Shown here: positions 1 to 64,000 of the stretch, piece after piece
How the letters are laid out: every line of letters begins with the position of its first letter
How positions within the stretch are numbered: the first letter of the stretch is position 1
From: Arcobacter nitrofigilis DSM 7299
GTDB lineage: Bacteria > Campylobacterota > Campylobacteria > Campylobacterales > Arcobacteraceae
Assembly (NCBI RefSeq): GCF_000092245.1
Contig: NC_014166.1
Span: forward strand, 1,364,001-1,428,000
Reading direction: 5' to 3'
Length of the DNA: 64,000 nucleotides
Program-made: the position numbers and the translations under genes
Notes under the pieces: model-generated
Told to the model about the DNA's origin: nothing
The model's input: the letters and a program-made list of their open reading frames with translations, nothing else
Databases searched by the model: none

Positions 1-342
1 TAGGTGACTATTTGGATCTATGAAAAATATCTCTTTTTTAGAAGAGCTTTGTCTTACTTTCTTATTATTTAATTCATTTATATTATCACCAAATAACAAC
101 TTCTCTTTTTTTATATTTACAATTAGTTCATCAAATGAAGTTTCATCTACTTCAAAAACATAATGATTGTTTGTATACTCTTGGGTCTCTTCTAATTCAA
201 ACTTTAATTTTTCATTTACAGTTACAATAATATTTTTATTTTCAGCTTTTACAGATTTAAAATTGAAGATTCTTTTATAGAAATTTTTAGCAATTACAGA
301 ATCGATACAAGGAACAATAAAATGTACAAGATTGATATTCAT
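1..342 (-). CDS. VOC (glyoxalase-like) family protein, C-terminus cut by window edge
   Basis: The reading frame is open from an ATG at 342 down to base 1 without a stop, so 114 residues are visible and the C-terminus lies outside the window. The start MNINLVHFIVP, followed by a short segment resembling 'S..AKNFYKRIF', is typical of the first beta-strand and helix of VOC domains. The end, IDPNSHL, matches the usual 'DPdGH' strand near the C-terminus of the fold. VOC proteins bind a metal and act as lyases, dioxygenases or resistance proteins; no substrate can be inferred. It is transcribed divergently from the small genes at 430. Confidence 0.6.
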   Translation of the reverse strand, partial: MNINLVHFIVPCIDSVIAKNFYKRIFNFKSVKAENKNIIVTVNEKLKFELEETQEYTNNHYVFEVDETSFDELIVNIKKEKLLFGDNINELNNKKVRQSSSKKEIFFIDPNSHL

Positions 343-429
343 GACTTAAACCTTAGTTATTTCTTTATTATTATACATCATATGTATAAAATTTATTGTA
401 ATAGTTATAAAATTTAGATAAAATCACGC

Positions 430-630
430 ATGGAAATAAATGAAATACTTAATATGCAAATAGATAAACTATTAGAAGATTATGAATTATTAAAATCTAA
501 AAATCAATACCTTACAATAGAACTTGAAAAATTAAAGAATAAAAATGATGAATTAATTAGAAATAATCAAGATATGCTTTTAAAAATTGATAGTACTTTA
601 ACTTTAACAAAGGCAAAGAATGGAGAATAA
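430..630 (+). CDS. small coiled-coil protein, function unknown
   Basis: This 66-residue acidic protein is almost entirely predicted coiled coil: leucine and isoleucine recur at heptad spacing from residue 5 to about 55, with runs such as LEKLKNKNDEL. I do not recognise a family; the overall look resembles ZapB or SlyX-type small coiled-coil proteins, but no motif supports either. It overlaps the next gene by 11 bases and heads a compact rightward cluster with a pseudopilin and priA, so translational coupling is likely. Coding status rests on this packing and on regular codon use. Confidence 0.6.
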   Translation: MEINEILNMQIDKLLEDYELLKSKNQYLTIELEKLKNKNDELIRNNQDMLLKIDSTLTLTKAKNGE

Positions 631-835
631 AAAACTTACATTTCACATTGATAATATGGCATATAGCATTAATGTAGACCCAAAACTAGAGATGGAATTA
701 ACAAAGTTTTTATCTCCAGATAGATCACATACTACAAAAGAACTTTTATACGCTTACCTTTGTAAATCCCAAGAACATTTTACTTTTAAAGAAGAAGTAG
801 AAAAAATATCAAGTAAACTTCCCAAACTTTCATGA
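620..835 (+). CDS. small conserved-looking hypothetical protein
   Basis: A 71-residue soluble protein with no signal peptide or membrane segment. It overlaps the upstream coiled-coil gene by 11 bases (ATG inside ...AAGAATGGAG, with GGAG-like context) and the downstream pseudopilin by 4 bases (ATGA). Such overlaps argue for a genuine operon member. The segment 'LTKFLSPDRSHTTKELLYAYL' resembles a short helical hairpin and nothing catalytic is visible. Function is unknown. Confidence 0.6.
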   Translation: MENKKLTFHIDNMAYSINVDPKLEMELTKFLSPDRSHTTKELLYAYLCKSQEHFTFKEEVEKISSKLPKLS

Positions 836-1293
836 AAAAAGCTTTTTCCCTATTAGAAATAATTGTTGTTGTTTTAATAGTTGGATTATTGGGAGCCTTT
901 GCTATAAATAAATATTTTTACTCAGTAGATAAATCAAATCAATTTAAAATAAAATCAGAAGTTGCACTTATAAATGAGGCTATAACTAGAACTTATTCAA
1001 ATCAAGTATTATTGGGTAATTCGACTTTTACTTTAGATAGATTGGATGATGCTTCAATAAATACAGCAAGTGAATCATTATTTATAGGTTACAATGAATA
1101 TATTTTGTTAGATATTGTTATTTTATCAACTTCTGAAGATAAAAAAGAACTGGGGAAGTGGATAAAAACTTCACAAACAAGTTATAAAGTGTATCTTTCA
1201 AAGGATAAGGCTATAACTTTTAAATTTGATAATGATGAGGGTACTTTTGCTTGTAAAAAAAGTGATGAAATTTGTAAAGAGTTTATGAAATGA
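832..1293 (+). CDS. type II secretion / type IV pilin-like pseudopilin
   Basis: The N-terminus MKKAFSLLEIIVVVLIVG is a type III prepilin signal: a short basic leader, then phenylalanine at +1, glutamate at +5 and a hydrophobic helix to about residue 28. Cleavage by prepilin peptidase would fall between A4 and F5. The residue before the cut is alanine instead of the usual glycine. The remaining ~125 residues form a soluble head with two cysteines near the C-terminus (CKKSDEIC), which could form a disulphide. It overlaps priA by 4 bases. No other secretion or pilus gene is in view, so it is probably a minor pseudopilin used with machinery encoded elsewhere. Confidence 0.75.
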   Translation: MKKAFSLLEIIVVVLIVGLLGAFAINKYFYSVDKSNQFKIKSEVALINEAITRTYSNQVLLGNSTFTLDRLDDASINTASESLFIGYNEYILLDIVILSTSEDKKELGKWIKTSQTSYKVYLSKDKAITFKFDNDEGTFACKKSDEICKEFMK

Positions 1294-3140
1294 GTTTTTA
1301 TTATGAATTAGCACTGTTAAAGTCACCTTTGGATAATTTGACTTATTGTAGTGATGTAAATATAGAAATTGGAACACTAGTAGAAGTCTCTTTGCAAAGA
1401 AGAAAAGTCTTATCAAAAGCAGTAGTTGTAAAAGAGGTTGAAAAGCCATCTTTTAAGTGTACAACAATTCAAACAATTACAAATCTTTTTTACTCTACAG
1501 AGATGATTAAAATAGCTACTTTTACCTCTATGTATTATGTTTCTTCACTTGGTGAAGCTTTATCTTTATTTATTCCTTTTGATAAAATTGTAATAAAAAA
1601 TAATGAGAAATATAAAGTTAAATCAAATATTCTTTTATCAAAAGAGCAAGAAGAAGCATATAACTTTTGTTTAGAACACAAACAAGCTTTACTTTTTGCA
1701 AACACAGGTGCAGGTAAAACAGAAATTTATATTAAAACAATAGAAAAATATCTAAATGAAGATAAACAAGCTATTCTTCTTATGCCTGAAATCTCTTTGA
1801 CTCCACAGATGCAAAATAGATTAGAGAAAGTATTTAAAGAAAAAGTTGCCATTTGGCACTCAAAAATTACTAAAAAAAGAAAAGAAGAGATAATAAAAAA
1901 AGTTTTATCAGGTGAGATAAAACTATTAGCAGGTGCTAGATCAGCTCTGTTTTTACCATTAGATAATTTGGGCTTGATAATTGTTGATGAAGAGCATGAT
2001 GAATCATATAAAAGTGATAGTAAACCAAGATATAATACCAAAGATTTAGCTTTGTATATTTCAAAAACATTAGATATACAAGCCATACTTGGGAGTGCAA
2101 CACCATCATTAAACACTTATCACAAAATTCCTTTTTATAGATTATCTAAAACATATTTTGATACTAAGAAAAGTATAAATTATGATGATAGTACTTCAAA
2201 TTTAAGCCCAAAGATTGTAAATAGAATAAAAAGTATAATTGAACAAAAGCATCAAGTCATTATTTTCCTTCCCACAAGAGCTAACTATAAGTATCAAGTT
2301 TGTACAAGTTGTGGAAGTTCAGTAGAGTGTCCTTTTTGTTCTGTTTCAATGAGTTTGCATAAAAACTCACTGGCACTTAAATGTCACTATTGTGGATATA
2401 CTCAACAAATACCAAAAACATGCCCTTCTTGTAAAACAGGTGTTATTCATAACTTAAGGGTTGGAACTGCTCAAATAGAAGAAGAGTTGAATCTTATCTT
2501 TCCAGATAAAAAAATAAAAAGATTTGATAGGGATGAAGTAAAAACAGATACACAATTGCGAAAAGTATTAGAAGAGTTTAATAAAAATAAAATAGATATT
2601 TTAGTTGGTACTCAAATGCTTTCGAAAGGGCATGATTATCATAATGTAAAACTTGCAGTTGTACTTGGAATTGATTCAATCTTAAAAATGAATTCATATA
2701 AAGCAAGGGAGAGGGCACTTTCTCTTTTGATTCAAATCTCTGGAAGAAGTGGAAGAAAAGGTGAGGGTGAAGTGATTATCCAAACTCAAAACAAAGAGTT
2801 CTTTGATTTTTACTTAGGAAATAAAGATTATAAAGAATTTTTAGATGAAGAACTTACCTTTAGAGAAGATTTATATCCTCCATATTATAAATTAGCAAAA
2901 GTCATTTTTGCCCATGCAAATGGATTAAAAGTAAAAGATGAATTTGATAGATATACAAATATTTTAAAATCTAATGAAAAAATAGAAGTAGTAGGAGCGA
3001 ATCAATCTCCTATTTTTAAACTCTCAAATAAATATAGATATGAAATATTACTTCGATCTAAAAATATAAAAGCCTTAATTGAAGTTCTACATAGTATAAA
3101 ATCACCAATGGTAAGTATTGATATGGATACAATTTATTAA
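1290..3140 (+). CDS. priA: primosomal protein N' (replication restart helicase PriA)
   Basis: PriA is the 3'-5' DNA helicase that recognises collapsed forks and reloads the replicative helicase. Visible here are Walker A (NTGAGKTE, about residue 140), the DEEH box (IIVDEEHDESYK, about 230), and a zinc-binding insertion with four CxxC-type pairs (CTSCG, CPFC, CHYCG, CPSC, about 345-400). The C-terminal helicase motifs include VGTQMLSKGHD and ISGRSGRKGEG. At 616 residues it is shorter than the E. coli protein (about 730), the reduction being in the N-terminal DNA-binding region, as is usual in Campylobacterota. Its ATG overlaps the pseudopilin stop. Confidence 0.95.
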   Translation: MSFYYELALLKSPLDNLTYCSDVNIEIGTLVEVSLQRRKVLSKAVVVKEVEKPSFKCTTIQTITNLFYSTEMIKIATFTSMYYVSSLGEALSLFIPFDKIVIKNNEKYKVKSNILLSKEQEEAYNFCLEHKQALLFANTGAGKTEIYIKTIEKYLNEDKQAILLMPEISLTPQMQNRLEKVFKEKVAIWHSKITKKRKEEIIKKVLSGEIKLLAGARSALFLPLDNLGLIIVDEEHDESYKSDSKPRYNTKDLALYISKTLDIQAILGSATPSLNTYHKIPFYRLSKTYFDTKKSINYDDSTSNLSPKIVNRIKSIIEQKHQVIIFLPTRANYKYQVCTSCGSSVECPFCSVSMSLHKNSLALKCHYCGYTQQIPKTCPSCKTGVIHNLRVGTAQIEEELNLIFPDKKIKRFDRDEVKTDTQLRKVLEEFNKNKIDILVGTQMLSKGHDYHNVKLAVVLGIDSILKMNSYKARERALSLLIQISGRSGRKGEGEVIIQTQNKEFFDFYLGNKDYKEFLDEELTFREDLYPPYYKLAKVIFAHANGLKVKDEFDRYTNILKSNEKIEVVGANQSPIFKLSNKYRYEILLRSKNIKALIEVLHSIKSPMVSIDMDTIY

Positions 3141-3176
3141 AAAATTTATTTAATTTTCTCTTAGTAAAGTTTATAG

Positions 3177-3182
3177 TATAAT
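3177..3182 (+). promoter_or_regulatory. -10 box of the dapD promoter
   Basis: TATAAT occurs 30 bases before the dapD ATG in the 71-base gap after priA. It is preceded by AT-rich sequence without a recognisable -35, which is the normal look of sigma-70 promoters in this phylum. A Shine-Dalgarno AGGAC lies at 3199-3203. Confidence 0.6.
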
Positions 3183-3211
3183 CGGCAAAAATTTACATAG
3201 GACAGAATAAT

Positions 3212-4399
3212 ATGATTTATACGGCAGATGAATTTAAAAAATTAGTTGAAGAGATTCAATCACAAGATTGGTATAGAAATCCAATAGGATTTGGTATTGC
3301 AAGAGTTGATAGAGGACAATTAAATCCAGAAAAAATCTTACAAGCAACATACCCAGTTGTAAATTGGAATGAAAACTTTGGGAGTGCAGCTATATTTTTA
3401 AATGCGTTAAAAGATTCAGGAGCAGATGTAGATACAACAAAATCAGAATTAGTATGTAATGTTACAGATGACTTTTTAACTTCTTGTATTGAAGCTTTTA
3501 GACCATTTAATCCAGAAGCAAAAGGTGATGCACATAGAAACGTACAAGTTATCTCATCACTTGCTACTTTACCTTTAGATTCAGGTTTAAGTCCTGATGA
3601 TTTTAAAATAGTATTTATATTTGAAGATACAAATCCCGTAAGTGTTGAATCTGTTTATTTAAAACTTTACGCACTATCACTTGGAAAAGCAAAATTAAGA
3701 AGCTTGAACTTAAATGGTGCCTTTGGAGTATTAGAAAATTGTGCCTGGACTGGAAGCCAACCAATTGAATTAGAATGGTTAAGAGCAAATGAAATTTCAT
3801 TAAAAATAACTAATCAATATCCAGAAATCACTATGGTAGATAAATTTCCAAGATTTTTATCTCATGTAATTCCTGCAAATAATACAAGAATTCTTGAAAC
3901 TTCAAAAGTAAGATTTGGAGCACAATTAGCAGCTGGAACAACTGTTATGCCAGGAGCTGCATATATTAACTTTAATGCAGGTACTGAAGGTGCTGTTATG
4001 GTTGAAGGAAGAATCTCTTCAAGTGCAGTAGTTGGTGCTGGTTCTGATGTTGGTGGTGGAGCTTCTATTCTTGGTGTTTTATCAGGTACTGATGGTATTC
4101 CTGTTTCTATTGGAGAGAATACTCTTCTTGGAGCAAATTCTTGTACTGGTACTGCTATTGGTGATGGTTGTATACTTGATGCTGGTGTTACAATATTACC
4201 AGGAACTAAAATAGCCTTATCAGAAAAAGCAGTTGCTCAATTAAAAGAGATAAATCCTGATAAAGAGATTACTCCTATGATGAAAGGTAGTGACTTTATT
4301 GGAGTTAATGGTGTTCATTTTAGAGTAAATTCTCAAACAGGTCAAACAGTTGCTATGAGAAGTACAAGAGAAGTAAAACTTAATTCAGATTTACATTAA
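3212..4399 (+). CDS. dapD: 2,3,4,5-tetrahydropyridine-2,6-dicarboxylate N-succinyltransferase
   Basis: DapD transfers succinyl from succinyl-CoA to tetrahydrodipicolinate in the lysine/meso-diaminopimelate pathway, feeding protein and peptidoglycan synthesis. The 395-residue protein is the long form: residues 1-230 are a family-specific N-terminal region, and residues 230-345 are a left-handed beta-helix with imperfect hexapeptide repeats rich in G, A and V, including GARVxF-like RFGAQLAAGTTV and INFNAGTEG. The C-terminal segment closes the helix. It has its own -10 box and ends at a strong bidirectional terminator, so it is probably monocistronic. Confidence 0.93.
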   Translation: MIYTADEFKKLVEEIQSQDWYRNPIGFGIARVDRGQLNPEKILQATYPVVNWNENFGSAAIFLNALKDSGADVDTTKSELVCNVTDDFLTSCIEAFRPFNPEAKGDAHRNVQVISSLATLPLDSGLSPDDFKIVFIFEDTNPVSVESVYLKLYALSLGKAKLRSLNLNGAFGVLENCAWTGSQPIELEWLRANEISLKITNQYPEITMVDKFPRFLSHVIPANNTRILETSKVRFGAQLAAGTTVMPGAAYINFNAGTEGAVMVEGRISSSAVVGAGSDVGGGASILGVLSGTDGIPVSIGENTLLGANSCTGTAIGDGCILDAGVTILPGTKIALSEKAVAQLKEINPDKEITPMMKGSDFIGVNGVHFRVNSQTGQTVAMRSTREVKLNSDLH

Positions 4400-4420
4400 T
4401 CAAAAAGTTTTGATTAATAA

Positions 4421-4450
4421 AAAAGGGATGAGTTTTAACTCATCCCTTTT
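4421..4450. terminator. bidirectional intrinsic terminator between dapD and the diguanylate cyclase
   Basis: AAAAGGGATGAG at 4421-4432 pairs with CTCATCCCTTTT at 4439-4450 around a short TTTTAA loop. A T-run follows on the plus strand and, because of the leading A-run, on the minus strand as well. It sits between two converging genes. Confidence 0.88.
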
Positions 4451-4472
4451 TTTATAATTATAAAATATAATA

Positions 4473-6305
4473 TTAAAATAACTCTACGCTAGTTTTTTGT
4501 TCTTTTGAAAATCTAACAACTTTATCTCTACCACTACTTTTCGCTTCATATAGAGCAATATCAGAATTTTTAACAACAGTTTCAAATAGACTTGAATCGT
4601 CAGGGAACATTGATAATCCTATACTTACTGTTTTTTTGATAGTAGTGCCAGCATATACATTAATCTCATTTTCTCTAACTTTTGCTCCAATTTTATGTGC
4701 TATATTCATGGCACTTTCTTCTGAATCAACACCAATTAGAAGTACCATAAACTCTTCACCACCATATCTAACTATAATATCAGATTCTCTTACATTTTCT
4801 TCTAGAATTCTAGATAAACTTTTTAGTACTTTATCTCCAATATCATGTCCATATTCATCATTAACTGCTTTAAAATGATCCATATCTAACATTAATAGAC
4901 CAATTTTCTTTTTATCTCTTTTTATTTGAGGAAGAAGTTTTTTCAAATGTTCATCAATAAATTTTCTATTATACAATTGAGTTAAGCCATCTTTAAATGC
5001 AGAGTCTTCTAAAGCTTGCATTAGAAGTTTAACTTCAACTGCTGGTCGAGCCTCTTTTAAAAATCTATTTATAAATAGACTTTTATTTTTTAACTCGTCA
5101 AGTTCTTTTTCTGTATCTACAACAAAATGTATGATTAAATATAGGTTCTCAACAATATCAATATTTAAACAATAGTAAAATTTATCTTTTTTAGTAAAGT
5201 ATGGACAACTTTCATGAAAATCAATCGAAACAACATCACTTTTTGTTCTAGCTGCTCTACAAAGATGAGGATTATCTTTTATTGCATCATGACAATAAAG
5301 TGATTCTCCTACACTAATTACCTTTTGCATTTTTTGTTTTTTTATATCTATTTCAAAAAATGTAAAGTTTTTTAGATGAAATTTATTTTCAAAAACTTGA
5401 GAGATTCTTTGATAAATCTCCTCTTTTGTACTATCTAGTTCTACTTGCTTTTTGAATTGATATAAATTTGATAAGTTATCAATTATATCTTTTGATTCAT
5501 TGAGTGGATTTGTATTTAGATTAGTTCTATCTCTATACCCTACAAAGCCTTGAAGTTTTTTATCAATATCAAGGGAAGTATCTTTAAATATGGCAATTAG
5601 GTTATTATAATCATTAGTTACCTGTACTACATCAGTTGTTAAGCCACTTGGAATATCTATTTTTTTAAATTTTCCAATTTTAGCTTGATTAATATTGTCT
5701 CTTAATTTCATATATAGTGAAAGATAAGGATTAAATACTTTTTTAGAAAATAAAAATACAATAATTACTGCTAATAAAATAATAGTTAATATTACATAGA
5801 TTGATCTAACACCAATCTCTTTTAAAGTACTAACATCTAAAACTATACTAATAGCACCTAAGGTATCACCCTCAGAAACATTATGACACTCTAAGCAGCT
5901 AATTGTTGCTTTATAAGGAATTGTAACCCTTACATTAGTATTAATAAAGCCCTCTTTGACAATATATTCTGTTTCTCCACTATTAATAACTTTTTTATCT
6001 AAGTTATCTTTTGGATTTTTAAAACTTTTTGTTTGAAATTTTGGATTTTTAATGTTCTCTGATCTGACAAGCCATAAGTCTTTTATATTTCGAATAGAAG
6101 AGACATTTTTTAAAAACTCATCGATATCTGAGTCATTTTTAACATGTAATGCTAATCCACTTTTTATTACTTCAGATATTGATTCTGCTGTAGTAACTGA
6201 AGATTTAATTGATACAGTTCTTAAATTATAAAGTGAAATACCTGTAATAAAAATAGCGACTAAAATAAGTAAAATTAAAAATTGTACAATAATATTTTTT
6301 TTCAT
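4473..6305 (-). CDS. membrane diguanylate cyclase with periplasmic c-type heme motif and cytoplasmic four-cysteine domain
   Basis: A 610-residue c-di-GMP synthase. TM1 spans about residues 8-26 and TM2 about 166-187. The periplasmic loop between them contains CLECH (137-141), a c-type heme attachment site within a Tll0287/DUF3365-like sensor region. After a HAMP-like linker there is a GAF-like cytoplasmic domain with cysteines at about 338, 349, 367 and 379, in the contexts YCHD, LCRAARTK, CPYF and YYC. The C-terminus is a full GGDEF domain: GGEEF at about 515, preceded by an RESD inhibitory site at 506, so catalysis and product inhibition should both work. It lies 43 bases after the EnvC-like gene and may be the last gene of that operon. 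Confidence 0.9.
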   Translation of the reverse strand: MKKNIIVQFLILLILVAIFITGISLYNLRTVSIKSSVTTAESISEVIKSGLALHVKNDSDIDEFLKNVSSIRNIKDLWLVRSENIKNPKFQTKSFKNPKDNLDKKVINSGETEYIVKEGFINTNVRVTIPYKATISCLECHNVSEGDTLGAISIVLDVSTLKEIGVRSIYVILTIILLAVIIVFLFSKKVFNPYLSLYMKLRDNINQAKIGKFKKIDIPSGLTTDVVQVTNDYNNLIAIFKDTSLDIDKKLQGFVGYRDRTNLNTNPLNESKDIIDNLSNLYQFKKQVELDSTKEEIYQRISQVFENKFHLKNFTFFEIDIKKQKMQKVISVGESLYCHDAIKDNPHLCRAARTKSDVVSIDFHESCPYFTKKDKFYYCLNIDIVENLYLIIHFVVDTEKELDELKNKSLFINRFLKEARPAVEVKLLMQALEDSAFKDGLTQLYNRKFIDEHLKKLLPQIKRDKKKIGLLMLDMDHFKAVNDEYGHDIGDKVLKSLSRILEENVRESDIIVRYGGEEFMVLLIGVDSEESAMNIAHKIGAKVRENEINVYAGTTIKKTVSIGLSMFPDDSSLFETVVKNSDIALYEAKSSGRDKVVRFSKEQKTSVELF

Positions 6306-6348
6306 ATTTCCCTTTCAAAAAATGTATTTTAATATAATTATTATTAAT

Positions 6349-7653
6349 TTATTGGAATATGTCTTCTGGGTCTATATATTTATTGTTTACGATTGCTTCA
6401 AAAGTTAAAGTTTCGTCAACTCTTCCCACTACATAACCTTTTTTTATCCATTTTCCAACTTTTAATGTTGGAGAGATTTGATCTAAATGTGAATAAATAG
6501 TATATAAACCATTTTTATGTTGAATAATTACAAGGTTTTCTAACATTCCAGAGTTTTGTTTAGAATATACAACTTTCCCATCAAGTACTGAAAAAACTTT
6601 TGCATCAGGTTCATTTGTTTTTAATAAAACTGATTCATTAAATAATTTGATTTTATAAACTGGATCATAATATTTACCAAATTTTTTCAATACAGAATAT
6701 GATTTTAAAGGAGCAATAGTTTTACTACCTCTATATTTACCTATTTTTACACCTTTAGTAGATGACCCTAAAATTCTAACATCTAAATCAATCTCTTCTG
6801 CATTATCTTTTTGTACTGATTCTTGAGTTTTTTGCACATTATTTGATCTATTTTTTTTGTCTTCTTCTTCTCTTGCTTGTTCTCTTTTCTTTTTAAGAGC
6901 TAAAAGTTGTTCTCTTTTTCTAGCTTCTTCTTCTTTTTTTAACTCTTTTTCTTTTAAAATATCAAGAGTTGAGAGTAAGTTTGTCAAAGAGTTTTGTTTT
7001 TTGATTATTGTCTTTAGTTCATTTTGGTAAAGTTTGTGTTTTTTTTGAATTGAAGCTAATGAATCAGAGTGTTTATTAAGCAGATAATTTAATATCTTTT
7101 TTTTCTTTTCTCTTTTTTCAATATAAACATTTAGTTTTCTTATTTCTCTTTCATTATCTGTTTTATTTTGAGTTATTTTCATATATTGATTATCAATTTT
7201 TAGCATATTATCTTTTGCTTCTGAAGATAATATTTCATAAATTTCACTTTGTGTTAATTCTTGTAGTGAGTCTTTATTTGCAAGTTTCATAGCAACAGCA
7301 GAAGAATAATCTTCTATAATAGTATTTATTAATTCTTCTTCATAATCTTTTTTTTGATTTTGAAGTATTTTACCTTTGATACTTAGTTCATCTAGATTTT
7401 TTCTAGAGTCTTTTAACATCTCTTTATGTTCATTTATATCTTTTGTTACAAGGTTAATCTCTTTTTCTAACTTTTTTAATTCTTCATTTTGATCTTCAAT
7501 TTGAGTAGCTAAAGATTGAATTTTTTGTTCAGTTCTATCTTTTACATTTTTATTTCTAGACAAGATTGTTTTATTATTTTGAATTTTGTCATCAATAGAG
7601 CTAGCTTGAAGAATAACAGTGATAAATAAAGTTAGGAATAATAATCTATGCAT
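6349..7653 (-). CDS. EnvC-like murein hydrolase activator (degenerate M23/LytM protein)
   Basis: The start chosen is ATG at 7653 (MHRLLFLTL...). It begins a clean signal peptide, whereas the longer frame would begin with TTG at 7683. The 434-residue protein has a signal peptide to about residue 19, a long charged coiled coil to about 260, and a C-terminal LytM-like domain. The canonical zinc ligands are missing: the usual HxH is replaced by LTF, and only isolated histidines (IIQHKNG, YSHLD) remain. It should therefore activate amidases and not cut peptidoglycan itself, as EnvC does. It overlaps ftsX by 8 bases, fitting the FtsEX-EnvC complex that couples division to cell-wall splitting. Confidence 0.85.
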   Translation of the reverse strand: MHRLLFLTLFITVILQASSIDDKIQNNKTILSRNKNVKDRTEQKIQSLATQIEDQNEELKKLEKEINLVTKDINEHKEMLKDSRKNLDELSIKGKILQNQKKDYEEELINTIIEDYSSAVAMKLANKDSLQELTQSEIYEILSSEAKDNMLKIDNQYMKITQNKTDNEREIRKLNVYIEKREKKKKILNYLLNKHSDSLASIQKKHKLYQNELKTIIKKQNSLTNLLSTLDILKEKELKKEEEARKREQLLALKKKREQAREEEDKKNRSNNVQKTQESVQKDNAEEIDLDVRILGSSTKGVKIGKYRGSKTIAPLKSYSVLKKFGKYYDPVYKIKLFNESVLLKTNEPDAKVFSVLDGKVVYSKQNSGMLENLVIIQHKNGLYTIYSHLDQISPTLKVGKWIKKGYVVGRVDETLTFEAIVNNKYIDPEDIFQ

Positions 7654-8464
7654 TTTTAATTTTATATCTAAAAAGTACTCCAAAAATTGTAACTATTGAT
7701 ATACCAAAAGATAATAAAAATAGTTTTAAAACCTCTAATTCAATGAAAATTTTTGTGTTTAAAATATCATTTAATTCAGCAGGTAAAAGCATGTTTAAAT
7801 TATATGAAACAAATACGAACAGTGATGCAGAAATAATAAAAGATAAGAATGCACCGTAAATAGCATGTTTTATTACAGGGGAAGCACTATATAAAATAGA
7901 AGCACCATGTAGTTGAAAAATCATAATTCTTCGATTGTGAGCTAAAAACCAAATAGTAACTTGTTTTGAAAGAATAATCACTACAAACACAAGTATTAAA
8001 CCAAATAGTACAATGATAATATCATTTATCATTAGAAGTAAAAGATAAATTTGATTATGATTTTTAGAAAATATTTCTATTCTTTTTATATTTTTGTCAT
8101 TTAAAAGTGAAGCTCTTATTTTTTTAAGCTCTGTTGATGTGGGAAAAGAGTTTAAATGTATTTCATAAAAGTGAGGTAATCTTTTATTTAATAAATCAAT
8201 AGAGCTATCTGATAAAGTACTTTTAACATTGTCTATAATACTTCTATTTGATAAAGTATTTATTCTATCAACTTTTATTCCAGCGATTGTGTCAAAATTT
8301 TCTTTTATCAAAGGCGTATGTGTAATTATTACTATAGAGTAATCACTAGATATCTTTTTTTTATAAGTATTAACAACATTATTTGTTAAAAGATATATTG
8401 AAAAGGTTATTAACATTACTGTTAAAGGTATAACAAAAGTAAGAGTATGTTTAAGAGACTTCAT
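7646..8464 (-). CDS. ftsX: cell division protein FtsX (ABC transporter-like permease)
   Basis: A 272-residue inner-membrane protein with TM1 at about residues 10-28, a periplasmic domain of roughly 110 residues, and three C-terminal TM segments (about 148-170, 200-222, 240-262). This is the FtsX layout. FtsX transmits ATP-driven conformational change from FtsE to the periplasmic EnvC-type activator. It overlaps ftsE by 14 bases upstream and the EnvC-like gene by 8 bases downstream, giving a translationally coupled ftsE-ftsX-envC trio. Confidence 0.9.
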   Translation of the reverse strand: MKSLKHTLTFVIPLTVMLITFSIYLLTNNVVNTYKKKISSDYSIVIITHTPLIKENFDTIAGIKVDRINTLSNRSIIDNVKSTLSDSSIDLLNKRLPHFYEIHLNSFPTSTELKKIRASLLNDKNIKRIEIFSKNHNQIYLLLLMINDIIIVLFGLILVFVVIILSKQVTIWFLAHNRRIMIFQLHGASILYSASPVIKHAIYGAFLSFIISASLFVFVSYNLNMLLPAELNDILNTKIFIELEVLKLFLLSFGISIVTIFGVLFRYKIKNA

Positions 8465-9113
8465 ATATTATTCCATCTTCAATTGATAATTGTCTAAATC
8501 TAATTCCAAAGTTTTTAGGTACCCTGTGAGTTACAACAACGACAGTGATTCCAAGTTGTTCGTTTGCACCTTTTAGTAAGTTCCAAACAACATCAGCTGA
8601 ATAGTCATCAAGGTTTCCTGTTGGCTCATCAGCAATTATAATTTTAGGATTATGTGCAAGTGCTCGTGCTACTGCAACTCTTTGTTGTTCTCCACCACTT
8701 AATTCATTTGGATAATAACCCTTTCTATGAGAGAGTTTTACGTGATTTAGTAGTTTATTTGCTTGTTCAGCTGAGATTTCATGTGAGTAACCATTTATTT
8801 TAAGAGGTAACATTATATTCTCTTCTATTGTCCACTCTTGTATTAATTTATAATCTTGAAATATAACACCTACATCTTTTCTAAGATCTCTTAAATTTCT
8901 ATTCCCTATGTGTGCTAATTCAAAATTATCAATTATAAAACTTCCATGTTTTAGAGCAATATCCCCATACATAGCTTTAATCAAAGTTGACTTTCCACTT
9001 CCACTTGCTCCACCTATAAATATGAACTCTTTGTGTCCTATATGAAAGGTTCCTTTTTTTATGACAAACTTATTCTCATCATAAGCTAAATATATGTTTT
9101 TAGCAGTAATCAT
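8451..9113 (-). CDS. ftsE: cell division ATP-binding protein FtsE
   Basis: A 220-residue ABC ATPase. It shows Walker [10 protein letters not shown] (about residue 35), a Q-loop in VIFQDYKL, the signature [14 protein letters not shown] (about 138) and Walker [13 protein letters not shown] followed by the H-loop VTHR. It lacks extra domains, as expected for FtsE. Its ATG lies inside the end of trmB (14-base overlap) and its stop inside the start of ftsX. With FtsX it forms the membrane ATPase that controls EnvC-dependent amidases at the septum. Confidence 0.93.
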
Positions 9114-10302
9114 TATTTAATATCTCTTTCATTTTATTGTGGGCTTTTATATTACTACTTGTGGGAATAGGTTCCCCTTGATAGTAAGATATAATTCCAT
9201 TTCTTATTATCAAATATTTTGACAAGGGTCTATTAAATGAGCCAAAGGTTACTTGAATAAGTCCAGAATCTTTTTCATTTTCAATAAGGTAAAAATCTTC
9301 AATATGATAAAAGAAATCATCAAAAAGTATAGACTTTTGTGGAAGATTCTCAAAAATTTTAATAAGGTTGCTTATTTTATCAAAAGAGAAATCTTTATTT
9401 GGTTCAATTTCTTTATCTATAGTAAAAGAGTGCAAAGTTACATCATAAATATTTTTATTTTGTTTTTTCCATCTATCTTCATATTTACTAGATATTGGTA
9501 AATCTTTATTTATATCAATTTCAATTTTTCCACTACTTAGATTTGTTAATAAACCAACACAAAAATCAAAATATTTTCTACTATCAGTTCTAAGTTCTAA
9601 GGTTCCTGTAAATTTTAGTACTCTTTTTGCTTCATATATAAAATCATTACTATAAACTCTTCTATGAGGTTTTTTATCCCAAGGTACAGGAAAGTGAACA
9701 AATATTTTACCTACCGAATTTGACTTAATAAACTCCATAAAAAGTCTAGCATCATAATTTACAATAATAATATTTCTAATGTTTAATATTTTTATTTGCT
9801 TAAGTACTTGCTCTATAGAAGGAGTATGAATCTCTATACCAATAAATTGAATATCAGGATTATTATGTGCTTGATATAATAAATGTCTTCCTGAACCAAA
9901 TCCAATCTCTATTTGAATTTCATTATTTGTCTGAAATTCATTTACAAAATATTCTATATCTTTTAAGTATTCTTTAGGTGGTTCTTGTTTTTGTGAAAAG
10001 TTATTTGTATTTGAAAATATAACATTTGCATCAGTATGTTTTACGTAAGTATTTAAAGCATCTTTTACAATTGTAACAGGAGTAACTCTTGTTACTTTAT
10101 CTGCTTTTATTATTTTGTTCTCTTTATTGTCTTTTAATGTTAATAAAAAATCTCTTTTTTGATTTGAAACACCTATTTTATACTCTGTTTTTTTTGGTGT
10201 TTCACTTATATTATATGATTTTGCTATAAACTTAAAATCAACACCATCTTTATTTGATGGTGCTTTTAATTCACCATTATTACTAAATACTATGTGAGGC
10301 AT
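9100..10302 (-). CDS. trmB: tRNA (guanine-N7-)-methyltransferase
   Basis: TrmB forms m7G46 in the tRNA variable loop using S-adenosylmethionine. The SAM-binding motif I EIGFGSGRH is at about residue 153, GIEIHTPS follows, and the catalytic/tRNA-binding VHFPVPWDKKPHRR is near 222. At 400 residues the protein is much longer than the usual ~230. About 110 residues are added before the Rossmann domain and about 90 after it, a form I associate with Campylobacter and relatives. The gene starts one base after the fibronectin-III lipoprotein gene stop and overlaps ftsE. Confidence 0.9.
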   Translation of the reverse strand: MPHIVFSNNGELKAPSNKDGVDFKFIAKSYNISETPKKTEYKIGVSNQKRDFLLTLKDNKENKIIKADKVTRVTPVTIVKDALNTYVKHTDANVIFSNTNNFSQKQEPPKEYLKDIEYFVNEFQTNNEIQIEIGFGSGRHLLYQAHNNPDIQFIGIEIHTPSIEQVLKQIKILNIRNIIIVNYDARLFMEFIKSNSVGKIFVHFPVPWDKKPHRRVYSNDFIYEAKRVLKFTGTLELRTDSRKYFDFCVGLLTNLSSGKIEIDINKDLPISSKYEDRWKKQNKNIYDVTLHSFTIDKEIEPNKDFSFDKISNLIKIFENLPQKSILFDDFFYHIEDFYLIENEKDSGLIQVTFGSFNRPLSKYLIIRNGIISYYQGEPIPTSSNIKAHNKMKEILNNDYC

Positions 10303-10303
10303 A

Positions 10304-11578
10304 TTATTTATCTAATAATTTAGGTAATACTAATAGTGTTTCAGCTGTTCTATCTGAAACAATACCATTTTCATCAACTGCTTCAATAGAATAATTATAT
10401 TCAACACCTCTTACAATATCTTTATCTTCAAATCTTAAGTCCGTAATATTTGTATATTTTTGTTTTCTTACTTTAAAGAATCCATCTTTTATAGTTTTAT
10501 ACACATTATAAGATACAGCTCTATTATCTCCTGGTTGCCAGTTTAATATAGCTTTTTCACCTTGGATTTGTGCAAGAGTTAAAATAGGTTTATTAAGTTT
10601 TGTAAGTGTGATTCCCATTACTGGATTTACTTCTTTACTACTTTCTAAACCATCCTTATCCACAGTTGTTATTTTATAAAAGTATCTTTTACCATCTTCG
10701 TTTATAAAGTCTTCATAAGAAGTTGTATCTGTATTTAATTGTTTTAACTCACTAAAAGAACCATCGGGAGAAGTATTTCTATAGATTTTGTATCTTACAA
10801 CATCAACAGAAGAGGAAGGTTGCCAATTTAATGTTATTTTTTTAGGTTGATTATTTGTAGCAGTTAAGTTTTGAACACCTGCTGGTAAAGCTTTTGTTTG
10901 GGCTTTTACAATTTGGCTATCTTCAGATGGAATATCTTGGTAAGTATATGCAACTACTTTATATAAGTAAACAACATTGTCTTTTAAGTCAGTATCAATA
11001 TATTCAGCTTGCAATCTACCATTCAATGTCTCTAATTTTTCCCAATCAGGATCTTGTGGTGTTGATCTAAATATTTTATAATATTCAATAGCTTCATTTT
11101 CATGTGGTCTCCAGATGATTTTTATCTGTCTTGGAAGGTTAGAAATAGCTTGGATAAAAGCGATTGGTTCAGGTCTTGGTAAAGTCATAACTTGGAACAT
11201 TTTTGTAGGTCTTGATTCTACATCATTTGTTGTACCACTTGAAAATGTATATGCATATTTTGTATTTGGTTTTAAATCAGTATCTAAGTAGTGTGAAGTG
11301 TATCGATTCTTGATAAATTTTACTAATTTTAGTTTTGTACTCTCTTCATTTAAGTTTGCTCTATAAAGGTTATATCCAATAACTCTTGAATCATCGACTT
11401 TTTGCCATTCAAAGGCAATTGATGTCATACCTGAAATAGTTCTAATAGAGTTTGAGTCAATTACTTCTAATGATTCGTCAATTTTAGGTTTGCTTCCTTC
11501 ACCTAAATTTTTAGTACTACAACCACTAATCAATAAAATTAAAAGCAGAGTTGATGAAATTTTTATCCATTTTGTCAT
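10304..11578 (-). CDS. lipoprotein with tandem fibronectin type III domains
   Basis: A lipoprotein signal with lipobox LISGC puts the mature cysteine at residue 20. About four repeats follow (roughly 45-130, 135-225, 230-325, 330-420). Each contains the FN3 core of a tryptophan strand (e.g. EWQKVDD, WRPHENE, WQPSSS, WQPGDN) followed by a tyrosine strand such as YNLYRA or YKIYRN. It should be an envelope-anchored adhesion or scaffold protein. The ATG at 11578 has a GGAG Shine-Dalgarno 7 bases upstream, which fixes the start even though it lies 53 bases inside the upstream pseudouridine synthase gene. The role is unknown; the cell-division and wall neighbourhood hints at envelope biogenesis. 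Confidence 0.85.
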   Translation of the reverse strand: MTKWIKISSTLLLILLISGCSTKNLGEGSKPKIDESLEVIDSNSIRTISGMTSIAFEWQKVDDSRVIGYNLYRANLNEESTKLKLVKFIKNRYTSHYLDTDLKPNTKYAYTFSSGTTNDVESRPTKMFQVMTLPRPEPIAFIQAISNLPRQIKIIWRPHENEAIEYYKIFRSTPQDPDWEKLETLNGRLQAEYIDTDLKDNVVYLYKVVAYTYQDIPSEDSQIVKAQTKALPAGVQNLTATNNQPKKITLNWQPSSSVDVVRYKIYRNTSPDGSFSELKQLNTDTTSYEDFINEDGKRYFYKITTVDKDGLESSKEVNPVMGITLTKLNKPILTLAQIQGEKAILNWQPGDNRAVSYNVYKTIKDGFFKVRKQKYTNITDLRFEDKDIVRGVEYNYSIEAVDENGIVSDRTAETLLVLPKLLDK

Positions 11579-12488
11579 TTATAGTCTCCATATTAAAGTT
11601 TTCATTTAAAAATTTATTTATATCATTTGTTATATTTGCTTTAAAATCCATTTTTTCATTTGTGATAGGATGGATTAAATATAAGTTAAAAGCATGTAGA
11701 TAAAATCGATTTATTTTATTTAATTCGCCCTTAAATCCATATAAATTATCACCTAATATGTGTCGATTGATACTATTTAGATGTACTCTTATTTGATGGG
11801 TTCTTCCTGTAAAAAGTTTACAACAAATAAGTTCATACTTTTCATCTTCACTAAGGGCTATTTTTGCAAATGCAGTTTTTGCATTTTTACCTTTTTCCAC
11901 AATTCCCATTTTTAATCTATTATTTGGATTTCTAGCTATTGGTTTGTCAATTATAATATTATCTTTTAAAGGCAAATCAATTATTGCTAAATAATATCTT
12001 CCCATAGTTTTGTCTTCAAGTTGTTTTGATAATGCTACATGTGCTTCATTTGTTTTTGCCACAACCATAACACCACTTGTACCCTTATCTAATCTATGGA
12101 CAATACCATGTCTTTCTTCTCCACTAATAGTAGAAAGTGATATATCTTTAGTTTTTAACCAATCCACTAAAGTAGGTTCTTTTACACTTGCAGCTGGATG
12201 TACTACTAAATTATATGGTTTATTTATTACTAAAATATGTTCATCTTCATATATTATTTCAACATCAAAGTCAACATCAAAACTAATACTCTCTTCAACT
12301 TCTGGAAGCTCCACTAAAATTTCTTGATTTTCTTTTAATTTATAACCTGTTTTTGCGATGATTTTATCATCAACTTTCACATACTCTTTTTTTATAAGTT
12401 GTTCTATTTGGTTCCTTGACTCACCAAGCTTTTCAGACAAAAATTTATCTAGTCTTGATTCTTCTAAAACAATAAAGTTTTTATACAT
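11526..12488 (-). CDS. RluA/RluD-family 23S rRNA (or tRNA) pseudouridine synthase
   Basis: An N-terminal S4 RNA-binding domain (about residues 5-65, LDKFLSEKLGESRNQIEQLI) is followed by the pseudouridine synthase domain. The catalytic aspartate lies in HRLDKGTSG, and the substrate-binding segment is GRTHQIRVHL. I start at ATG 12488 (MYKNFIVLEE) because AAAGAG lies about 10 bases upstream. Longer versions would use TTG 12524 or ATG 12506 with no ribosome site. The C-terminal 17 codons overlap the downstream lipoprotein gene. RluD versus another RluA-type specificity cannot be settled from sequence alone. Confidence 0.88.
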   Translation of the reverse strand: MYKNFIVLEESRLDKFLSEKLGESRNQIEQLIKKEYVKVDDKIIAKTGYKLKENQEILVELPEVEESISFDVDFDVEIIYEDEHILVINKPYNLVVHPAASVKEPTLVDWLKTKDISLSTISGEERHGIVHRLDKGTSGVMVVAKTNEAHVALSKQLEDKTMGRYYLAIIDLPLKDNIIIDKPIARNPNNRLKMGIVEKGKNAKTAFAKIALSEDEKYELICCKLFTGRTHQIRVHLNSINRHILGDNLYGFKGELNKINRFYLHAFNLYLIHPITNEKMDFKANITNDINKFLNENFNMETINDKMDKNFINSAFNFID

Positions 12489-12507
12489 ATTTTGATACTC
12501 TTTCATT

Positions 12508-13614
12508 ATGAGATTTATTGACAAAAGAATTATTTCGCAATTTGATTATCCCTTGATTGCTTTTATTATACCATTAATAGCATTATCTTACCAATTAGTT
12601 AGTGAAATAAATGAAAACTTAGCCCAAAGACAGCTTGGATATTATGCACTTTCTATATTTCTATTTTTTGGTGTATTCATTTTACCCTTAAGAAGAAACT
12701 TAAGAATTATTCCCTTCCTTTATTGGCTTGGAGTTGCTTTATTAATAGGTGTAAACATATTTGGTATTTCAAAACTTGGTGCTCAAAGATGGATTGAAAT
12801 ACCTTTTATTGATATGACAATTCAACCCTCAGAATTAATAAAACCTATATTTTTATTAATGATTGGATATTTGGTTAAAAATAGACCACCTCCAATAGGT
12901 GGATATGATTTAAAAGACTTCTTATATTTTTCAATATATATTCTAATTCCTTTTATTTCAATAGCAAAAGAGCCAGATTTAGGTACTGCTTTGATACTTT
13001 TATTAGTAGGATATGGAGTATTATTTATTATTGGAGTTAATTGGCGAATATGGGCAACAATTATAGTTATTTTGGGTATTTCTTCTCCTTTTATTTATAA
13101 CAATATGATAAAAGATTATCAAAAGCAAAGAATTAAGGATTTTATATCAGAAGAACCAAGTTATCACGTTCAACAATCAATTATAGCAATTGGTTCAGGT
13201 GGACTTACTGGAAAATCATCTGAAGATGCAACACAAGCCCAATTAAAGTTTTTACCTATTGCAACTAGTGATTTTATATTTGCATATTTAGTAGAAAGAC
13301 ATGGGTATATTGGTGCAATTTTGCTTATACTAATTTATATTTTGCTTGTATTACATCTCTTATCCATGAATTACTATTTTTCAGATGACTTTGTAATTCG
13401 TTGTTTTGCCTCCGGAATAGCATTATTGATATTTTTAGATATGAGTGTAAATGTATTTATGGTTATTGGTTTTGCACCTGTTGTAGGACTACCTTTACCT
13501 TTGGTCTCTTATGGGGGTAGTTCTTTTATTAATTTTATTGTAATATTCGCAATTTTAGAAAACCTATTAGCATTTAGGTTTATGGATTTATATAATTTTG
13601 AAAGGAAACTTTAA
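12508..13614 (+). CDS. rodA: rod shape-determining SEDS glycosyltransferase RodA
   Basis: A 368-residue FtsW/RodA/SpoVE protein with about ten membrane segments. Diagnostic parts are GAQRWIEI, QPSELIKPIFLL, EPDLGTALILL and the C-terminal PLPLVSYGGSSF. RodA polymerises glycan strands with a class B PBP during side-wall elongation. The shorter size and the start MRFIDKRIISQFD favour RodA over FtsW. The gene is head-to-head with the pseudouridine synthase with only 19 bases between the chosen ATGs, so its promoter must lie inside that gene. Its stop overlaps speB by one base. Confidence 0.88.
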   Translation: MRFIDKRIISQFDYPLIAFIIPLIALSYQLVSEINENLAQRQLGYYALSIFLFFGVFILPLRRNLRIIPFLYWLGVALLIGVNIFGISKLGAQRWIEIPFIDMTIQPSELIKPIFLLMIGYLVKNRPPPIGGYDLKDFLYFSIYILIPFISIAKEPDLGTALILLLVGYGVLFIIGVNWRIWATIIVILGISSPFIYNNMIKDYQKQRIKDFISEEPSYHVQQSIIAIGSGGLTGKSSEDATQAQLKFLPIATSDFIFAYLVERHGYIGAILLILIYILLVLHLLSMNYYFSDDFVIRCFASGIALLIFLDMSVNVFMVIGFAPVVGLPLPLVSYGGSSFINFIVIFAILENLLAFRFMDLYNFERKL

Positions 13615-14465
13615 TGGAAGCACAAAACAGTAGTTTTATTGGCTTTGAAAATGATTACGAAGAATCAAAAGCAGTTTTATTTGGAGCGCCATTTGATGGA
13701 ACTACTTCATTTAAACCAGGAGCTAGATTCGCTCCCCCTGCAATGAGACAAGACTCTTGGGCAATAGAGAGTTATAGCCCATATTTTGATAGTGATTTAG
13801 AAGATTTAAAACTATTTGATTATGGGGATTTAGAATTACCATTTGGAGATAAAAAAAATGCCCTAAGAATGATTCAAGAACATGTTCAAGAAATCATTGA
13901 TGCAAATAAAATTCCAATTATGATAGGTGGAGAACATTTAGTTTCCCTGGCCCCTGTAAAAGCTTTAAGTAAGAAGTATGAGGATTTACACATTATACAT
14001 TTTGATGCACACACAGATTTAAGAGAAGACTATTTAGGCGAAGCTTTAAGCCATGCAACAGTTATTAGAAGAATTTATGATCAAGTAGGCGATGGAAAAG
14101 TAAATCAATTCTGTATTCGTTCTGGATTAAAAGAGGAGTTTGAATGGGCAAAAAAACATACTCACTTAGAAAAATTCACTTATAACACTTTACCTTCTTG
14201 TGTAAAAAGATTAAAAGACAAACCTGTTTATATCACTATTGATTTAGATGTTTTAGATCCTTCTGTCATGCCAGGAACTGGAACACCAGAACCAGGTGGA
14301 ATAGATTTTCATGATATGATGAATATCATAAAAGAATTAAGTAAATTAAATAATGTAGTTGGGATGGATGTTGTAGAATTAAGTCCCAAATATGATGCAA
14401 GTGGAATCTCAACTGCTGTTGCATGTAAAACACTTCGAGAATTAGTTTTAGCTACAGTTAAATAA
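13614..14465 (+). CDS. speB: agmatinase / ureohydrolase family protein
   Basis: A 283-residue arginase-fold enzyme with all manganese ligands visible: GGEH near residue 103, HFDAHTDLR near 125 and ITIDLDVLDPS near 205. The TGTPEPGG loop is typical of agmatinases, which convert agmatine to putrescine and urea. It overlaps the rodA stop by one base and is probably cotranscribed with it. Other ureohydrolases such as guanidinobutyrase share these motifs, so the substrate is inferred from family resemblance. Confidence 0.87.
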   Translation: MEAQNSSFIGFENDYEESKAVLFGAPFDGTTSFKPGARFAPPAMRQDSWAIESYSPYFDSDLEDLKLFDYGDLELPFGDKKNALRMIQEHVQEIIDANKIPIMIGGEHLVSLAPVKALSKKYEDLHIIHFDAHTDLREDYLGEALSHATVIRRIYDQVGDGKVNQFCIRSGLKEEFEWAKKHTHLEKFTYNTLPSCVKRLKDKPVYITIDLDVLDPSVMPGTGTPEPGGIDFHDMMNIIKELSKLNNVVGMDVVELSPKYDASGISTAVACKTLRELVLATVK

Positions 14466-14597
14466 CTGTGGTTAAACTCTAAAATCATAAAATAACATAA
14501 AAATAATATTTATATAATTATTAATCTGATATTATTCTGCCGAATAATTGATAAAGCAATTTAGCGATTTATTTATGAATTTAATTAAAGGAAAAAA

Positions 14598-15143
14598 ATG
14601 AATAAAACATTAGTTTTAGGTAGTTTACTTGCACTTTCTACATCTGTTATGGCAATGGATGTTGATTATTTCGTTGGAGCTGGAGCTGAAAGAGGAAATT
14701 TGAAAGCAAATGCATCTGTTGTAAATGAAAAATTTAGTGGTGAATTTAAAGATACTGCATTTAAAGTAAAAGCTGGAGTAATTTTAAATAAAAACCATAG
14801 AGTTTCATTATCATATGCTGGATATAGTAAAGATAGTGAAGATTTAGATTTAACAGAATTAAATTATGATTATATTATACCACTAGAAAATAAATTTAGC
14901 ATATTAGCTGGTGTTCATGTTGGATATGCTAAATATGAATTTCCAGATTTTAAAGCAGACGGTTTAGATTATGGATTACAAACAGGATTATTATATGATA
15001 TTACATCAAATATTCAAGTCGAAGCAGGAGTTGCTTATACAAAATATGATGTAGATGGGAATGGTAATTATTCGGGAGTTGATTTTAGTGTAGACTTAAA
15101 CCATTCTACAGCGTTTTACTTAGGATTTAACTATAAATTTTAA
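14598..15143 (+). CDS. outer-membrane beta-barrel protein
   Basis: A 181-residue protein with a clear signal peptide (cleavage near ...SVMA/MD, residue 19). It has alternating hydrophobic strands and a C-terminal FYLGFNYKF ending in phenylalanine, the classic signal for BAM-mediated insertion. Size and strand pattern suggest an eight-stranded OmpX/OmpW-like or 'porin family' barrel. It has its own 130-base upstream region with GGAAAA Shine-Dalgarno and is followed by a terminator, so it is probably monocistronic. No specific function can be assigned. Confidence 0.8.
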   Translation: MNKTLVLGSLLALSTSVMAMDVDYFVGAGAERGNLKANASVVNEKFSGEFKDTAFKVKAGVILNKNHRVSLSYAGYSKDSEDLDLTELNYDYIIPLENKFSILAGVHVGYAKYEFPDFKADGLDYGLQTGLLYDITSNIQVEAGVAYTKYDVDGNGNYSGVDFSVDLNHSTAFYLGFNYKF

Positions 15144-15148
15144 TATTA

Positions 15149-15172
15149 AAGAAGAGGAAATTCCCTCTTCTT
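15149..15172. terminator. terminator between the beta-barrel gene and metF-like gene
   Basis: AAGAAGAGG (15149-15157) pairs with CCTCTTCTT (15164-15172) around a six-base loop. The right arm includes the stop of the converging MetF-like gene, so it probably serves both. Confidence 0.75.
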
Positions 15173-16091
15173 AATTTTCTTCCATTATTTTTTTTACTTC
15201 ATGAAGTAATTCAATTGAGGCTTCAATCTCTTCTTTTCTGATTGCTACACTTTCAACATTACAGCCAATTGGAATACCTCTATCTCTTCCAAATGTATAA
15301 AGTTCTCTAAAGATATCAACACAAAGTTTCATAGAGTCATGTAAAATATTTCCAGAAGCTTTTAAATCCTCTTCTAAATAGTTTGGAATACTAATGCCAA
15401 GCCACTTCATAAAATCAAGTGTTTTTGCACTTCCACAAGGTGTTAGTGTAAATATGATTGGTACAACTTCTTTTTTATTCTCTTTTGCATATTTTGCATA
15501 GTCAGTTAAAAATATTTTTGATGCTTCAAGATTATATACACATTGTGTTATAAAATATTCACAAGAGTTATCTATTTTAGAAAACACTCTTAAGTGTTCA
15601 TCATGTTTTACCATATGTCGTTCTGGAATTGCTATTCCACCCATACAAAGATTATCATTAACTTCTTTTTTTAATCTATATGCTTCTTTTAGAGTCATTG
15701 GTTTTTTTTGTTCTCTTGAAGCAGCTCCTACAAAGACTGAATGAACTTGATTCTCTTTTGTAAGTTCTAACCAAATAGGGAAACTCTTTTCATCATAATT
15801 TCCCACAGCTCTATAAACAACCCTTGGGATAACCAAATCATTTAAATAAGTTCTAGAATACTCACAAGGGTCTAGTGTTTTAATAAAAGGAAATGGTCTT
15901 TTTTCATCTGTTCTATCTGACTCGTCTTGGATGTCATAAAGTACTAAGCCATCAATTGGAAGTTTTGAAATTCTCTCAATATGTTTTTGTGCTATTACTT
16001 TTATCTCTTCTTCTGTATGTTTTATTTTTGGTGGAGTAATACCATATAACAGTATTCCACTCTCTTTATTTCGTATTTTATCAGTTAACAT
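15171..16091 (-). CDS. methylenetetrahydrofolate reductase-like protein
   Basis: A 306-residue TIM-barrel protein resembling the MetF/MTHFR superfamily, which reduces 5,10-methylene-THF to 5-methyl-THF with FAD. Segments such as LYGITPPK at the start, HIERISKLPIDGLVLYDIQDE, and CEYFITQCVYNLE (the equivalent of the 'flTQ.fFd' substrate strand) support this. It is divergent from classical MetF: the N-terminal 'SFEFFPPKT' is replaced by LYGITPPK. An annotation as MTHFR-like is therefore safer than metF itself. It is a single gene on its strand. Confidence 0.72.
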   Translation of the reverse strand: MLTDKIRNKESGILLYGITPPKIKHTEEEIKVIAQKHIERISKLPIDGLVLYDIQDESDRTDEKRPFPFIKTLDPCEYSRTYLNDLVIPRVVYRAVGNYDEKSFPIWLELTKENQVHSVFVGAASREQKKPMTLKEAYRLKKEVNDNLCMGGIAIPERHMVKHDEHLRVFSKIDNSCEYFITQCVYNLEASKIFLTDYAKYAKENKKEVVPIIFTLTPCGSAKTLDFMKWLGISIPNYLEEDLKASGNILHDSMKLCVDIFRELYTFGRDRGIPIGCNVESVAIRKEEIEASIELLHEVKKIMEEN

Positions 16092-16138
16092 AATTCTCTT
16101 TTAAATAAATAATTTTTGCATATTCTACAATTTTTTTA

Positions 16139-16945
16139 TTAATAAAGCCTATAAGTAACATATATTTTTATTTTAGTAGGCTCTTTAGGTCTTGGATAAT
16201 CTTTATAGGCTATTTCTATTGTTTGAATTGTATTTTCATCTAAAGTTTCATATCCAGAAGAACTAGTAATTATAGGGTGAGTTATATCTCCATTTGGATA
16301 TAAAGTAAATTCAATAATATTCATCCCACTTTGTCTTGTTCTAACTGCAATGTCAGGATATCTTAAATATTTTTGAGTAATTCTCCCTATATCTTTTAGG
16401 TTTTTTTGTAAAAAAACTTTTTGAACTTTTGTAAAAGAATTGTATTCTTCCCCATATAGTTTTATATAACTTTGAGTGAGTTCATCTAGCATTTTTACAT
16501 CTTGAACAGGTGTTGATAAAAAATCCTCTAAGGTGTCTTTTTGAAGTTTTGTGGGGTTTAATTTTGTATAGTTTGGATTAACTTCACTCTTTTCAATTGG
16601 TTTTGGACTTGTTTTTTTTACTTCTTCTTTTTTTACTTCTCTTTTTTTTGCAACTTTTATATCACTTTTTTTAACTTTTTTATAAATTGGTTTCTCTTTT
16701 ATAAGTTTTTTTACTGGCTCTTTTTTTTCAACTTTCTCTTTAGGTATTTCTTCTTTAGGCTTAGTAATTTTAGGTTCTACTTTTTTTACTGCAGATTTTA
16801 AAATTACATACTTGATATCAGATTTTTTTGGATTTTTAGTACTTGAAGGATTGTCTTTAACTACATCATCTTTTATCTTATATGTTTTCAAAATTAACAG
16901 ATGTAAAAAGATTGATAAAATTAACGCAGGAATAATGTACTTCAT
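16139..16945 (-). CDS. TonB-like energy transducer
   Basis: A 268-residue protein with one N-terminal TM (about residues 3-20), then a Lys/Pro/Glu-rich periplasmic spacer to about 130 with many KK-E/P repeats. A C-terminal TonB domain covers about 190-268 (YPDIAVRTRQSG, FTLYPNGDI, YKDYPRPKEPTKIKIYVTY). TonB couples inner-membrane proton motive force to outer-membrane receptors. No exbB/exbD lies next to it, so partners must be elsewhere; a TolA-like role is a weaker alternative. Confidence 0.8.
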   Translation of the reverse strand: MKYIIPALILSIFLHLLILKTYKIKDDVVKDNPSSTKNPKKSDIKYVILKSAVKKVEPKITKPKEEIPKEKVEKKEPVKKLIKEKPIYKKVKKSDIKVAKKREVKKEEVKKTSPKPIEKSEVNPNYTKLNPTKLQKDTLEDFLSTPVQDVKMLDELTQSYIKLYGEEYNSFTKVQKVFLQKNLKDIGRITQKYLRYPDIAVRTRQSGMNIIEFTLYPNGDITHPIITSSSGYETLDENTIQTIEIAYKDYPRPKEPTKIKIYVTYRLY

Positions 16946-16958
16946 AATTGTATTGTAG

Positions 16959-16964
16959 TATAAT
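16959..16964 (+). promoter_or_regulatory. -10 box of the hemL promoter
   Basis: TATAAT lies 39 bases before the hemL ATG in the short divergent gap from the TonB-like gene. No -35 consensus is visible. Confidence 0.55.
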
Positions 16965-17002
16965 ATTGCTTTTAATTTAAAATAAAATATTTAGGAATGT
17001 AC

Positions 17003-18283
17003 ATGTTTGAAAAATCAATAAATGCTTATGAAGATGCAAAAAAAGTAATCCCTGGTGGAGTTGATTCTCCCGTTCGTGCTTTTAATAGTGTAGGTGGAAC
17101 TCCTCCATTTATAGCAAGAGGTGAGGGCGCTTATTTAATTGATATTGATGGTAATAAGTATTTAGATTTTATTCAAAGTTGGGGACCACTTATTTTTGGA
17201 CACTGTGATAAAGATATTGAAGAAGCAGTTATAAGAACTGTGATGGATGGTTTATCATTTGGAGCTCCAAGTGTTTTAGAGACTGAGTTAGCACGTGAAA
17301 TAGTTGAGATGTATGATAATCTTGATAAAGTTAGATTTGTGAGTAGCGGAACTGAAGCTACTATGAGTGCTATTAGATTAGCAAGAGGTGTTACTGGTAA
17401 AAATGATATCTTAAAATTTGAGGGTTGTTATCATGGTCACTCTGATTCACTTTTAGTGCAAGCTGGGTCTGGTATGGCAACATTTGGAACACCAAGTTCT
17501 CCTGGAGTACCTGCTGATTTAACTAAGCATACACTTTTATGTGAATACAATAATATTGAAAATCTTAAAAAGTGTTTTGAACAAAGTTCAGATATTGCTT
17601 GTATAATCATTGAACCAATTGCAGGAAATATGGGATTTATCCCAGCTGATATTGAGTTCTTAAAAGCTTGTAGAGAGATTTGTGATGAGAATAATACTTT
17701 ACTTATTTATGATGAAGTTATGACAGGCTTTAGAACTAGTTTAAAAGGTACTAGTGGAATAGTAGAACCTCAAGCTGATATTATTACTTTTGGAAAAGTA
17801 ATAGGTGCAGGTATGCCTGTAGGTGCTTTTGCATCAAATAAAGAAATCATGGCTCACTTGAGCCCAGATGGAGCTGTTTATCAAGCAGGAACTTTAAGTG
17901 GAAATCCAGTTGCAATGGCAGCAGGACTTACAAGTTTAAGAAAGCTAAAAGCCAATCCAGCTATTTATGATGATTTAAATGCTAAAGCAGTTAGATTAAC
18001 AACTGGATTAAAAGAAGTAGCCAATAAATATAATATTCCATTTCAAGTAAATACAAGAGGAAGTATGTTCGGATTTTTCTTTTGTGATATAGATCCTAAA
18101 AACTTCAAAGAAGTAGGAACTTGTAATTTTGATAGATTTGCAACTTTTCACCATGGTATGTTAAAAAGAGGTTTCTATTTTGCTTGTAGTCAATATGAAG
18201 CAGGATTTATCTCAACTGTTATGACAAATGAAGATATTGATGCTTGTATAAAAGCAGCAGATGAAATCATGAAAGATATGTAA
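17003..18283 (+). CDS. hemL: glutamate-1-semialdehyde 2,1-aminomutase
   Basis: HemL makes 5-aminolevulinate from glutamate-1-semialdehyde, the C5 route to heme. This is a class III aminotransferase fold: [10 protein letters not shown] near the start, [17 protein letters not shown], and YDEVMTGFR. The PLP lysine lies in [15 protein letters not shown]. The start at ATG 17003 (MFEKSINAY) is preferred over the ATG two codons earlier because AGGA at 16993-16996 is correctly spaced only for it. It is followed 9 bases later by ppnP, probably as an operon through the AtpZ-like gene. Confidence 0.95.
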
Positions 18284-18292
18284 GGATAAAAA

Positions 18293-18607
18293 ATGGATAT
18301 TTTTAAAAGTGTTGATTTAGTAAAAAAAGCAAATATTTATTTTGATGGAAATGTTACAAGTAGAAGTTTTGTGGATAGTGAAGGGGAGAGAAAATCATTG
18401 GGTATAATGATGCCAGGAACTTATAATTTTGGAACAGCAGCGGCTGAAATTATGGAAATAGTAAGCGGTGAATGTGAAGTTAAATTAAATGGCTCAGATG
18501 AGTGGAAAACATACACAAGTGGCACAACTTTTAATGTTCCAGCAAATTCTAATTTTGATATTAAAGTTAAAACTGTAACTGATTATTATTGTTCATATAT
18601 TAAATAA
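18293..18607 (+). CDS. ppnP: pyrimidine/purine nucleoside phosphorylase (DUF1255)
   Basis: A 104-residue single-domain cupin of the PpnP family. The family pattern is clear: [45 protein letters not shown] and [13 protein letters not shown]. PpnP phosphorolyses several nucleosides to free base and ribose-1-phosphate. Length matches the E. coli protein closely. It sits 9 bases after hemL and 8 bases before the AtpZ-like gene, with a good AAGGA-type Shine-Dalgarno. Confidence 0.88.
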
Positions 18608-18615
18608 GGAATACA

Positions 18616-18927
18616 ATGGAAAATAACACAAATAGTAATAAACCAAAACACGAATCAAAATTGGCAGCCTTGGATAATTTATCTTTAGGTATTTCAATGG
18701 TTGTTGCCGTATTTATTGGTTTTGCTATTGGATATGGTTTAAAACAATGGACAGGTTATACTTGGACTTTATGGATAGGATTATTTTTAGGAATTGCAGC
18801 AGCTATTTTAAATGTATATAAGGCATATAAAAGAGCACAGAAAGAGTATGAGGGAATGGAAAATGACCCAAGATATTCTTATAGAGCAAAACATGGAGAT
18901 AGAAATTACAGTGACGATGATAATTAA
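18616..18927 (+). CDS. AtpZ/AtpI-family membrane protein
   Basis: A 103-residue protein with two TM segments (about 27-45 and 55-75) separated by a short turn, with the pattern 'G.sm...ifiGfaiGyGLKqW' then 'G..lGi.aa..NVYKAYKRA'. This is the AtpZ (F0F1-ATPase-associated, DUF2370-like) family, implicated in ATP synthase assembly or Mg2+ entry. ATP synthase genes are not nearby. Its last 11 bases overlap the next gene. Confidence 0.75.
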   Translation: MENNTNSNKPKHESKLAALDNLSLGISMVVAVFIGFAIGYGLKQWTGYTWTLWIGLFLGIAAAILNVYKAYKRAQKEYEGMENDPRYSYRAKHGDRNYSDDDN

Positions 18928-19447
18928 AAAGTTTGCCAAACTATTTTTCATAATAGATTTTATAGTAATTGTTTTTTGTATTTTATCAAATAACTATATT
19001 TGGCTTTTTAATACACAAGTTGCTTTTATCTCTTCTATGTTTATCTCACTTGCAACATTTCTTTCTTATAAAAGAAATGTTAGCAAGAGATTGGAAAATG
19101 TAGATTATGATGCTGAACTTTCAAATGATAGGGATGAAATTGATAAAATCGATGATCCTTATGATTTATATGATGAACAAGAGATAAATCAACAAAAAGA
19201 GTTCACAGCATTAGAGATTAAAAATATAATCAAAGAAGAGAAATCAAAAGTAAAACAAAACACCTTTAAAAATACAATTTATAGTAGTACAAGCTTTATA
19301 TCTATATATAGAATATTAGGATATGTTGTACTTATATTTGGTTTTTTTATTTTAAACAATAATGGGATATTTCATGTGGTTTCATATCTAGCAGGACTTT
19401 TTATCGTCCCACTAGCGATGCTTTGTTCTAAATTTATTTTAAAATAA
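18917..19447 (+). CDS. hypothetical membrane protein with four predicted TM segments
   Basis: I start at ATG 18917 (MIIKKFAKLFF), since the open frame upstream lies inside the AtpZ-like gene; GTG 18911 is possible. The 176-residue protein has TM segments near residues 8-24, 32-48, 118-138 and 146-170. Between the second and third is an acidic loop with many D and E residues (DEIDKIDDPYDLYDE). No family is recognised. The 11-base overlap with the AtpZ-like gene suggests cotranslation and perhaps a shared role. Confidence 0.65.
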   Translation: MIIKKFAKLFFIIDFIVIVFCILSNNYIWLFNTQVAFISSMFISLATFLSYKRNVSKRLENVDYDAELSNDRDEIDKIDDPYDLYDEQEINQQKEFTALEIKNIIKEEKSKVKQNTFKNTIYSSTSFISIYRILGYVVLIFGFFILNNNGIFHVVSYLAGLFIVPLAMLCSKFILK

Positions 19448-20129
19448 GAGGTAAGTCTATGATTGCCTTTTCTTTTTCTAAAGTTAGAATCATAGAACTT
19501 CTATTTTTATCGTGTTTTACTGCATCCATATTATACTGTTCATAGTTATCAGCATAAATCTCTATAGTAACTAAAGAGTGTTTTCTATCATCAAGTTTTA
19601 TATATTCACCAGTTTTTAATTTGACAGAAGTATTTAGTACTTTGCAATTATTATTAAATGCATCATAAATATTATTTAATAGTTTTAGAAAATCAGATGC
19701 AACCATTAAAAACTCAGGAATAGATGGATCATAGTTTTTTATAAACTTTATCTCTGATTTTGTTTTTCTAGTAGATATAGTTAAGTCCACTAATGTAAAA
19801 ATATTTGTTTTAGAAGTATTTTTTGGAGCATATTTTTTGTCTTGTTTTACACTTGTACTTTTATATAATTTCATATGAATTTCATCATCATTTTCATATG
19901 TAACTGAAATAGCATAGAATATATAATTGTAAAATGTTAGATTTATATATGATGTCTCAAAGCCATAGTTAGAAGGTGCATACTTTAATGCTAAATCGTA
20001 AAGTTGCTCTTTTTTTACTCTATTGAGTAAAAATTGAGCTTCTTGATTTGTATGTAATATTTTACCTTGAGAAGAGAAAGATAAAATAGGATTTAAATCT
20101 TGCTCGACCCAATTATCATTGATAGTCAT
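19434..20129 (-). CDS. hypothetical protein with PAS-like N-terminus
   Basis: A 231-residue soluble protein. The first ~50 residues (LNPILSFSSQGKILHTNQEAQFLL) look like the first strands of a PAS domain, as seen in the 'p..v.d..GrI...N.aa..l' pattern. The remainder has no recognisable catalytic motif and no HisKA or GGDEF follows. It ends in a beta-rich segment. It overlaps the converging membrane gene by 14 bases and starts 6 bases after the rpoD stop, so it is probably cotranscribed with rpoD. Confidence 0.6.
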   Translation of the reverse strand: MTINDNWVEQDLNPILSFSSQGKILHTNQEAQFLLNRVKKEQLYDLALKYAPSNYGFETSYINLTFYNYIFYAISVTYENDDEIHMKLYKSTSVKQDKKYAPKNTSKTNIFTLVDLTISTRKTKSEIKFIKNYDPSIPEFLMVASDFLKLLNNIYDAFNNNCKVLNTSVKLKTGEYIKLDDRKHSLVTIEIYADNYEQYNMDAVKHDKNRSSMILTLEKEKAIIDLPLILK

Positions 20130-20135
20130 TAATTA

Positions 20136-22016
20136 TTAGCTTTCTACGTAATTCTTAAGGTTTTTTCCAACTTTTGGATGTTTTAACTTCTTAATTGCAC
20201 TTGATTCAATTTGTCTTACTCTCTCTCTAGTAACACTTAACTCTTTCCCTATTTCTTCAAGAGTTCTATCACTTGCATCATCCATAAGTCCAAATCTCAT
20301 TCTAACAACTGCTTGTTCTCTTTCATTTAGTTGAGCTAATATTTGATCAATTTGATTTTGTAAATCTTCTTTCATAATATTATCAACTGGAGTTGGAGCT
20401 TTATCATCAGGTACAAAATCTCCAAATTTACCATCTTCATCAGATCCTATTGGAGCTTCTAAAGATACAGGTTCTTTTGTGATTTTAATTACTTGTTTTA
20501 CTTTATCAACAGGAAGTCCAACTTCTTTTGCGATTTCATCCACATTTGGCTCTTTTCCGTTTTCTTGAATACCTTTTCTAATAATCTTATTGATTCTATT
20601 GATAGTCTCAATCATATGAATTGGAATTCTAATAGTTCTGGCTTGGTCAGCAATTGCTCTTGAAATTGCTTGTCTAATCCACCATGTTGCATAAGTAGAG
20701 AATTTATATCCCTTTTTGTACTCAAACTTGTCAACAGCTTTCATAAGACCAATGTTTCCTTCTTGGATTAAGTCTAAGAAAGGCAGACCTCTATTTGTGT
20801 ATCTTTTTGCAATAGAAACAACAAGTCTAAGGTTTGATTTCGCCATTCTTGTTTTTGCTTCATCTGTGATTTTTTTACCACGCTTAATTTGTTCTAATAC
20901 ATCAATTAACTCTTCTGGCTCTAAATCAAATCCACCCTTAGAAGCTTCTGCTGTTTGGAAAAGTTTTTTGATTTCCATATAAGTAGAAACCATAGTTGCT
21001 TCGGGAACCATTGCAGTAATTTGTATTTTTGATAAGTTAATAATATTATCTAAAAGTTTTTCATGGTTTTTCTTCAATGTATCATTAAAAAGTGGTAATT
21101 TATACTCTAATCTTTTTAACTCAGAATCAAAACCAGTATCTGATTTAAGTGCAGTTTCCATAGCTTTTACAATTTCTGTAATAAGTTTAGAAGTTGGTCC
21201 TAGATCAATTAGCGCTTGTTTTAGTACTTGTTTTTTAAATGCAGTAGCTAAATTAAATGTAATAACATCAAATTCTTCATCTGATTTTGCTGTTTCTTTT
21301 GATTGAAATTTTATCCAATCTTTTTTTGCTTTTTCTAATATTTTAAATGCAGCAATAATAGTTTCTGCTCTTTTATCTAGTTTCTTTTGTTTTTTTCCAC
21401 TAGTTTCTTCTTCTGTTTCTTCAACTTCTTCTGCATCATCATTTGAAGTGTCTTCTGTATCATCATCATCTGAATCATTATCATTATCTTCATCATCAAA
21501 GTTTCTGAAAAGCTCTTTAACTTTTCTTTCTCTATTTACTAGAGGTTCTTTATACTCTAATATAAAATCAACTAAATATGGGACAAAACAAATAGCATCA
21601 AGAATTATATCTTCTCCCATCTCAATTTTTTTAGAGATTTCTATTTCTTCTTCTTTTGTAAGTAATGGAATTTGTCCCATTTCTCTTAAGTACATTCTAA
21701 CAGGAGAATCAGATCTTGACCACTCTAATAACTCTTTATTTTTTAGTAAGTCGTAAACACTGTCCTCACCACCATCAATCATTTTATTTCGTTGGTCTTC
21801 TCTTTTTTTAGCTTCAACAGCATTCATAACTTTTGCTTGCTCTTGAGATGTCATCATATTTACGTTATATAATTGCATTAAAGCGATTAGTTTTTTGATA
21901 TTTTGACTTGAGGGAGCTTTAGGAAAAAGTTTAATAACTTTTTCAAAAGTTAATGTAGAATCTTTATACTCTTTTGCTAATTTTTCAATTTCTTTATTTA
22001 AATCTTTTGCACTCAT
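20136..22016 (-). CDS. rpoD: RNA polymerase primary sigma factor (sigma-70)
   Basis: A 626-residue group 1 sigma factor. Region 1.2 contains [17 protein letters not shown] non-conserved, strongly acidic insert lies near residues 170-215. Region 2.3-2.4 is [13 protein letters not shown]...[19 protein letters not shown]...[11 protein letters not shown]. Region 3 follows, and region 4.2 ends with [21 protein letters not shown]. The acidic DDDED-rich insert is longer than in many relatives. A TATAAT box precedes it at 22055-22060 on the minus strand. Confidence 0.97.
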
Positions 22017-22054
22017 GTTTTTTGTACGTTCCTTGCTTGAAAGATAAGTCAGAT

Positions 22055-22060
22055 ATTATA
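22055..22060 (-). promoter_or_regulatory. -10 box upstream of rpoD
   Basis: Read on the minus strand, TATAAT lies 39-44 bases before the rpoD ATG with no clear -35. This fits the promoter style of the window. Confidence 0.5.
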
Positions 22061-22220
22061 TCCAAAATTGCTAAAATAACTATTAATTTTTGATGTTTAA
22101 TCTATTATTTCTAAATTTTTAGATAAAATTCGACTTTGTAAGAAGATAAAAATTATTAAAAGAAAAATAAATTTCAATCATAAATTGGCATTTATTTTTT
22201 AATTTTGAAGGACTAAAAAT

Positions 22221-22721
22221 ATGAGTAAAATTACTGGTAAAGTATGGAATTTTGGGGCAAATATTGACACTGACATTATTATTGCAGCGAGATATTTAAA
22301 TAGCTCAGATCCAGAGCATTTAGCTAAATATATCATGGAAGATGCTGATCCAGAATTTCCAAAAAAGTTACAAAAAGGTGACATTATTGTCGCTGGAGAG
22401 AATTTTGGGTGTGGAAGTTCAAGAGAACATGCTCCTATTGCTTTAAAAGCTGCTGGAGTTGCTGCAGTTGTTGCTCCATCTTTTGCTAGAATTTTTTATA
22501 GAAATGCGTTTAATATGGGATTACCAATTTTTGAATTACCTGAATCTTTAGAGATAAAAGAGGGTGAAGAGATCTCAATTGATTTAGATAATGGGGAAAT
22601 TACAAATAATACACAAAATAAAACATATAAATTCACAGCTATTCCTCCTTTTATGCAAGAGTTAATTGCAAGTGGTGGATTAATCAATTATGCAAAAGCT
22701 GAAATGGGGAAGGATAAATAA
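22221..22721 (+). CDS. leuD: 3-isopropylmalate dehydratase small subunit
   Basis: LeuD is the swivelling subunit that joins LeuC to isomerise 2- and 3-isopropylmalate in leucine synthesis. The 166-residue protein has [15 protein letters not shown] near the start and the substrate loop [14 protein letters not shown] at about residue 55, with the later [15 protein letters not shown]. The length matches the short bacterial/archaeal type. It is followed by leuB after a 2-base gap, but leuC and leuA are not adjacent. A GATAAAAT -10-like box lies around 22121-22128. Confidence 0.93.
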
Positions 22722-22723
22722 TA

Positions 22724-23791
22724 ATGAAGACATATAATATTTCAGTAATAAAAGGTGATGGAATAGGACCTGAGATAGTTGATGAAGCTATAAAAGTTTT
22801 AGATGCTGTTTCTTATAATTGTGGTTTTTCTTTAGAGTATAAAGAGTATTTAATGGGTGGAATTGCAATTGATATGACTGGTGTTCCTCTTCCTGATGAA
22901 ACAGTTCAAGGTGTTTTAAATTCTGATGCTTGTTTGTTTGGTGCAATTGGTGGAGAGAAGTGGGATACATTACCAAGAGAACTTAGACCTGAAACTGGAC
23001 TTTTAAAATTTAGAGAAGCAATGGGTGTTTATGCAAATTTAAGACCTGCAATTATTTATGATGAACTTGTAAATGCTTCAACTTTAAAACCAGAAGTTAT
23101 TGAAGGTGTTGATATTATGGTTGTAAGAGAGCTTATTGGGGGTATTTATTTTGGACAACCAAGAGCAAATGATGGGTTTAAAGCATATAATACTATGGTT
23201 TATACAAAGCCAGAAATTGAAAGAATAGGTAAAACTGCATTTGAATTAGCAATGAAAAGAGATAAAAGGTTATGCTCAGTAGATAAAGCAAATGTTCTTG
23301 AAGTTTCTCAACTTTGGAGAGACACTATGGAAGAAATTGCAAAAGATTATCCAGAAGTTAAACTTTCTCATATGTATGTTGACAATGCAGCTATGCAATT
23401 AGTAAGAAACCCAAAACAATTTGATGTAATAGTAACTGGAAATATTTTTGGTGATATATTATCTGATACTGCTTCTATGGTAGTAGGTTCTATTGGATTA
23501 TTGCCAAGTGCTAGTACTGGAGATAAAACAGCTATTTATGAACCAATTCATGGTTCAGCTCCTGATATTGCAGGACAAGGAATAGCAAATCCAATTGCAA
23601 CTATTGAGAGTGCTGGTATGATGCTTAGATACTCTTTTGGTGAAATTGAAGCAGCTGATTTAATTGATGGTGCTATAAAAAAAGCACTAAAAGATGGTTT
23701 TAGAACAAAAGATTTAGCAGCATATGATGCTAAAGAAGTGGTTACAACATCTGAAATGGGTGACATAATTGCAAATAATCTAAGAAAATAG
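22724..23791 (+). CDS. leuB: 3-isopropylmalate dehydrogenase
   Basis: LeuB oxidatively decarboxylates 3-isopropylmalate in leucine synthesis. The 355-residue sequence shows [14 protein letters not shown], substrate-binding arginines in [11 protein letters not shown] and [40 protein letters not shown] and the NAD-site [13 protein letters not shown]. It immediately follows leuD with an overlapping ribosome site, forming a leuDB pair. Confidence 0.95.
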
Positions 23792-23860
23792 TAACTAAAA
23801 TATTTCTTATTTATAATTAAAATGTTAGAATTAAAAAAATAATTTTTAAAGGTGTCTTTA

Positions 23861-24790
23861 ATGGGTGAAAAAAAATATAGATTAATTACAAGAAGTGATA
23901 TGGATGGATTAGTGTGTGGTACGCTACTTACATATCTTGATTTGATTGATGATATATTGTTTGTTCATCCTAAAGATATGCAAGATGGACTTATAAAAGT
24001 AACTTCAAACGATATAACTACAAACTTACCTTATGTAGAAGGTGTACATTTAGCTTTTGATCATCATTTTAGTGAAACTCTTAGAAATGAAAAAAAAGAT
24101 AATCACATAATCAATCCTGATGCTCCTAGTGCAGCACAAGTTGTATATGACTATTATGGTGGAGATGAAGTATATCCTATGAGATTTGTTGGCATGATGA
24201 GAGGTGCTAATAAAGCTGATAGTGCTGATTTTACTATGGAAGATATCTTAGAACCAAGAGCTTGGGCATTGTTGAGTTTTATTATGGATTCAAGAACAGG
24301 TCTTGGTAGATTTAAAGATTTTGAAGTTTCAAATAAACAATTGATGAGAAATCTAATTGATTATTGTGCAAAACATAATATTGATGAAATTCTAGAAATA
24401 GAAGAGGTAAAACAAAGAGTTGATCTTTATTTCAAATATGAAAAAGAGTTTCATGAACAACTGAAAAAATGTACAAAAATATATAATAATGTTGCAGTTA
24501 TTGATTATAAAGATGAAAAAATAATTTATCCAGGAAATAGATTTTTAGTATATGCTATGTTTCCAGAAATAAATGTTTCTATTCATGTTAGTTATACTTT
24601 TGATAGGGATAAATTAGTTTATTCAACTGGTAAATCAATCATAAATAAAACCTCAAATACAAATGTTGGTGAACTTATGCTTAAATATGGTGGCGGTGGT
24701 CACAAAGCTGCTGGTGGTTGTCAAATACCTTTAGCAGATGCGCCTAGAGTACTTGAAGAGATAATAGCTAAGTTAAACCAAGATAACTAA
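23861..24790 (+). CDS. DHH/DHHA1-family phosphoesterase (exopolyphosphatase-like)
   Basis: Starting at ATG 23861 (AAAGG at 23848-23852 is correctly spaced; the GTG at 23852 is not) the protein has 309 residues. The N-terminal DHH domain has SDMDGLVCG and the namesake FDHHFSE, where DHH binds Mn. The C-terminal DHHA1 domain has GGGGHKAAGGC. Proteins of this type are often annotated exopolyphosphatase, but the fold also covers nanoRNase and c-di-AMP phosphodiesterase activities. The specific substrate is not determinable here. No partner gene is tightly linked. Confidence 0.8.
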   Translation: MGEKKYRLITRSDMDGLVCGTLLTYLDLIDDILFVHPKDMQDGLIKVTSNDITTNLPYVEGVHLAFDHHFSETLRNEKKDNHIINPDAPSAAQVVYDYYGGDEVYPMRFVGMMRGANKADSADFTMEDILEPRAWALLSFIMDSRTGLGRFKDFEVSNKQLMRNLIDYCAKHNIDEILEIEEVKQRVDLYFKYEKEFHEQLKKCTKIYNNVAVIDYKDEKIIYPGNRFLVYAMFPEINVSIHVSYTFDRDKLVYSTGKSIINKTSNTNVGELMLKYGGGGHKAAGGCQIPLADAPRVLEEIIAKLNQDN

Positions 24791-24931
24791 AACTTATAAT
24801 TATTAACTTCTTCTAAAACTTCTTAAAATTTTCTTAAACAATAAAACTACTATTTTTAAGTTAAAACTAATTAAAATTCGCTTTCTTATTTATAATTCTA
24901 ATAAATAAATATATAAACTAATGAGGTGAAA

Positions 24932-25687
24932 ATGATTAATGTAAAAGATTTAAATATGCATTTTGGAGAAAAAAAAGTTTTAAATGATATTAATATAAAA
25001 ATCAATAAAGGAGAAGTTATTGCCTTAATTGGTCCATCAGGTTCTGGAAAGTCAACATTACTTCGTTGTCTTAATTTTCTTGTTAGTCCAACAAGTGGTG
25101 AAATAACAATAGATAATATTACTATTGATGTAAAAAAGGTCTCAAAAAAAGATATTTTTAAATTGAGACAAAAAACTGCTATGGTTTTTCAAAACTATAA
25201 TTTACTTAAAAATATGACAGCTATAGAAAATATAATGGAACCTATGTTAACTGTCCAAAAGATTCCTAAAAATCAGGCTGAAACAATTGCCTTAGATTTA
25301 CTCAAAAAAGTAGGACTTCTTGATAATAAAAATTCTTACCCAAGTGAAATGTCTGGAGGACAACAACAAAGAGTTGGTATAGCAAGAGCTATGGCTGTTA
25401 ATAGTAATGTTATTTTGTTTGATGAGCCAACTTCTTCTTTAGATCCTGAATTAGTGGGTGATGTACTAGGGGTAATAAAAACTCTTGCCTTAGAAAGTAA
25501 AAAAACAATGTTAATAGTTACCCATGAAATGAAATTTGCAAAAGAAGTTGCAGATAAAATAATATTTTTAGAAAATGGTTTTATTTCAACTATAGGAACA
25601 TCTCATGAAATATTTGTAGAGTGTAAAAATTCAAGAGTTTCTAATTTTGTTAACAAAATGACTGAAAATAATTTGGAGGTAAGATAA
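24932..25687 (+). CDS. polar amino acid-type ABC transporter, ATP-binding protein
   Basis: A 251-residue ABC ATPase of the HisP/GlnQ family: Walker A GPSGSGKST, Q-loop VFQNYNLLKNMT, signature MSGGQQQRVGIARAMA, Walker B VILFDEPTSSLDPE and H-loop VTHEM. I start at ATG 24932, six bases after a GAGG Shine-Dalgarno, not at the GTG two codons earlier. It directly abuts the permease gene. With the binding protein at 26613 and the dipeptidase at 27518 it forms an uptake and degradation module. Confidence 0.9.
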   Translation: MINVKDLNMHFGEKKVLNDINIKINKGEVIALIGPSGSGKSTLLRCLNFLVSPTSGEITIDNITIDVKKVSKKDIFKLRQKTAMVFQNYNLLKNMTAIENIMEPMLTVQKIPKNQAETIALDLLKKVGLLDNKNSYPSEMSGGQQQRVGIARAMAVNSNVILFDEPTSSLDPELVGDVLGVIKTLALESKKTMLIVTHEMKFAKEVADKIIFLENGFISTIGTSHEIFVECKNSRVSNFVNKMTENNLEVR

Positions 25688-26353
25688 ATGAATTTTGATT
25701 TTGTATGGTTTTTAAATTTATTTCCTATCGTTCTTCCTGCTTTGAAATTAACTATTTCTATTGCATTGATTTCTTTATTTTTGACTTTATGCCTATCTAT
25801 TCTTATCGCTATAATTAGATATTATAAAGTAAAAGGTTTGTATCAAATTTTTGGTCTTTATATAACTTTTTTTAGAGCAACGCCTCTTGTTGCACAATTA
25901 TTTATATTGTATTTTGGTCTTCCTAGTATATTTCCATTTTTGGAATCTATGACGGCATATGAAGCTACTGTCATTGCCCTTACTTTAAATACATCTTCTT
26001 TTATGGCTGAAGATTTAAGAGGTGCTTTAGAATCGATTGATAAGGGACAAAATGAAGCATGTTATTCAATGGGAATGACAAAATTTCAAACAATGAAACG
26101 TGTTATTTTGCCTCAAGCTTTTATTTTTGCACTTCCTTCAATTGGAAATAGATTTATTGGTATTATTAAAGGTACTGCTCTTGGTTTTACTGTTGGACTT
26201 GCAGATATTATGGCAAAGTCAAAAATAGAAGCTGCCCTTAGTTTACGTTTTTTTGAAGCTTATTTATGCGTTACAATCATATATTTAGTTTTAGTAATTA
26301 TTGTTGAAAGAGTTTTGAAATATATAGAGAAAAGAGTAGAAAAAGTTTGTTAA
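25688..26353 (+). CDS. polar amino acid-type ABC transporter, permease
   Basis: A 221-residue HisM/GlnP-type permease with about five TM segments. The EAA loop, which docks the ATPase, is EACYSMGMTKFQTMKRVILPQA near residue 120. FFRATPLVAQLFILYFGLP near residue 60 is characteristic of this family. It begins at the base after the ATPase stop. Only one permease gene is present, so a homodimeric channel is expected. Confidence 0.9.
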   Translation: MNFDFVWFLNLFPIVLPALKLTISIALISLFLTLCLSILIAIIRYYKVKGLYQIFGLYITFFRATPLVAQLFILYFGLPSIFPFLESMTAYEATVIALTLNTSSFMAEDLRGALESIDKGQNEACYSMGMTKFQTMKRVILPQAFIFALPSIGNRFIGIIKGTALGFTVGLADIMAKSKIEAALSLRFFEAYLCVTIIYLVLVIIVERVLKYIEKRVEKVC

Positions 26354-26612
26354 TCTAATTTAATAATATTCAATTATAGATTAATACTAATACTTAGCTT
26401 AAATATAATAATATTAATATATTTATAAGTTAAACTTAAATAAAATTCCGGACATGTAACAATAATTATTTTGTTGTTACTATCTTTAAAGTACATTGAA
26501 AAAGAGTTGAAAAACTCTGTTAATGGATTCGTTATGTTCAGTTGAACACTTCTAGTTAGCATAATCATTATTCTCTTAATCTTAAATTTTAACAAATATA
26601 AAAAGGAAAAAT
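26354..26612 (+). promoter_or_regulatory. 259-base structured gap between permease and binding-protein genes
   Basis: No convincing gene is present. Three inverted repeats stand out: GTAACAA/TTGTTAC-type arms at about 26455-26480; AGAGTT-GAAA-AACTCT at 26503-26518; and the compact palindrome TGTTCA-GT-TGAACA at 26535-26548. The last looks like an operator, and the others could be leader hairpins. The gap suggests that the highly needed binding protein has its own promoter or a leader that adjusts its level relative to the permease. Confidence 0.45.
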
Positions 26613-27410
26613 ATGAAAAAATTATTTAAATTATTAGTCACTGGAATTTTTATTTCTTTTATGCATGTTAATGCAAGTGAAACTCCTAGTAAAATCGTTG
26701 TTGCTTCTGGTTCTACCTCAATTCCTAATTCATACATTATTCATGGTAAACATACAGGACATGAAGTAGATATTTGGAATGAAATTTCTAAAAAAACAGG
26801 ATTAAAAGTTGAATTTATTACGGGTGAATTTAATACATTATTTGGATATTTAGATTCAAAAAAAGCTGATACTGTAGGAAATACAATTACTGTTAACAAA
26901 AGAAGATTAGAAAAATATGATTTTTCAGAACCATATGCTTATATTCCAGAAAAATTAATTGTTCATCCAAATAGAACAGATATCAAAAAACTTAAAGATA
27001 TTGCTGGTATGACTTGTGGTTTTTCTGCTGGTTCTAATGGTGGTAATTTATTTGAACAAATTGCAAAGAAAAAAGGTATCAAAATTAATATGATATCTTA
27101 TGATAGTAGCGAATTGTTAAATGAAGCATTTCGTAGAGGAAAAGTTGATGTTATGATTTTTGCTGGTGCAGAAGCTGCATATAAAATCAAAAATGGCTTT
27201 ATAAAAGCAAGAATGGTTGAAGAAAATATTGCAGTTGGAGAAAAAGCTTATCCTTTTGTAAAAAATAATGAACGTTCTAAAAAATTAAGAATTATAGTTT
27301 CAAAAGCTATTAATGAAATGAAAAAAGATGGATCATTGGCAAAAATCTATGAGAAATGGTATGGAATGGATTTTGGTCATAAACCAGAAAATACGGCAAT
27401 TGCAAAATAA
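26613..27410 (+). CDS. amino acid-type ABC transporter, periplasmic binding protein
   Basis: A 265-residue SBP_bac_3 family protein with a signal peptide (cleavage near HVNA/SE, residue 22). The body shows the bilobed pattern: KIVVASGSTSIP, GHEVDIWNEISKKTGLKVEFI, an R-binding region GNTITVNKRRLEKYDFSEPYAY, AGMTCGFSAGSNG and a final LAKIYEKWYG. The ligand may be an amino acid or small peptide; the downstream dipeptidase points to a peptide. The ATG has an AAAGGAAAAA ribosome site. Confidence 0.88.
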   Translation: MKKLFKLLVTGIFISFMHVNASETPSKIVVASGSTSIPNSYIIHGKHTGHEVDIWNEISKKTGLKVEFITGEFNTLFGYLDSKKADTVGNTITVNKRRLEKYDFSEPYAYIPEKLIVHPNRTDIKKLKDIAGMTCGFSAGSNGGNLFEQIAKKKGIKINMISYDSSELLNEAFRRGKVDVMIFAGAEAAYKIKNGFIKARMVEENIAVGEKAYPFVKNNERSKKLRIIVSKAINEMKKDGSLAKIYEKWYGMDFGHKPENTAIAK

Positions 27411-27429
27411 TTAATTAAAACTAAAAACT

Positions 27430-27464
27430 AAGATATATCTTTTTTAATAAATTAGATATATCTT
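27430..27464 (+). terminator. AT-rich hairpin between binding protein and dipeptidase genes
   Basis: AAGATATATCT (27430-27440) pairs perfectly with AGATATATCTT (27454-27464). The loop starts with a T-run and pyrimidines follow the right arm. It contains no G+C clamp, so it may be a weak terminator, an RNA stability element or a processing site that separates binding-protein mRNA from the dipeptidase message. Confidence 0.45.
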
Positions 27465-27517
27465 CTTTACATAAATAAACTTATTTAAATCATTTAAAAC
27501 TCACATTAGGAATTCAT

Positions 27518-28924
27518 ATGTTATTTACTAATATATTAGAAAATATAAAAGATGAAATTATCAACAAAACTCAAGAACTTGTTCAAATTAAAAGTGTAGA
27601 AACTCTATCAAAGCCTGGTATGCCTTTTGGCGAGGGAGTTAATGAAGCTTTAGAGTATACATTAAAGCTTTGTAAAGATTTAGGATTTAAGATAAAAAAT
27701 TTTGATGGATATGCAGGACATGCAGACTTAGGTGAGGGGGATGAAATGATAGGAATTCTTGTTCATTTAGATGTAGTCCCTGAGGGTGATTTAGAGAATT
27801 GGACATATCCACCATATAGTGCAACTATTAAAAATAATCGTATTTATGGAAGAGGGACTATTGATGATAAAGGTCCTACAATAGCAGCTATTTATGCAAT
27901 GAAAGCATTAAAAGATAGTGGTGTTTTATTAAAAAAGAAAATCAGAATTATTTTTGGTACAGATGAAGAAAGTGGTTGGGAATGCATGCGTTATTATTTG
28001 AAAAAAGAAAAAGCTCCTCAGATTGCTTTTACCCCAGATGCAAACTTTCCAGTTATATATGGAGAAAAAGGAATTATTACCCTTAAACTAAAACAAGAGT
28101 TTAATGTACCTTCAAATTCGAAAATAAATATAAAATATATAAGAGGTGGAGAATTATCTAATATAGTTCCAAACTATTGCGAAGCCTTACTTTATATTAA
28201 AAATGAGCCAAGCTCTATTTATGAAGAATGTTTAAGTCTTATTAAAAAAGAAAAATACTCAATAGATTTACACTTAGATAATAATAATCTTTATTTAAAA
28301 TCCCATGGTGTATCTGCACATGCTATGGAACCACAAAAAGGGAAAAATGCAATTTCTCAACTAATGCAAGTATTAAAAGTACTTAATTTAGAATCTACTC
28401 AAATGAACAGTTTTATTGATTTTTATAATAATAAAATCAATACACAAACAAATGGAGAATCTCTTAATTGTCAAATGAATGATAAAGATTCAGGAGAACT
28501 TACACTTAATGTTGGAATAATTGATTTTTGTGAGAATAAAGGTGAATTAACATTAAATATTCGTTATCCAGTTACCAAAAAAGATACAATGGTAATCGAC
28601 AAAATAAATGCTAATCTTATTAATAGTAATATTAAAATGGAAATTATAAATAATATGCCTCCTTTATATATGCCAAAAGACAGTAAACTTGTTAAAACCT
28701 TGACTAGTGTGTATAAAAAAATGACAAATGATGATACTCAAGCCCAAACATTTGGTGGGGGAACATATGCAAGAGCATTGGATAATGCAGTTGCTTTTGG
28801 TCCTATCTTCCCTGGACAAGTTAATTTAGCTCATCAAACAGATGAATTTATTGAAATCGATGATTTAATAAAAAATGCACAAATTATGGCACAGGCAATT
28901 TATGAACTTGATTTATTAGATTGA
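27518..28924 (+). CDS. Sapep-type M20 dipeptidase
   Basis: A 468-residue M20 metallopeptidase of the PepV/Sapep group. Metal ligands are in VHLDVVPEGD (about residue 90), GRGTIDDKGPT (about 118) and GTDEESGWECM (about 152, catalytic glutamate), with TPDANFPVIYGEKG and the C-terminal GGGTYARAL...FGPIFPG. Such enzymes cleave dipeptides using Mn or Zn. It closes the transporter cluster, so imported peptides are a reasonable substrate. A GGAATTC sequence before the ATG provides the Shine-Dalgarno. Confidence 0.9.
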   Translation: MLFTNILENIKDEIINKTQELVQIKSVETLSKPGMPFGEGVNEALEYTLKLCKDLGFKIKNFDGYAGHADLGEGDEMIGILVHLDVVPEGDLENWTYPPYSATIKNNRIYGRGTIDDKGPTIAAIYAMKALKDSGVLLKKKIRIIFGTDEESGWECMRYYLKKEKAPQIAFTPDANFPVIYGEKGIITLKLKQEFNVPSNSKINIKYIRGGELSNIVPNYCEALLYIKNEPSSIYEECLSLIKKEKYSIDLHLDNNNLYLKSHGVSAHAMEPQKGKNAISQLMQVLKVLNLESTQMNSFIDFYNNKINTQTNGESLNCQMNDKDSGELTLNVGIIDFCENKGELTLNIRYPVTKKDTMVIDKINANLINSNIKMEIINNMPPLYMPKDSKLVKTLTSVYKKMTNDDTQAQTFGGGTYARALDNAVAFGPIFPGQVNLAHQTDEFIEIDDLIKNAQIMAQAIYELDLLD

Positions 28925-28943
28925 TATAAGATTTTAAAAATTT

Positions 28944-29306
28944 TTAATTTTCAAGTTTTTTTACCAAGTGTTTATAAAACTTATTAAGAGATGGTAATTC
29001 AATAGTTGATTCTCTTTGTTTTTTACCCCACATAGATTCTGGGAAATAAGAATCCTCTTTAAATCTTGCCATTACATGAAAATGTACATGGGGAACATAG
29101 TTTCCAAAAGATGCAATATTTATTTTCTCTGGGTTAAAATAACTTATCATCTCTTTTTCAATAATATCTAAAGCTCTTAATATCTCCATTTTAGTTTCTT
29201 GATTACACTCACTAAACTCTTTTAACTCTTTTTGAGTAAAAATTTTTAACCAAGGTATCTCACTTTTTTCAATCTCAACTTTTATTAAACTATTTTCATA
29301 AATCAT
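28944..29306 (-). CDS. HIT family nucleotide-binding protein
   Basis: A 120-residue histidine-triad protein with HVHFHVMAR at about residue 90, the nucleophilic His being the middle one. HIT proteins hydrolyse or transfer nucleoside monophosphates. It lacks the CxxC zinc pair of Hint/PKCI proteins, resembling the short DUF-like HIT proteins of Campylobacterota. It starts 8 bases after the stop of the large signalling gene at 29315 and is probably cotranscribed with it. Confidence 0.82.
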   Translation of the reverse strand: MIYENSLIKVEIEKSEIPWLKIFTQKELKEFSECNQETKMEILRALDIIEKEMISYFNPEKINIASFGNYVPHVHFHVMARFKEDSYFPESMWGKKQRESTIELPSLNKFYKHLVKKLEN

Positions 29307-29314
29307 TATTTTTC

Positions 29315-31729
29315 CTAAATTTTATTAAAATCAATTGTAATCTCATCCATTTGTTCTTCACTCAAATATTTATTTGCATAATCTAGGTGAAGATTATTAT
29401 CAACAAAAAATTTAACAATATCTCTATCTAAATGTTGATCTTTTATCATAAATGATAAAATTCTAAGAGAAGTATTAAGAGAATTTGCTTTTTTGTATGG
29501 TCTATCATTTGCAGTTAGTGCTTCAAATACATCTGCAACTGCAAGTATTTTGTCTTCTATTGTCATAGGTAAATCAAGAATTTCAGGAGCTGAATAACCA
29601 CCACCTTTTACCATTTTATGATGAGAACCAGCAATTACAGGAACTCTTCTTAATTTTTTAGGGAAAGGCATAGTCTCTAACATTTTATAAGATACTGTAA
29701 CATGGTTGTTTATTATATCTCTTTCTTCATTTGTCAAAGTACCTTTTTTGATACATAAATTATATACTTCATTTTCACTGAGTAAGTTTGTATCTTCGCC
29801 ATTTATTTTAAGTTTTTGTTTTGCAATCTCTTTTATTCTCTCAATTTTTTCATCTTCCATGAATTCACCACCCGTGTTACATGTGATTACAAAATCAAGA
29901 TCTTCTTCTAAAGAAGTAATTTTATTTTGAAAAGCTATTGTTAATTGTTCTTTTTCTTTTATAGAAGAGGTTTTTGAAAAGGTTTTGTAATACTCTAATT
30001 CATAATCTTTTTTAACAATTTCAAATTTTGCTTTTACTGTATTTACTCTATCATAAATAGTTTCTAACTTTTTACCTTTATCTACAACATATTCAGGTGT
30101 AACAATTTTTCCAATATCATGAAGCCAAGCAGCTCTACTCATTTGTTTTATCTCATCTTGGGTAAAATTAATATCTTTAAATACTGTAGTGTCATCATTT
30201 ATTGCTTTTGTTAGAGTTTCTGCTATTTCTGCAACTCTATTAATATGACCACCTGTGTATTCAGATTTTTCACCAATGGCTGTCGCAATTGATTTAATAA
30301 AAGAGTCCAATAAGTTTTCTAATTCTGTTATTAATCTATTATTAGTAATTGAAACAGCAGCTTGTGATGCCATTGATTCTATTAGTTGTTTATCTTCATT
30401 TGTAAAAGTGATAGTATTTCCATCATCATCCATTTTATTTAATAATTGAAGTACTCCTATTACGTCATCATCATGGTTTTTCATGGGAATTACAAGCATT
30501 GATTTTGTTCTATATCCTGTTGATTCATCAAACTTTTTTGTACCTTCAAAATTAAAATCTTTGGTTTCATAAACATCAGGGATATTTATTAGTTTACCTT
30601 CTAGAGCACAAAGGGCTGCAACCATTTGTTCATTGGGTGTTCCATCTTCTTTGTATAGAGGTAACTCTGGCCATGTAATTTTACCTTCTGTTCCTCCCAT
30701 TTTTATGCTTAATGAGTCAGTTTGCACAACTTGAAACTTCAATCTCTTTTCATCTTCTGTTACTAAATAAAGTGTTCCTCCATCAGCATCAGAAAACTCT
30801 TTTGCACCTAAAAGAATCTTTTCCATTAGAACATCAAAGTTTTTTTCACTAGTAAGTGATTTACCAATGTCAATTAATTTTTTAATCTCTTTTTTGTTTA
30901 TATTAGATCTATTGGCATTGTATGATAAGTATTCATTAGATAATGAAATTACATCGCCATCATCTAATATCTTACCTTCATTAAGAAGTAAGTTATAATC
31001 TTGAATCTCTTTTCTTAAAATTTTGCTATAGGCAGGTTTTATGTGATTTATATAAACTCTTATATCATCTCTTTTTAGTTTTTTTAATTGTTCACTTAAT
31101 AAGGCAGGAGTTAAATGCTTACTATCAAAGGCTAATTGCTTAAATTTTGATGGAAAAGATACATCAATTATTATAGACTTTATAGTTAAATCATTATTTA
31201 TAGTTTCCCAAATGGAATCACAACAATAAGTATCTGATGAAAAAAGTAGAGAATTTTCATTTTTTGTAATTATGTATCCACAACTAGAATTTGTATGATT
31301 GTTTTTTATTACAGTAATTTTTGTATCATCTTCTAATATAATTGTTTCATCTATTTCAATTGGTTTAAAAACAATAGCTTTTAATTTTTTATTAAGTAAT
31401 TCTATTTCAGAAAAGTCAGGCCAAATTTCCCAATTTAAGATATAATTTCGTAAGTTTTCTAAGGTTTTACTTGTTCCATAGATAGTAATTGGCTTTTTTC
31501 TTTTTTCATAAAAGATATCAAGTAGATATGGTATATCATTTAAGTGATCTAAGTGGGAATGAGTTAAAAATATATTATCAATGTATTCAGCTTTAGTTCC
31601 AAGTCCTTTTACTATATTACCAGCATCAATAACACTATTTGTATTTATTTGTATACAAGTGGTATTTGAATCTAGGCTTTTACTACCATAAGCACCTAAG
31701 ACTTTTATAGAGTTTTTCATTACTTTCAT
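29315..31729 (-). CDS. MBL-fold / GAF / HD-GYP-type signalling phosphodiesterase
   Basis: I start at ATG 31729, which has GGAG six bases upstream; the longest frame begins with TTG 31741. The 804-residue protein has three modules. Residues ~8-270 form a metallo-beta-lactamase fold with THSHLDH, close to class II cyclic-nucleotide phosphodiesterases. Residues ~285-460 form a GAF domain with FDESTGYRTKSML, reminiscent of cyclic-nucleotide-binding GAFs. Residues ~465-790 form an HD-GYP-type domain with GGHINRV, WLHDIGK, a ~110-residue charged insert, then HHKMVKGGGYS and ADVFEALTANDRPY. The signature GYP is changed to GYS and HHE to HHK. No TM is seen. Confidence 0.85.
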   Translation of the reverse strand: MKVMKNSIKVLGAYGSKSLDSNTTCIQINTNSVIDAGNIVKGLGTKAEYIDNIFLTHSHLDHLNDIPYLLDIFYEKRKKPITIYGTSKTLENLRNYILNWEIWPDFSEIELLNKKLKAIVFKPIEIDETIILEDDTKITVIKNNHTNSSCGYIITKNENSLLFSSDTYCCDSIWETINNDLTIKSIIIDVSFPSKFKQLAFDSKHLTPALLSEQLKKLKRDDIRVYINHIKPAYSKILRKEIQDYNLLLNEGKILDDGDVISLSNEYLSYNANRSNINKKEIKKLIDIGKSLTSEKNFDVLMEKILLGAKEFSDADGGTLYLVTEDEKRLKFQVVQTDSLSIKMGGTEGKITWPELPLYKEDGTPNEQMVAALCALEGKLINIPDVYETKDFNFEGTKKFDESTGYRTKSMLVIPMKNHDDDVIGVLQLLNKMDDDGNTITFTNEDKQLIESMASQAAVSITNNRLITELENLLDSFIKSIATAIGEKSEYTGGHINRVAEIAETLTKAINDDTTVFKDINFTQDEIKQMSRAAWLHDIGKIVTPEYVVDKGKKLETIYDRVNTVKAKFEIVKKDYELEYYKTFSKTSSIKEKEQLTIAFQNKITSLEEDLDFVITCNTGGEFMEDEKIERIKEIAKQKLKINGEDTNLLSENEVYNLCIKKGTLTNEERDIINNHVTVSYKMLETMPFPKKLRRVPVIAGSHHKMVKGGGYSAPEILDLPMTIEDKILAVADVFEALTANDRPYKKANSLNTSLRILSFMIKDQHLDRDIVKFFVDNNLHLDYANKYLSEEQMDEITIDFNKI

Positions 31730-31849
31730 TATCATCTCCAATTATTCTTAACAGATTATATCAAATAATTTTTAAAACAATTTTCTTTTTGATACTTCTA
31801 GCCTTAAGTAAGGTAAATTTAATTAATAAAACCTTAAGCTGACTTTAAA

Positions 31850-31855
31850 TATAAT
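31850..31855 (+). promoter_or_regulatory. -10 box of the alpha ribosomal operon
   Basis: TATAAT in the context TTTAAATATAATCC lies 175 bases before the rpmJ ATG. It is the best -10 in the divergent gap and implies a leader of about 168 bases. CTTAAG repeats at about 31804 and 31834 flank the region upstream. Confidence 0.6.
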
Positions 31856-31861
31856 CCAATT

Positions 31862-32030
31862 CCATTTTTCAACCACAAAAGAGTTTTTTATAAAATTTTT
31901 GTGTTTTATAAAGAGTTGGTAAGAAGAGCGCAAGTGGACATAAGTATTATAGATAAGTGAAGCAGTTCACTTTTTATTCACGCTTCTTGCCTGTTGAAAA
32001 TGTGGATAATAAACACAAAGGAAAGCAACT
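31862..32030 (+). promoter_or_regulatory. structured mRNA leader of rpmJ-rpsM-rpsK-rpsD-rpoA-rplQ
   Basis: Hand folding shows four pairings. Hairpin 1 is CACAAAA 31874-31880 with TTTTGTG 31897-31903. A long stem pairs GGTAAGAAG 31918-31926 with CTTCTTGCC 31983-31991 (one G-U). An inner hairpin pairs AAGTGAA 31955-31961 with TTCACTT 31966-31972 around GCAG. Alternatively TTTGTGTTT 31898-31906 pairs with AAACACAAA 32011-32019, which reaches into the rpmJ Shine-Dalgarno AAAGGAAAG. Hairpin 1 and the last pairing exclude each other. The layout suggests autoregulation by a ribosomal protein such as S4, encoded in the operon, but this is inference. Confidence 0.5.
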
Positions 32031-32144
32031 ATGAAAGTTAGAGCTTCGGTAAAAAAAATGTGTGACAAATGTAAAGTTGTCAAAAGAAGAGGGATCGTAA
32101 GAGTTATTTGCGAGAACAAAAAACACAAACAAAGACAAGGATAA
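32031..32144 (+). CDS. rpmJ: 50S ribosomal protein L36
   Basis: A 37-residue basic protein, [11 protein letters not shown]..., with the zinc-ribbon CDKC near residue 11, then C27 and H32, the standard L36 C-x2-C...C-x4-H form. It is preceded by AAAGGAAAG and ends two bases before the rpsM ATG. Length and sequence are textbook for the non-paralogous zinc-containing L36. Confidence 0.95.
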
Positions 32145-32146
32145 TC

Positions 32147-32509
32147 ATGGCAAGAATTGCGGGTGTTGATTTACCAAACAAGAAAAGAATGGAATACGCA
32201 TTAACGTATATTTTTGGAATTGGGTTATATAACTCAAGATTAATCCTTGATGCTACTGGAATATCTTATGACAAAAGAGCTCATGAGTTAACAGAAGATG
32301 AAGCAGCAGCTATCAGACTAGAAATCCAAAAAAACTACCAAGTTGAAGGTGATCTTAGAAAAAAAGTAGCTATGGATATTAAATCACTTATGGACTTAGG
32401 TTCTTACAGAGGATTAAGACATAGAAAAGGTTTACCGTGTAGAGGGCAAAAAACTAAAACTAATGCTCGAACTAGAAAAGGTAAAAAAAGAACTGTTGGT
32501 GCAGCGTAA
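32147..32509 (+). CDS. rpsM: 30S ribosomal protein S13
   Basis: The start is ATG 32147 ([14 protein letters not shown]); the frame extends upstream but that part overlaps rpmJ. The 120-residue protein has the S13 helix-two-turn-helix region, ALTYIFGIG, and the C-terminal [18 protein letters not shown] tail that contacts tRNA and 16S rRNA in the head of the small subunit. It is the second gene of the alpha operon. Confidence 0.97.
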
Positions 32510-32518
32510 GGATAAACA

Positions 32519-32911
32519 ATGGCAAAAAGAAAAGTAACTAGAAAAAAAGTAGTAAAAAAGAATATTGCTGATGGTATCGTTCATATTGCGGCATCATTTA
32601 ACAATACTATGGTAACAATAACTGATAGAGCTGGAAATGCAATCGCATGGAGTTCTGCTGGAAACTTAGGTTTCAAAGGTAGTAAAAAATCTACTCCTTT
32701 TGCTGCTCAAGCTGCAGTAGAAGATGCAATGGCAAAAGCAATTGAACACGGTGTCAAAAATGTTGGTATCAAAATTCAAGGACCAGGTTCAGGTAGAGAT
32801 ACAGCTGTTAAAGCTGTAGGAGCTATGGAAGGCATCAGAGTTTCATGGTTAAAGGACGTTACACCGTTACCACATAATGGTTGTAGAGCTCCTAAGAGAA
32901 GAAGAGTGTAA
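32519..32911 (+). CDS. rpsK: 30S ribosomal protein S11
   Basis: A 130-residue platform protein with the conserved [48 protein letters not shown] and C-terminal [17 protein letters not shown]. The start ATG follows an AAGGA Shine-Dalgarno, 9 bases after rpsM. It is cotranscribed in the alpha operon. Confidence 0.97.
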
Positions 32912-32921
32912 GGAGTAGTAC

Positions 32922-33548
32922 ATGGCAAGATATAGAGGACCAGTAGAAAAAATCGAGAGAAGACTTGATGCAGACCTTGGATTAAAAGGTGAAAGAAGAC
33001 TTAACGGAAAATCTGCATTAGAAAAAAGACCATTCGCTCCAGGACAACACGGACAAAGAAGAACTAAACTTTCTGAGTACGGTTTACAACTAAGAGAGAA
33101 ACAAAAAGCTAAATTTATGTACGGTGTATCTGAAAAACAATTCAGAAAATACTTTAAAGAAGCAGCAAGAAGAGAAGGTAATACAGGATCTAACTTAATT
33201 ACTTTAATCGAACAAAGATTAGACAATGTTGTTTATAGAATGGGATTTGCTACAACTAGAGCAAATGCTAGACAATTTACAACTCACGGTCATATCTTAG
33301 TAGATGGACAAAAAGTTGATATCCCTTCTTTTGTAGTAAAACCAGGGCAAAAAATTGAGATTAAAGAGAAATCTAAAACTAATCCTCAAATAGTAAGAGC
33401 TTTAGAATTAACTAATCAAACAGGAATGGTTGAATGGGTTGATGTTGATAAAGACAAAGCATTTGGTATTTTTACTAGAATTCCTACAAGAGAAGAAGTA
33501 GTTATTCCTGTTGAAGAAAGATTAATCGTAGAGTTATATTCTAAATAA
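32922..33548 (+). CDS. rpsD: 30S ribosomal protein S4
   Basis: S4 is a primary 16S rRNA binder that nucleates 30S assembly. It is 208 residues with the N-terminal [27 protein letters not shown], and a central S4 RNA-binding domain ([31 protein letters not shown]). The C-terminal domain is typical. The N-terminal zinc cysteines of many S4 proteins are absent (a C-minus form). In enterobacteria S4 represses its operon by binding an mRNA pseudoknot, relevant to the leader upstream. Confidence 0.97.
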
Positions 33549-33567
33549 TAAATAAAGGTAGCAGCGT

Positions 33568-34566
33568 ATGAAAAAATTTGCAGACACTCCATTTTTACCA
33601 ACAGAAGTTGAAATCGAAGCAATCAGTGAAACTGAAGCTAAGATTTCTGCATATCCATTTGAAAGTGGTTTTGCAATTACATTAGCGCACCCATTAAGAA
33701 GACTACTTCTATCTAGCTCAGTTGGATACTCTCCAATTGCAGTTAAAATAGAAGGGGCAAGCCACGAGTTTGATTCTTTAAGAGGTATGCTAGAAGATAT
33801 TGCTATTTTTATTATCAATCTTAAAAATATTAAATTTAAAATTCTAAGTGATGAAAATCAAGTAGAAGTTGAATATTCTTTCAACGGACCTAAAGAAATA
33901 AAAGGTTCTGACTTAGTAAACTCTGATGTTGAAATTGTAAGTCCAGAAGCTCACTTAGCTACAATCAATGCTGATTGTAACTTAACTTTCTCTGTTATTA
34001 TTCAAAAAGGTATTGGTTATATGCCTTCTGAAGATATTAGAGATATGGTTTCTAGTGATTATATTCCACTTGATGCTTTCTTTACTCCAGTAAAAAAAGT
34101 TGTTTATGATATTGAAAAAATGCTAGTAGAAGACAACCCTAACTTTGAAAAAGCTGTATTTACAGTTCAAACTAATGGGCAAATTACACCAATCAATGCT
34201 TTCAAAGAAGCTGTTTCTGTAATGTATTCTCAAATGTCAGTATTCAATAAAGTATTCGATTTATCTGAAGTTACAGTTAGTGATTCAACTGAAGAACCTG
34301 TAGAATTAAAAGATTTAATTGTTAAAATTGACGATTTAAATTTAAGTGCTAGAAGTTTTAACTCTCTTGATAGAGCAGGGTTAAAATACTTAGGTGAATT
34401 AGTACTTATGAGTGAAGTAGAAGTTAAAAATATTAAAAACTTAGGAAAAAAATCTTATGACGAGATTGCTGATAAATTAGCATCTTTAGGATTCCCAGTT
34501 GAAAATACACTTCCAGAAAATATTGCATCAGCTTTAAGAAGAAAGCTAGAGCAGTTTAAAGCATAA
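33568..34566 (+). CDS. rpoA: RNA polymerase alpha subunit
   Basis: A 332-residue alpha subunit. The N-terminal dimerisation domain includes PFESGFAITLAHPLRRLLLSS and the beta/beta'-contact loops. The C-terminal domain, from about residue 245, contains LNLSARSFNSLDRAGLKYLGEL and NLGKKSYDEIADKL, the helix-hairpin-helix that contacts UP elements and activators. It follows rpsD after 19 bases. Confidence 0.97.
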   Translation: MKKFADTPFLPTEVEIEAISETEAKISAYPFESGFAITLAHPLRRLLLSSSVGYSPIAVKIEGASHEFDSLRGMLEDIAIFIINLKNIKFKILSDENQVEVEYSFNGPKEIKGSDLVNSDVEIVSPEAHLATINADCNLTFSVIIQKGIGYMPSEDIRDMVSSDYIPLDAFFTPVKKVVYDIEKMLVEDNPNFEKAVFTVQTNGQITPINAFKEAVSVMYSQMSVFNKVFDLSEVTVSDSTEEPVELKDLIVKIDDLNLSARSFNSLDRAGLKYLGELVLMSEVEVKNIKNLGKKSYDEIADKLASLGFPVENTLPENIASALRRKLEQFKA

Positions 34567-34578
34567 AAAAGGTAAATT

Positions 34579-34929
34579 ATGAGACATAAGCACGGATATA
34601 GAAAGTTAAGTAGAACTTCTTCTCATAGAAAAGCATTGTTAAAAAACATGGCAATAGCTTTAATAGAGAGAGAAAAAATCGAAACTACAGTTCCTAAAGC
34701 AAAAGAACTTAGTAGATATATTGAGAAATTAATTACAGTTTCAAGAGAACCTGATTTAAATACTCACAGATTTGTATTTGCTTCATTACAAGATAAAGAA
34801 GCTACAAAAAAAATAATTAATGAAATTGCACCAAAATACGTAGGTAGAAATGGTGGATATACTTCAATAATTAAAACAAGAATTAGAAGAGGTGATGCTA
34901 CACCTATGGCATTCATTTCATTAGTATAA
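34579..34929 (+). CDS. rplQ: 50S ribosomal protein L17
   Basis: A 116-residue protein with the standard start [25 protein letters not shown], the helix [21 protein letters not shown], and the final region [24 protein letters not shown]. It ends the alpha operon and is followed by a strong terminator. Confidence 0.97.
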
Positions 34930-34951
34930 TTACTAATTAAATTTGTTTGTC

Positions 34952-34989
34952 AAAAGGGAAGGAGAGCATTGCTCTTCTTCCCTTTTTTT
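34952..34989 (+). terminator. intrinsic terminator of the alpha operon
   Basis: AAAAGGGAAGGAGAGC (34952-34967) pairs with GCTCTTCTTCCCTTTT from 34971 around ATT, with G-U tolerance, followed by a run of seven T. This is the strongest terminator in the window. Confidence 0.92.
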
Positions 34990-35037
34990 ATATAAATACA
35001 ATTAAAAATTATTTTTAGAATTTAATCAATTTTTTTG

Positions 35038-35043
35038 TATAAT
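35038..35043 (+). promoter_or_regulatory. -10 box of gatA-guaB
   Basis: TATAAT in TTTGTATAATCACG, 34 bases before the gatA start, after the alpha operon terminator. No -35 is recognisable. Confidence 0.55.
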
Positions 35044-35076
35044 CACGATATTTTTACAATTGATTAGGAGTAATAG

Positions 35077-36438
35077 TTGATAACATTAAAAGAAGCACTT
35101 TTATTAACAAATGATGAGATAAATAAATTAAGAAACGAACTAACTGATAAAATAAAAAATAATAGCATTGGTGCCTATGTAGAACAATTAACTAATACAG
35201 ATATTAATATTTCAGGTTCTGGAATACCAATAGCAATAAAAGATATTATAAATGTAAAAGATTGGAGTATTACTTGTGGAAGTAATATTTTAAAGGGCTA
35301 TGTTTCTCCTTATGATGCTACTGTAATTACAAATTTAAGAAAAGCAGGATTAAGTCCATTTGGTAGAGCTAATATGGATGAATTTGCAATGGGAAGTACT
35401 ACGGATACTTCTTGTTATGGAAAAACTTTAAACCCTTATGATAATGAAAAAACAGCTGGTGGAAGTTCAGGTGGAAGTGCCGCAGCCGTTGCTGATGGCA
35501 TTGCTGTTGCTGCACTTGGAACTGATACTGGTGGATCAGTTCGACAACCTGCTGCTTATTGTGGAGTAGTTGGTATGAAACCAACTTATGGAAGGGTTTC
35601 AAGATATGGAATTACTGCATACTCTTCTTCACTTGACCAATGTGGACCTATTACTCAAAATGTTGAAGATGCTGCGATATTATATGACATAATTTCTGGG
35701 CATGACCCAATGGATTCTACATCAGCTGATGTAGAATATGAAGCAGTCGCTGCTAAACTTGATTCAAATAGAAAACTTACAATTGCAGTTATTGACAACT
35801 TTGTTTCTCAAGCAAGTCCAGCAATTCAAAAGGGTTTTGAAAAAGCAGTAAAAGTATTAGAAGAAGCAGGACATAAAATTATTCATAAAAATATGTTAGA
35901 TACTGATAAAATTGTATCAACTTATTATATTATTGCAACAGCAGAAGCTAGCGCAAATCTTGCAAGATTTGATGGTGTTAGATTTGGAAATAGAAAAGGT
36001 GATGCTGGTCTAAAAGATATGTATACTCAAACAAAATCACAAGGTTTTGGACCTGAAGTACAAAAAAGAATTATGTTAGGTTCATTTGTATTAAGTTCTG
36101 GATATTATGATGCTTATTATATAAAAGCACAAAAAGTAAGACATTTAATTAAAGATGAATATTCAGCAATTTTTGATGAAGCTGATTTGATTTTATCTCC
36201 AGTTGCTCCAACTACAGCTCCAAAATTTGGTTCATTTAAAACTTCTTTAGAGATGTATTTAAGTGATATTTATACAATTTCTGTAAACCTTGCAGGATTA
36301 CCAGCTATATCATTACCTGTTGATAAAGATGAAGATGGTATGCCAGTTGGACTACAATTAATTGGAAAAGCATATGACGAACAAACAGTTTTTGATGGCG
36401 CTTTATCACTAGAAAAAGCAGTAAATTATAAAAAGTAA
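35077..36438 (+). CDS. gatA: Asp-tRNA(Asn)/Glu-tRNA(Gln) amidotransferase subunit A
   Basis: GatA is the amidase of the GatCAB complex that converts misacylated Glu-tRNA(Gln) and Asp-tRNA(Asn). The Ser-cisSer-Lys triad is visible: lysine in IPIAIKDII (about residue 58), cis-serine in GGSSGGSAAAVADG (about 131), nucleophile serine in GTDTGGSVRQPA (about 155). The 453-residue frame starts with TTG at 35077, justified by AGGAG at 35066-35070 with a 6-base spacer. gatB and gatC are not linked. guaB follows after 16 bases. Confidence 0.95.
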   Translation: MITLKEALLLTNDEINKLRNELTDKIKNNSIGAYVEQLTNTDINISGSGIPIAIKDIINVKDWSITCGSNILKGYVSPYDATVITNLRKAGLSPFGRANMDEFAMGSTTDTSCYGKTLNPYDNEKTAGGSSGGSAAAVADGIAVAALGTDTGGSVRQPAAYCGVVGMKPTYGRVSRYGITAYSSSLDQCGPITQNVEDAAILYDIISGHDPMDSTSADVEYEAVAAKLDSNRKLTIAVIDNFVSQASPAIQKGFEKAVKVLEEAGHKIIHKNMLDTDKIVSTYYIIATAEASANLARFDGVRFGNRKGDAGLKDMYTQTKSQGFGPEVQKRIMLGSFVLSSGYYDAYYIKAQKVRHLIKDEYSAIFDEADLILSPVAPTTAPKFGSFKTSLEMYLSDIYTISVNLAGLPAISLPVDKDEDGMPVGLQLIGKAYDEQTVFDGALSLEKAVNYKK

Positions 36439-36445
36439 AGAATAG

Positions 36446-37897
<1,452 letters not shown>

Positions 37898-37900
<3 letters not shown>

Positions 37901-38023
37901 AAAGCTTTAGCTTTTTAAATATGCTTCGTTCACCTTCATTTTTAGAGACAGTCACTTACTACTTGTAAGCTCCTGCCTCTAAAAACTTGCTTGCCTTGCC
38001 TCTTTAAATTCTAAAGCTTTCTA
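37898..38023. repeat. 126-bp nested palindromic element starting at the guaB stop codon
   Basis: The outer arms TAGAAAGCTTTAG (37898-37910) and CTAAAGCTTTCTA (38011-38023) are a perfect 13-bp inverted repeat. Inside lie TTTAAA/TTTAAA (37914-37919, 38003-38008), TTTTTAGAG/CTCTAAAAA (37939-37947, 37977-37985) and CTTAC/GTAAG (37955-37959, 37965-37969). The left arm can also fold locally as AAAGC-TTTA-GCTTT, and the right end runs into ATATTTTTTTATT. It may act as the guaB terminator, but its size suggests a MITE-like or structured-RNA element. Confidence 0.65.
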
Positions 38024-38084
38024 TATTTTTTTATTAACTAAACTAGAAATTTCTAACATCACTTTTTTAATAATTAAAACTTTT

Positions 38085-38240
38085 TTAAAAATCCAATGGA
38101 CTTCTTATCTCATCTTTATTTAGTTCTTTTACCACACGTGTATATATTATAGTAGTTTCTATTGATTTATGTCCTAAAAGCTCCTGAATACTTCGCATAT
38201 CAGTACCATTTTGAAGTAAATGAGTTGCATAAGAGTAATA
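38085..38240 (-). pseudogene. C-terminal remnant of an integron-type (IntI-like) tyrosine recombinase
   Basis: On the minus strand the frame reads [17 protein letters not shown], then [11 protein letters not shown], the nucleophile region IIYTRV and the end IRSPLDF. This is the end of a phage-type integrase with the LGH box and catalytic tyrosine. The ending (G)VRSPLD is characteristic of integron integrases, so IntI ancestry is likely. The N-terminal two thirds, including the RHS/HxxR part (here TYYS), are missing. Upstream sequence is AT-rich non-homologous sequence with a 92-codon open frame. It cannot be active. Confidence 0.7.
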
Positions 38241-38492
38241 TGTACTATTATCATCTAAATATCGAAAATATGCATACATAAAAATTATAGCAAATGATTT
38301 AAATTTATTTAAAAAATATAATAAATTACAATATTTTTTATAATTAAATGTTAAAAAAGACATTATTTAAGGTGTTTGTCGCTGTTTTAATATACGACAT
38401 TTTTTATGTATTTTATTTGTTAATTTTCAAGCTAACTTGTATATAATGTATGTTCAATAATTAGTTATAGTATTAACAAATAAGAAATAAAG
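38241..38492. other. AT-rich stretch with a promoter for the 34-aa ORF
   Basis: No gene is seen. It contains TGTCG...CGACA short inverted arms (about 38377-38399), a CAAG-CTAA-CTTG hairpin at 38429-38440, and TATAAT at 38442-38447. The last, in TGTATATAAT, is a good -10 about 45 bases before the small ORF at 38493. Confidence 0.4.
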
Positions 38493-38597
38493 ATGGAAAT
38501 TTTAATCGGAATAATAATTTTTTGGGTACTTATATATTTTTTTGTTGTAAATACATCTAAAAAACATAACAAAGAAGTAAAAATAAAGGATAGATAG
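38493..38597 (+). CDS. 34-residue single-span membrane peptide
   Basis: The frame encodes one hydrophobic segment (about residues 2-20, rich in I, L, F and W) followed by a short lysine-rich cytosolic tail (SKKHNKEVKIKDR). A TATAAT lies about 45 bases upstream; the Shine-Dalgarno is weak (AAATAAAG). Small cationic single-TM peptides in accessory DNA are often type I toxins, but a degraded gene fragment or chance frame is possible. I do not recognise a family. Confidence 0.4.
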   Translation: MEILIGIIIFWVLIYFFVVNTSKKHNKEVKIKDR

Positions 38598-38598
38598 C

Positions 38599-38697
38599 AT
38601 CAAGATTACCCATGATAAAATAGCTTCGATATGTGAGACAGTGAGTCGAAATCTTAAAAAACTTGAACAGCAAGGGTATATAAGACTTGGAAGGTGA
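38599..38697 (+). pseudogene. remnant of a Crp/Fnr-family regulator (HTH end only)
   Basis: The frame 38599-38697, which lacks a start codon, reads ITHDKIASICETVSRNLKKLEQQGYIRLGR and stops; the pattern is 'iThe.lA...g.trETVSR.LkkLe..GlI.l'. This is the recognition-helix end of the Crp/Fnr winged helix. The cyclic-nucleotide-like sensor domain and the first HTH helix are absent, so this is a fragment left after deletion. It overlaps none of its neighbours. Confidence 0.65.
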
Positions 38698-38744
38698 ATA
38701 ATTGCTTTAAATTAAAAAAATTATCGTAAGACAATAATAAATTA

Positions 38745-38773
38745 TTGACAATCAGTAATATTTCTGATAAACT
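38745..38773 (+). promoter_or_regulatory. consensus promoter with operator-like repeat for DUF2975-XRE
   Basis: TTGACA (38745-38750), a 17-bp spacer, then TAAACT (38768-38773). The spacer holds the inverted repeat ATCAG...CTGAT (38751-38755, 38764-38768). An operator between -35 and -10 fits autorepression by the XRE protein encoded downstream. Such a strong -35 is unlike the host promoters of this window. Confidence 0.6.
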
Positions 38774-38806
38774 TTTAAAATAAAAAAGCTTAAAGGAGTG
38801 TTATTA

Positions 38807-39349
38807 ATGGACAACATGTCAAAAATTAAAAAAGTGAGTAAGTTATGTTACATATTGCTCTTAGGGATTCTTATCTTAGTACCTTTATATTATATTTTCT
38901 ATTGGTTATTTATCAATTCATTATCAGAGTCATTTGTTAATATAAATATAGAACCAGTACCTGAAACTCAACATATTTTGTCACCTAAGTTACAAATAAT
39001 CGGATTTATCTCAAGTTTACTTCCTCTTAGTGCTTTAATGTATGGGCTTATTTATACAAGAAAACTTTTTGAATTTTTTAAAGATGGAGTTGTTTTTGCA
39101 TTGGAACAAGTTATATTATTTAAAAAGATATCAAAAGCACTTGTTTTTTGGGTTATATTTTCTATAGTTTATGAAGGGATAAAAAGTGTAATTTTCTCTT
39201 TTAATAATCCAGTTGGGGAAAGAGTATTATCTTTAGGTTTATCTTCTAGCCAAGTGGGAATATTATTTATAAGTATTATAATTTTGGTAATTGCTTGGAT
39301 CATGGATGAAGGAAGAATTATCAATGAAGAAAATAAGCTTACGGTGTAA
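38807..39349 (+). CDS. DUF2975 family membrane protein
   Basis: A 180-residue protein with four TM segments (about 13-37, 60-82, 108-130, 148-165), matching the DUF2975 pattern. That family is regularly encoded next to a small YozG-like XRE regulator, as here. The start is ATG 38807, eight bases after GGAG, not the GTG at 38798 that overlaps the ribosome site. Function is unknown; a membrane partner or target of the regulator is a reasonable guess. It is followed 12 bases later by the HTH gene. Confidence 0.78.
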   Translation: MDNMSKIKKVSKLCYILLLGILILVPLYYIFYWLFINSLSESFVNINIEPVPETQHILSPKLQIIGFISSLLPLSALMYGLIYTRKLFEFFKDGVVFALEQVILFKKISKALVFWVIFSIVYEGIKSVIFSFNNPVGERVLSLGLSSSQVGILFISIIILVIAWIMDEGRIINEENKLTV

Positions 39350-39361
39350 TAGGAGTTTATG

Positions 39362-39562
39362 ATGGCAATGGTTATAAACTTAGATGTTATGTTAGCAAAA
39401 AGAAAGATGAAGTCTATAGAACTTGCTCAGTTGATTGGTATAACTGAGCAAAATCTATCTATCTTAAAAACAGGAAAAGCAAAAGCGATAAAACTAAGCA
39501 CATTAGATGCTATTTGTAAACATCTTGATTGTCAGCCTGGAGATATATTAGAATATAAATAG
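39362..39562 (+). CDS. small XRE/Cro-type HTH regulator (YozG-like)
   Basis: A 66-residue single-domain HTH protein: MLAKRKMKSIELAQLIGITEQNLSILKTGKAKAIKLSTLDAICKHLDCQPGDILEY is the standard HTH_26 fold end to end. Among three clustered ATGs, 39362 has the best spacing (6 bases) from AGGAG. It is cotranscribed with the DUF2975 gene and probably binds the inverted repeat at 38751-38768. Confidence 0.85.
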   Translation: MAMVINLDVMLAKRKMKSIELAQLIGITEQNLSILKTGKAKAIKLSTLDAICKHLDCQPGDILEYK

Positions 39563-39781
39563 AGTGTTTATTCTATCGTATATAAATCTCTATCTTAAAC
39601 TTATTACAATCTGTTTGGGTAGTACCGTTTAAGTATTTCTCAAAAGAGGTTTATCTTTAAAATATAGCCATTTTGATATTTATCAAGCTCTCTTAAATAA
39701 AGGGGGACAGTCGTCACCTTAAAAAAATTATACTCTCCCTAGATTCAATTTTTATGGTTGTTATCTTAAAATTTATACCTC
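39563..39781. other. 219-base non-coding stretch before the Phd/YoeB promoter
   Basis: No gene is recognised. A GC-richer island AAGGGGGACAGTCGTCACCTT around 39700-39720 stands out in AT-rich sequence. Similar GGGGACAG...CC blocks occur at ends of some mobile elements, so it may be a decayed element end, with low certainty. Confidence 0.3.
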
Positions 39782-39814
39782 TTGACAAGTCGTACGATAT
39801 TAAGTACAATATTG
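39782..39814 (+). promoter_or_regulatory. consensus promoter and operator of the Phd/YoeB module
   Basis: TTGACA at 39782-39787, a 17-bp spacer, and TACAAT at 39805-39810. Within and over the -10 are the near-identical direct repeats GTACGATATT (39792-39801) and GTACAATATT (39804-39813), 12 bases apart, plus the palindrome TCGTACGA (39790-39797). This fits conditional-cooperative autorepression by the toxin-antitoxin complex. Confidence 0.65.
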
Positions 39815-39837
39815 AAAATTAACTATTAAGGACAGAT

Positions 39838-40083
39838 ATGACAAGAACTATGTCAGTGAGTCAAGTTAGAGCAGATATATATAATGTGATGGATGAAACG
39901 GCACAAACACATGAACCGATACTTATAACAGGGAAAAGAAATAATGTTGTTATGCTTTCCCAAGAAGATTGGAATGCTATAGAGGAGACATTGTATTTAA
40001 ATAATATACCAAATATGGTGTCTTCGATACAAGACTCAATGAATGAACCAGATAGTGAGTTTAGTGAAGATATTGAATGGTAG
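39838..40083 (+). CDS. type II antitoxin, Phd/YefM family
   Basis: An 81-residue Phd/YefM protein: TMSVSQVRADIYNVMDETAQTHEPILITGKRNNVVMLSQEDWNAIEETLYL is the DNA-binding fold, and the acidic C-terminus (NEPDSEFSEDIEW) is the toxin-neutralising tail. It overlaps the toxin gene by 7 bases, the usual translational coupling. It likely represses from the repeats in its own promoter. Confidence 0.9.
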   Translation: MTRTMSVSQVRADIYNVMDETAQTHEPILITGKRNNVVMLSQEDWNAIEETLYLNNIPNMVSSIQDSMNEPDSEFSEDIEW

Positions 40084-40346
40084 AATATAAAATACTCTAT
40101 AGTAAACTAGCATTAAAAGATGCTAAAAAATTATCGAGTGCTAATTTGAGCCAAAAGGCTAAAGAATTAATTGAGATTATTAGAAAAAATCCATTTAAAA
40201 ATCCTCCTCCTTATGAAAAACTAGTTGGTAATTTAAGTGGTACATATTCCAGAAGAATAAATATTCAACATAGATTGGTTTATGAAGTAAAAGAAACGGA
40301 CAAAGTAGTAAGAATCCATAGAATGTGGTCACATTATGGAGAATAA
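40077..40346 (+). CDS. type II toxin, Txe/YoeB family mRNA interferase
   Basis: An 89-residue RelE-superfamily toxin. The YoeB pattern is complete: YKILYSKLALKDAKKL, then KNPFKNPPPYEKLVGNLSGTYSRRINIQHRLVYEV and the C-terminal RMWSHYGE, which carries the catalytic histidine and tyrosine. YoeB cleaves mRNA in the ribosomal A site. No truncation or lesion is visible, so the module should be active. Confidence 0.9.
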   Translation: MVEYKILYSKLALKDAKKLSSANLSQKAKELIEIIRKNPFKNPPPYEKLVGNLSGTYSRRINIQHRLVYEVKETDKVVRIHRMWSHYGE

Positions 40347-40410
40347 ATTACAATTAAATCACAAACATTTACTCTTCAAAAATTCTCAAATTTAACATTC
40401 TAAAAGTATA

Positions 40411-40902
40411 TTAGTGATTCTTGTATTTATTGTGAACTTCTTTTAATCTTTTAATATTGTCATTATGATATGCAAAAATTGGTAGTTGTCTTCTTTTGAA
40501 AAATTTTCTTGTTTCATATTCTTCCTTATAATAAAAAGCAACAGATTTAATTCTAATGGGGCTTCCTGAAGCATTTGTAGATGAAAGTAAAAATTTATCA
40601 ATATGGTTCCATGGAACAAAATAAGACTTTCCAAATAGAGGAAAAACTTTCATTCCTTTTTCTGATAACTGGAGAGCAGTTGTTTTAATAAATCGTCTAT
40701 AGAATAATAGAATGAGAAAAACAGATATAGATATAGAGATGAAAAGTAAATAAATATTATAAGTTGACAAATAATTTTTAAAAGTTATTATTGAAATAAA
40801 TAGATAAAATGGTATTCCAAAGATCCACATTATTCCATATTCATATTTAATTTTATATGGTACTTTTGTCCAAACATTATTATCATCATCAATTTTATTC
40901 AT
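40411..40902 (-). CDS. hypothetical membrane protein with two TM segments and a PH-like tail
   Basis: A 163-residue protein. TM segments are near residues 27-43 and 50-68. The second half is a soluble beta-rich domain beginning LSEKGMKVFPLFGKSYFVPWNHIDKF, a pattern seen in bacterial PH-like membrane proteins (the 'l...gl....g..i.W..I' signature). A family name is not certain. It stands alone between two toxin-antitoxin modules with no consensus promoter recognised. Confidence 0.6.
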   Translation of the reverse strand: MNKIDDDNNVWTKVPYKIKYEYGIMWIFGIPFYLFISIITFKNYLSTYNIYLLFISISISVFLILLFYRRFIKTTALQLSEKGMKVFPLFGKSYFVPWNHIDKFLLSSTNASGSPIRIKSVAFYYKEEYETRKFFKRRQLPIFAYHNDNIKRLKEVHNKYKNH

Positions 40903-40982
40903 TACAAATTTGCCTTAAAAAATTAGGATAAACACCAAATAAAAATCTTTCTTAAGTTTGATTAAATTTCAATACATATATA

Positions 40983-41318
40983 TTAGAATATAATACTCTC
41001 AGTTATCCCCAACACTTTATTTAAACTCTCTTCATCGAGTTTTTCTACGAATTTTACTTTTCTTGTATTGTAATCTATTGATTTGATTTGCTCACACATT
41101 ATGAAGCCTGTTAGGTTTTTGCTTTTTACTTCTATGTGAAAGGGGAAGTTTCTGTCTGTGTTTGTTATAGGGCAGGCTATTGCTAGACCTAGAGCTTTAT
41201 TGAAAGCTTCGTTGCTTATTATTAGGGCTGGTCGTCTTCCTTTCTGTTCATGTCCTGCTGATGGGTCGAAGGTTAGGATTACTAGGTCACCTTTTTTTGG
41301 GATGTAGTTTTTTACCAT
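40983..41318 (-). CDS. mazF: type II toxin, MazF/PemK-family endoribonuclease
   Basis: A 111-residue MazF. The hallmark pieces are IPKKGDLVILTFDPSAGHEQKGRRPALIIS, the strand IACPITNTDRNFPFHI and the arginine/lysine-containing KNLTGFIMCEQIKSIDY. MazF cuts single-stranded RNA at short sequence motifs, causing growth arrest. It overlaps mazE by 7 bases. Sequence is intact. Confidence 0.92.
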   Translation of the reverse strand: MVKNYIPKKGDLVILTFDPSAGHEQKGRRPALIISNEAFNKALGLAIACPITNTDRNFPFHIEVKSKNLTGFIMCEQIKSIDYNTRKVKFVEKLDEESLNKVLGITESIIF

Positions 41319-41557
41319 TCTTCTTTGCCTATTTTTTCTGTGAATTCTTCATTTACTTTGTAGTTGTTTGGAACTTGTGATATCAATTCGTTTAGGTTAT
41401 ATTTGGGTCGGTCTTTTTTAATTGCTTCAATGATTACTTTCCCATTTTCTATTTTTATATCTACATTATCCCCAATATTTAGATTTAATGTATCCATAAT
41501 ATCTTTTGGTACTCTAAGTCCTTGTGAGTTTCCCCATTTTGATATTTTAGCAGTCAT
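41312..41557 (-). CDS. mazE: type II antitoxin, MazE/AbrB family
   Basis: The start is ATG 41557 (MTAKISKWGNSQGLRVPKDIMDTL), with GGAG just upstream; the longer open frame runs into the promoter. The 81-residue protein has an AbrB/SpoVT DNA-binding domain in the first 45 residues and an acidic C-terminal tail for MazF binding. It is the first gene of the mazEF operon and overlaps mazF by 7 bases. Confidence 0.9.
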   Translation of the reverse strand: MTAKISKWGNSQGLRVPKDIMDTLNLNIGDNVDIKIENGKVIIEAIKKDRPKYNLNELISQVPNNYKVNEEFTEKIGKEEW

Positions 41558-41572
41558 ATTAACTCCTTTTAT

Positions 41573-41611
41573 GTATATCTGAAGTATATCATTTTGTATA
41601 TTTCTTGTCAA
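41573..41611 (-). promoter_or_regulatory. consensus promoter with three iterated repeats upstream of mazEF
   Basis: Read on the minus strand: TTGACA (41611-41606), 17-bp spacer, TATACT (41588-41583). The hexamer ATATAC (plus strand GTATAT) recurs at 41573, 41584 and 41596, one helical turn apart, covering the -10 and flanking DNA. This is the expected arrangement for MazE-MazF autorepression. Confidence 0.65.
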
Positions 41612-41707
41612 TATATTATATTATTCATCTTATATTCATATTCACTTCATGTTGAATTCATAATAATATTCTATAATCGCTGCAAATTATTAAATTAGGA
41701 GACAATG

Positions 41708-42154
41708 ATGAGTAAAGGTAAGGTTATTTTAGGGATAGCTGTTGTAGCTGTTTTAATTCAATTTATTCCTTATGGAAGGGATTATACAAATCCACCAGTA
41801 AAAAAGGAGCCTCAATGGGATTCAATGCAGACAAAAGTGTTATTTGATAGAGCTTGTGCTAATTGCCACTCAAATAAGACAACTTATCCATGGTATAGCA
41901 AAGTTGCACCTATCTCTTGGTTAGTTGCATCTGACGTTGAAGAGGGTAGAGACCATTTAAATGTTTCTATGTGGGGTCTGCAAAAAAGAAATAAAGGCGA
42001 TGAAGCTGCTGAAGAGGTAAAAGGAGGAGATATGCCACCTTTTTATTATCTTCCAACACATCCCGAAGCTAGACTTACTCAAGCTGAAACTCAACAACTT
42101 ATTTTGGGTTTAGAAAAAACATTTGGTAGTGAAAAAGAACATGATAAAGATTGA
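41708..42154 (+). CDS. heme-binding-domain (c-type cytochrome-like) protein
   Basis: A 148-residue protein with an uncleaved or signal-type N-terminal hydrophobic helix (about residues 5-20) and a single heme attachment site CANCHSN at about residue 54, followed by TTYPWYSKVAPISWLVASDV. This matches the 'haem_bd' domain proteins, whose usual function is periplasmic electron transfer or heme binding. A distal Met or His ligand is probably in the GGDMPPFYYLPTHPEARLT region. ATG 41708 is better spaced from AGGA than 41705. A TATAAT lies at 41672-41677. A terminator follows. Confidence 0.85.
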   Translation: MSKGKVILGIAVVAVLIQFIPYGRDYTNPPVKKEPQWDSMQTKVLFDRACANCHSNKTTYPWYSKVAPISWLVASDVEEGRDHLNVSMWGLQKRNKGDEAAEEVKGGDMPPFYYLPTHPEARLTQAETQQLILGLEKTFGSEKEHDKD

Positions 42155-42189
42155 TAAATTTTTTGAACAGTTTATTTAATTATTATAGA

Positions 42190-42226
42190 AAGGGAAAAAG
42201 AGAAGTTAGTTTCTCTTTTTTCCCTT
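42190..42226 (+). terminator. intrinsic terminator after the heme-binding protein gene
   Basis: AAGGGAAAAAGAGAA (42190-42204) pairs with TTCTCTTTTTTCCCTT (about 42211-42226) around a short GTTAG-type loop. It is pyrimidine/purine mirrored, so it could work on both strands. Confidence 0.75.
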
Positions 42227-42300
42227 ATTCTAATGTCTTTATTAAGAACGGATATTAAAGTTTCTAAGATAGAAACTATCAAAGTAGTTTAAATCTTAAT

Positions 42301-42924
42301 CTATCTTTTTGAAAAAGCTAATCCTATTCCAAAACTTATAAACAAACTTCCAATTATTTTCCCAAAATAGTTACTTAAGGATGTTTTATTAAACAGAGTT
42401 TTTATGCCATTCGCACTTATAGAGTATATCATCATACAAGCAAAAGCTATAATTCCTAGAATTAAAACTAATAAAAAATAGTGTAAAAAGCTATTTTGGT
42501 TTTCATTTATAAACTGAGGGAACAAAGCTGTAAAAAATACTAATGCTTTAGGATTGGAGCTTGCTACTATAAAAGCTTCATTAAAAAGTTTTATTTTTTT
42601 TACTTTCTTATTGTTTTGTTTATTTTCTTTTATATGAAATGGAGTTTTAAATAATTTTATTCCTAGATAGATTAAATATAAAGCACCAATATACTTTATT
42701 ATCATAAATAGTGTTGTAGAAGTTGTAAGAATGATACCTAATCCAGTTATTGCAATACTTGCTTGTATCATTGATGCAATACTATTTCCAAAAGCTGTAT
42801 ATAGTGATAAGTTACTTCCATGTTTTATTCCATGGGTTAATGCTAGTATCATACTAGGACCAGGGATAATTGAAGCCACAAATACTGTAAAAACATAAAT
42901 AATCCAAAAGTTTAAATCTTCCAT
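42301..42924 (-). CDS. LysE/RhtB family amino acid exporter
   Basis: A 207-residue inner-membrane protein with six TM segments, containing the family start 'F...PGPSMILALTHGIKHG' and 'VASSNPKALVFFTALFPQFIN' in the middle. LysE/RhtB proteins export amino acids such as lysine, threonine or homoserine lactones. The specific substrate cannot be told. It is a stand-alone gene with its start in the region shared with the cupin gene at 43082. Confidence 0.87.
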   Translation of the reverse strand: MEDLNFWIIYVFTVFVASIIPGPSMILALTHGIKHGSNLSLYTAFGNSIASMIQASIAITGLGIILTTSTTLFMIIKYIGALYLIYLGIKLFKTPFHIKENKQNNKKVKKIKLFNEAFIVASSNPKALVFFTALFPQFINENQNSFLHYFLLVLILGIIAFACMMIYSISANGIKTLFNKTSLSNYFGKIIGSLFISFGIGLAFSKR

Positions 42925-43024
42925 ATTTATTCTTTATATTGGTTTTAAATGATTATATTAGAATATTAATAATTTATTTCTAAAATAACAGATACAAAAA
43001 TATTAATCAATATATCAGTTTGAA

Positions 43025-43060
43025 TATAATATTCTTTTATATTATTGACTAAATAGTCAA
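43025..43060 (+). promoter_or_regulatory. TATAAT box and TTGACTA-AA-TAGTCAA operator-like palindrome before the cupin gene
   Basis: TATAAT (43025-43030) is followed by the perfect 16-bp palindrome TTGACTAAATAGTCAA (43045-43060), just downstream of the expected transcription start. Dyads of this size commonly bind TetR- or MarR-type repressors. No such regulator gene is adjacent. Confidence 0.55.
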
Positions 43061-43081
43061 GAAACTATAAAAGGACTAGAT

Positions 43082-43534
43082 ATGAAAACTATAGAGAAAA
43101 TAAAAGAAGATAAAAACTACACGGCAGTTGATTTGGGTAATTTAGATGAGTTGATGGAATATTCACTTATACATAAAGTAAATAAAAATAAAATAGAGGG
43201 TAAAGTATTTTTAAAAGAGGCTACAAAGTCAACTGGTACTGAGATATCTTTTAACTCTTTAGCCCCTAAAACAGAACAACCTTATTTTCACATTCATTAT
43301 AAAAATGAAGAATCATATATTATATTAAAAGGTTATGGCTTTTTTCAAGTTGATGGGGAATGTTTTGAGATAAAAGAGGGTTCTGTAGTTCGTGTAGCTC
43401 CTGATGGTATAAGAGGTATTAGAAATGATTCTGATGAGACTATGATTTATATGGTAGTTCAATCAAGAGAAAATTCACTAGAAGAACACACAACAGATGA
43501 TGGAGAAAGGGTAACTTTTGACCCAAAATGGTAA
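43082..43534 (+). CDS. cupin domain protein
   Basis: A 150-residue soluble cupin. Metal ligand candidates are HIHYKNEESYI and the later GYGFFQVDGECFEIKEGSVVRVAPDGIRGI, which resemble the two cupin motifs, although the second motif lacks the usual histidine. The AAGGA Shine-Dalgarno precedes ATG 43082. Function is unknown; single-domain cupins can be isomerases, dioxygenases or sensors. It is expressed behind an operator-like palindrome. Confidence 0.75.
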   Translation: MKTIEKIKEDKNYTAVDLGNLDELMEYSLIHKVNKNKIEGKVFLKEATKSTGTEISFNSLAPKTEQPYFHIHYKNEESYIILKGYGFFQVDGECFEIKEGSVVRVAPDGIRGIRNDSDETMIYMVVQSRENSLEEHTTDDGERVTFDPKW

Positions 43535-43622
43535 AATAAGAGTATTATAAAATATTATTATAAAAAATGAAATAATTAATTTGATAGTATATAATATTAA
43601 TATTGCATAAGAGGTAAATAAT

Positions 43623-43886
43623 ATGTATAAAGAGAAAATAATAGAATATTATAAATTATTAAAAGAAAAAAAAGTAGATAAGTACTTAATCATTATAGGT
43701 ATTATTGGTGTTATTATTGGCTTTTTTTTTAAAATACCAATTATAAATCAAATATTTGTATGGCCAGTTTTATTGGGTGTTTGTATAAGATTGTATGATT
43801 TTACTGAAAAAATAGAGAGAGAAATAGTTCCTTATGATTTTAATAGATTATTACCACCACCTAAAAAAAATAGTACTAAAAAATAA
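43623..43886 (+). CDS. hypothetical two-TM membrane protein
   Basis: An 87-residue protein with an N-terminal charged helix (IIEYYKLLKEKKVDKY), then TM segments around 22-38 and 42-60, and a basic C-terminus (PPKKNSTKK). No family is recognised. Its stop overlaps the start of the GIY-YIG gene by one base (TAATG), so it is cotranslated with that gene. It has an AAGAGG Shine-Dalgarno. Confidence 0.6.
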   Translation: MYKEKIIEYYKLLKEKKVDKYLIIIGIIGVIIGFFFKIPIINQIFVWPVLLGVCIRLYDFTEKIEREIVPYDFNRLLPPPKKNSTKK

Positions 43887-44149
43887 TGTCATATTTTATC
43901 TATATGCTTGAGTGTTGCGATGGGAGTTTATATACTGGAATTACTACAGATGTGATAAAACGTTTGGATGAACATAATAGTTCAACTAAAGGTGCAAAGT
44001 ATACAAAAGCTAGACGTCCAGTAAAATTAGTTTATGAAGAAGCATCAAATGATAGGAGTAGTGCTTCTAAGCGTGAATATGCAATTAAGAAACTTACAAG
44101 AATCAAAAAACTCCAATTGATAAATAAGGCTTCTTCTAAAGAAGACTAA
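43886..44149 (+). CDS. GIY-YIG domain nuclease (UPF0213-like)
   Basis: An 87-residue single-domain protein: YFIYMLECCDGSLYTGITTDVIKRLDEHN is the GIY-YIG core (here YMLECCDGSLYTGI), with the catalytic arginine in RLDEHN and the conserved KYTKARRPVKLVYEE, then SKREYAIKKL. This is the YhbQ/UPF0213 type of small DNA endonuclease. It overlaps the preceding membrane gene and is followed by a hairpin terminator. Confidence 0.88.
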   Translation: MSYFIYMLECCDGSLYTGITTDVIKRLDEHNSSTKGAKYTKARRPVKLVYEEASNDRSSASKREYAIKKLTRIKKLQLINKASSKED

Positions 44150-44161
44150 AAAGTCTTCTTT
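44138..44161. terminator. bidirectional terminator between GIY-YIG gene and flavodoxin gene
   Basis: AAAGAAGACT (44138-44147) pairs perfectly with AGTCTTCTTT (44152-44161) around AAAA. It overlaps the stop codons of the two converging genes. Confidence 0.75.
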
Positions 44162-44654
44162 AAAAGTGTTCTTCGATATCTTTAACCCAAGCTTCGATTC
44201 TATCTTTTGTTAGTTCGCTTTGATTATCTTCATCTAACACTAAGCCAACAAATTGGTTATCAACAACTGCTATTGATTCTTCAAATTCATAACCATCTGT
44301 TGAAGTAAATCCTACTACATTTCCTTCTTTTACATAATTGTATAAGTGACCTAGGGCATTACAAAAAGTATCTTCGTATCCTTCTTGATCTCCAACTCCT
44401 ATTAGTGCTATTGTTTTATTGCTAAAGTCTATCTTTTCTAAGTTCGCTTCAAAATCTTCCCAATCACCTTGCAAATCTCCATCACCCCAAGTAGATGATG
44501 CAAAGATAAGTTTGTCATATTGTTCGATCTCATCTTTTGTTGCTTTTGCAATATCATGTAGTGTAATTTCTTTTGAAAATGTATTTTTAACTTCATTTAC
44601 AATCTCTTCAGTAGCACCTGTGTCACTACCAAAAAATAATCCTATTGTATTCAT
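44160..44654 (-). CDS. fldA: flavodoxin
   Basis: A long-chain flavodoxin, 164 residues from ATG 44654 (AAGGAA upstream). FMN-binding loops are seen: IGLFFGSDTGATEEI (phosphate loop), SSTWGDGDLQGDW (60s loop) and VGDQEGYEDTFCNALGHLYNY (90s loop). Flavodoxin carries electrons at low potential, for example from pyruvate oxidoreductase, and is essential in relatives. A pair of strong palindromes lies upstream, between it and the divergent DUF59 gene. Confidence 0.93.
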   Translation of the reverse strand: MNTIGLFFGSDTGATEEIVNEVKNTFSKEITLHDIAKATKDEIEQYDKLIFASSTWGDGDLQGDWEDFEANLEKIDFSNKTIALIGVGDQEGYEDTFCNALGHLYNYVKEGNVVGFTSTDGYEFEESIAVVDNQFVGLVLDEDNQSELTKDRIEAWVKDIEEHF

Positions 44655-44697
44655 ATTTATTCCTTCCATATTTATAAAACGGAAATATAACATAGAA

Positions 44698-44734
44698 AAA
44701 CTTAAATAGGATAAAAATAGTCCTATTTAAGTTT
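44698..44734. promoter_or_regulatory. 14-bp hairpin upstream of flavodoxin
   Basis: AAACTTAAATAGGA (44698-44711) and TCCTATTTAAGTTT (44721-44734) are perfect complements around a 9-base loop. On the minus strand the hairpin is followed by TTTCT, terminator-like, about 45 bases before the flavodoxin ATG. It could be an attenuator or a protein-binding dyad. Confidence 0.5.
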
Positions 44735-44744
44735 AAAATTTTTA

Positions 44745-44764
44745 TTACTTTAAGTTTAAAGTAA
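44745..44764. promoter_or_regulatory. 20-bp perfect palindrome between fldA and DUF59 gene
   Basis: TTACTTTAA-GT-TTAAAGTAA reads the same on both strands except for the central GT. It sits in the middle of the divergent gap between two genes tied to iron-sulfur metabolism and electron transfer, so an operator for a dimeric regulator is plausible. Confidence 0.5.
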
Positions 44765-44814
44765 AAATCAATTTAATAAAAGATAAAATTTATAATAAAA
44801 CTCAAGGGAAAAGT

Positions 44815-45162
44815 ATGAAAACATTTAATAAAGATGAGATAAATCAAAAAGTAATTGAAAAATTAAAAACAATACAAGACCTTGAATTACCTATTAATAT
44901 TTTTGATTTGGGAATAATTTATAAAACAAATGTAGAAAATAGTGATAATAAAGTTCAAGTAAATATAGAGATGACTTTGATAGATTCACGATGTAACAGT
45001 ACAAAGTCTTTTACTGATGAGATTATAAGTACTGTACAAAGTATTAATGAAGTAGATATTTGCACTATAAAGTTTGTATTTACTCCTAAATGGGAAATCA
45101 CTATGATAAGCCCTGAGGGCTTAGAACAGTTAAGAAATGCTAATCCAAATAAAAAAGACTAA
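44815..45162 (+). CDS. DUF59/MIP18 family iron-sulfur assembly protein
   Basis: A 115-residue protein of the SufT/PaaD/MIP18 family: VIEKLKTIQDLELPINIFDLGIIYK is the family motif. The normally conserved reactive cysteine region appears as TLIDSRCNSTKSF. The C-terminal WEITMISPEGLEQL resembles PaaD-like proteins that assist Fe-S cluster insertion. It is transcribed away from flavodoxin across a palindrome-rich gap and converges with a VOC gene, overlapping its end by 4 bases. Confidence 0.85.
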   Translation: MKTFNKDEINQKVIEKLKTIQDLELPINIFDLGIIYKTNVENSDNKVQVNIEMTLIDSRCNSTKSFTDEIISTVQSINEVDICTIKFVFTPKWEITMISPEGLEQLRNANPNKKD

Positions 45163-45803
45163 TATCTTATTATCACATTAGTAAATTTACATTTATAAGT
45201 TTTCTTTTGTCTGTTTTCATCAAAACATAGTTCCACATATGGAAAATCACTAATTTCAAAATTAGCACTATCTTTTAAAAGCTCTTCAAATTGGGCATCT
45301 TTATCTTTTACTCCAAAAGTTATATTTGAAAGTTTTTTTACATTATTGTCATGTATTAGAGGCTCATTTTGGTTATTTGCTTTATTTAAACCTTTCCATC
45401 TAAAAGTCCATGGTAAAGTAGGTTTATCTTCAAATGATAAAACATCTATTGACATATTATTTGGTAAATATTCTGGTTTGTATTTATACGCATTTTCAAA
45501 CAATTTATTAAATTTATTTTTATCATATAAACATATTCCAAAGGGTGAGGCTTTATTTTGTTCATAATAGGCTCGTTTAGTAAGTCCACTATTGGCACAT
45601 ATTTCTTTTTTGATTTCTTCTTTATTACTTATATATAATAATTCTATAAAAAAGTTTTCAAAATAGATTTTTCGATTACTTGTACCTTGTCCTTTATGTA
45701 TACGATTACTTCCTTCTTTAAAACCAATATCTAAAAATTCTTGTATTAAATTATCTATATTATTAGTAAAAATAAATAAGTGATGTATATCTATATTTCC
45801 CAT
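45159..45803 (-). CDS. VOC / glyoxalase-like domain protein
   Basis: A 214-residue protein. The start IDIHHLFIFTNNIDNLIQEFLDIGFKEGSNRIHKGQGTSNRKIYF matches glyoxalase-like (Glyoxalase_3) proteins, with FENFFIELLYI as the second metal-ligand strand. The second half (NEPLIHDNNVKKLSNITFGVKD) may be a second, degenerate VOC module. The enzyme activity is unknown. It starts after the DedA gene on the same strand (10-base gap), so the two are probably cotranscribed. Confidence 0.75.
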   Translation of the reverse strand: MGNIDIHHLFIFTNNIDNLIQEFLDIGFKEGSNRIHKGQGTSNRKIYFENFFIELLYISNKEEIKKEICANSGLTKRAYYEQNKASPFGICLYDKNKFNKLFENAYKYKPEYLPNNMSIDVLSFEDKPTLPWTFRWKGLNKANNQNEPLIHDNNVKKLSNITFGVKDKDAQFEELLKDSANFEISDFPYVELCFDENRQKKTYKCKFTNVIIRY

Positions 45804-45813
45804 CTTTTTTAAC

Positions 45814-46389
45814 TCATTTTTTGAATATTAATTTTCTTTGTTTATATTTTACAACTACAGTAATGCTAACTATAATTACAATGATTAAAGGAATAGCTAA
45901 ATACCAATGCTCTTTAGCAATAGCAATCAAAGATAAAATTTTATCTCCAAAATACCAAACTGGCACTATAATTATACTACTCCAAAAAAGAGCTGAGATG
46001 AAGTTGATTATTGCAAAGGTTTTTGGTGAGTAGTTCATCAATCCTAAGCACAAAGGAATAATAGTTCTTAAACCATAAAGATATCTTTGTATGAATACAA
46101 CAAACCATCCATATTTTCTTAATAAAAATTTTACATAGGCTATTTTTGATTTTTGTTTTGAGAGTTTTCTTATTACATATTTCTTTTTAAATCTGCCAAG
46201 ATAGAAGTAAATTTGGTCACCAACAAAGGCACCAACACCTGCTGTAATTATGGCCCAAGCTAAGACCATATCACCTGTATGTACAAAAAGACCTGCCATT
46301 ATAAGGCCAGTTTCACCTTCTAGTATACTCCAGAAAAAAAGAATAATATATCCATACTCTTTCATCAAATCAATTAAATTAAAATCCAT
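45814..46389 (-). CDS. DedA family membrane protein
   Basis: A 191-residue SNARE-associated/DedA protein with about five membrane or re-entrant segments. The signature ETGLIMAGLFVHTGDM, GAFVGDQIYFYLGRFKKK and VFIQRYLYGLRTIIPLCLGLMNYS are all present, including the conserved arginines of the second half. DedA proteins flip polyprenyl or phospholipid head groups and support envelope integrity. It lies upstream of a VOC gene in a two-gene unit. Confidence 0.9.
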   Translation of the reverse strand: MDFNLIDLMKEYGYIILFFWSILEGETGLIMAGLFVHTGDMVLAWAIITAGVGAFVGDQIYFYLGRFKKKYVIRKLSKQKSKIAYVKFLLRKYGWFVVFIQRYLYGLRTIIPLCLGLMNYSPKTFAIINFISALFWSSIIIVPVWYFGDKILSLIAIAKEHWYLAIPLIIVIIVSITVVVKYKQRKLIFKK

Positions 46390-46492
46390 AATACCTATAC
46401 TTTATATTTGTTTTGCGCAATGATACTCTAAAAAGGCTAATAAGAATAAATAAAATTACCATTTCATAAATCATATTATTATAAAATTAAAT

Positions 46493-47428
46493 ATGATTTA
46501 TAAAATATTATTATTAGTTCTGCTATTTGATTTCTCTTTTGCCAAATATGAAAAAGTAAAAATTGGTAAAATTGATGACTATTATAAAAATAAAGTATCT
46601 TATGTTCAATTAGAAAATATAATAAAAGATATAGAAAAAAACTTCGAAACTACCTTACATATGAATATCTTCGATTATTCAAAAGATGGTAAACCAATTG
46701 ACCTTATACATATCACACCCTCAACTATGGAAAAAAGAATAACAAGACTTGAAGATAGAATAGTTAAAAAAAACGAAAAAGCAAAAGATAGAAGAAACTC
46801 ATTTAAAAGTTTAGAAGATGAACTAAAAGTTTTAAAAATAAAATATGATGCCTTAAATAAAGTTTATATCAAAGAAAGCAATGAGTTAAATGATTACATA
46901 AAAGCAAAAAATGAAAAGAAAAAATTACCACAAAAAGAGTATGAAGAGACAAAAAAATTTGTAAAAGAAAAAAAGGCAACTTTAGATATTAAATTAAAAC
47001 AGTTAAAAAAACTCTATAAGGATTTTAATCGTAAAGTCTTAAGTTACAACAATAAAATACAGTTTTATAATAATGACATAAGAAATATTTATAGCTTAAA
47101 TAAAGAGTTAGAATCTTTGCATAGAGCCTTTAAAAAAGTTAAAGGTAAAACCTTTGGACAAAAAGAAATCACACTAAAAACATACTATAAAGATGGAAAG
47201 AAAATAAAAGAAAAAAAGATAAATCAAAGTATGAACAAAATAGAGATTTATGCTTTTGATAGTCTAACTGAATTAAAAGTTATCTTAGCACATGAAATAG
47301 CCCATTTAGTTGGAATCCCTCATATAAATGCAAAAAATGCACTTATGAACCCAATCTTGCAAAAAAATCAAATCAAACATTTAAAATTAACAAAAGAAGA
47401 TATTATAAATTTTAAACAAAATTTTTAG
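46493..47428 (+). CDS. coiled-coil metzincin-type zinc metalloprotease
   Basis: A 311-residue secreted protein. A signal peptide covers about 1-17 (VLLFDFSFA). Residues ~75-210 form a strongly charged coiled coil. The C-terminus carries the zinc site HEIAHLVGIPH (HExxHxxGxxH) at about residue 264, and a Met-turn NALMNP about 14 residues later. This is a matrixin/astacin-like (M10-type) active site. The coiled-coil insertion between leader and catalytic region is unusual. The substrate is unknown; it may process surface proteins. No secretion genes are adjacent. Confidence 0.82.
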   Translation: MIYKILLLVLLFDFSFAKYEKVKIGKIDDYYKNKVSYVQLENIIKDIEKNFETTLHMNIFDYSKDGKPIDLIHITPSTMEKRITRLEDRIVKKNEKAKDRRNSFKSLEDELKVLKIKYDALNKVYIKESNELNDYIKAKNEKKKLPQKEYEETKKFVKEKKATLDIKLKQLKKLYKDFNRKVLSYNNKIQFYNNDIRNIYSLNKELESLHRAFKKVKGKTFGQKEITLKTYYKDGKKIKEKKINQSMNKIEIYAFDSLTELKVILAHEIAHLVGIPHINAKNALMNPILQKNQIKHLKLTKEDIINFKQNF

Positions 47429-47719
47429 CTTATTTTTTACTTGCTCAAAGTATTTTTACAGTAAATATTAAAAACTAGATAAAGTAATTGGCATATTCTT
47501 GTTTCATTAATTTTATTTACTGAAAAAGTTGTAAATAATGGTATGATTCTCAATTACTTTCTGCTTTTAGAAATAGTTGCATAAGTAGTGAGTTTTAGGG
47601 ATATAGTAGGTGCTGTGATAAAAGTTATTAAAGTAATATTTTAATACTTCTTTCTCATAGTAGTTTTAAGAACACTTAAGGGCAAGAACCCCTAAGTATT
47701 TTATATAAAAAGGACCAAA
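47429..47719 (+). promoter_or_regulatory. 291-base non-coding gap with an extended -10 promoter and leader hairpin
   Basis: No gene is recognised. TGGTATGAT (47539-47547) is an extended -10 promoter. A hairpin lies just before the lipoprotein ribosome site: ACTTA/TAAGT plus GGG/CCC arms, 47674-47682 with 47689-47697, one mismatch, loop CAAGAA, followed by ATTTTAT. It could be an attenuator, or the terminator of a short RNA of about 150 bases. Confidence 0.4.
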
Positions 47720-48058
47720 GTGAAAAAGTTATTATTATTAATACCTTTTATGTTTTTTGTATTACAAGGTTGTGGAGATAAAAAAGTTGAAGATAAAGTA
47801 AGTAGTGTAAAAGAGAGTATCCAAGATAAAACTGAAGATGTTGCAGATAAAGGTGAAAAAGCTATAGAAGATGGTGTTGATAAAACAAAAGATGCTATGG
47901 GTGAAATGAAAGATGATGTTACAGAAAAAACAGAAGATATCATTAACAAAACTGAAGATACAGTAAATGAAGCTAGTGATAAAGTAGAAGATTCTATTGA
48001 TAAAGCTAAAGATAGTGTTGAAGAAAAAATGAGTGATGAAAAAGAGAGTAAAGAATAA
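47720..48058 (+). CDS. LEA/YtxH-like repetitive lipoprotein
   Basis: The GTG start at 47720 is supported by AGGA five bases upstream. The 112-residue protein has a lipobox (FVLQGC, cysteine at about 18) and then roughly eight imperfect 11-residue repeats of the type DKTEDxVxxKxE, an amphipathic charged helix as in LEA and YtxH/CsbD-associated stress proteins. Such repeats stay disordered or helical and protect membranes or proteins under desiccation or osmotic stress. Function is by analogy only. Confidence 0.75.
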   Translation: MKKLLLLIPFMFFVLQGCGDKKVEDKVSSVKESIQDKTEDVADKGEKAIEDGVDKTKDAMGEMKDDVTEKTEDIINKTEDTVNEASDKVEDSIDKAKDSVEEKMSDEKESKE

Positions 48059-48076
48059 ACTTTTTTACAAAAGAAT

Positions 48077-48166
48077 ATGAGATATAAAAATGCATATGTA
48101 GAAAAAGTATGAGCAAAACTTGATGAGTTGAGTGAAAAAATTAAATCTACAATATCAAAATTTTAA
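48077..48166 (+). pseudogene. possible short remnant of an sll1863-type stress protein, with internal stop
   Basis: The frame reads MRYKNAYVEKV, then TGA, then AKLDELSEKIKSTISKF and TAA. The pattern 'YVEKM(K)AKLDELNAEIDKL' is the N-terminus of small coiled-coil stress-response proteins. Here the codon after V is a stop and the frame ends after 30 codons. It lies 19 bases downstream of the LEA-like lipoprotein. It could be a decayed partner gene; chance resemblance is possible. Confidence 0.35.
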
Positions 48167-48197
48167 CACTAAAAAAGAGTGAAAATAATAATTATCT

Positions 48198-48494
48198 TCA
48201 CTCTTCTTCAAAATTATTTTGTGAAAAGTCATAACTATTTACATGATTATCTATATGTTCTGTTAAGGCTAATTTATACTCATTTACAAAATACTCTAAT
48301 ATCTTTTCTTTTTCATTTGCCATATCTTCGGCACTTTCAAAAGAAGTTGCTGCTATCCAAGCGTTAAATCTTGCTGCTCCATACATAAATGAAGCACTTA
48401 CTTCACCTTGAGTTATCTCTTGATTCAATTGTTCATTTGCTAGTGATATATGCTCGTCTGCTCTTTTTAAAAATCCATTATTTTTTGTAGCCAT
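48198..48494 (-). CDS. DUF3144 family protein
   Basis: A 98-residue helical protein beginning MATKNNGFLKRADEHISLANEQLNQE, with VSASFMYGAARFNAWIAA in the middle and an acidic C-terminus (NNFEEE), which matches the DUF3144 profile. No function is known for the family. AAGAGTGAA (48175-48183) and TTCACTCTT (48197-48205) form a terminator-like hairpin overlapping its stop. Confidence 0.75.
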   Translation of the reverse strand: MATKNNGFLKRADEHISLANEQLNQEITQGEVSASFMYGAARFNAWIAATSFESAEDMANEKEKILEYFVNEYKLALTEHIDNHVNSYDFSQNNFEEE

Positions 48495-48601
48495 ATTTCT
48501 TTCCTTGATTTTTTGTATTATATTTAAATTTTACTTCTAATTATATTTTTCACTCTTTATAGTGTATACTATTAAAAATATTTTATAAGGCTTCTTCTTA
48601 T

Positions 48602-49702
48602 ATGCTAAATTCTTCTGAAAGTAATGACTTTAAATCTCTTGTTTTAAACAAAACGCCATTAATAGATGTTAGGGCTCCAATTGAGTTTAAAAAAGGTTCT
48701 TTTCCTTATTCTGTAAATTTACCTCTTATTACGGATGAAGAGAGACATCTAATTGGTATCAAATATAAAAATTTTGGAAATGAAGAAGCTGTTATGCTCG
48801 GGCACAAATTTGTTTCTGGAGAAGTAAAAGAAAAGAGAATAAAAGCTTGGCTTGATTTTAAAAAAGATAATCCCAATGCTATGTTATATTGTTTTAGAGG
48901 AGGACAACGTTCTAAAATAGTCCAAGAATGGATAAGTGAATATATTCCTGAGATTATAAGATTAAAAGGAGGGTATAAAGCTTTTAGAAACTATTTGATG
49001 AACGAAATAGATAACTCACCCAAATACTTTAATCCTCTTATTTTAGGAGGACATACAGGTAGTGGGAAAACTATTCTTTTAAAAAAAATAGAAAACTCTA
49101 TTGATTTTGAAGGTTTAGTAAATCACAGAGGTTCTTCCTTCGGCAAAAAAATCACAGGACAACCTTCTCAAATAGATTTTGAAAATTCTTTAGCTTATGA
49201 GTTAATTCAAAAAGTCAATAAAGGTTTTATGAATTTATTATTTGAAGATGAAGGTAAATATATAGGAAGTATTAATATTCCAAAAAATTTGGCAGAGTAT
49301 TTATCTCAAGGCTCAATGTTAGTTCTTGAAACATCATTTGAAGAAAGAATAAGTATCACTTTTGATGAGTATATTTTAAACGCTCAAAAAGATTATAAAA
49401 AAGAGTTTGAAGAAGATTATTTTGTTTTTTGGATTAATGACATGCAAACTGCTATGAAAAGAATAGAAAAAAGGTTAGGAAGTATGAGATACAAAGTTCT
49501 AAATGAATTATTTATAGAAGCCCTTAATTTCCAGAATAAAAAGGGAAGTTTAGAGAAGTATAAAAATTGGATAGCATATCTTCTAAAAGAGTATTATGAT
49601 CCAATGTATGAGTATCAACTTGAAAAGAATAAAAAAAAGATACTATTAAAAGGCTCTTCAAGTGTGATTTTAGATTATTTACAAACTCTTAAACTTCCTT
49701 AG
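48602..49702 (+). CDS. selU: tRNA 2-selenouridine synthase
   Basis: SelU (MnmH/YbbB) exchanges sulfur for selenium in the wobble uridine of tRNA-Lys, -Glu and -Gln through a geranyl intermediate. The N-terminal rhodanese domain has LIDVRAPIEFKKGSFP and the active-site cysteine in YCFRGGQRS, at about residue 98. The C-terminal P-loop domain begins GGHTGSGKT (about 149). At 366 residues it is full length. selD, which supplies selenophosphate, is not in the window. Confidence 0.92.
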   Translation: MLNSSESNDFKSLVLNKTPLIDVRAPIEFKKGSFPYSVNLPLITDEERHLIGIKYKNFGNEEAVMLGHKFVSGEVKEKRIKAWLDFKKDNPNAMLYCFRGGQRSKIVQEWISEYIPEIIRLKGGYKAFRNYLMNEIDNSPKYFNPLILGGHTGSGKTILLKKIENSIDFEGLVNHRGSSFGKKITGQPSQIDFENSLAYELIQKVNKGFMNLLFEDEGKYIGSINIPKNLAEYLSQGSMLVLETSFEERISITFDEYILNAQKDYKKEFEEDYFVFWINDMQTAMKRIEKRLGSMRYKVLNELFIEALNFQNKKGSLEKYKNWIAYLLKEYYDPMYEYQLEKNKKKILLKGSSSVILDYLQTLKLP

Positions 49703-49707
49703 TTTTA

Positions 49708-50907
49708 TTATATTTTTTTTAGTTTTTTATAACCATCTGTAATAAGTTTTAAAAGTGGTTTTCTATAAGAATCAAATACATACTTTTTGATTTCATATGC
49801 GATTCTTCCTTTCACATGAAATAATCCATAAATACTTCCCGCAGCATATTTACCACCAAGGGCAATCAATATTCCTTCAAGTTTTGGATTAGCTTTTTCA
49901 AGTCTTTTTTTATTGATTAGATTTAATATATTTTTACCTGCATTAATACCGCTAATTCTTGCAATTGTAACATTTGGAGGCATTATTTCATCTTTTCTAT
50001 TTTTGATTTGAGCTACATCTCCAATAGCGAAAATATTTTCATATTTGCTTGTTTGCATATATTCATTTACTATAATTTGACCTTTTGAGTTCTTTTCAAC
50101 ATCAAGTTCAGAAGTTATTTTAGATGCTTCAACTCCACCTGTAAAGATAAGAAAGGAATGGTCTATTTTAGTTCCATTTGTAAAGTATGCAAGATTATCT
50201 TCACATCTTTGAAGTTTTGTATTTGTAATTACTTTAATACCAAGTGATTTAAGTCTTTCATGTGATATAGCTACCAATTTAGAATCTAATCCTGGTAAAA
50301 TAGTATCAGCACTACTAATTAGAGAAATTTTCAAGTTATCACAAGTAAAGTTTCCTCTTTTGAAAAACATTTTAGAGTTATATGCCATTTCAGCAGCTAT
50401 TTCAACTCCTGATAATCCAGCTCCCACCACTACAATATGTGTGTCATCACATTTTTTTGCTTCATCTTGAATCTTTCTGAAAAGTTGATTTTCAAAACTT
50501 TGTTTAAAATATACTGCCCAATTAAGTTTCTTGATGTCATGGGCATTATTTAGTCCTGGGATTACATGTGGGAAGTAAGTTCTTGTTCCTGCTGCCATTA
50601 TTAAATAATCAAACTCAACTATTTCTTTTTCTTCTGTGTATATTTTTTTCTTTAGGGAATCTATTTGCGTCACTTTTAAATTTTTATACTCTAAATAACT
50701 ATGTTTTAGTCCCATACATAAAGTTGTTAAGTCAATAGTTACATCAGCTATATTAGACTTATTTGCAATTAAGTCATAAACTTCTGGTTGTAGATTATGA
50801 AAAGTATGTGTATCTATAAGTGTTATTTTAATATCTTTATTTTTTACTAACTCTCTTAATGCATAAATACCAGCATATCCACCACCAATAATTACTACTT
50901 TTTCCAT
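49708..50907 (-). CDS. NAD(P)/FAD-dependent oxidoreductase (type II NADH dehydrogenase-like)
   Basis: A 399-residue flavoprotein. An FAD-binding GGGYAGIYALREL begins at residue 8, an NAD(P)-binding VVGAGLSGVEIAAEMAY lies at about 160, and IFAIGDVAQ marks the final FAD strand. These are the features of NDH-2 (Ndh) or sulfide:quinone-reductase-like enzymes. The cysteine pairs required by SQR are not evident, favouring NDH-2. A C-terminal hydrophobic/basic tail could anchor it to the membrane. It converges with selU with a 5-base gap. Confidence 0.85.
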   Translation of the reverse strand: MEKVVIIGGGYAGIYALRELVKNKDIKITLIDTHTFHNLQPEVYDLIANKSNIADVTIDLTTLCMGLKHSYLEYKNLKVTQIDSLKKKIYTEEKEIVEFDYLIMAAGTRTYFPHVIPGLNNAHDIKKLNWAVYFKQSFENQLFRKIQDEAKKCDDTHIVVVGAGLSGVEIAAEMAYNSKMFFKRGNFTCDNLKISLISSADTILPGLDSKLVAISHERLKSLGIKVITNTKLQRCEDNLAYFTNGTKIDHSFLIFTGGVEASKITSELDVEKNSKGQIIVNEYMQTSKYENIFAIGDVAQIKNRKDEIMPPNVTIARISGINAGKNILNLINKKRLEKANPKLEGILIALGGKYAAGSIYGLFHVKGRIAYEIKKYVFDSYRKPLLKLITDGYKKLKKI

Positions 50908-51146
50908 ATGTATCTTTCCCTCTTTATTTAACTGTTCTAATTTTTTTGTATTGTATAAAAAGATTTTTCCCTTTTAGCTTAAAAATTCTTTAAATTTTAA
51001 TATTTATGAGTATTTTATACACATATTTTGTATAAAATTTAAATAATTAATATATTTAATTATTACTTAAGATAAAAATAATTTATATATTTCCTAAAAA
51101 CTTTTTAGATATAATTCAAAAATTTTAAATTTATTAGGAAATAAAA

Positions 51147-51899
51147 ATGAAAATAGCAATTTTATCAGATATCCACTCAAATGTTTATGCTTTGCAAGCA
51201 GTAATTAATGATGCAAAAAGTAAAAATGTTGATATGATGATAAATGCAGGTGACTCTTTTTATGGACCAATAGAACCAAGAGCTACTTATGAATTATTGA
51301 GAGAAAACAACTTTGTAAATATCTGTGGAAATCAAGATAGAGAGATTTTAGAGGCTTCTTTAGAACAGCTAGAAAATAATCCTACTTTAAAATATGTATA
51401 TGAAAACCTAGGTGAAGAGGTTTTATATTGGATACAAGACTTGCCTTTTGAAAAGTTTTTAGGAAAAGATTTGTATGTAACTCATGGGACACAACATGAT
51501 GATAGTGTTTATTTACTTGAAGATGTAAGTAGTGGAAAAGTACAATTAAGAGATGACAAAAAGATAATTGAACTTCTTGATGATGTAGAATCTAAGTTTG
51601 TAATTTGTGGACACTCTCATACTCCTAGATGTGTAAACTTAAGTACAGGACAAGTGGTGATAAATCCAGGTTCAGTAGGCTTGCAAGCTTATAAAGATAA
51701 TCTTCCAAATGAACATATCATAGAAAATGCTTACCCAGAAGCTACATATATAATACTTGAAGTAAATTCAAGTGAATATAATATTGAGTTAGTAAAAGTT
51801 GCTTATGATTATGAAAAAGCAGCTTCAATAGCTGAGTCTAATGGAAGAGAAGATTGGGCTTATACTATTAGAACTGGAAAGTTATTTCCAAGCTCATGA
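51147..51899 (+). CDS. metallophosphoesterase (YfcE/ApaH-like)
   Basis: A 250-residue calcineurin-like phosphoesterase. Ligands: LSDIHSNVYAL (DxH), NAGDSFYGP, CGNQDRE (in place of GNHD/E), a THG strand and the C-terminal CGHSHTPR. This composition is typical of YfcE-type or protein phosphatase-like enzymes; specificity is unknown. A TATAAT (51110-51115) is 32 bases upstream. It overlaps the DCC1-type gene by 4 bases and is cotranslated with it. Confidence 0.85.
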   Translation: MKIAILSDIHSNVYALQAVINDAKSKNVDMMINAGDSFYGPIEPRATYELLRENNFVNICGNQDREILEASLEQLENNPTLKYVYENLGEEVLYWIQDLPFEKFLGKDLYVTHGTQHDDSVYLLEDVSSGKVQLRDDKKIIELLDDVESKFVICGHSHTPRCVNLSTGQVVINPGSVGLQAYKDNLPNEHIIENAYPEATYIILEVNSSEYNIELVKVAYDYEKAASIAESNGREDWAYTIRTGKLFPSS

Positions 51900-52249
51900 A
51901 AAAAGATATAAATTTATATTTTGATAAAGAGTGTCCTTTTTGTAATTACTATGCAAAGTACAATCTACTAAGAACTAATCATAATCTTAATCTTTATAAC
52001 GCAAGAGAATATCCTCAAAAAATAAAACTCTTAAGAGAAAAAGGTTTTGATATTAATGCTGGTATTATCATTGAAGTTGATGAAGAGATATTTCAAGGCT
52101 CAAATGCTGTAAAACAATTAAATAAACTATCTACTAAAGAAATAAAAATATTGAATACAAAGTTATTTTCTATATTTTTATACCCAATTATAAAATCAAT
52201 TAGAAAAGTAGTTCTATTTATTCTAAAAAAAGATTTTAAAATTAAATAA
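51896..52249 (+). CDS. DCC1-like thiol-disulfide oxidoreductase (DUF393)
   Basis: A 117-residue thioredoxin-like protein beginning INLYFDKECPFCNYYAKYNLLR: the CPFC redox motif is at residues 15-18, followed by the IEVDEEIFQGSNAV strand typical of DUF393. No signal peptide is seen and the C-terminus has a hydrophobic/basic stretch that may associate with membrane. It overlaps the phosphoesterase by 4 bases. Confidence 0.82.
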   Translation: MKKDINLYFDKECPFCNYYAKYNLLRTNHNLNLYNAREYPQKIKLLREKGFDINAGIIIEVDEEIFQGSNAVKQLNKLSTKEIKILNTKLFSIFLYPIIKSIRKVVLFILKKDFKIK

Positions 52250-52391
52250 ATAATATTATACTCAAAATATATAATATTATTTATTCTATTTAATTCCTAT
52301 AATATGTCATAATTAATATTATTTAATATAGTATTAATTATTTTTTCAGAAAAATAATATTAAAATACTAAATATCAAAAAAAGGAAAAAT

Positions 52392-52814
52392 GTGAAAAAA
52401 TTATTTATGTTAGTTTTTATTTTGGGAATTTCTCAATTTGGTTTTGCCTCAGATCATGGCAATAATATTAAAGTAGAAACTGTTGCTAAGACAACAAAAA
52501 GTTGGGATGGTACAACTCTTCCCCATTATATAAAAGGTCAACCTGAAGTTACTATTTTAAAGATTACAATCCCTCCACATACTAAATTAGCGTGGCATAA
52601 GCATACAGTTATAAATGCAGGTATTTTATTAAAAGGTCACCTTACTGTAAAAAGCGAAACTAATAAAGTTTTAAATCTTAAAGCTGGAGATTCTATTGTA
52701 GAATTAGTGGAGACCTATCATTATGGTGTAAATGATTATGATGAACCTGCTGTAATTGTTGTTTTTTATGCAGGTGAAAAAGGTAAACCAATTACTCTTT
52801 TAAAACAAAAATAA
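52392..52814 (+). CDS. secreted cupin domain protein
   Basis: A 140-residue periplasmic protein starting with GTG 52392 (AAAGGA upstream). The signal peptide ends near GFA/SD (residue 20). The cupin core shows ITIPPHTKLAWHKHTVINAGILLKGHLTV, in which the HKH motif and E113 of the VELVETYHYG segment are metal-ligand candidates. Function is unknown. It has a TATAAT at 52298-52303 and a terminator at its end. Confidence 0.78.
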   Translation: MKKLFMLVFILGISQFGFASDHGNNIKVETVAKTTKSWDGTTLPHYIKGQPEVTILKITIPPHTKLAWHKHTVINAGILLKGHLTVKSETNKVLNLKAGDSIVELVETYHYGVNDYDEPAVIVVFYAGEKGKPITLLKQK

Positions 52815-52836
52815 ATCTTCCTCTGGGAAGATTTAT
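52811..52836 (+). terminator. terminator after the secreted cupin gene
   Basis: ATAAATCTTCC (52811-52821) pairs perfectly with GGAAGATTTAT (52826-52836) around TCTG, followed by a T-rich run. The stem includes the stop codon. Confidence 0.8.
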
Positions 52837-52928
52837 TTATCTTCTTCCAACTTCTTTCTTTGTTACTTCCCCTTTATGATATTTTATATATAATCTATCT
52901 TTTATTTTAAAACAAAAGGAACCTAAAT

Positions 52929-53486
52929 ATGAAAATTGCAGTTTTTTGTGGATCAAGTGCAGGTAATAATATAAAGTATATAAATGCTACAAAACAACTA
53001 GGTAAATATTTCGCACAAAATAATATAGATGTAGTTTATGGTGGTGGAAATGTTGGACTTATGGGTGCAATTGCAGATTCAGTTATGGAAAATGGTGGAA
53101 AAGTTTATGGAGTAATTCCTGAAAAACTAAAAGAAAAAGAGTTAGCTCATACAGGAATAACTGACTTAAAAGTAGTTTCAAATATGCATGAAAGAAAAGC
53201 TGCAATGGCAGAGATGGCTGATGCCTTTGTAGTACTTCCAGGTGGTGCTGGAACTTTAGAAGAGACTTTTGAAGTTTGGACTTGGGCTTTACTTGGTTTT
53301 CATAATAAACCTTGTGCTTTTTTTAATATAAATGGATTTTATGATAAATTATTTGAGATGATAGATAACATGTGTGAAGCAGAGTTTTTAAGAAAAGAGT
53401 ATTCTGACATGCTTATAAAAACAGATAATCAAGAAGAACTACTAAAAGCTATAAAAGAGTACATACCGCCAAAACAAAAGTGGTAA
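52929..53486 (+). CDS. LOG family nucleoside-5'-monophosphate phosphoribohydrolase
   Basis: A 185-residue LOG protein (Rossmann fold): FCGSSAGNN at the start, VYGGGNVGLMGAIADS, and the signature PGGAGTLEETFEVWTW at about residue 97, with NMHERKAAM for phosphate binding. LOG enzymes split nucleoside monophosphates such as AMP, or cytokinin nucleotides, into free base and ribose-5-phosphate. It is 18 bases from the adenine deaminase gene, suggesting they work in series on adenine. Confidence 0.88.
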   Translation: MKIAVFCGSSAGNNIKYINATKQLGKYFAQNNIDVVYGGGNVGLMGAIADSVMENGGKVYGVIPEKLKEKELAHTGITDLKVVSNMHERKAAMAEMADAFVVLPGGAGTLEETFEVWTWALLGFHNKPCAFFNINGFYDKLFEMIDNMCEAEFLRKEYSDMLIKTDNQEELLKAIKEYIPPKQKW

Positions 53487-53504
53487 ATTAAATTTGGAAA
53501 AAGA

Positions 53505-54509
53505 ATGATAGAATTTATAAAAAAGATACCAAAAGCAGAACTACACTTACATATTGAAGGCTCACTGGAGCCTGAACTTATGTTTGAACTTGCAAAAAGA
53601 AATAATATAAAGATACCTTACAACTCTGTAGAAGAAGTAAGAGCTGCCTATGATTTTACAAACTTACAATCCTTTTTGGATATTTATTACTCAGGAGCAA
53701 ATGTACTTCTTCATAAAAAAGATTTTTATGATTTGACTTGGGCTTATATTTTAAAATGTGTACAAAACAGTATAATCCATACAGAGATATTTTTTGACCC
53801 ACAAACACATACTCAAAGAGGTGTATCTTTTGATACGATTATTTTAGGAATAAGCCAAGCTTTAGAAGATGCCAAAGAGAAGTTTGGAATCACTTCAAAT
53901 ATTATTATGTGTTTTTTAAGACACTTAAGTCAAGAAGAGGCTTTAAAAACTTTTGAAGAGTCTTTACCTTTCAAAGATAAGATTATAGGTGTTGGACTTG
54001 ATTCCTCAGAACTTGGACATCCTCCTTCAAAATTTAAAGAAGTGTTTAAAAAAGCAAAAGATGCAGGATTTAAACTTGTGGCTCATGCGGGAGAAGAGGC
54101 TGATTATTCGTATATTTATGAGGCTTTAGATTTATTGGATATCCAAAGAATCGACCATGGAGTACAAGCAGTTCATTCAAAAGAGTTAATGGAAAGATTA
54201 AAAAAAGAGCAAACACCTTTGACCGTTTGTCCAAACTCAAATATTGAGTTGAAAGTTTTTGAAAACTATAAACAACACAATGTAAAGCAACTTTTAGATT
54301 ATGGACTAAATGTCACAATAAACTCTGATGATCCAGCATATTTTAAAGGTTATTTAAATGATAACTTTATAAATTTATATGAAAATATAGACTTAACAAA
54401 AGAAGATATTATAAAACTTGTTAGAAACTCTTTTAACTCTTCTTTTATTTCAGATGAGTTAAAAAAAGAATATCTAATAAAACTTGATAATTTTTTAGAA
54501 AATAAATAG
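53505..54509 (+). CDS. adenine deaminase (adenosine deaminase family)
   Basis: A 334-residue enzyme of the metal-dependent deaminase superfamily. Zinc ligands: HLHIEGSLEP (HxH), VAHAGEE, RIDHGVQA, and the final aspartate in INSDDPAYFKGYL. The INSDDPAYF...Y motif and VGLDSSELGHPPSKF are characteristic of adenine deaminases (AAH-type) and not of adenosine deaminase proper, so I favour adenine to hypoxanthine. The LOG gene upstream could provide adenine. Confidence 0.82.
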   Translation: MIEFIKKIPKAELHLHIEGSLEPELMFELAKRNNIKIPYNSVEEVRAAYDFTNLQSFLDIYYSGANVLLHKKDFYDLTWAYILKCVQNSIIHTEIFFDPQTHTQRGVSFDTIILGISQALEDAKEKFGITSNIIMCFLRHLSQEEALKTFEESLPFKDKIIGVGLDSSELGHPPSKFKEVFKKAKDAGFKLVAHAGEEADYSYIYEALDLLDIQRIDHGVQAVHSKELMERLKKEQTPLTVCPNSNIELKVFENYKQHNVKQLLDYGLNVTINSDDPAYFKGYLNDNFINLYENIDLTKEDIIKLVRNSFNSSFISDELKKEYLIKLDNFLENK

Positions 54510-54517
54510 GATAAATT

Positions 54518-55450
54518 ATGAATAAAATCAAAGAGATATTAAAAAGTCAAAAAATAGTAATAATAGATGGGGCAACAGGAACTGAGTTAGAGAGAAAAGG
54601 TTATGACATCAATGACTCACTTTGGTCAGCTAAGTTTCTTATGGAAAATCCAAAAGCTATTTATGAAGTTCATAAAGACTATTTAGAAGCTGGAAGTGAT
54701 TGTATTACAACTTTAAGTTATCAAGCTACATTTGAAGGCTTTAAAGAGCGAGGATTAAATGAAGTCCAAGCAAAAGAGCTTTTGCAATCTTCTATAAAAT
54801 TAGCCATAGAAGCAAGAGATGAATTTTGGGCAAGCAATGAATCAAAGAGTAGAATAAAACCACTTGTAGCAGCTTCTGTTGGTCCTTATGGAGCATATTT
54901 AGCAGATGGTTCAGAGTTTAGAGGTAATTATGGATTAAGCCAAGAAGAGCTTGTAAACTTTCATAGAAAAAGAATGCAAGCTTTGATTGAAGCAAAACCA
55001 GATTTATTGGCTTGTGAGACAGTTCCTTGTCTAATAGAAGCAAAAGCTTACGTAAAACTTCTCGAGGAGTTTCCTTCAACTCAAGCTTGGATAACTTTTA
55101 GTGCAAAAGATGGAAAACATATAAATAGTGGTGAAAGTATTAAAGAGTGTGCAAAGTTTTTAGATAATAAAGAACAAGTTGTAGCTATTGGTATAAATTG
55201 TACAGCACCACAATATATTGAATCTTTAATCTCACAGATTAAAGAAGTCTCAACAAAACCAATTATTGTTTATCCAAATGGGGGCGCTGCTTATGATGGA
55301 GCAACTAAAACTTGGAGTACACAAGCTAATACAAAAGATTATGGGAAAATGGCACATCTGTGGTATGAAAAGGGTGCAAGTGTGATTGGTGGATGTTGTC
55401 AAACTACACCAAATGATATAGAACAAATCTCATCTTGGGTTAGAAATTAA
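54518..55450 (+). CDS. mmuM: homocysteine S-methyltransferase (MmuM-like)
   Basis: A 310-residue TIM-barrel enzyme. The N-terminal region is VIIDGATGTELERKGYDINDSLWSAKFL. The zinc cysteines lie in GINCTAPQ and at the C-terminus IGGCCQTTPNDI. These match MmuM, which transfers a methyl group from S-methylmethionine or SAM to homocysteine. It is the third gene of the LOG-deaminase cluster (8-base gap) and links it to methyl salvage. Confidence 0.9.
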   Translation: MNKIKEILKSQKIVIIDGATGTELERKGYDINDSLWSAKFLMENPKAIYEVHKDYLEAGSDCITTLSYQATFEGFKERGLNEVQAKELLQSSIKLAIEARDEFWASNESKSRIKPLVAASVGPYGAYLADGSEFRGNYGLSQEELVNFHRKRMQALIEAKPDLLACETVPCLIEAKAYVKLLEEFPSTQAWITFSAKDGKHINSGESIKECAKFLDNKEQVVAIGINCTAPQYIESLISQIKEVSTKPIIVYPNGGAAYDGATKTWSTQANTKDYGKMAHLWYEKGASVIGGCCQTTPNDIEQISSWVRN

Positions 55451-55494
55451 AGAGTTAGTCAGATATAATACAAAATCTCAAAATAGGTTAAACA

Positions 55495-55722
55495 ATGGCA
55501 AAAAGCTTAAATACAAATAGTGTAAAAAGTGTAAAATCAGAAAAAATAGCAGCAACTGCAAATCAAAATAAAAATCCAGTAAAAGTTGGATTCTCACAAG
55601 AAAGATACGAAAATGAACAAGTTGTAAATGCTAGAAAAGCTGCAAACTTAGCACTAGCCAAAGAAAAAGCGAAGAAAAAAGCAAAAATGGCAAAGGCTTC
55701 TAAGAAAAAAAACAAAAAATAG
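55495..55722 (+). CDS. small lysine- and alanine-rich protein
   Basis: A 75-residue, highly basic protein. The C-terminal 25 residues consist almost only of K, A, M and S (KAKKKAKMAKASKKKNKK), like an H1-type nucleic-acid-binding tail. The N-terminal half is polar and probably disordered. It has a good ATG and lies 44 bases after mmuM. No family is recognised. Function may be RNA or DNA binding, by composition only. Confidence 0.5.
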   Translation: MAKSLNTNSVKSVKSEKIAATANQNKNPVKVGFSQERYENEQVVNARKAANLALAKEKAKKKAKMAKASKKKNKK

Positions 55723-55745
55723 TTTCTAAATAAAAGGGAAAAAAT

Positions 55746-56378
55746 ATGAGTATTGATACTTTTTTAATATATTCAGTGATTGCATTTTTATATGTATTAA
55801 GTCCCGGTCCCGCCGTGATGTTAGCTATTGTAAATGGTATAAGAACTGATATGAAAACAGTAGCAGTATCATCTTTTGCCAATATACTTGGCTTAGCTGT
55901 TTTATCAACTGCTTCAATTTTAGGTCTTGGAGTATTGATTTTAACTTCAGCTACACTTTTTTTAATAGTAAAAATTATAGGTGCTTTTTATCTTATATAT
56001 TTGGGTATAAAGTTTTTACGAAACAGAGGTATTTTAAATATAGATGAGATGGAAAAAAATGTTAAACAAAAAAGTAGAAAATCATACTTTTTTGAATCAT
56101 TTTTTGTAGCAGTTACAAACCCAAAACCAATTATCTTTTTTACAGCAATATTTCCTCAGTTTTTAAATCTACATGAGGCTATTGCTCCTCAATTTTTTAT
56201 TATGACGGGAGAGTTTTTATTCTTCTCATTTTTTGGACTTTGTACTTATGCTTTTTTATCTAAAAAGTCAAAAGCACTATTAAGCAATGAAAAAAGAATG
56301 TATTGGTTTAATAAGTTTACAGGTGGATTATTTATATTTTTAGGATTAGGTTTATTAAGAATTAAAAATCATGCCTAA
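55746..56378 (+). CDS. LysE/RhtB family exporter
   Basis: A 210-residue six-TM protein with the family start SPGPAVMLAIVNGIRTDMK and the middle motif SFFVAVTNPKPIIFFTAIFPQFLNLH. It is similar to the LysE protein at 42301 but clearly a separate branch. A regular AAAGGGAAAAA ribosome site precedes it. It converges with the Panacea gene over a shared terminator. Confidence 0.87.
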   Translation: MSIDTFLIYSVIAFLYVLSPGPAVMLAIVNGIRTDMKTVAVSSFANILGLAVLSTASILGLGVLILTSATLFLIVKIIGAFYLIYLGIKFLRNRGILNIDEMEKNVKQKSRKSYFFESFFVAVTNPKPIIFFTAIFPQFLNLHEAIAPQFFIMTGEFLFFSFFGLCTYAFLSKKSKALLSNEKRMYWFNKFTGGLFIFLGLGLLRIKNHA

Positions 56379-56411
56379 AAGGCGAAGTTATTAGATAATA
56401 ACTTCACCTTT
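56378..56411. terminator. bidirectional terminator between LysE and Panacea genes
   Basis: GAAGTTATT (56384-56392) pairs with AATAACTTC (56397-56405) around AGAT, extended by AAAGG/CCTTT outside one mismatch. The right side runs into a T-rich run. Confidence 0.8.
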
Positions 56412-56879
56412 TTCTTTTGCTCTATATTCATCTATTTTAAATGTATCATTTGCAATAACTCTTGGAGTGGCTTCTTTGTATTGATTTACTAATTTATTGA
56501 TAGTTTTTAATTCATCATCATCAAATAAATCTTCATCATAATCTATACCAATTTCTACAAAGTGAAGTTCTGTAAAGTTTTCTCGCTCAATAATATCAAT
56601 GTCCATATTATCAAGTAGTTCTTGAATAAAGAATACTCTATCATCTTCATCTTCTAATACTTCTTCTGTTGCTATTATTTCAAAAAGTTCTGATAGTAGT
56701 TTTGGCTCAGGACTTCTAGAACCTTTTATGTACTCATCACCAAATATCTTTTTGCCACAATATTTAAGATGGTTATAATCCATCAAAAAAAGAAGAATCG
56801 ATAATTTCTTATCATTTAACAATTTTACTTGTTTGTGTAACATATATAAAATTACATTTGCTACTTTTGTCATATCCAT
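56391..56879 (-). CDS. Panacea (SocA/DUF4065)-domain protein
   Basis: A 162-residue protein with the Panacea core: KVANVILYMLHKQVKLLNDKKLSILLFLMDYNHLKYCGKKIFGDEYIKGSRSPEPKLLSELF. The domain is found in type II antitoxins that neutralise many unrelated toxins, and in phage or plasmid proteins. A very acidic stretch (DEDLFDDDELK) follows. No toxin-sized gene is adjacent: its neighbours are a LysE exporter and AcpH. It is therefore an orphan, or its toxin is unconventional. Confidence 0.75.
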   Translation of the reverse strand: MDMTKVANVILYMLHKQVKLLNDKKLSILLFLMDYNHLKYCGKKIFGDEYIKGSRSPEPKLLSELFEIIATEEVLEDEDDRVFFIQELLDNMDIDIIERENFTELHFVEIGIDYDEDLFDDDELKTINKLVNQYKEATPRVIANDTFKIDEYRAKEKGEVII

Positions 56880-56935
56880 ATTTGAACAGTCCTTTTATTT
56901 AATTATCGAAGTATACAAAATAAAACATAAAGATA

Positions 56936-57550
56936 TTAAATCTTCCAATGTATTAATTTACTATTATTTACATTTTCTTTAACTTTGTTACAAAGTTGTG
57001 GAAAAAATAGTAAAAAATCCTCTTCAATCTCATCAATATTTTCACAAACTATTTCATAATATCTACTTACATTATCCCTCTTTAATACTCGAAAAGAGAT
57101 TCTTCTATCGACTCTGTTAAAGGATTGGTTTAAGTGCTCCAAGCTTTGGTATTTATTTAATAAGTCAAATTCTATTAGGCTTTTTAGCTTTTGTTTTGCT
57201 TCATCTGGCAAAGTATGCATATTTGCATTTGCTTTTATGTAAAAGTCATCTAAAAACTTATCAAGAGTTATATTTGAGTATCTGTGCCAGTTTTTTGTAA
57301 GCAAATAATCATAAGTCAAGTCAATAACAACAGCTTTTAGTAAACCACTGTTTCCAAGTCTATTTTTGCTTTGTTTAAAAGTAGGGTGATTATCTGTATA
57401 GGAGTCTATTAGTTTATGTATTTTCATTGCTTTTTTTATATCTTCATTTGCACCTTCCCATGCTTTTGCTTTTAAAGGGTCAGCTAAATAATTGCCAATT
57501 TGAAAATCTATATTGTGTTCTGATAAAAATATATGTGCAAGCCAATTCAT
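56936..57550 (-). CDS. acpH: acyl carrier protein phosphodiesterase
   Basis: A 204-residue AcpH-like protein: MNWLAHIFLSEHNIDFQIGNYLADPLK at the start, IDSYTDNHPTFKQSKNRL and VIDLTYDYLLTKNWHRYS. The HD-superfamily metal ligands (H6-type, D20s, D58-type, D93 region) are spread through these segments. AcpH removes the 4'-phosphopantetheine from acyl carrier protein. A 14-bp hairpin separates it from the transporter gene upstream on the same strand. Confidence 0.85.
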   Translation of the reverse strand: MNWLAHIFLSEHNIDFQIGNYLADPLKAKAWEGANEDIKKAMKIHKLIDSYTDNHPTFKQSKNRLGNSGLLKAVVIDLTYDYLLTKNWHRYSNITLDKFLDDFYIKANANMHTLPDEAKQKLKSLIEFDLLNKYQSLEHLNQSFNRVDRRISFRVLKRDNVSRYYEIVCENIDEIEEDFLLFFPQLCNKVKENVNNSKLIHWKI

Positions 57551-57561
57551 AAGAATAGATT

Positions 57562-57596
57562 ACAAAAGTTTACTTAAATAAAAAGTAAACTTTTGT
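57562..57596 (-). terminator. terminator-like hairpin between YeeE/YedE and acpH genes
   Basis: ACAAAAGTTTACTT (57562-57575) and AAGTAAACTTTTGT (57583-57596) are 14-bp perfect complements around a 7-base loop, immediately downstream of the YeeE stop. It is probably an intrinsic terminator of that leftward gene. Confidence 0.7.
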
Positions 57597-57609
57597 GATT
57601 AGAAATTTT

Positions 57610-58689
57610 TTAAATATTATAATCAGGTGGAGTATCATTCCACTCAAAGATAAAACACATAGGAAGTTTTCCAGATTTGTTTAGTATCTTAGCAGTTATT
57701 ACACCTGAGATAAATATTGAAGCAATGGCTAAAAATGATGCAAAAGCTAAAGTTGACATTCCTGTTAGTCCTTGTCCAATGGTACAACCAATAGACAAAA
57801 TACCTCCAACACCCATCAATGCACCACCAATCATATTATAAGTAACTCTATTAACTTTTTGTGTTGCAGTACATCCAAAGCTATATTTTTTATTGAAAAA
57901 TGACATAAAAAAAGAACCTAACATAACTCCACATAATAAGGCAATAGGGAAAGTGAAATAATTTACTTGATAAAACATAAATAACTCTAAACTCTTAGAA
58001 GTAGGGTAAACAAAACTGATACCAGAAAGATCAATTAGTCTTTCCATACTATCTTGACCAAGTACTCCTGTTATTGTCCATGCAGCAGCTATAATTAGCC
58101 CAATTAAAAAACCATCTATTAGTGTAAATATTCTTTTTACTTTTTTTGCTAAAACTAATAAAATCACAAATAAAATTCCTACGACAAGATATATATTCAT
58201 AGTACTATTTTCTATCATTGAAGAGAGTTCTAAAAGAGTTTTATTCTGTGTAAATGGAGTTAAAAAACCTTGAATAAGACCTTTTGCAGTTGCAAATCCA
58301 AAGATTCCTATGAATATCAAAGTAATAAGTGATTTTGAATCACCTTGTCCAAACTTGATTAGGTGTCTATTGCTACAACCATCAGCTATCATCATTCCTG
58401 TACCAAACAATAAACCACCAAATATAACAACAAAGTAATTAACATCTTGTTTGTAGTAAACTGTTTTTGTAAAATCTAAGTCAAAATAAGAGCCTACAAT
58501 TTTAGTAGAAATTATTGCAACAATCATTGCAAATACAACAGAAGCACCTCTTCTTGTAGATTTTAATAAGATATAATCTTTGATTGAGCCACTAAAGCAG
58601 AATTGATTTTTTTGAGCTACTATTCCAAATAACATACCTAGACCAAGACCTAAAATATTTATTATTTCATATATTTCTAAATCGAACAT
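57610..58689 (-). CDS. YeeE/YedE (TsuA-like) sulfur transporter
   Basis: A 359-residue protein with about nine or ten TM segments in two pseudo-repeats. Cysteines fall at the family positions: FCFSGSIKDYI, DGCSNRHLIKFG, FGCTATQ and IGCTIGQGLTGMS. TsuA-type proteins import thiosulfate by relay along such cysteines. The usual small TusA-like partner is not next to it. It has its own upstream region and a terminator-like hairpin, so is likely monocistronic. Confidence 0.85.
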   Translation of the reverse strand: MFDLEIYEIINILGLGLGMLFGIVAQKNQFCFSGSIKDYILLKSTRRGASVVFAMIVAIISTKIVGSYFDLDFTKTVYYKQDVNYFVVIFGGLLFGTGMMIADGCSNRHLIKFGQGDSKSLITLIFIGIFGFATAKGLIQGFLTPFTQNKTLLELSSMIENSTMNIYLVVGILFVILLVLAKKVKRIFTLIDGFLIGLIIAAAWTITGVLGQDSMERLIDLSGISFVYPTSKSLELFMFYQVNYFTFPIALLCGVMLGSFFMSFFNKKYSFGCTATQKVNRVTYNMIGGALMGVGGILSIGCTIGQGLTGMSTLAFASFLAIASIFISGVITAKILNKSGKLPMCFIFEWNDTPPDYNI

Positions 58690-58808
58690 TGTTCCCCTAA
58701 CTTATAATTATAGTTTATCTTTCTAATAAAGGGCGATTATATTAAATATAAACTATAAAATAAGTTAGGCAGAATAATTAGATAAATATATACGGGAATT
58801 TTTTAAAT
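58690..58808. other. short non-coding gap upstream of YeeE/YedE
   Basis: Nothing beyond AT-rich promoter-like sequence is visible; no -10 stands out strongly enough to call. Confidence 0.3.
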
Positions 58809-59072
58809 TTAAATCTCTTGATTGTCAGTTCTCATATCTTCTAAGCCCTCAAGAATATCAGAAGCTTGCTCTTGAGTGATAGTTTCATTTTCTATATCAA
58901 GTAAAACATCGTCAAAGTATTTTTTTACTTCCTTCATATATTTTAACTCATCTTTCAACTCTTTAGAGTTTTTCTTTTTCTCTAAATTTGTTTCAAGTTC
59001 TTTGATATTTTCATTTACTTCTACTAAAACATCAGTTTTTAGTAAGTTTTCTAAATCTTTTATATAATCCAT
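58809..59072 (-). CDS. small coiled-coil protein of unknown function
   Basis: An 87-residue acidic, helix-only protein with heptad-like leucines (DLENLLKTDVLVEVNENIKELETNLEKKKNSKELKDELKYM). No family is recognised. It lies 16 bases downstream of the YhcH gene on the same strand and is probably part of that unit, with the TRAP binding protein upstream. Confidence 0.6.
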   Translation of the reverse strand: MDYIKDLENLLKTDVLVEVNENIKELETNLEKKKNSKELKDELKYMKEVKKYFDDVLLDIENETITQEQASDILEGLEDMRTDNQEI

Positions 59073-59088
59073 TTTTTATCCTTTCTTT

Positions 59089-59562
59089 TTAGCTATTTGT
59101 AGATATCTTTATTACTACTTTATAAATTTGCTCCGTTTTATCAACTTTTATACAAGGTTGATGTCCATCACTTGGATAAAAAATGGCTAATTCTTTTTCT
59201 TTTATATGTAAAGATGAAAATTCATTTTTTGTGCTGTATTTTGTAAAATCTTTTTCTTCATTATAAGCTTCAGTAATTTCAAGATCATCTATATGTGATA
59301 CATCCATTATTTCAGAGCCTTTTACTATATATTGAATATCAATATATTTTTTATGTGATTCAAAAAAACACTCACTTCTAGGCTTTGAAAAATATGTTTG
59401 TTTTAAAACAAACATATTTTCATTGATAAGCTCTTTTACACAGTCACCATTTTTTATTTCAAAAATATCATTAGATATATTTTCTAAATAATTAAATGCC
59501 AATTGGAAATTATCCTCTTTTATTTGATTTTTAATACAGTCCAATTTCCCAAATATTGCCAT
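59089..59562 (-). CDS. YhcH/YjgK/YiaL family protein
   Basis: A 157-residue beta-jelly-roll protein: FFESHKKYIDIQYIVKGSEIMDVSHIDDLEI and LAIFYPSDGHQPCI are the family motifs, with the metal-ligand histidines and glutamates in them. In E. coli YhcH (NanQ) is a sialic-acid anomerase; YiaL-type members are tied to other sugar acids. It begins 11 bases after the TRAP binding protein stop, so it probably acts on the ligand of that transporter. Confidence 0.8.
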   Translation of the reverse strand: MAIFGKLDCIKNQIKEDNFQLAFNYLENISNDIFEIKNGDCVKELINENMFVLKQTYFSKPRSECFFESHKKYIDIQYIVKGSEIMDVSHIDDLEITEAYNEEKDFTKYSTKNEFSSLHIKEKELAIFYPSDGHQPCIKVDKTEQIYKVVIKISTNS

Positions 59563-59573
59563 TTATTATCCTT

Positions 59574-60635
59574 TTATAAATTATCTTTTAAATATAAATA
59601 ATCAGACATCTTACTCCACTCTCTCACTTTTTTCATATAAGCATCTTGAGAATCTAAAATCTCTTTTAATAGTGGATTTTTAGCACTTAAATCAACTCTT
59701 AATTCTTTATTTGCTTTTTTTAGTGCATCCATAACATCTTTTGGAAGAGTTTTAACTTGTATATTCGGATACTCTTTTTTCATTTCTTGCCAAGCTGTGG
59801 CATTTAAATCATAATCTTGAATATACATATCATAAGCAGCAACTCTCATAGCAACCACTAATATTTTTTGTAAATCTTTTGGTAATTTGTTAAAAGAGTG
59901 TATATTTACCATAAATTGCATTTCACTTGCTGGTTCATGCCATCCTGTGTAATAAAATGGTGCAACTTTATGAAATCCCATTTTTATATCCATAGATGGT
60001 CCAACCCATTCAAGTGCATCAATTGAATTTCTCTCAAGTGCCATAAATAGTTCAGCAGGAGCTATATTTGTAACTTCAACTCCCAGTTTTGCCATTACTT
60101 CACCTGCAAAACCTGGAATTCTCATTTTAAGACCTTTTAGATCATCAAGAGATTTAATCTCTTTTCTGAACCAGCCACCCATTTGAACACCAGTATTTCC
60201 ACCTGGAAATGAATACATACCATACTTAGAATAAGCTTTTTGCATCAATTCTAATCCTCCACCATAATAAAACCAAGCGTATTGTTCAGGTGCTGTAAGA
60301 CCAAAAGGCATAGAAGTAAATGGTAAAAGATTAATATCTTTACCCTTCCAGTAATAAGAGGCACTATGTCCTATATCATATTGTCCAGCTTTAACCATAT
60401 CAAAAACACCAAAAGGTGCTTTGTGTTTATTTGCTGCGTCAACTCTGATTTGTAATCTTCCATTTGACATCTCTTCTGCAAGTTTTGCCATATTTCTAGA
60501 TGTATCAATTAGTGGAGATAGTGTTGGTCCCCAAGTAGTTGCCATCTTAAGTTTATATACTTTTTCATTGGCAAAAAGTTGTGTTGATAATAATAATGCA
60601 AGTAAAAGTATTGCAATATTTCTCAAATTCTTCAT
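59574..60635 (-). CDS. TRAP transporter substrate-binding protein (DctP family)
   Basis: I start at ATG 60635 (MKNLRNIAILL), which has AAAGGAAG eight bases upstream and begins the signal peptide; the longer ATG frame has none. The 353-residue mature protein has KLKMATTWGPTLSP, NGRLQIRVDA and the TRAP signature region FRKEIKSLDDLKGLKMRIPGFAGEVMAKLGVEVTNIAPAELFMALERNSIDALEW, with the conserved carboxylate-binding arginine in KMRIPG. No dctQ/dctM membrane genes adjoin, so it is an orphan binding protein. Confidence 0.88.
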   Translation of the reverse strand: MKNLRNIAILLLALLLSTQLFANEKVYKLKMATTWGPTLSPLIDTSRNMAKLAEEMSNGRLQIRVDAANKHKAPFGVFDMVKAGQYDIGHSASYYWKGKDINLLPFTSMPFGLTAPEQYAWFYYGGGLELMQKAYSKYGMYSFPGGNTGVQMGGWFRKEIKSLDDLKGLKMRIPGFAGEVMAKLGVEVTNIAPAELFMALERNSIDALEWVGPSMDIKMGFHKVAPFYYTGWHEPASEMQFMVNIHSFNKLPKDLQKILVVAMRVAAYDMYIQDYDLNATAWQEMKKEYPNIQVKTLPKDVMDALKKANKELRVDLSAKNPLLKEILDSQDAYMKKVREWSKMSDYLYLKDNL

Positions 60636-60668
60636 TCTCTTCCTTTTTAATAGTAAAATTAGTCGCAT

Positions 60669-60722
60669 ATTATACACAAAAGTTCTCTTCTAATAAGCTT
60701 ATAAACTCCCCTTGCGTATAAT
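60669..60722. promoter_or_regulatory. divergent promoters of TRAP binding protein and ABC-F genes
   Basis: TATAAT boxes face both ways: minus strand at 60669-60674 (34 bases before the TRAP ATG) and plus strand at 60717-60722 (32 bases before the ABC-F ATG). Neither has a -35. Confidence 0.6.
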
Positions 60723-60753
60723 CCTTTTTTAATTAAGTAAGAAAGAAGAATAT

Positions 60754-62586
60754 ATGATAGAACTTTCAAATGTCTCAAAGAGCTTTGGTAAACAAACACT
60801 ATTCAATGAAGTAACCTTTAGATTAAATTCTGGGGATAAGATTGGACTAGTAGGAAGAAATGGTAGTGGGAAATCTACACTATTTAAATTGATTTTAGAT
60901 GAAGAACACCCAGATGCTGGTGAAATATTACAACCTAAAAACTATAAAATAGGTGCTTTGAAACAGCATCTTGTTTTTACAGAAAAAACTATAACAGATG
61001 AAGCAGCCCTTGCACTTAGTGAAGAACATAAATACGATATTTATAAAGTTGAGAAAATACTTTTTGGTCTTGGGTTTTCACAAGAAGATTTATTAAAAGA
61101 CCCCTTATCTTTTTCAGGTGGATATCAAATCAGAATAAATCTAGCAAAACTACTTTTAACAGAACCAAATCTGTTACTTTTAGATGAGCCAACAAACTAC
61201 CTTGATATTGTTTCATTAAGATGGTTAAAAGTATTTTTAAAAAACTTTGATGGTGAAGTAATTATCATCACCCATGATAGAGATTTTATGGATGCAGTTA
61301 CAACTCACACTATGGGATTAGTTAGAAAAAATCTAAAAGTTGTAAAAGGGGATACTCACAAGTTTTATGAAAAACTAAAAGAAGAAGATGAACACCACGA
61401 AAAACAAAAAGCTTCACAGGATAAAAAAGTAAAACAATTAGAAGAATTCATTGCTAAAAATAAAGCAAGAGCTTCAACAGCAAACTTAGCACAATCAAAA
61501 GTTAAACAACTTGAAAAGATGGATATCTTAGAAGATTTAAATTTTGATTCAACACTGAAATTTGATTTTAACTACAAAGACACTCCTGCAAAAGTTTTAC
61601 TTGATGTAAAAGACTTGAGTTTTGGATATACAAAAGACAATATACTTTTCAAAGATATTTCATTTACTCTACAAAAGGGTGAAACACTTGGAATAATAGG
61701 GAAAAATGGTAAAGGTAAATCAACACTTCTAAATACAATTGCAGGTGAATTGAAAGCCTTACATGGTGTGACAGAGATGCATACAAGTGTGACTTTTGGA
61801 CACTTCGGTCAAACAAATATTTCACACCTAAATCCAGACAATACAATTATGGATGAAATCTATTTATCTAATAATAAATTAGGTGAGGGAACTGTTAGAA
61901 GTATTTGTGGTGGTATGATGTTCTCAGGTGATGATGCTAAGAAAAAAGTAACTTTACTTTCAGGTGGTGAAAAAAGTAGGGTAATGCTTGGAAAAATTTT
62001 AGCAAAAGAAGTTAATCTACTTTTCCTAGATGAGCCTACAAATCACCTTGATATGAGTTCAATAGAAGCACTTACCGTTGCTATTAAAAACTTTGAAGGT
62101 TCTTGTATCATCGTAACCCATAGTGAAGAGTTACTTCGAGCTGTTTGTGATAGATTGATTATCTTCTCAAATGGAAGTGCTGATTATTTTGATGGAAGAT
62201 ATGATGAGTTCTTAGAAAAAATTGGTTGGGAAGATGAAGATGATGCTCCTAAGAAAAAATCAAAACCAAAAGTAAATAAAAAAGAGAGCAAAAGACTAAG
62301 AGCTTTACTTGTACAAGAAAAAAGTAAAATAGCAAGTCCTATAAAAAAAGAGATTGATTCTTTAGAGAAAAAAATTATAGAGATAGAAACAACAATTGAA
62401 AAGAAAAAAGATGAATTAGTTGATGTTACAAATAAAGGTGACAATAGCAAAGTAATGGAATTATCAAAAGAGATAGCAAAACTTGAAAAAGAAGCTGAAA
62501 CTAAATTTGAATCTTTAGAAATCTCTCAAACAAAACTTGATACTATTAATGATGAATATCAAATTAAATTAGAAGAGTTGATGTAA
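60754..62586 (+). CDS. ABC-F family ATPase (ribosome-associated)
   Basis: A 610-residue soluble protein with two ABC domains. Domain 1 has Walker A GRNGSGKST, signature SFSGGYQIRINLAKLL and Walker B LLLLDEPTNYLD. Domain 2 has GKNGKGKST, LSGGEKSRVMLGKIL and LLFLDEPTNHLD. The linker (about 200-270) and C-terminal coiled coil (about 505-610) follow Uup/YheS organisation. ABC-F proteins act on the ribosomal E site to relieve stalls or confer antibiotic tolerance. It is followed by a phosphatase-like gene after 2 bases. Confidence 0.92.
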   Translation: MIELSNVSKSFGKQTLFNEVTFRLNSGDKIGLVGRNGSGKSTLFKLILDEEHPDAGEILQPKNYKIGALKQHLVFTEKTITDEAALALSEEHKYDIYKVEKILFGLGFSQEDLLKDPLSFSGGYQIRINLAKLLLTEPNLLLLDEPTNYLDIVSLRWLKVFLKNFDGEVIIITHDRDFMDAVTTHTMGLVRKNLKVVKGDTHKFYEKLKEEDEHHEKQKASQDKKVKQLEEFIAKNKARASTANLAQSKVKQLEKMDILEDLNFDSTLKFDFNYKDTPAKVLLDVKDLSFGYTKDNILFKDISFTLQKGETLGIIGKNGKGKSTLLNTIAGELKALHGVTEMHTSVTFGHFGQTNISHLNPDNTIMDEIYLSNNKLGEGTVRSICGGMMFSGDDAKKKVTLLSGGEKSRVMLGKILAKEVNLLFLDEPTNHLDMSSIEALTVAIKNFEGSCIIVTHSEELLRAVCDRLIIFSNGSADYFDGRYDEFLEKIGWEDEDDAPKKKSKPKVNKKESKRLRALLVQEKSKIASPIKKEIDSLEKKIIEIETTIEKKKDELVDVTNKGDNSKVMELSKEIAKLEKEAETKFESLEISQTKLDTINDEYQIKLEELM

Positions 62587-62588
62587 AA

Positions 62589-63038
62589 ATGGAAATGGAA
62601 ACTATTTTAAACTATATAAAAATCAATGACAATATCTCAACAGCTGGTCAGCCCAAAGAGGCTGAGCTAGAACTATTGACAAAGGATAGATTTGAAGTAG
62701 TAATAAATCTTGCTCTATCAAATGCAACAAATGCCTTAGATAATGAAGATAAAATAGTTTCCACTTTAGGCATGACTTATATCCATCTTCCTGTGGATTT
62801 TGAATATCCTACAAAAGATGATTTAAAACTTTTTTTAACTCTTTTATCTTCACTTGAGGACAAAAAAGTATTTGTACACTGTGCAAAGAATTATAGAGTA
62901 AGTGCTTTTATGTATGTTTATCATAAATACTTTTTAAAAACTCCCTTTGATGAGATAGATTTATCTCTTATAGAAGAATGGGGACCTTCTCCAATCTGGC
63001 AAGATATTATGAAAATAGGGTTTAAGGAGCTAAGCTAA
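62589..63038 (+). CDS. DUF442/protein tyrosine phosphatase-like protein
   Basis: A 149-residue protein resembling the Blh/DUF442 'TIGR01244' phosphatase-like family: NDNISTAGQPKEAELELL and YIHLPVDFEYPTKDDL are typical. The P-loop is HCAKNYRVSAF, so the distance from cysteine to arginine is four residues instead of the canonical five (HCxxxxxR). The catalytic status is uncertain. It begins 2 bases after the ABC-F stop. Confidence 0.75.
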   Translation: MEMETILNYIKINDNISTAGQPKEAELELLTKDRFEVVINLALSNATNALDNEDKIVSTLGMTYIHLPVDFEYPTKDDLKLFLTLLSSLEDKKVFVHCAKNYRVSAFMYVYHKYFLKTPFDEIDLSLIEEWGPSPIWQDIMKIGFKELS

Positions 63039-63057
63039 GAGAGAATTTCTTAGCTTA
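63032..63057. terminator. terminator between the phosphatase-like gene and dienelactone hydrolase gene
   Basis: AAGCTAAGA (63032-63040) pairs perfectly with TCTTAGCTT (63049-63057) around GAGAATTT. It overlaps the stop codons of converging genes and is followed by TATTTT. Confidence 0.75.
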
Positions 63058-63786
63058 TTTTAATGTAGTTTCTAAAATCTCTTTAAATCTTCTCCATGAT
63101 TTTTCATCTGCAACTTTGTTATATCTATCTGAACCAATAACAGTAAAAGCATGTGGTGCACCACTATAAGTTGTCATTTCATGTGGTATTTTATTTTCTT
63201 CTAACTCCATAGCCAAATTAGCAAATTCTTGTAAACTAACAACTTTGTCAGCACTTCCATGAAATACTACAATAGAACCTTTTGTATGGGCATAATTTTC
63301 ACCAATAGGAGTTTGTAATCCTCCGTGAAAAGTGATAAAAGATTTTAAATCTCCACCATTTCTAGCAAACTCTAAAATAGCAGCTCCACCAAAACAATAT
63401 CCTATACCAACAGCATTTGAGACATTTGCTCCTAATTTTTTAGCTTCATAATATCCAGCATAAAGAAGTCTTTTCATTTTTGCTCTATTTTGGTAAAGTT
63501 CATTTGTTAGTTTTTTCTTATCTTCTGTTTTTGTTGGTCTTACACCTTTTCCATATAAATCAACTGCAAATGTTGCATAACCCAAATCATAAAGCATCTT
63601 TGCTCTTTTTACTTCATAATCAGTAATCCCATCCCAATCATGAACCATATAAATAAGTGGTGCATTTTTTGAAGGTGAACTATAATATCCTTCATACTCT
63701 TTCCCATCTACTTTATAAGTAACAAAGCCACTATTTGCAAAAGCAAACCCACTTAAAATAAATATGAACACAATAATCTTTTTCAT
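63055..63786 (-). CDS. dienelactone hydrolase family protein, exported
   Basis: A 243-residue alpha/beta hydrolase with a signal peptide (cleavage near AFA/NS, residue 17). The nucleophile elbow is GIGYCFGGAAILEF with a cysteine, typical of DLH (Cys-Asp-His triad). The aspartate is likely in VFHGSADKVV and the histidine in SGAPHAFTV. Export is unusual compared with cytosolic DLH of chlorocatechol pathways, but common in Campylobacterota. Substrate unknown. Confidence 0.85.
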   Translation of the reverse strand: MKKIIVFIFILSGFAFANSGFVTYKVDGKEYEGYYSSPSKNAPLIYMVHDWDGITDYEVKRAKMLYDLGYATFAVDLYGKGVRPTKTEDKKKLTNELYQNRAKMKRLLYAGYYEAKKLGANVSNAVGIGYCFGGAAILEFARNGGDLKSFITFHGGLQTPIGENYAHTKGSIVVFHGSADKVVSLQEFANLAMELEENKIPHEMTTYSGAPHAFTVIGSDRYNKVADEKSWRRFKEILETTLK

Positions 63787-63936
63787 TTTAATTTCCTTTG
63801 TTGTTATTAAAAATCTTACTGAATCTAATACATAGTAAACTTAAATATTTATATTAATTAGAGCTTAAATTTTATAGAAATAATTATTTTAGAATTCTTT
63901 GGTTAAAATACCCCAACTAAACAAAATGGATATTTT

Positions 63937-64000
63937 TTGAAAATAGAGACTAAAATTGCTAGATTTACGACTCCTTTACACTTAGAAAGTGGGCGAATTC
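63937..64000 (+). CDS. metX: homoserine O-acetyltransferase, N-terminal fragment at window edge
   Basis: Starting with TTG at 63937, the frame reads KIETKIARFTTPLHLESGRI up to base 64000. This matches the start of MetX proteins, in which the strand 'F..PL.LESGriL' precedes the alpha/beta hydrolase core. A GGAT about 8 bases upstream may be the Shine-Dalgarno. MetX acetylates homoserine for methionine synthesis. Only the first ~21 residues are visible. Confidence 0.6.
   Translation, partial: MKIETKIARFTTPLHLESGRI

Follow-up and report, generated by a model that had tools for sequence, protein, structure and literature searches.

Genes and signals at the locus

The window analyzed here is a stretch of 64,000 nucleotides from Arcobacter nitrofigilis DSM 7299 (contig NC_014166.1, positions 1,364,001 to 1,428,000). 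It carries rpmJ-rpsM-rpsK-rpsD-rpoA-rplQ as one operon, preceded 5' of rpmJ by an intergenic region (31742-32030) beyond which the neighboring gene is divergent. The genes of the operon and the features of its leader, with the evidence for each, are as follows:

31850-31855, forward strand: TATAAT, -10 promoter element (read in the sequence)
31862-31873, forward strand: 5' strand of helix P0, CCAUUUUUCAAC (minimum-energy fold; P0 covariation)
31874-31881, forward strand: junction strand J0/1, purine-rich, ending in AAAG (GAAG in most families; alignment A6)
31882-31917, forward strand: hairpin P1, AGUUUUUUAUAAAAU, loop UUUUGU, GUUUUAUAAAGAGUU (fold, covariation and de novo RNAalifold)
31898-31906, forward strand: 5' strand of the pseudoknot, UUUGUGUUU, in and beside the P1 loop (own-versus-swapped and positional tests)
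31918-31991, forward strand: arm P2, GGU...GCC (folds of relatives; its base covaries)
31993-32005, forward strand: 3' strand of helix P0, GUUGAAAAUGUGG (minimum-energy fold; P0 covariation)
32011-32019, forward strand: 3' strand of the pseudoknot, AAACACAAA, overlapping the start of the Shine-Dalgarno sequence (complementarity, own-versus-swapped and positional tests)
32018-32022, forward strand: AAGGA, Shine-Dalgarno sequence of rpmJ (sequence)
32031-32144, forward strand: rpmJ (L36), with which the operon opens (translation of the open reading frame; also matched by TIGR01022 at this place in the genome of the window)
32147-34929, forward strand: rpsM, rpsK, rpsD, rpoA and rplQ, the remainder of the operon (translations; S4 search)
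32922-33548, forward strand: rpsD
33568-34566, forward strand: rpoA
34579-34929, forward strand: rplQ

From the position of the -10 element, transcription is predicted to start near 31861-31863, at the P0 5' strand. No -35 element matching this promoter was found before the leader. Of 25 sequences from relatives that we tabulated, nearly all have a TATAAT-like hexamer a few bases 5' of P0. A search of the leader for an intrinsic terminator found none. The divergent neighbor (29315-31741, reverse strand) appears, by eye, to encode a fusion of a metallo-beta-lactamase fold with GAF and HD-GYP-type domains.

A three-way junction conserved in shape

The core of the leader (31861-32030) is a three-way junction composed of the closing helix P0, the 15-bp hairpin P1 and the arm P2. 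These three elements are nested in the minimum-energy fold of 31862-32045, which leaves the P1 loop and 32006-32020 unpaired. P1 pairs 31882-31896 with 31903-31917 in its conserved register, and 31884-31896 with 31903-31915 in the minimum-energy fold. P2 varies in length from about 10 to 160 nt between genera; the long stem singled out in the preliminary description (31918-31926 with 31983-31991) is a perfect 9-bp helix and belongs to this arm. The nested energy given by RNAfold for this single sequence is only moderately below that of shuffled sequences (z -1.98), and we consider that the case for a leader structure rests on comparison across relatives and not on folding energy.

That comparison had been called for in the preliminary description, and it shows that the helices covary and that the downstream pairing keeps its complementarity as the letters change. 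A DNA search of 60 relatives found the region of the leader within the family, and the bases 5' of rpmJ were compared in over 100 genomes, the first 48 of which were folded. Most families of the order keep the same plan: P0, a (G/A)AAG strand, P1, P2 (GG...CC), the 3' strand of P0, the pseudoknot strand and the Shine-Dalgarno sequence. The nearly invariant letters are the GG/CC at the base of P2 and the AG immediately before P1. We aligned 41 core sequences, which represent more than 15 families, with MAFFT and without fitting to any structure (A6); 92.3% of cells were paired and the covariation score was 0.606, compared to at most 0.162 when the partners were slid; none of 500 shuffles scored as high. 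In this alignment compensatory double changes were present at all 14 counted pairs of P1 and at four of the six pairs at the P2 base, where the terminal GG/CC is nearly invariant. P0 had double changes at 8 of 8 pairs in a second alignment of 59 hits (A3), which was fitted to the model, is biased towards the structure and includes one spurious row; over the whole structure its 59 rows gave 0.449, compared to at most 0.139 with partners slid. De novo RNAalifold recovered P1 and P2, with double changes at 16 of 18 pairs, and exchange of the P1 3' arms between families lowered the pairing from 11.4 to 8.2 of 12. The leader is a real, conserved structured RNA in which the shape rather than the letters is kept.

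Within the P2 arm of the window lies a palindrome, GTGAAGCAGTTCAC (31957-31970), flanked by runs of A and T, which recurs intergenically in relatives. It is present once in its own genome and in zero to two exact copies in each of 20 relatives. The palindrome was noted in L031-L038, and in L031 three copies lie in a tandem of 87-bp units. We considered the inner hairpin that it forms as a repeat that shapes a switch and rejected this, as it lies in the variable P2 arm, is not conserved and has few copies.

A pseudoknot next to the rpmJ ribosome site

The preliminary description proposed that this is a leader of the alpha operon and that part of it extends to the rpmJ ribosome site. This is supported: the 3' strand of a pseudoknot overlaps the start of the Shine-Dalgarno sequence. 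The strings that it named also lie where it placed them, CACAAAA at 31874-31880, TTTGTGTTT at 31898-31906 and AAACACAAA at 32011-32019. The pairing that it drew between the last two exceeds chance, by its positional peak and by the comparison of own with swapped strands, but as a pseudoknot and not as a rival fold, because TTTGTGTTT occupies the loop of P1 together with the uppermost pairs. The two strands match at nine of nine Watson-Crick positions and could be extended into AAGGA through two U.G pairs. A 6-bp core costs one opened P1 pair and the full 9 bp about four; no more than the uppermost few pairs of the hairpin are opened. A second copy of AACACAAA lies at 32122-32129, near the end of rpmJ and 5' of the rpsM ribosome site. 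It may be a chance occurrence, because AACACAAA is somewhat overrepresented in the window (12 copies, compared to 6.5 expected).

Across 16 families, the complementarity of the loop to the downstream strand averaged 12.9 for a sequence's own strand and 10.5 for swapped strands, a value for the former that exceeds the maximum of 2000 permutations. The complementarity of the own P1 loop has a sharp peak, located 10-23 nt before the AUG in the family of the window (f1) and 19-32 nt before it when eight other families are taken together, and is low elsewhere. When loops were swapped between families this peak was absent in f1 and much lower in the other eight. The letters of the knot covary. For example, f1 has both UUUGUG/CACAAA and UUGUGAUU/AAUCACAA; CCACU/AGUGG is found in f7, f9, f10, f20 and f22, with CCGCU/AGCGG in two f10 genomes; f6 has GCACC/GGUGC and GCACU/AGUGC; f18 has UGGCACU/AGUGCCA and GGCAC/GUGCC; and f5 has GGGAA/UUCCC. 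Individual knots are short, and most shuffle tests of single genomes are non-significant (many with p between 0.05 and 0.4), whereas the combined family medians give p = 5e-4. We found no convincing knot in about a third of the f1 sequences (several genera), nor in f12, f15 and f21.

The position of the knot relative to the ribosome site also varies. It overlaps the Shine-Dalgarno sequence in the window. In other families about 20 nt separate it from the AUG, and the knot strand stands 100-431 nt from the AUG in f4 and in part of f18, f7 and f11, most of these keeping the knot. In L239, L241, L242, L244 and L055 (f4) and in L063 and L089 (f18), hundreds of bases, partly repeat-like, separate the leader RNA from the start of rpmJ, with leader and knot retained.

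Distribution of the element

We seeded a covariance model, R2, with A6, so that the window itself was outside the seed and genera of its family were inside. It superseded an earlier model, R1, which was insensitive to f6, f15 and f16; a second R1 match in G106 was dismissed as chance, as it lies inside a reading frame. In the 3.2-Mb genome of the window, R2 has a single significant match, which is this leader (46.3 bits, E 1.9e-7; the next match has E 0.3). Among 160 relatives it matches 120, which represent 40 of the 56 genera. Nearly all strong matches for which we looked up the position of rpmJ lie just 5' of that gene. In 15 of the 16 genomes examined, nearly all of them outside the seed, the match is 5' of rpmJ, family f9 being among these with 73.9-80.3 bits; the exception is G243, which has an off-site match at E 5e-4, and weak second matches (E 1e-3 to 1e-2) are located elsewhere. 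Carriers include a Sulfurovum sp. (L157) and several Campylobacterales or Campylobacteraceae metagenome-assembled genomes (L150-L154, L156). R2 found no match in the rpmJ leaders of f13 (Helicobacter-like) or f14, nor in any of the 71 S13 loci scanned, which come almost entirely from other phyla. The element is restricted to the rpmJ leaders of one order.

Comparison with known ribosomal leaders

In Escherichia coli, S4 regulates the alpha operon through an mRNA pseudoknot (PMC10931766). The E. coli element (Alpha_RBS, RF00140) resembles the leader described here in its operon, in a knot of the mRNA that reaches the first ribosome site and in presumed control by S4. The E. coli knot, however, includes the rpsM ribosome site, whereas here the loop of the P1 arm joins bases that precede the Shine-Dalgarno sequence of rpmJ. 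Alpha_RBS has no match at its gathering score in the window or in the loci of 11 relatives; its best match in the region (10.7 bits against a cut-off of 38, E 6) falls inside rpmJ/rpsM, outside the leader. The E. coli and mycobacterial leaders of S15 (rpsO) likewise place a knot at or 5' of the initiation site (PMC10931766), but they belong to another operon and another protein.

PMC7247131 also predicts S4 as the ligand of four other leaders of alpha-operon genes, in other lineages. The S4 leaders of Firmicutes, Fusobacteriales, Clostridia, Bacteroidia and Flavobacteria presented there are, as ours is predicted to be, structured 5' untranslated regions of S4 or alpha-operon genes, with S4 known or predicted by precedent. 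The leaders of Firmicutes and Fusobacteriales share a conserved GUAA that mimics 16S rRNA, which is not a conserved element of the leader described here, and the motifs of Bacteroidia and Flavobacteria are hairpins, unlike the three-way junction with a knot in the window. No S4 leader is given for Epsilonproteobacteria or Campylobacterota in the accessible text of PMC7247131.

A scan with Rfam 15, both at gathering score and with E relaxed to 10, gave no match for the leader in the window and none in relatives. Rfam was equally silent on 12 control loci of other phyla, which makes the lack of a match weak evidence that the leader is new. We found no description of this leader in the open-access literature. 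PMC6429828 covered 38 intergenic regions of Arcobacter sp. L, and 30 ribosomal leader candidates are given in PMC11109978; it is possible that the leader was sighted earlier, unnamed, in the supplements of either study. The preliminary description had anticipated a new leader architecture. The leader matches no known leader that we tested, but its layout differs from the one proposed, in which P1 and P0 were missed. What appears to be new is the architecture; the probable role is a familiar one for ribosomal leaders.

Ligand and mode of action

We favor, with moderate confidence, the interpretation that this RNA is a cis-acting autoregulatory leader of the alpha operon, with a previously undescribed architecture of a three-way junction and a knot, and that its ligand is most likely S4. 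An excess of an operon protein, most likely S4, would bind the junction and stabilize the knotted form. In this genome, where the knot abuts and partly covers the Shine-Dalgarno sequence, the knotted form would hide or strain that sequence; translation of rpmJ would fall, and that of the downstream genes would fall with it by coupling. We infer S4 by analogy with the leaders discussed above. Because rpsD is within the operon in the genomes compared and the operon is split in none of them, gene content cannot tell S4 from S13, S11, L36, L17 or RpoA. We looked among the relatives for rpsD split from rpmJ, or for a genome lacking rpmJ, as a test of the ligand and found no usable case; G044 lacks rpmJ, S13 and S4 and is probably an incomplete assembly. 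In an f13 genome (G085:C1:1486017-1486639) the rpsD match is broken into two pieces that overlap, and an in-frame TGA is present; an assembly error may be the cause. We found no convincing mimicry of 16S rRNA: R2 matches nothing in rRNA loci, and a conserved GUAA is absent from A6, the 16S h16 of the same genome carrying GCGUAAAC. A further lead, the likeness of TGAAGAA...GGGTTG to E. coli 16S h16, was dropped, as the organism's own 16S lacks it and R2 is blank in rRNA loci.

The same type of autoregulatory leader could instead respond to S13, S11, L17, L36, RpoA or a complex, which we regard as unlikely but deserving of some weight. The leader lies directly 5' of rpmJ and rpsM, the gene content of the operon favors none of the candidates, and PMC7247131 cautions that prediction of ligands by precedent is uncertain. 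However, the same source indicates that S4 alone among the proteins of the operon is established elsewhere as the ligand of multi-gene alpha-operon leaders, and that the L17 leader controls rplQ alone. It is rather improbable that the element is a ligand-free structured 5' untranslated region, acting as a constitutive stabilizer, a translation standby or processing site, or in the control of transcription or decay. A distance of 100-431 nt from the start codon in several lineages would suit such a role, being hard to square with occlusion, but the knot is at a fixed place beside the Shine-Dalgarno sequence in many families, restriction to a ribosomal protein operon fits translational regulation better and the leader has no detectable intrinsic terminator.

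The preliminary description had interpreted the locus as a switch between two mutually exclusive foldings, with TTTGTGTTT pairing either to the upstream CACAAAA or to the downstream AAACACAAA. Both complements do exist in this genome, but the upstream one is confined to L001-L003 (genus g1); it looks incidental, because other genera carry different strings there (CCATCAAAG, CCATTGAAG, CCATAAAAG and others). Such a switch would moreover need to open the long conserved P1 hairpin that lies between, whereas the downstream pairing is compatible with P0, P1 and P2, and we consider the switch highly improbable. Still less weight, indeed next to none, can be given to chance complementarity in AT-rich DNA. 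The only moderately unusual folding energy of the single sequence would be in keeping with it, but compensatory changes at every counted P1 pair and a single significant match of the model genome-wide are not.

For the autoregulatory leader that we favor, direct occlusion of the Shine-Dalgarno sequence fits this genome and not the lineages in which the knot is displaced, and it cannot be the general mechanism, because the knot is kept far from the AUG in some lineages. The lineages that have no knot likewise speak against simple occlusion throughout the order. Tentatively, and with considerable doubt, we suggest an order-wide class of ribosomal leaders of the Campylobacterota in which the knot is part of the protein-binding fold, with repression at a distance, for example by ribosome trapping, attenuation or transcript decay, where it is far from the AUG.

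Campylobacterota include important animal-associated and vent bacteria, and we found no alpha-operon leader reported for them. An RNA with clear paired elements makes the balance of ribosomal proteins and the alpha subunit of RNA polymerase directly testable. The leader would be a further RNA solution, arrived at independently, for possibly the same protein; natural variants for dissecting the mechanism are available in the lineages where the knot is displaced or lost.

A different leader in Helicobacter-like relatives

In genus g32 of f13 (L066-L070, L072-L076 and L046), the gap between infA and rpmJ contains another conserved leader, a hairpin ATAGTC...GACTAT followed by an invariant ATAAACTCAATG, for which Rfam gave no match. 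The leader of Helicobacter equorum (L155) is of the same kind as the f13 leaders. The loop of the g32 hairpin has a complement some 60 nt downstream, in letters that change between sequences (TTTGGAA/TTCCAAA, TGAAT/ATTCA and TTGAAA/TTTCAA), and this may be a second rpmJ leader of analogous kind that forms a pseudoknot.
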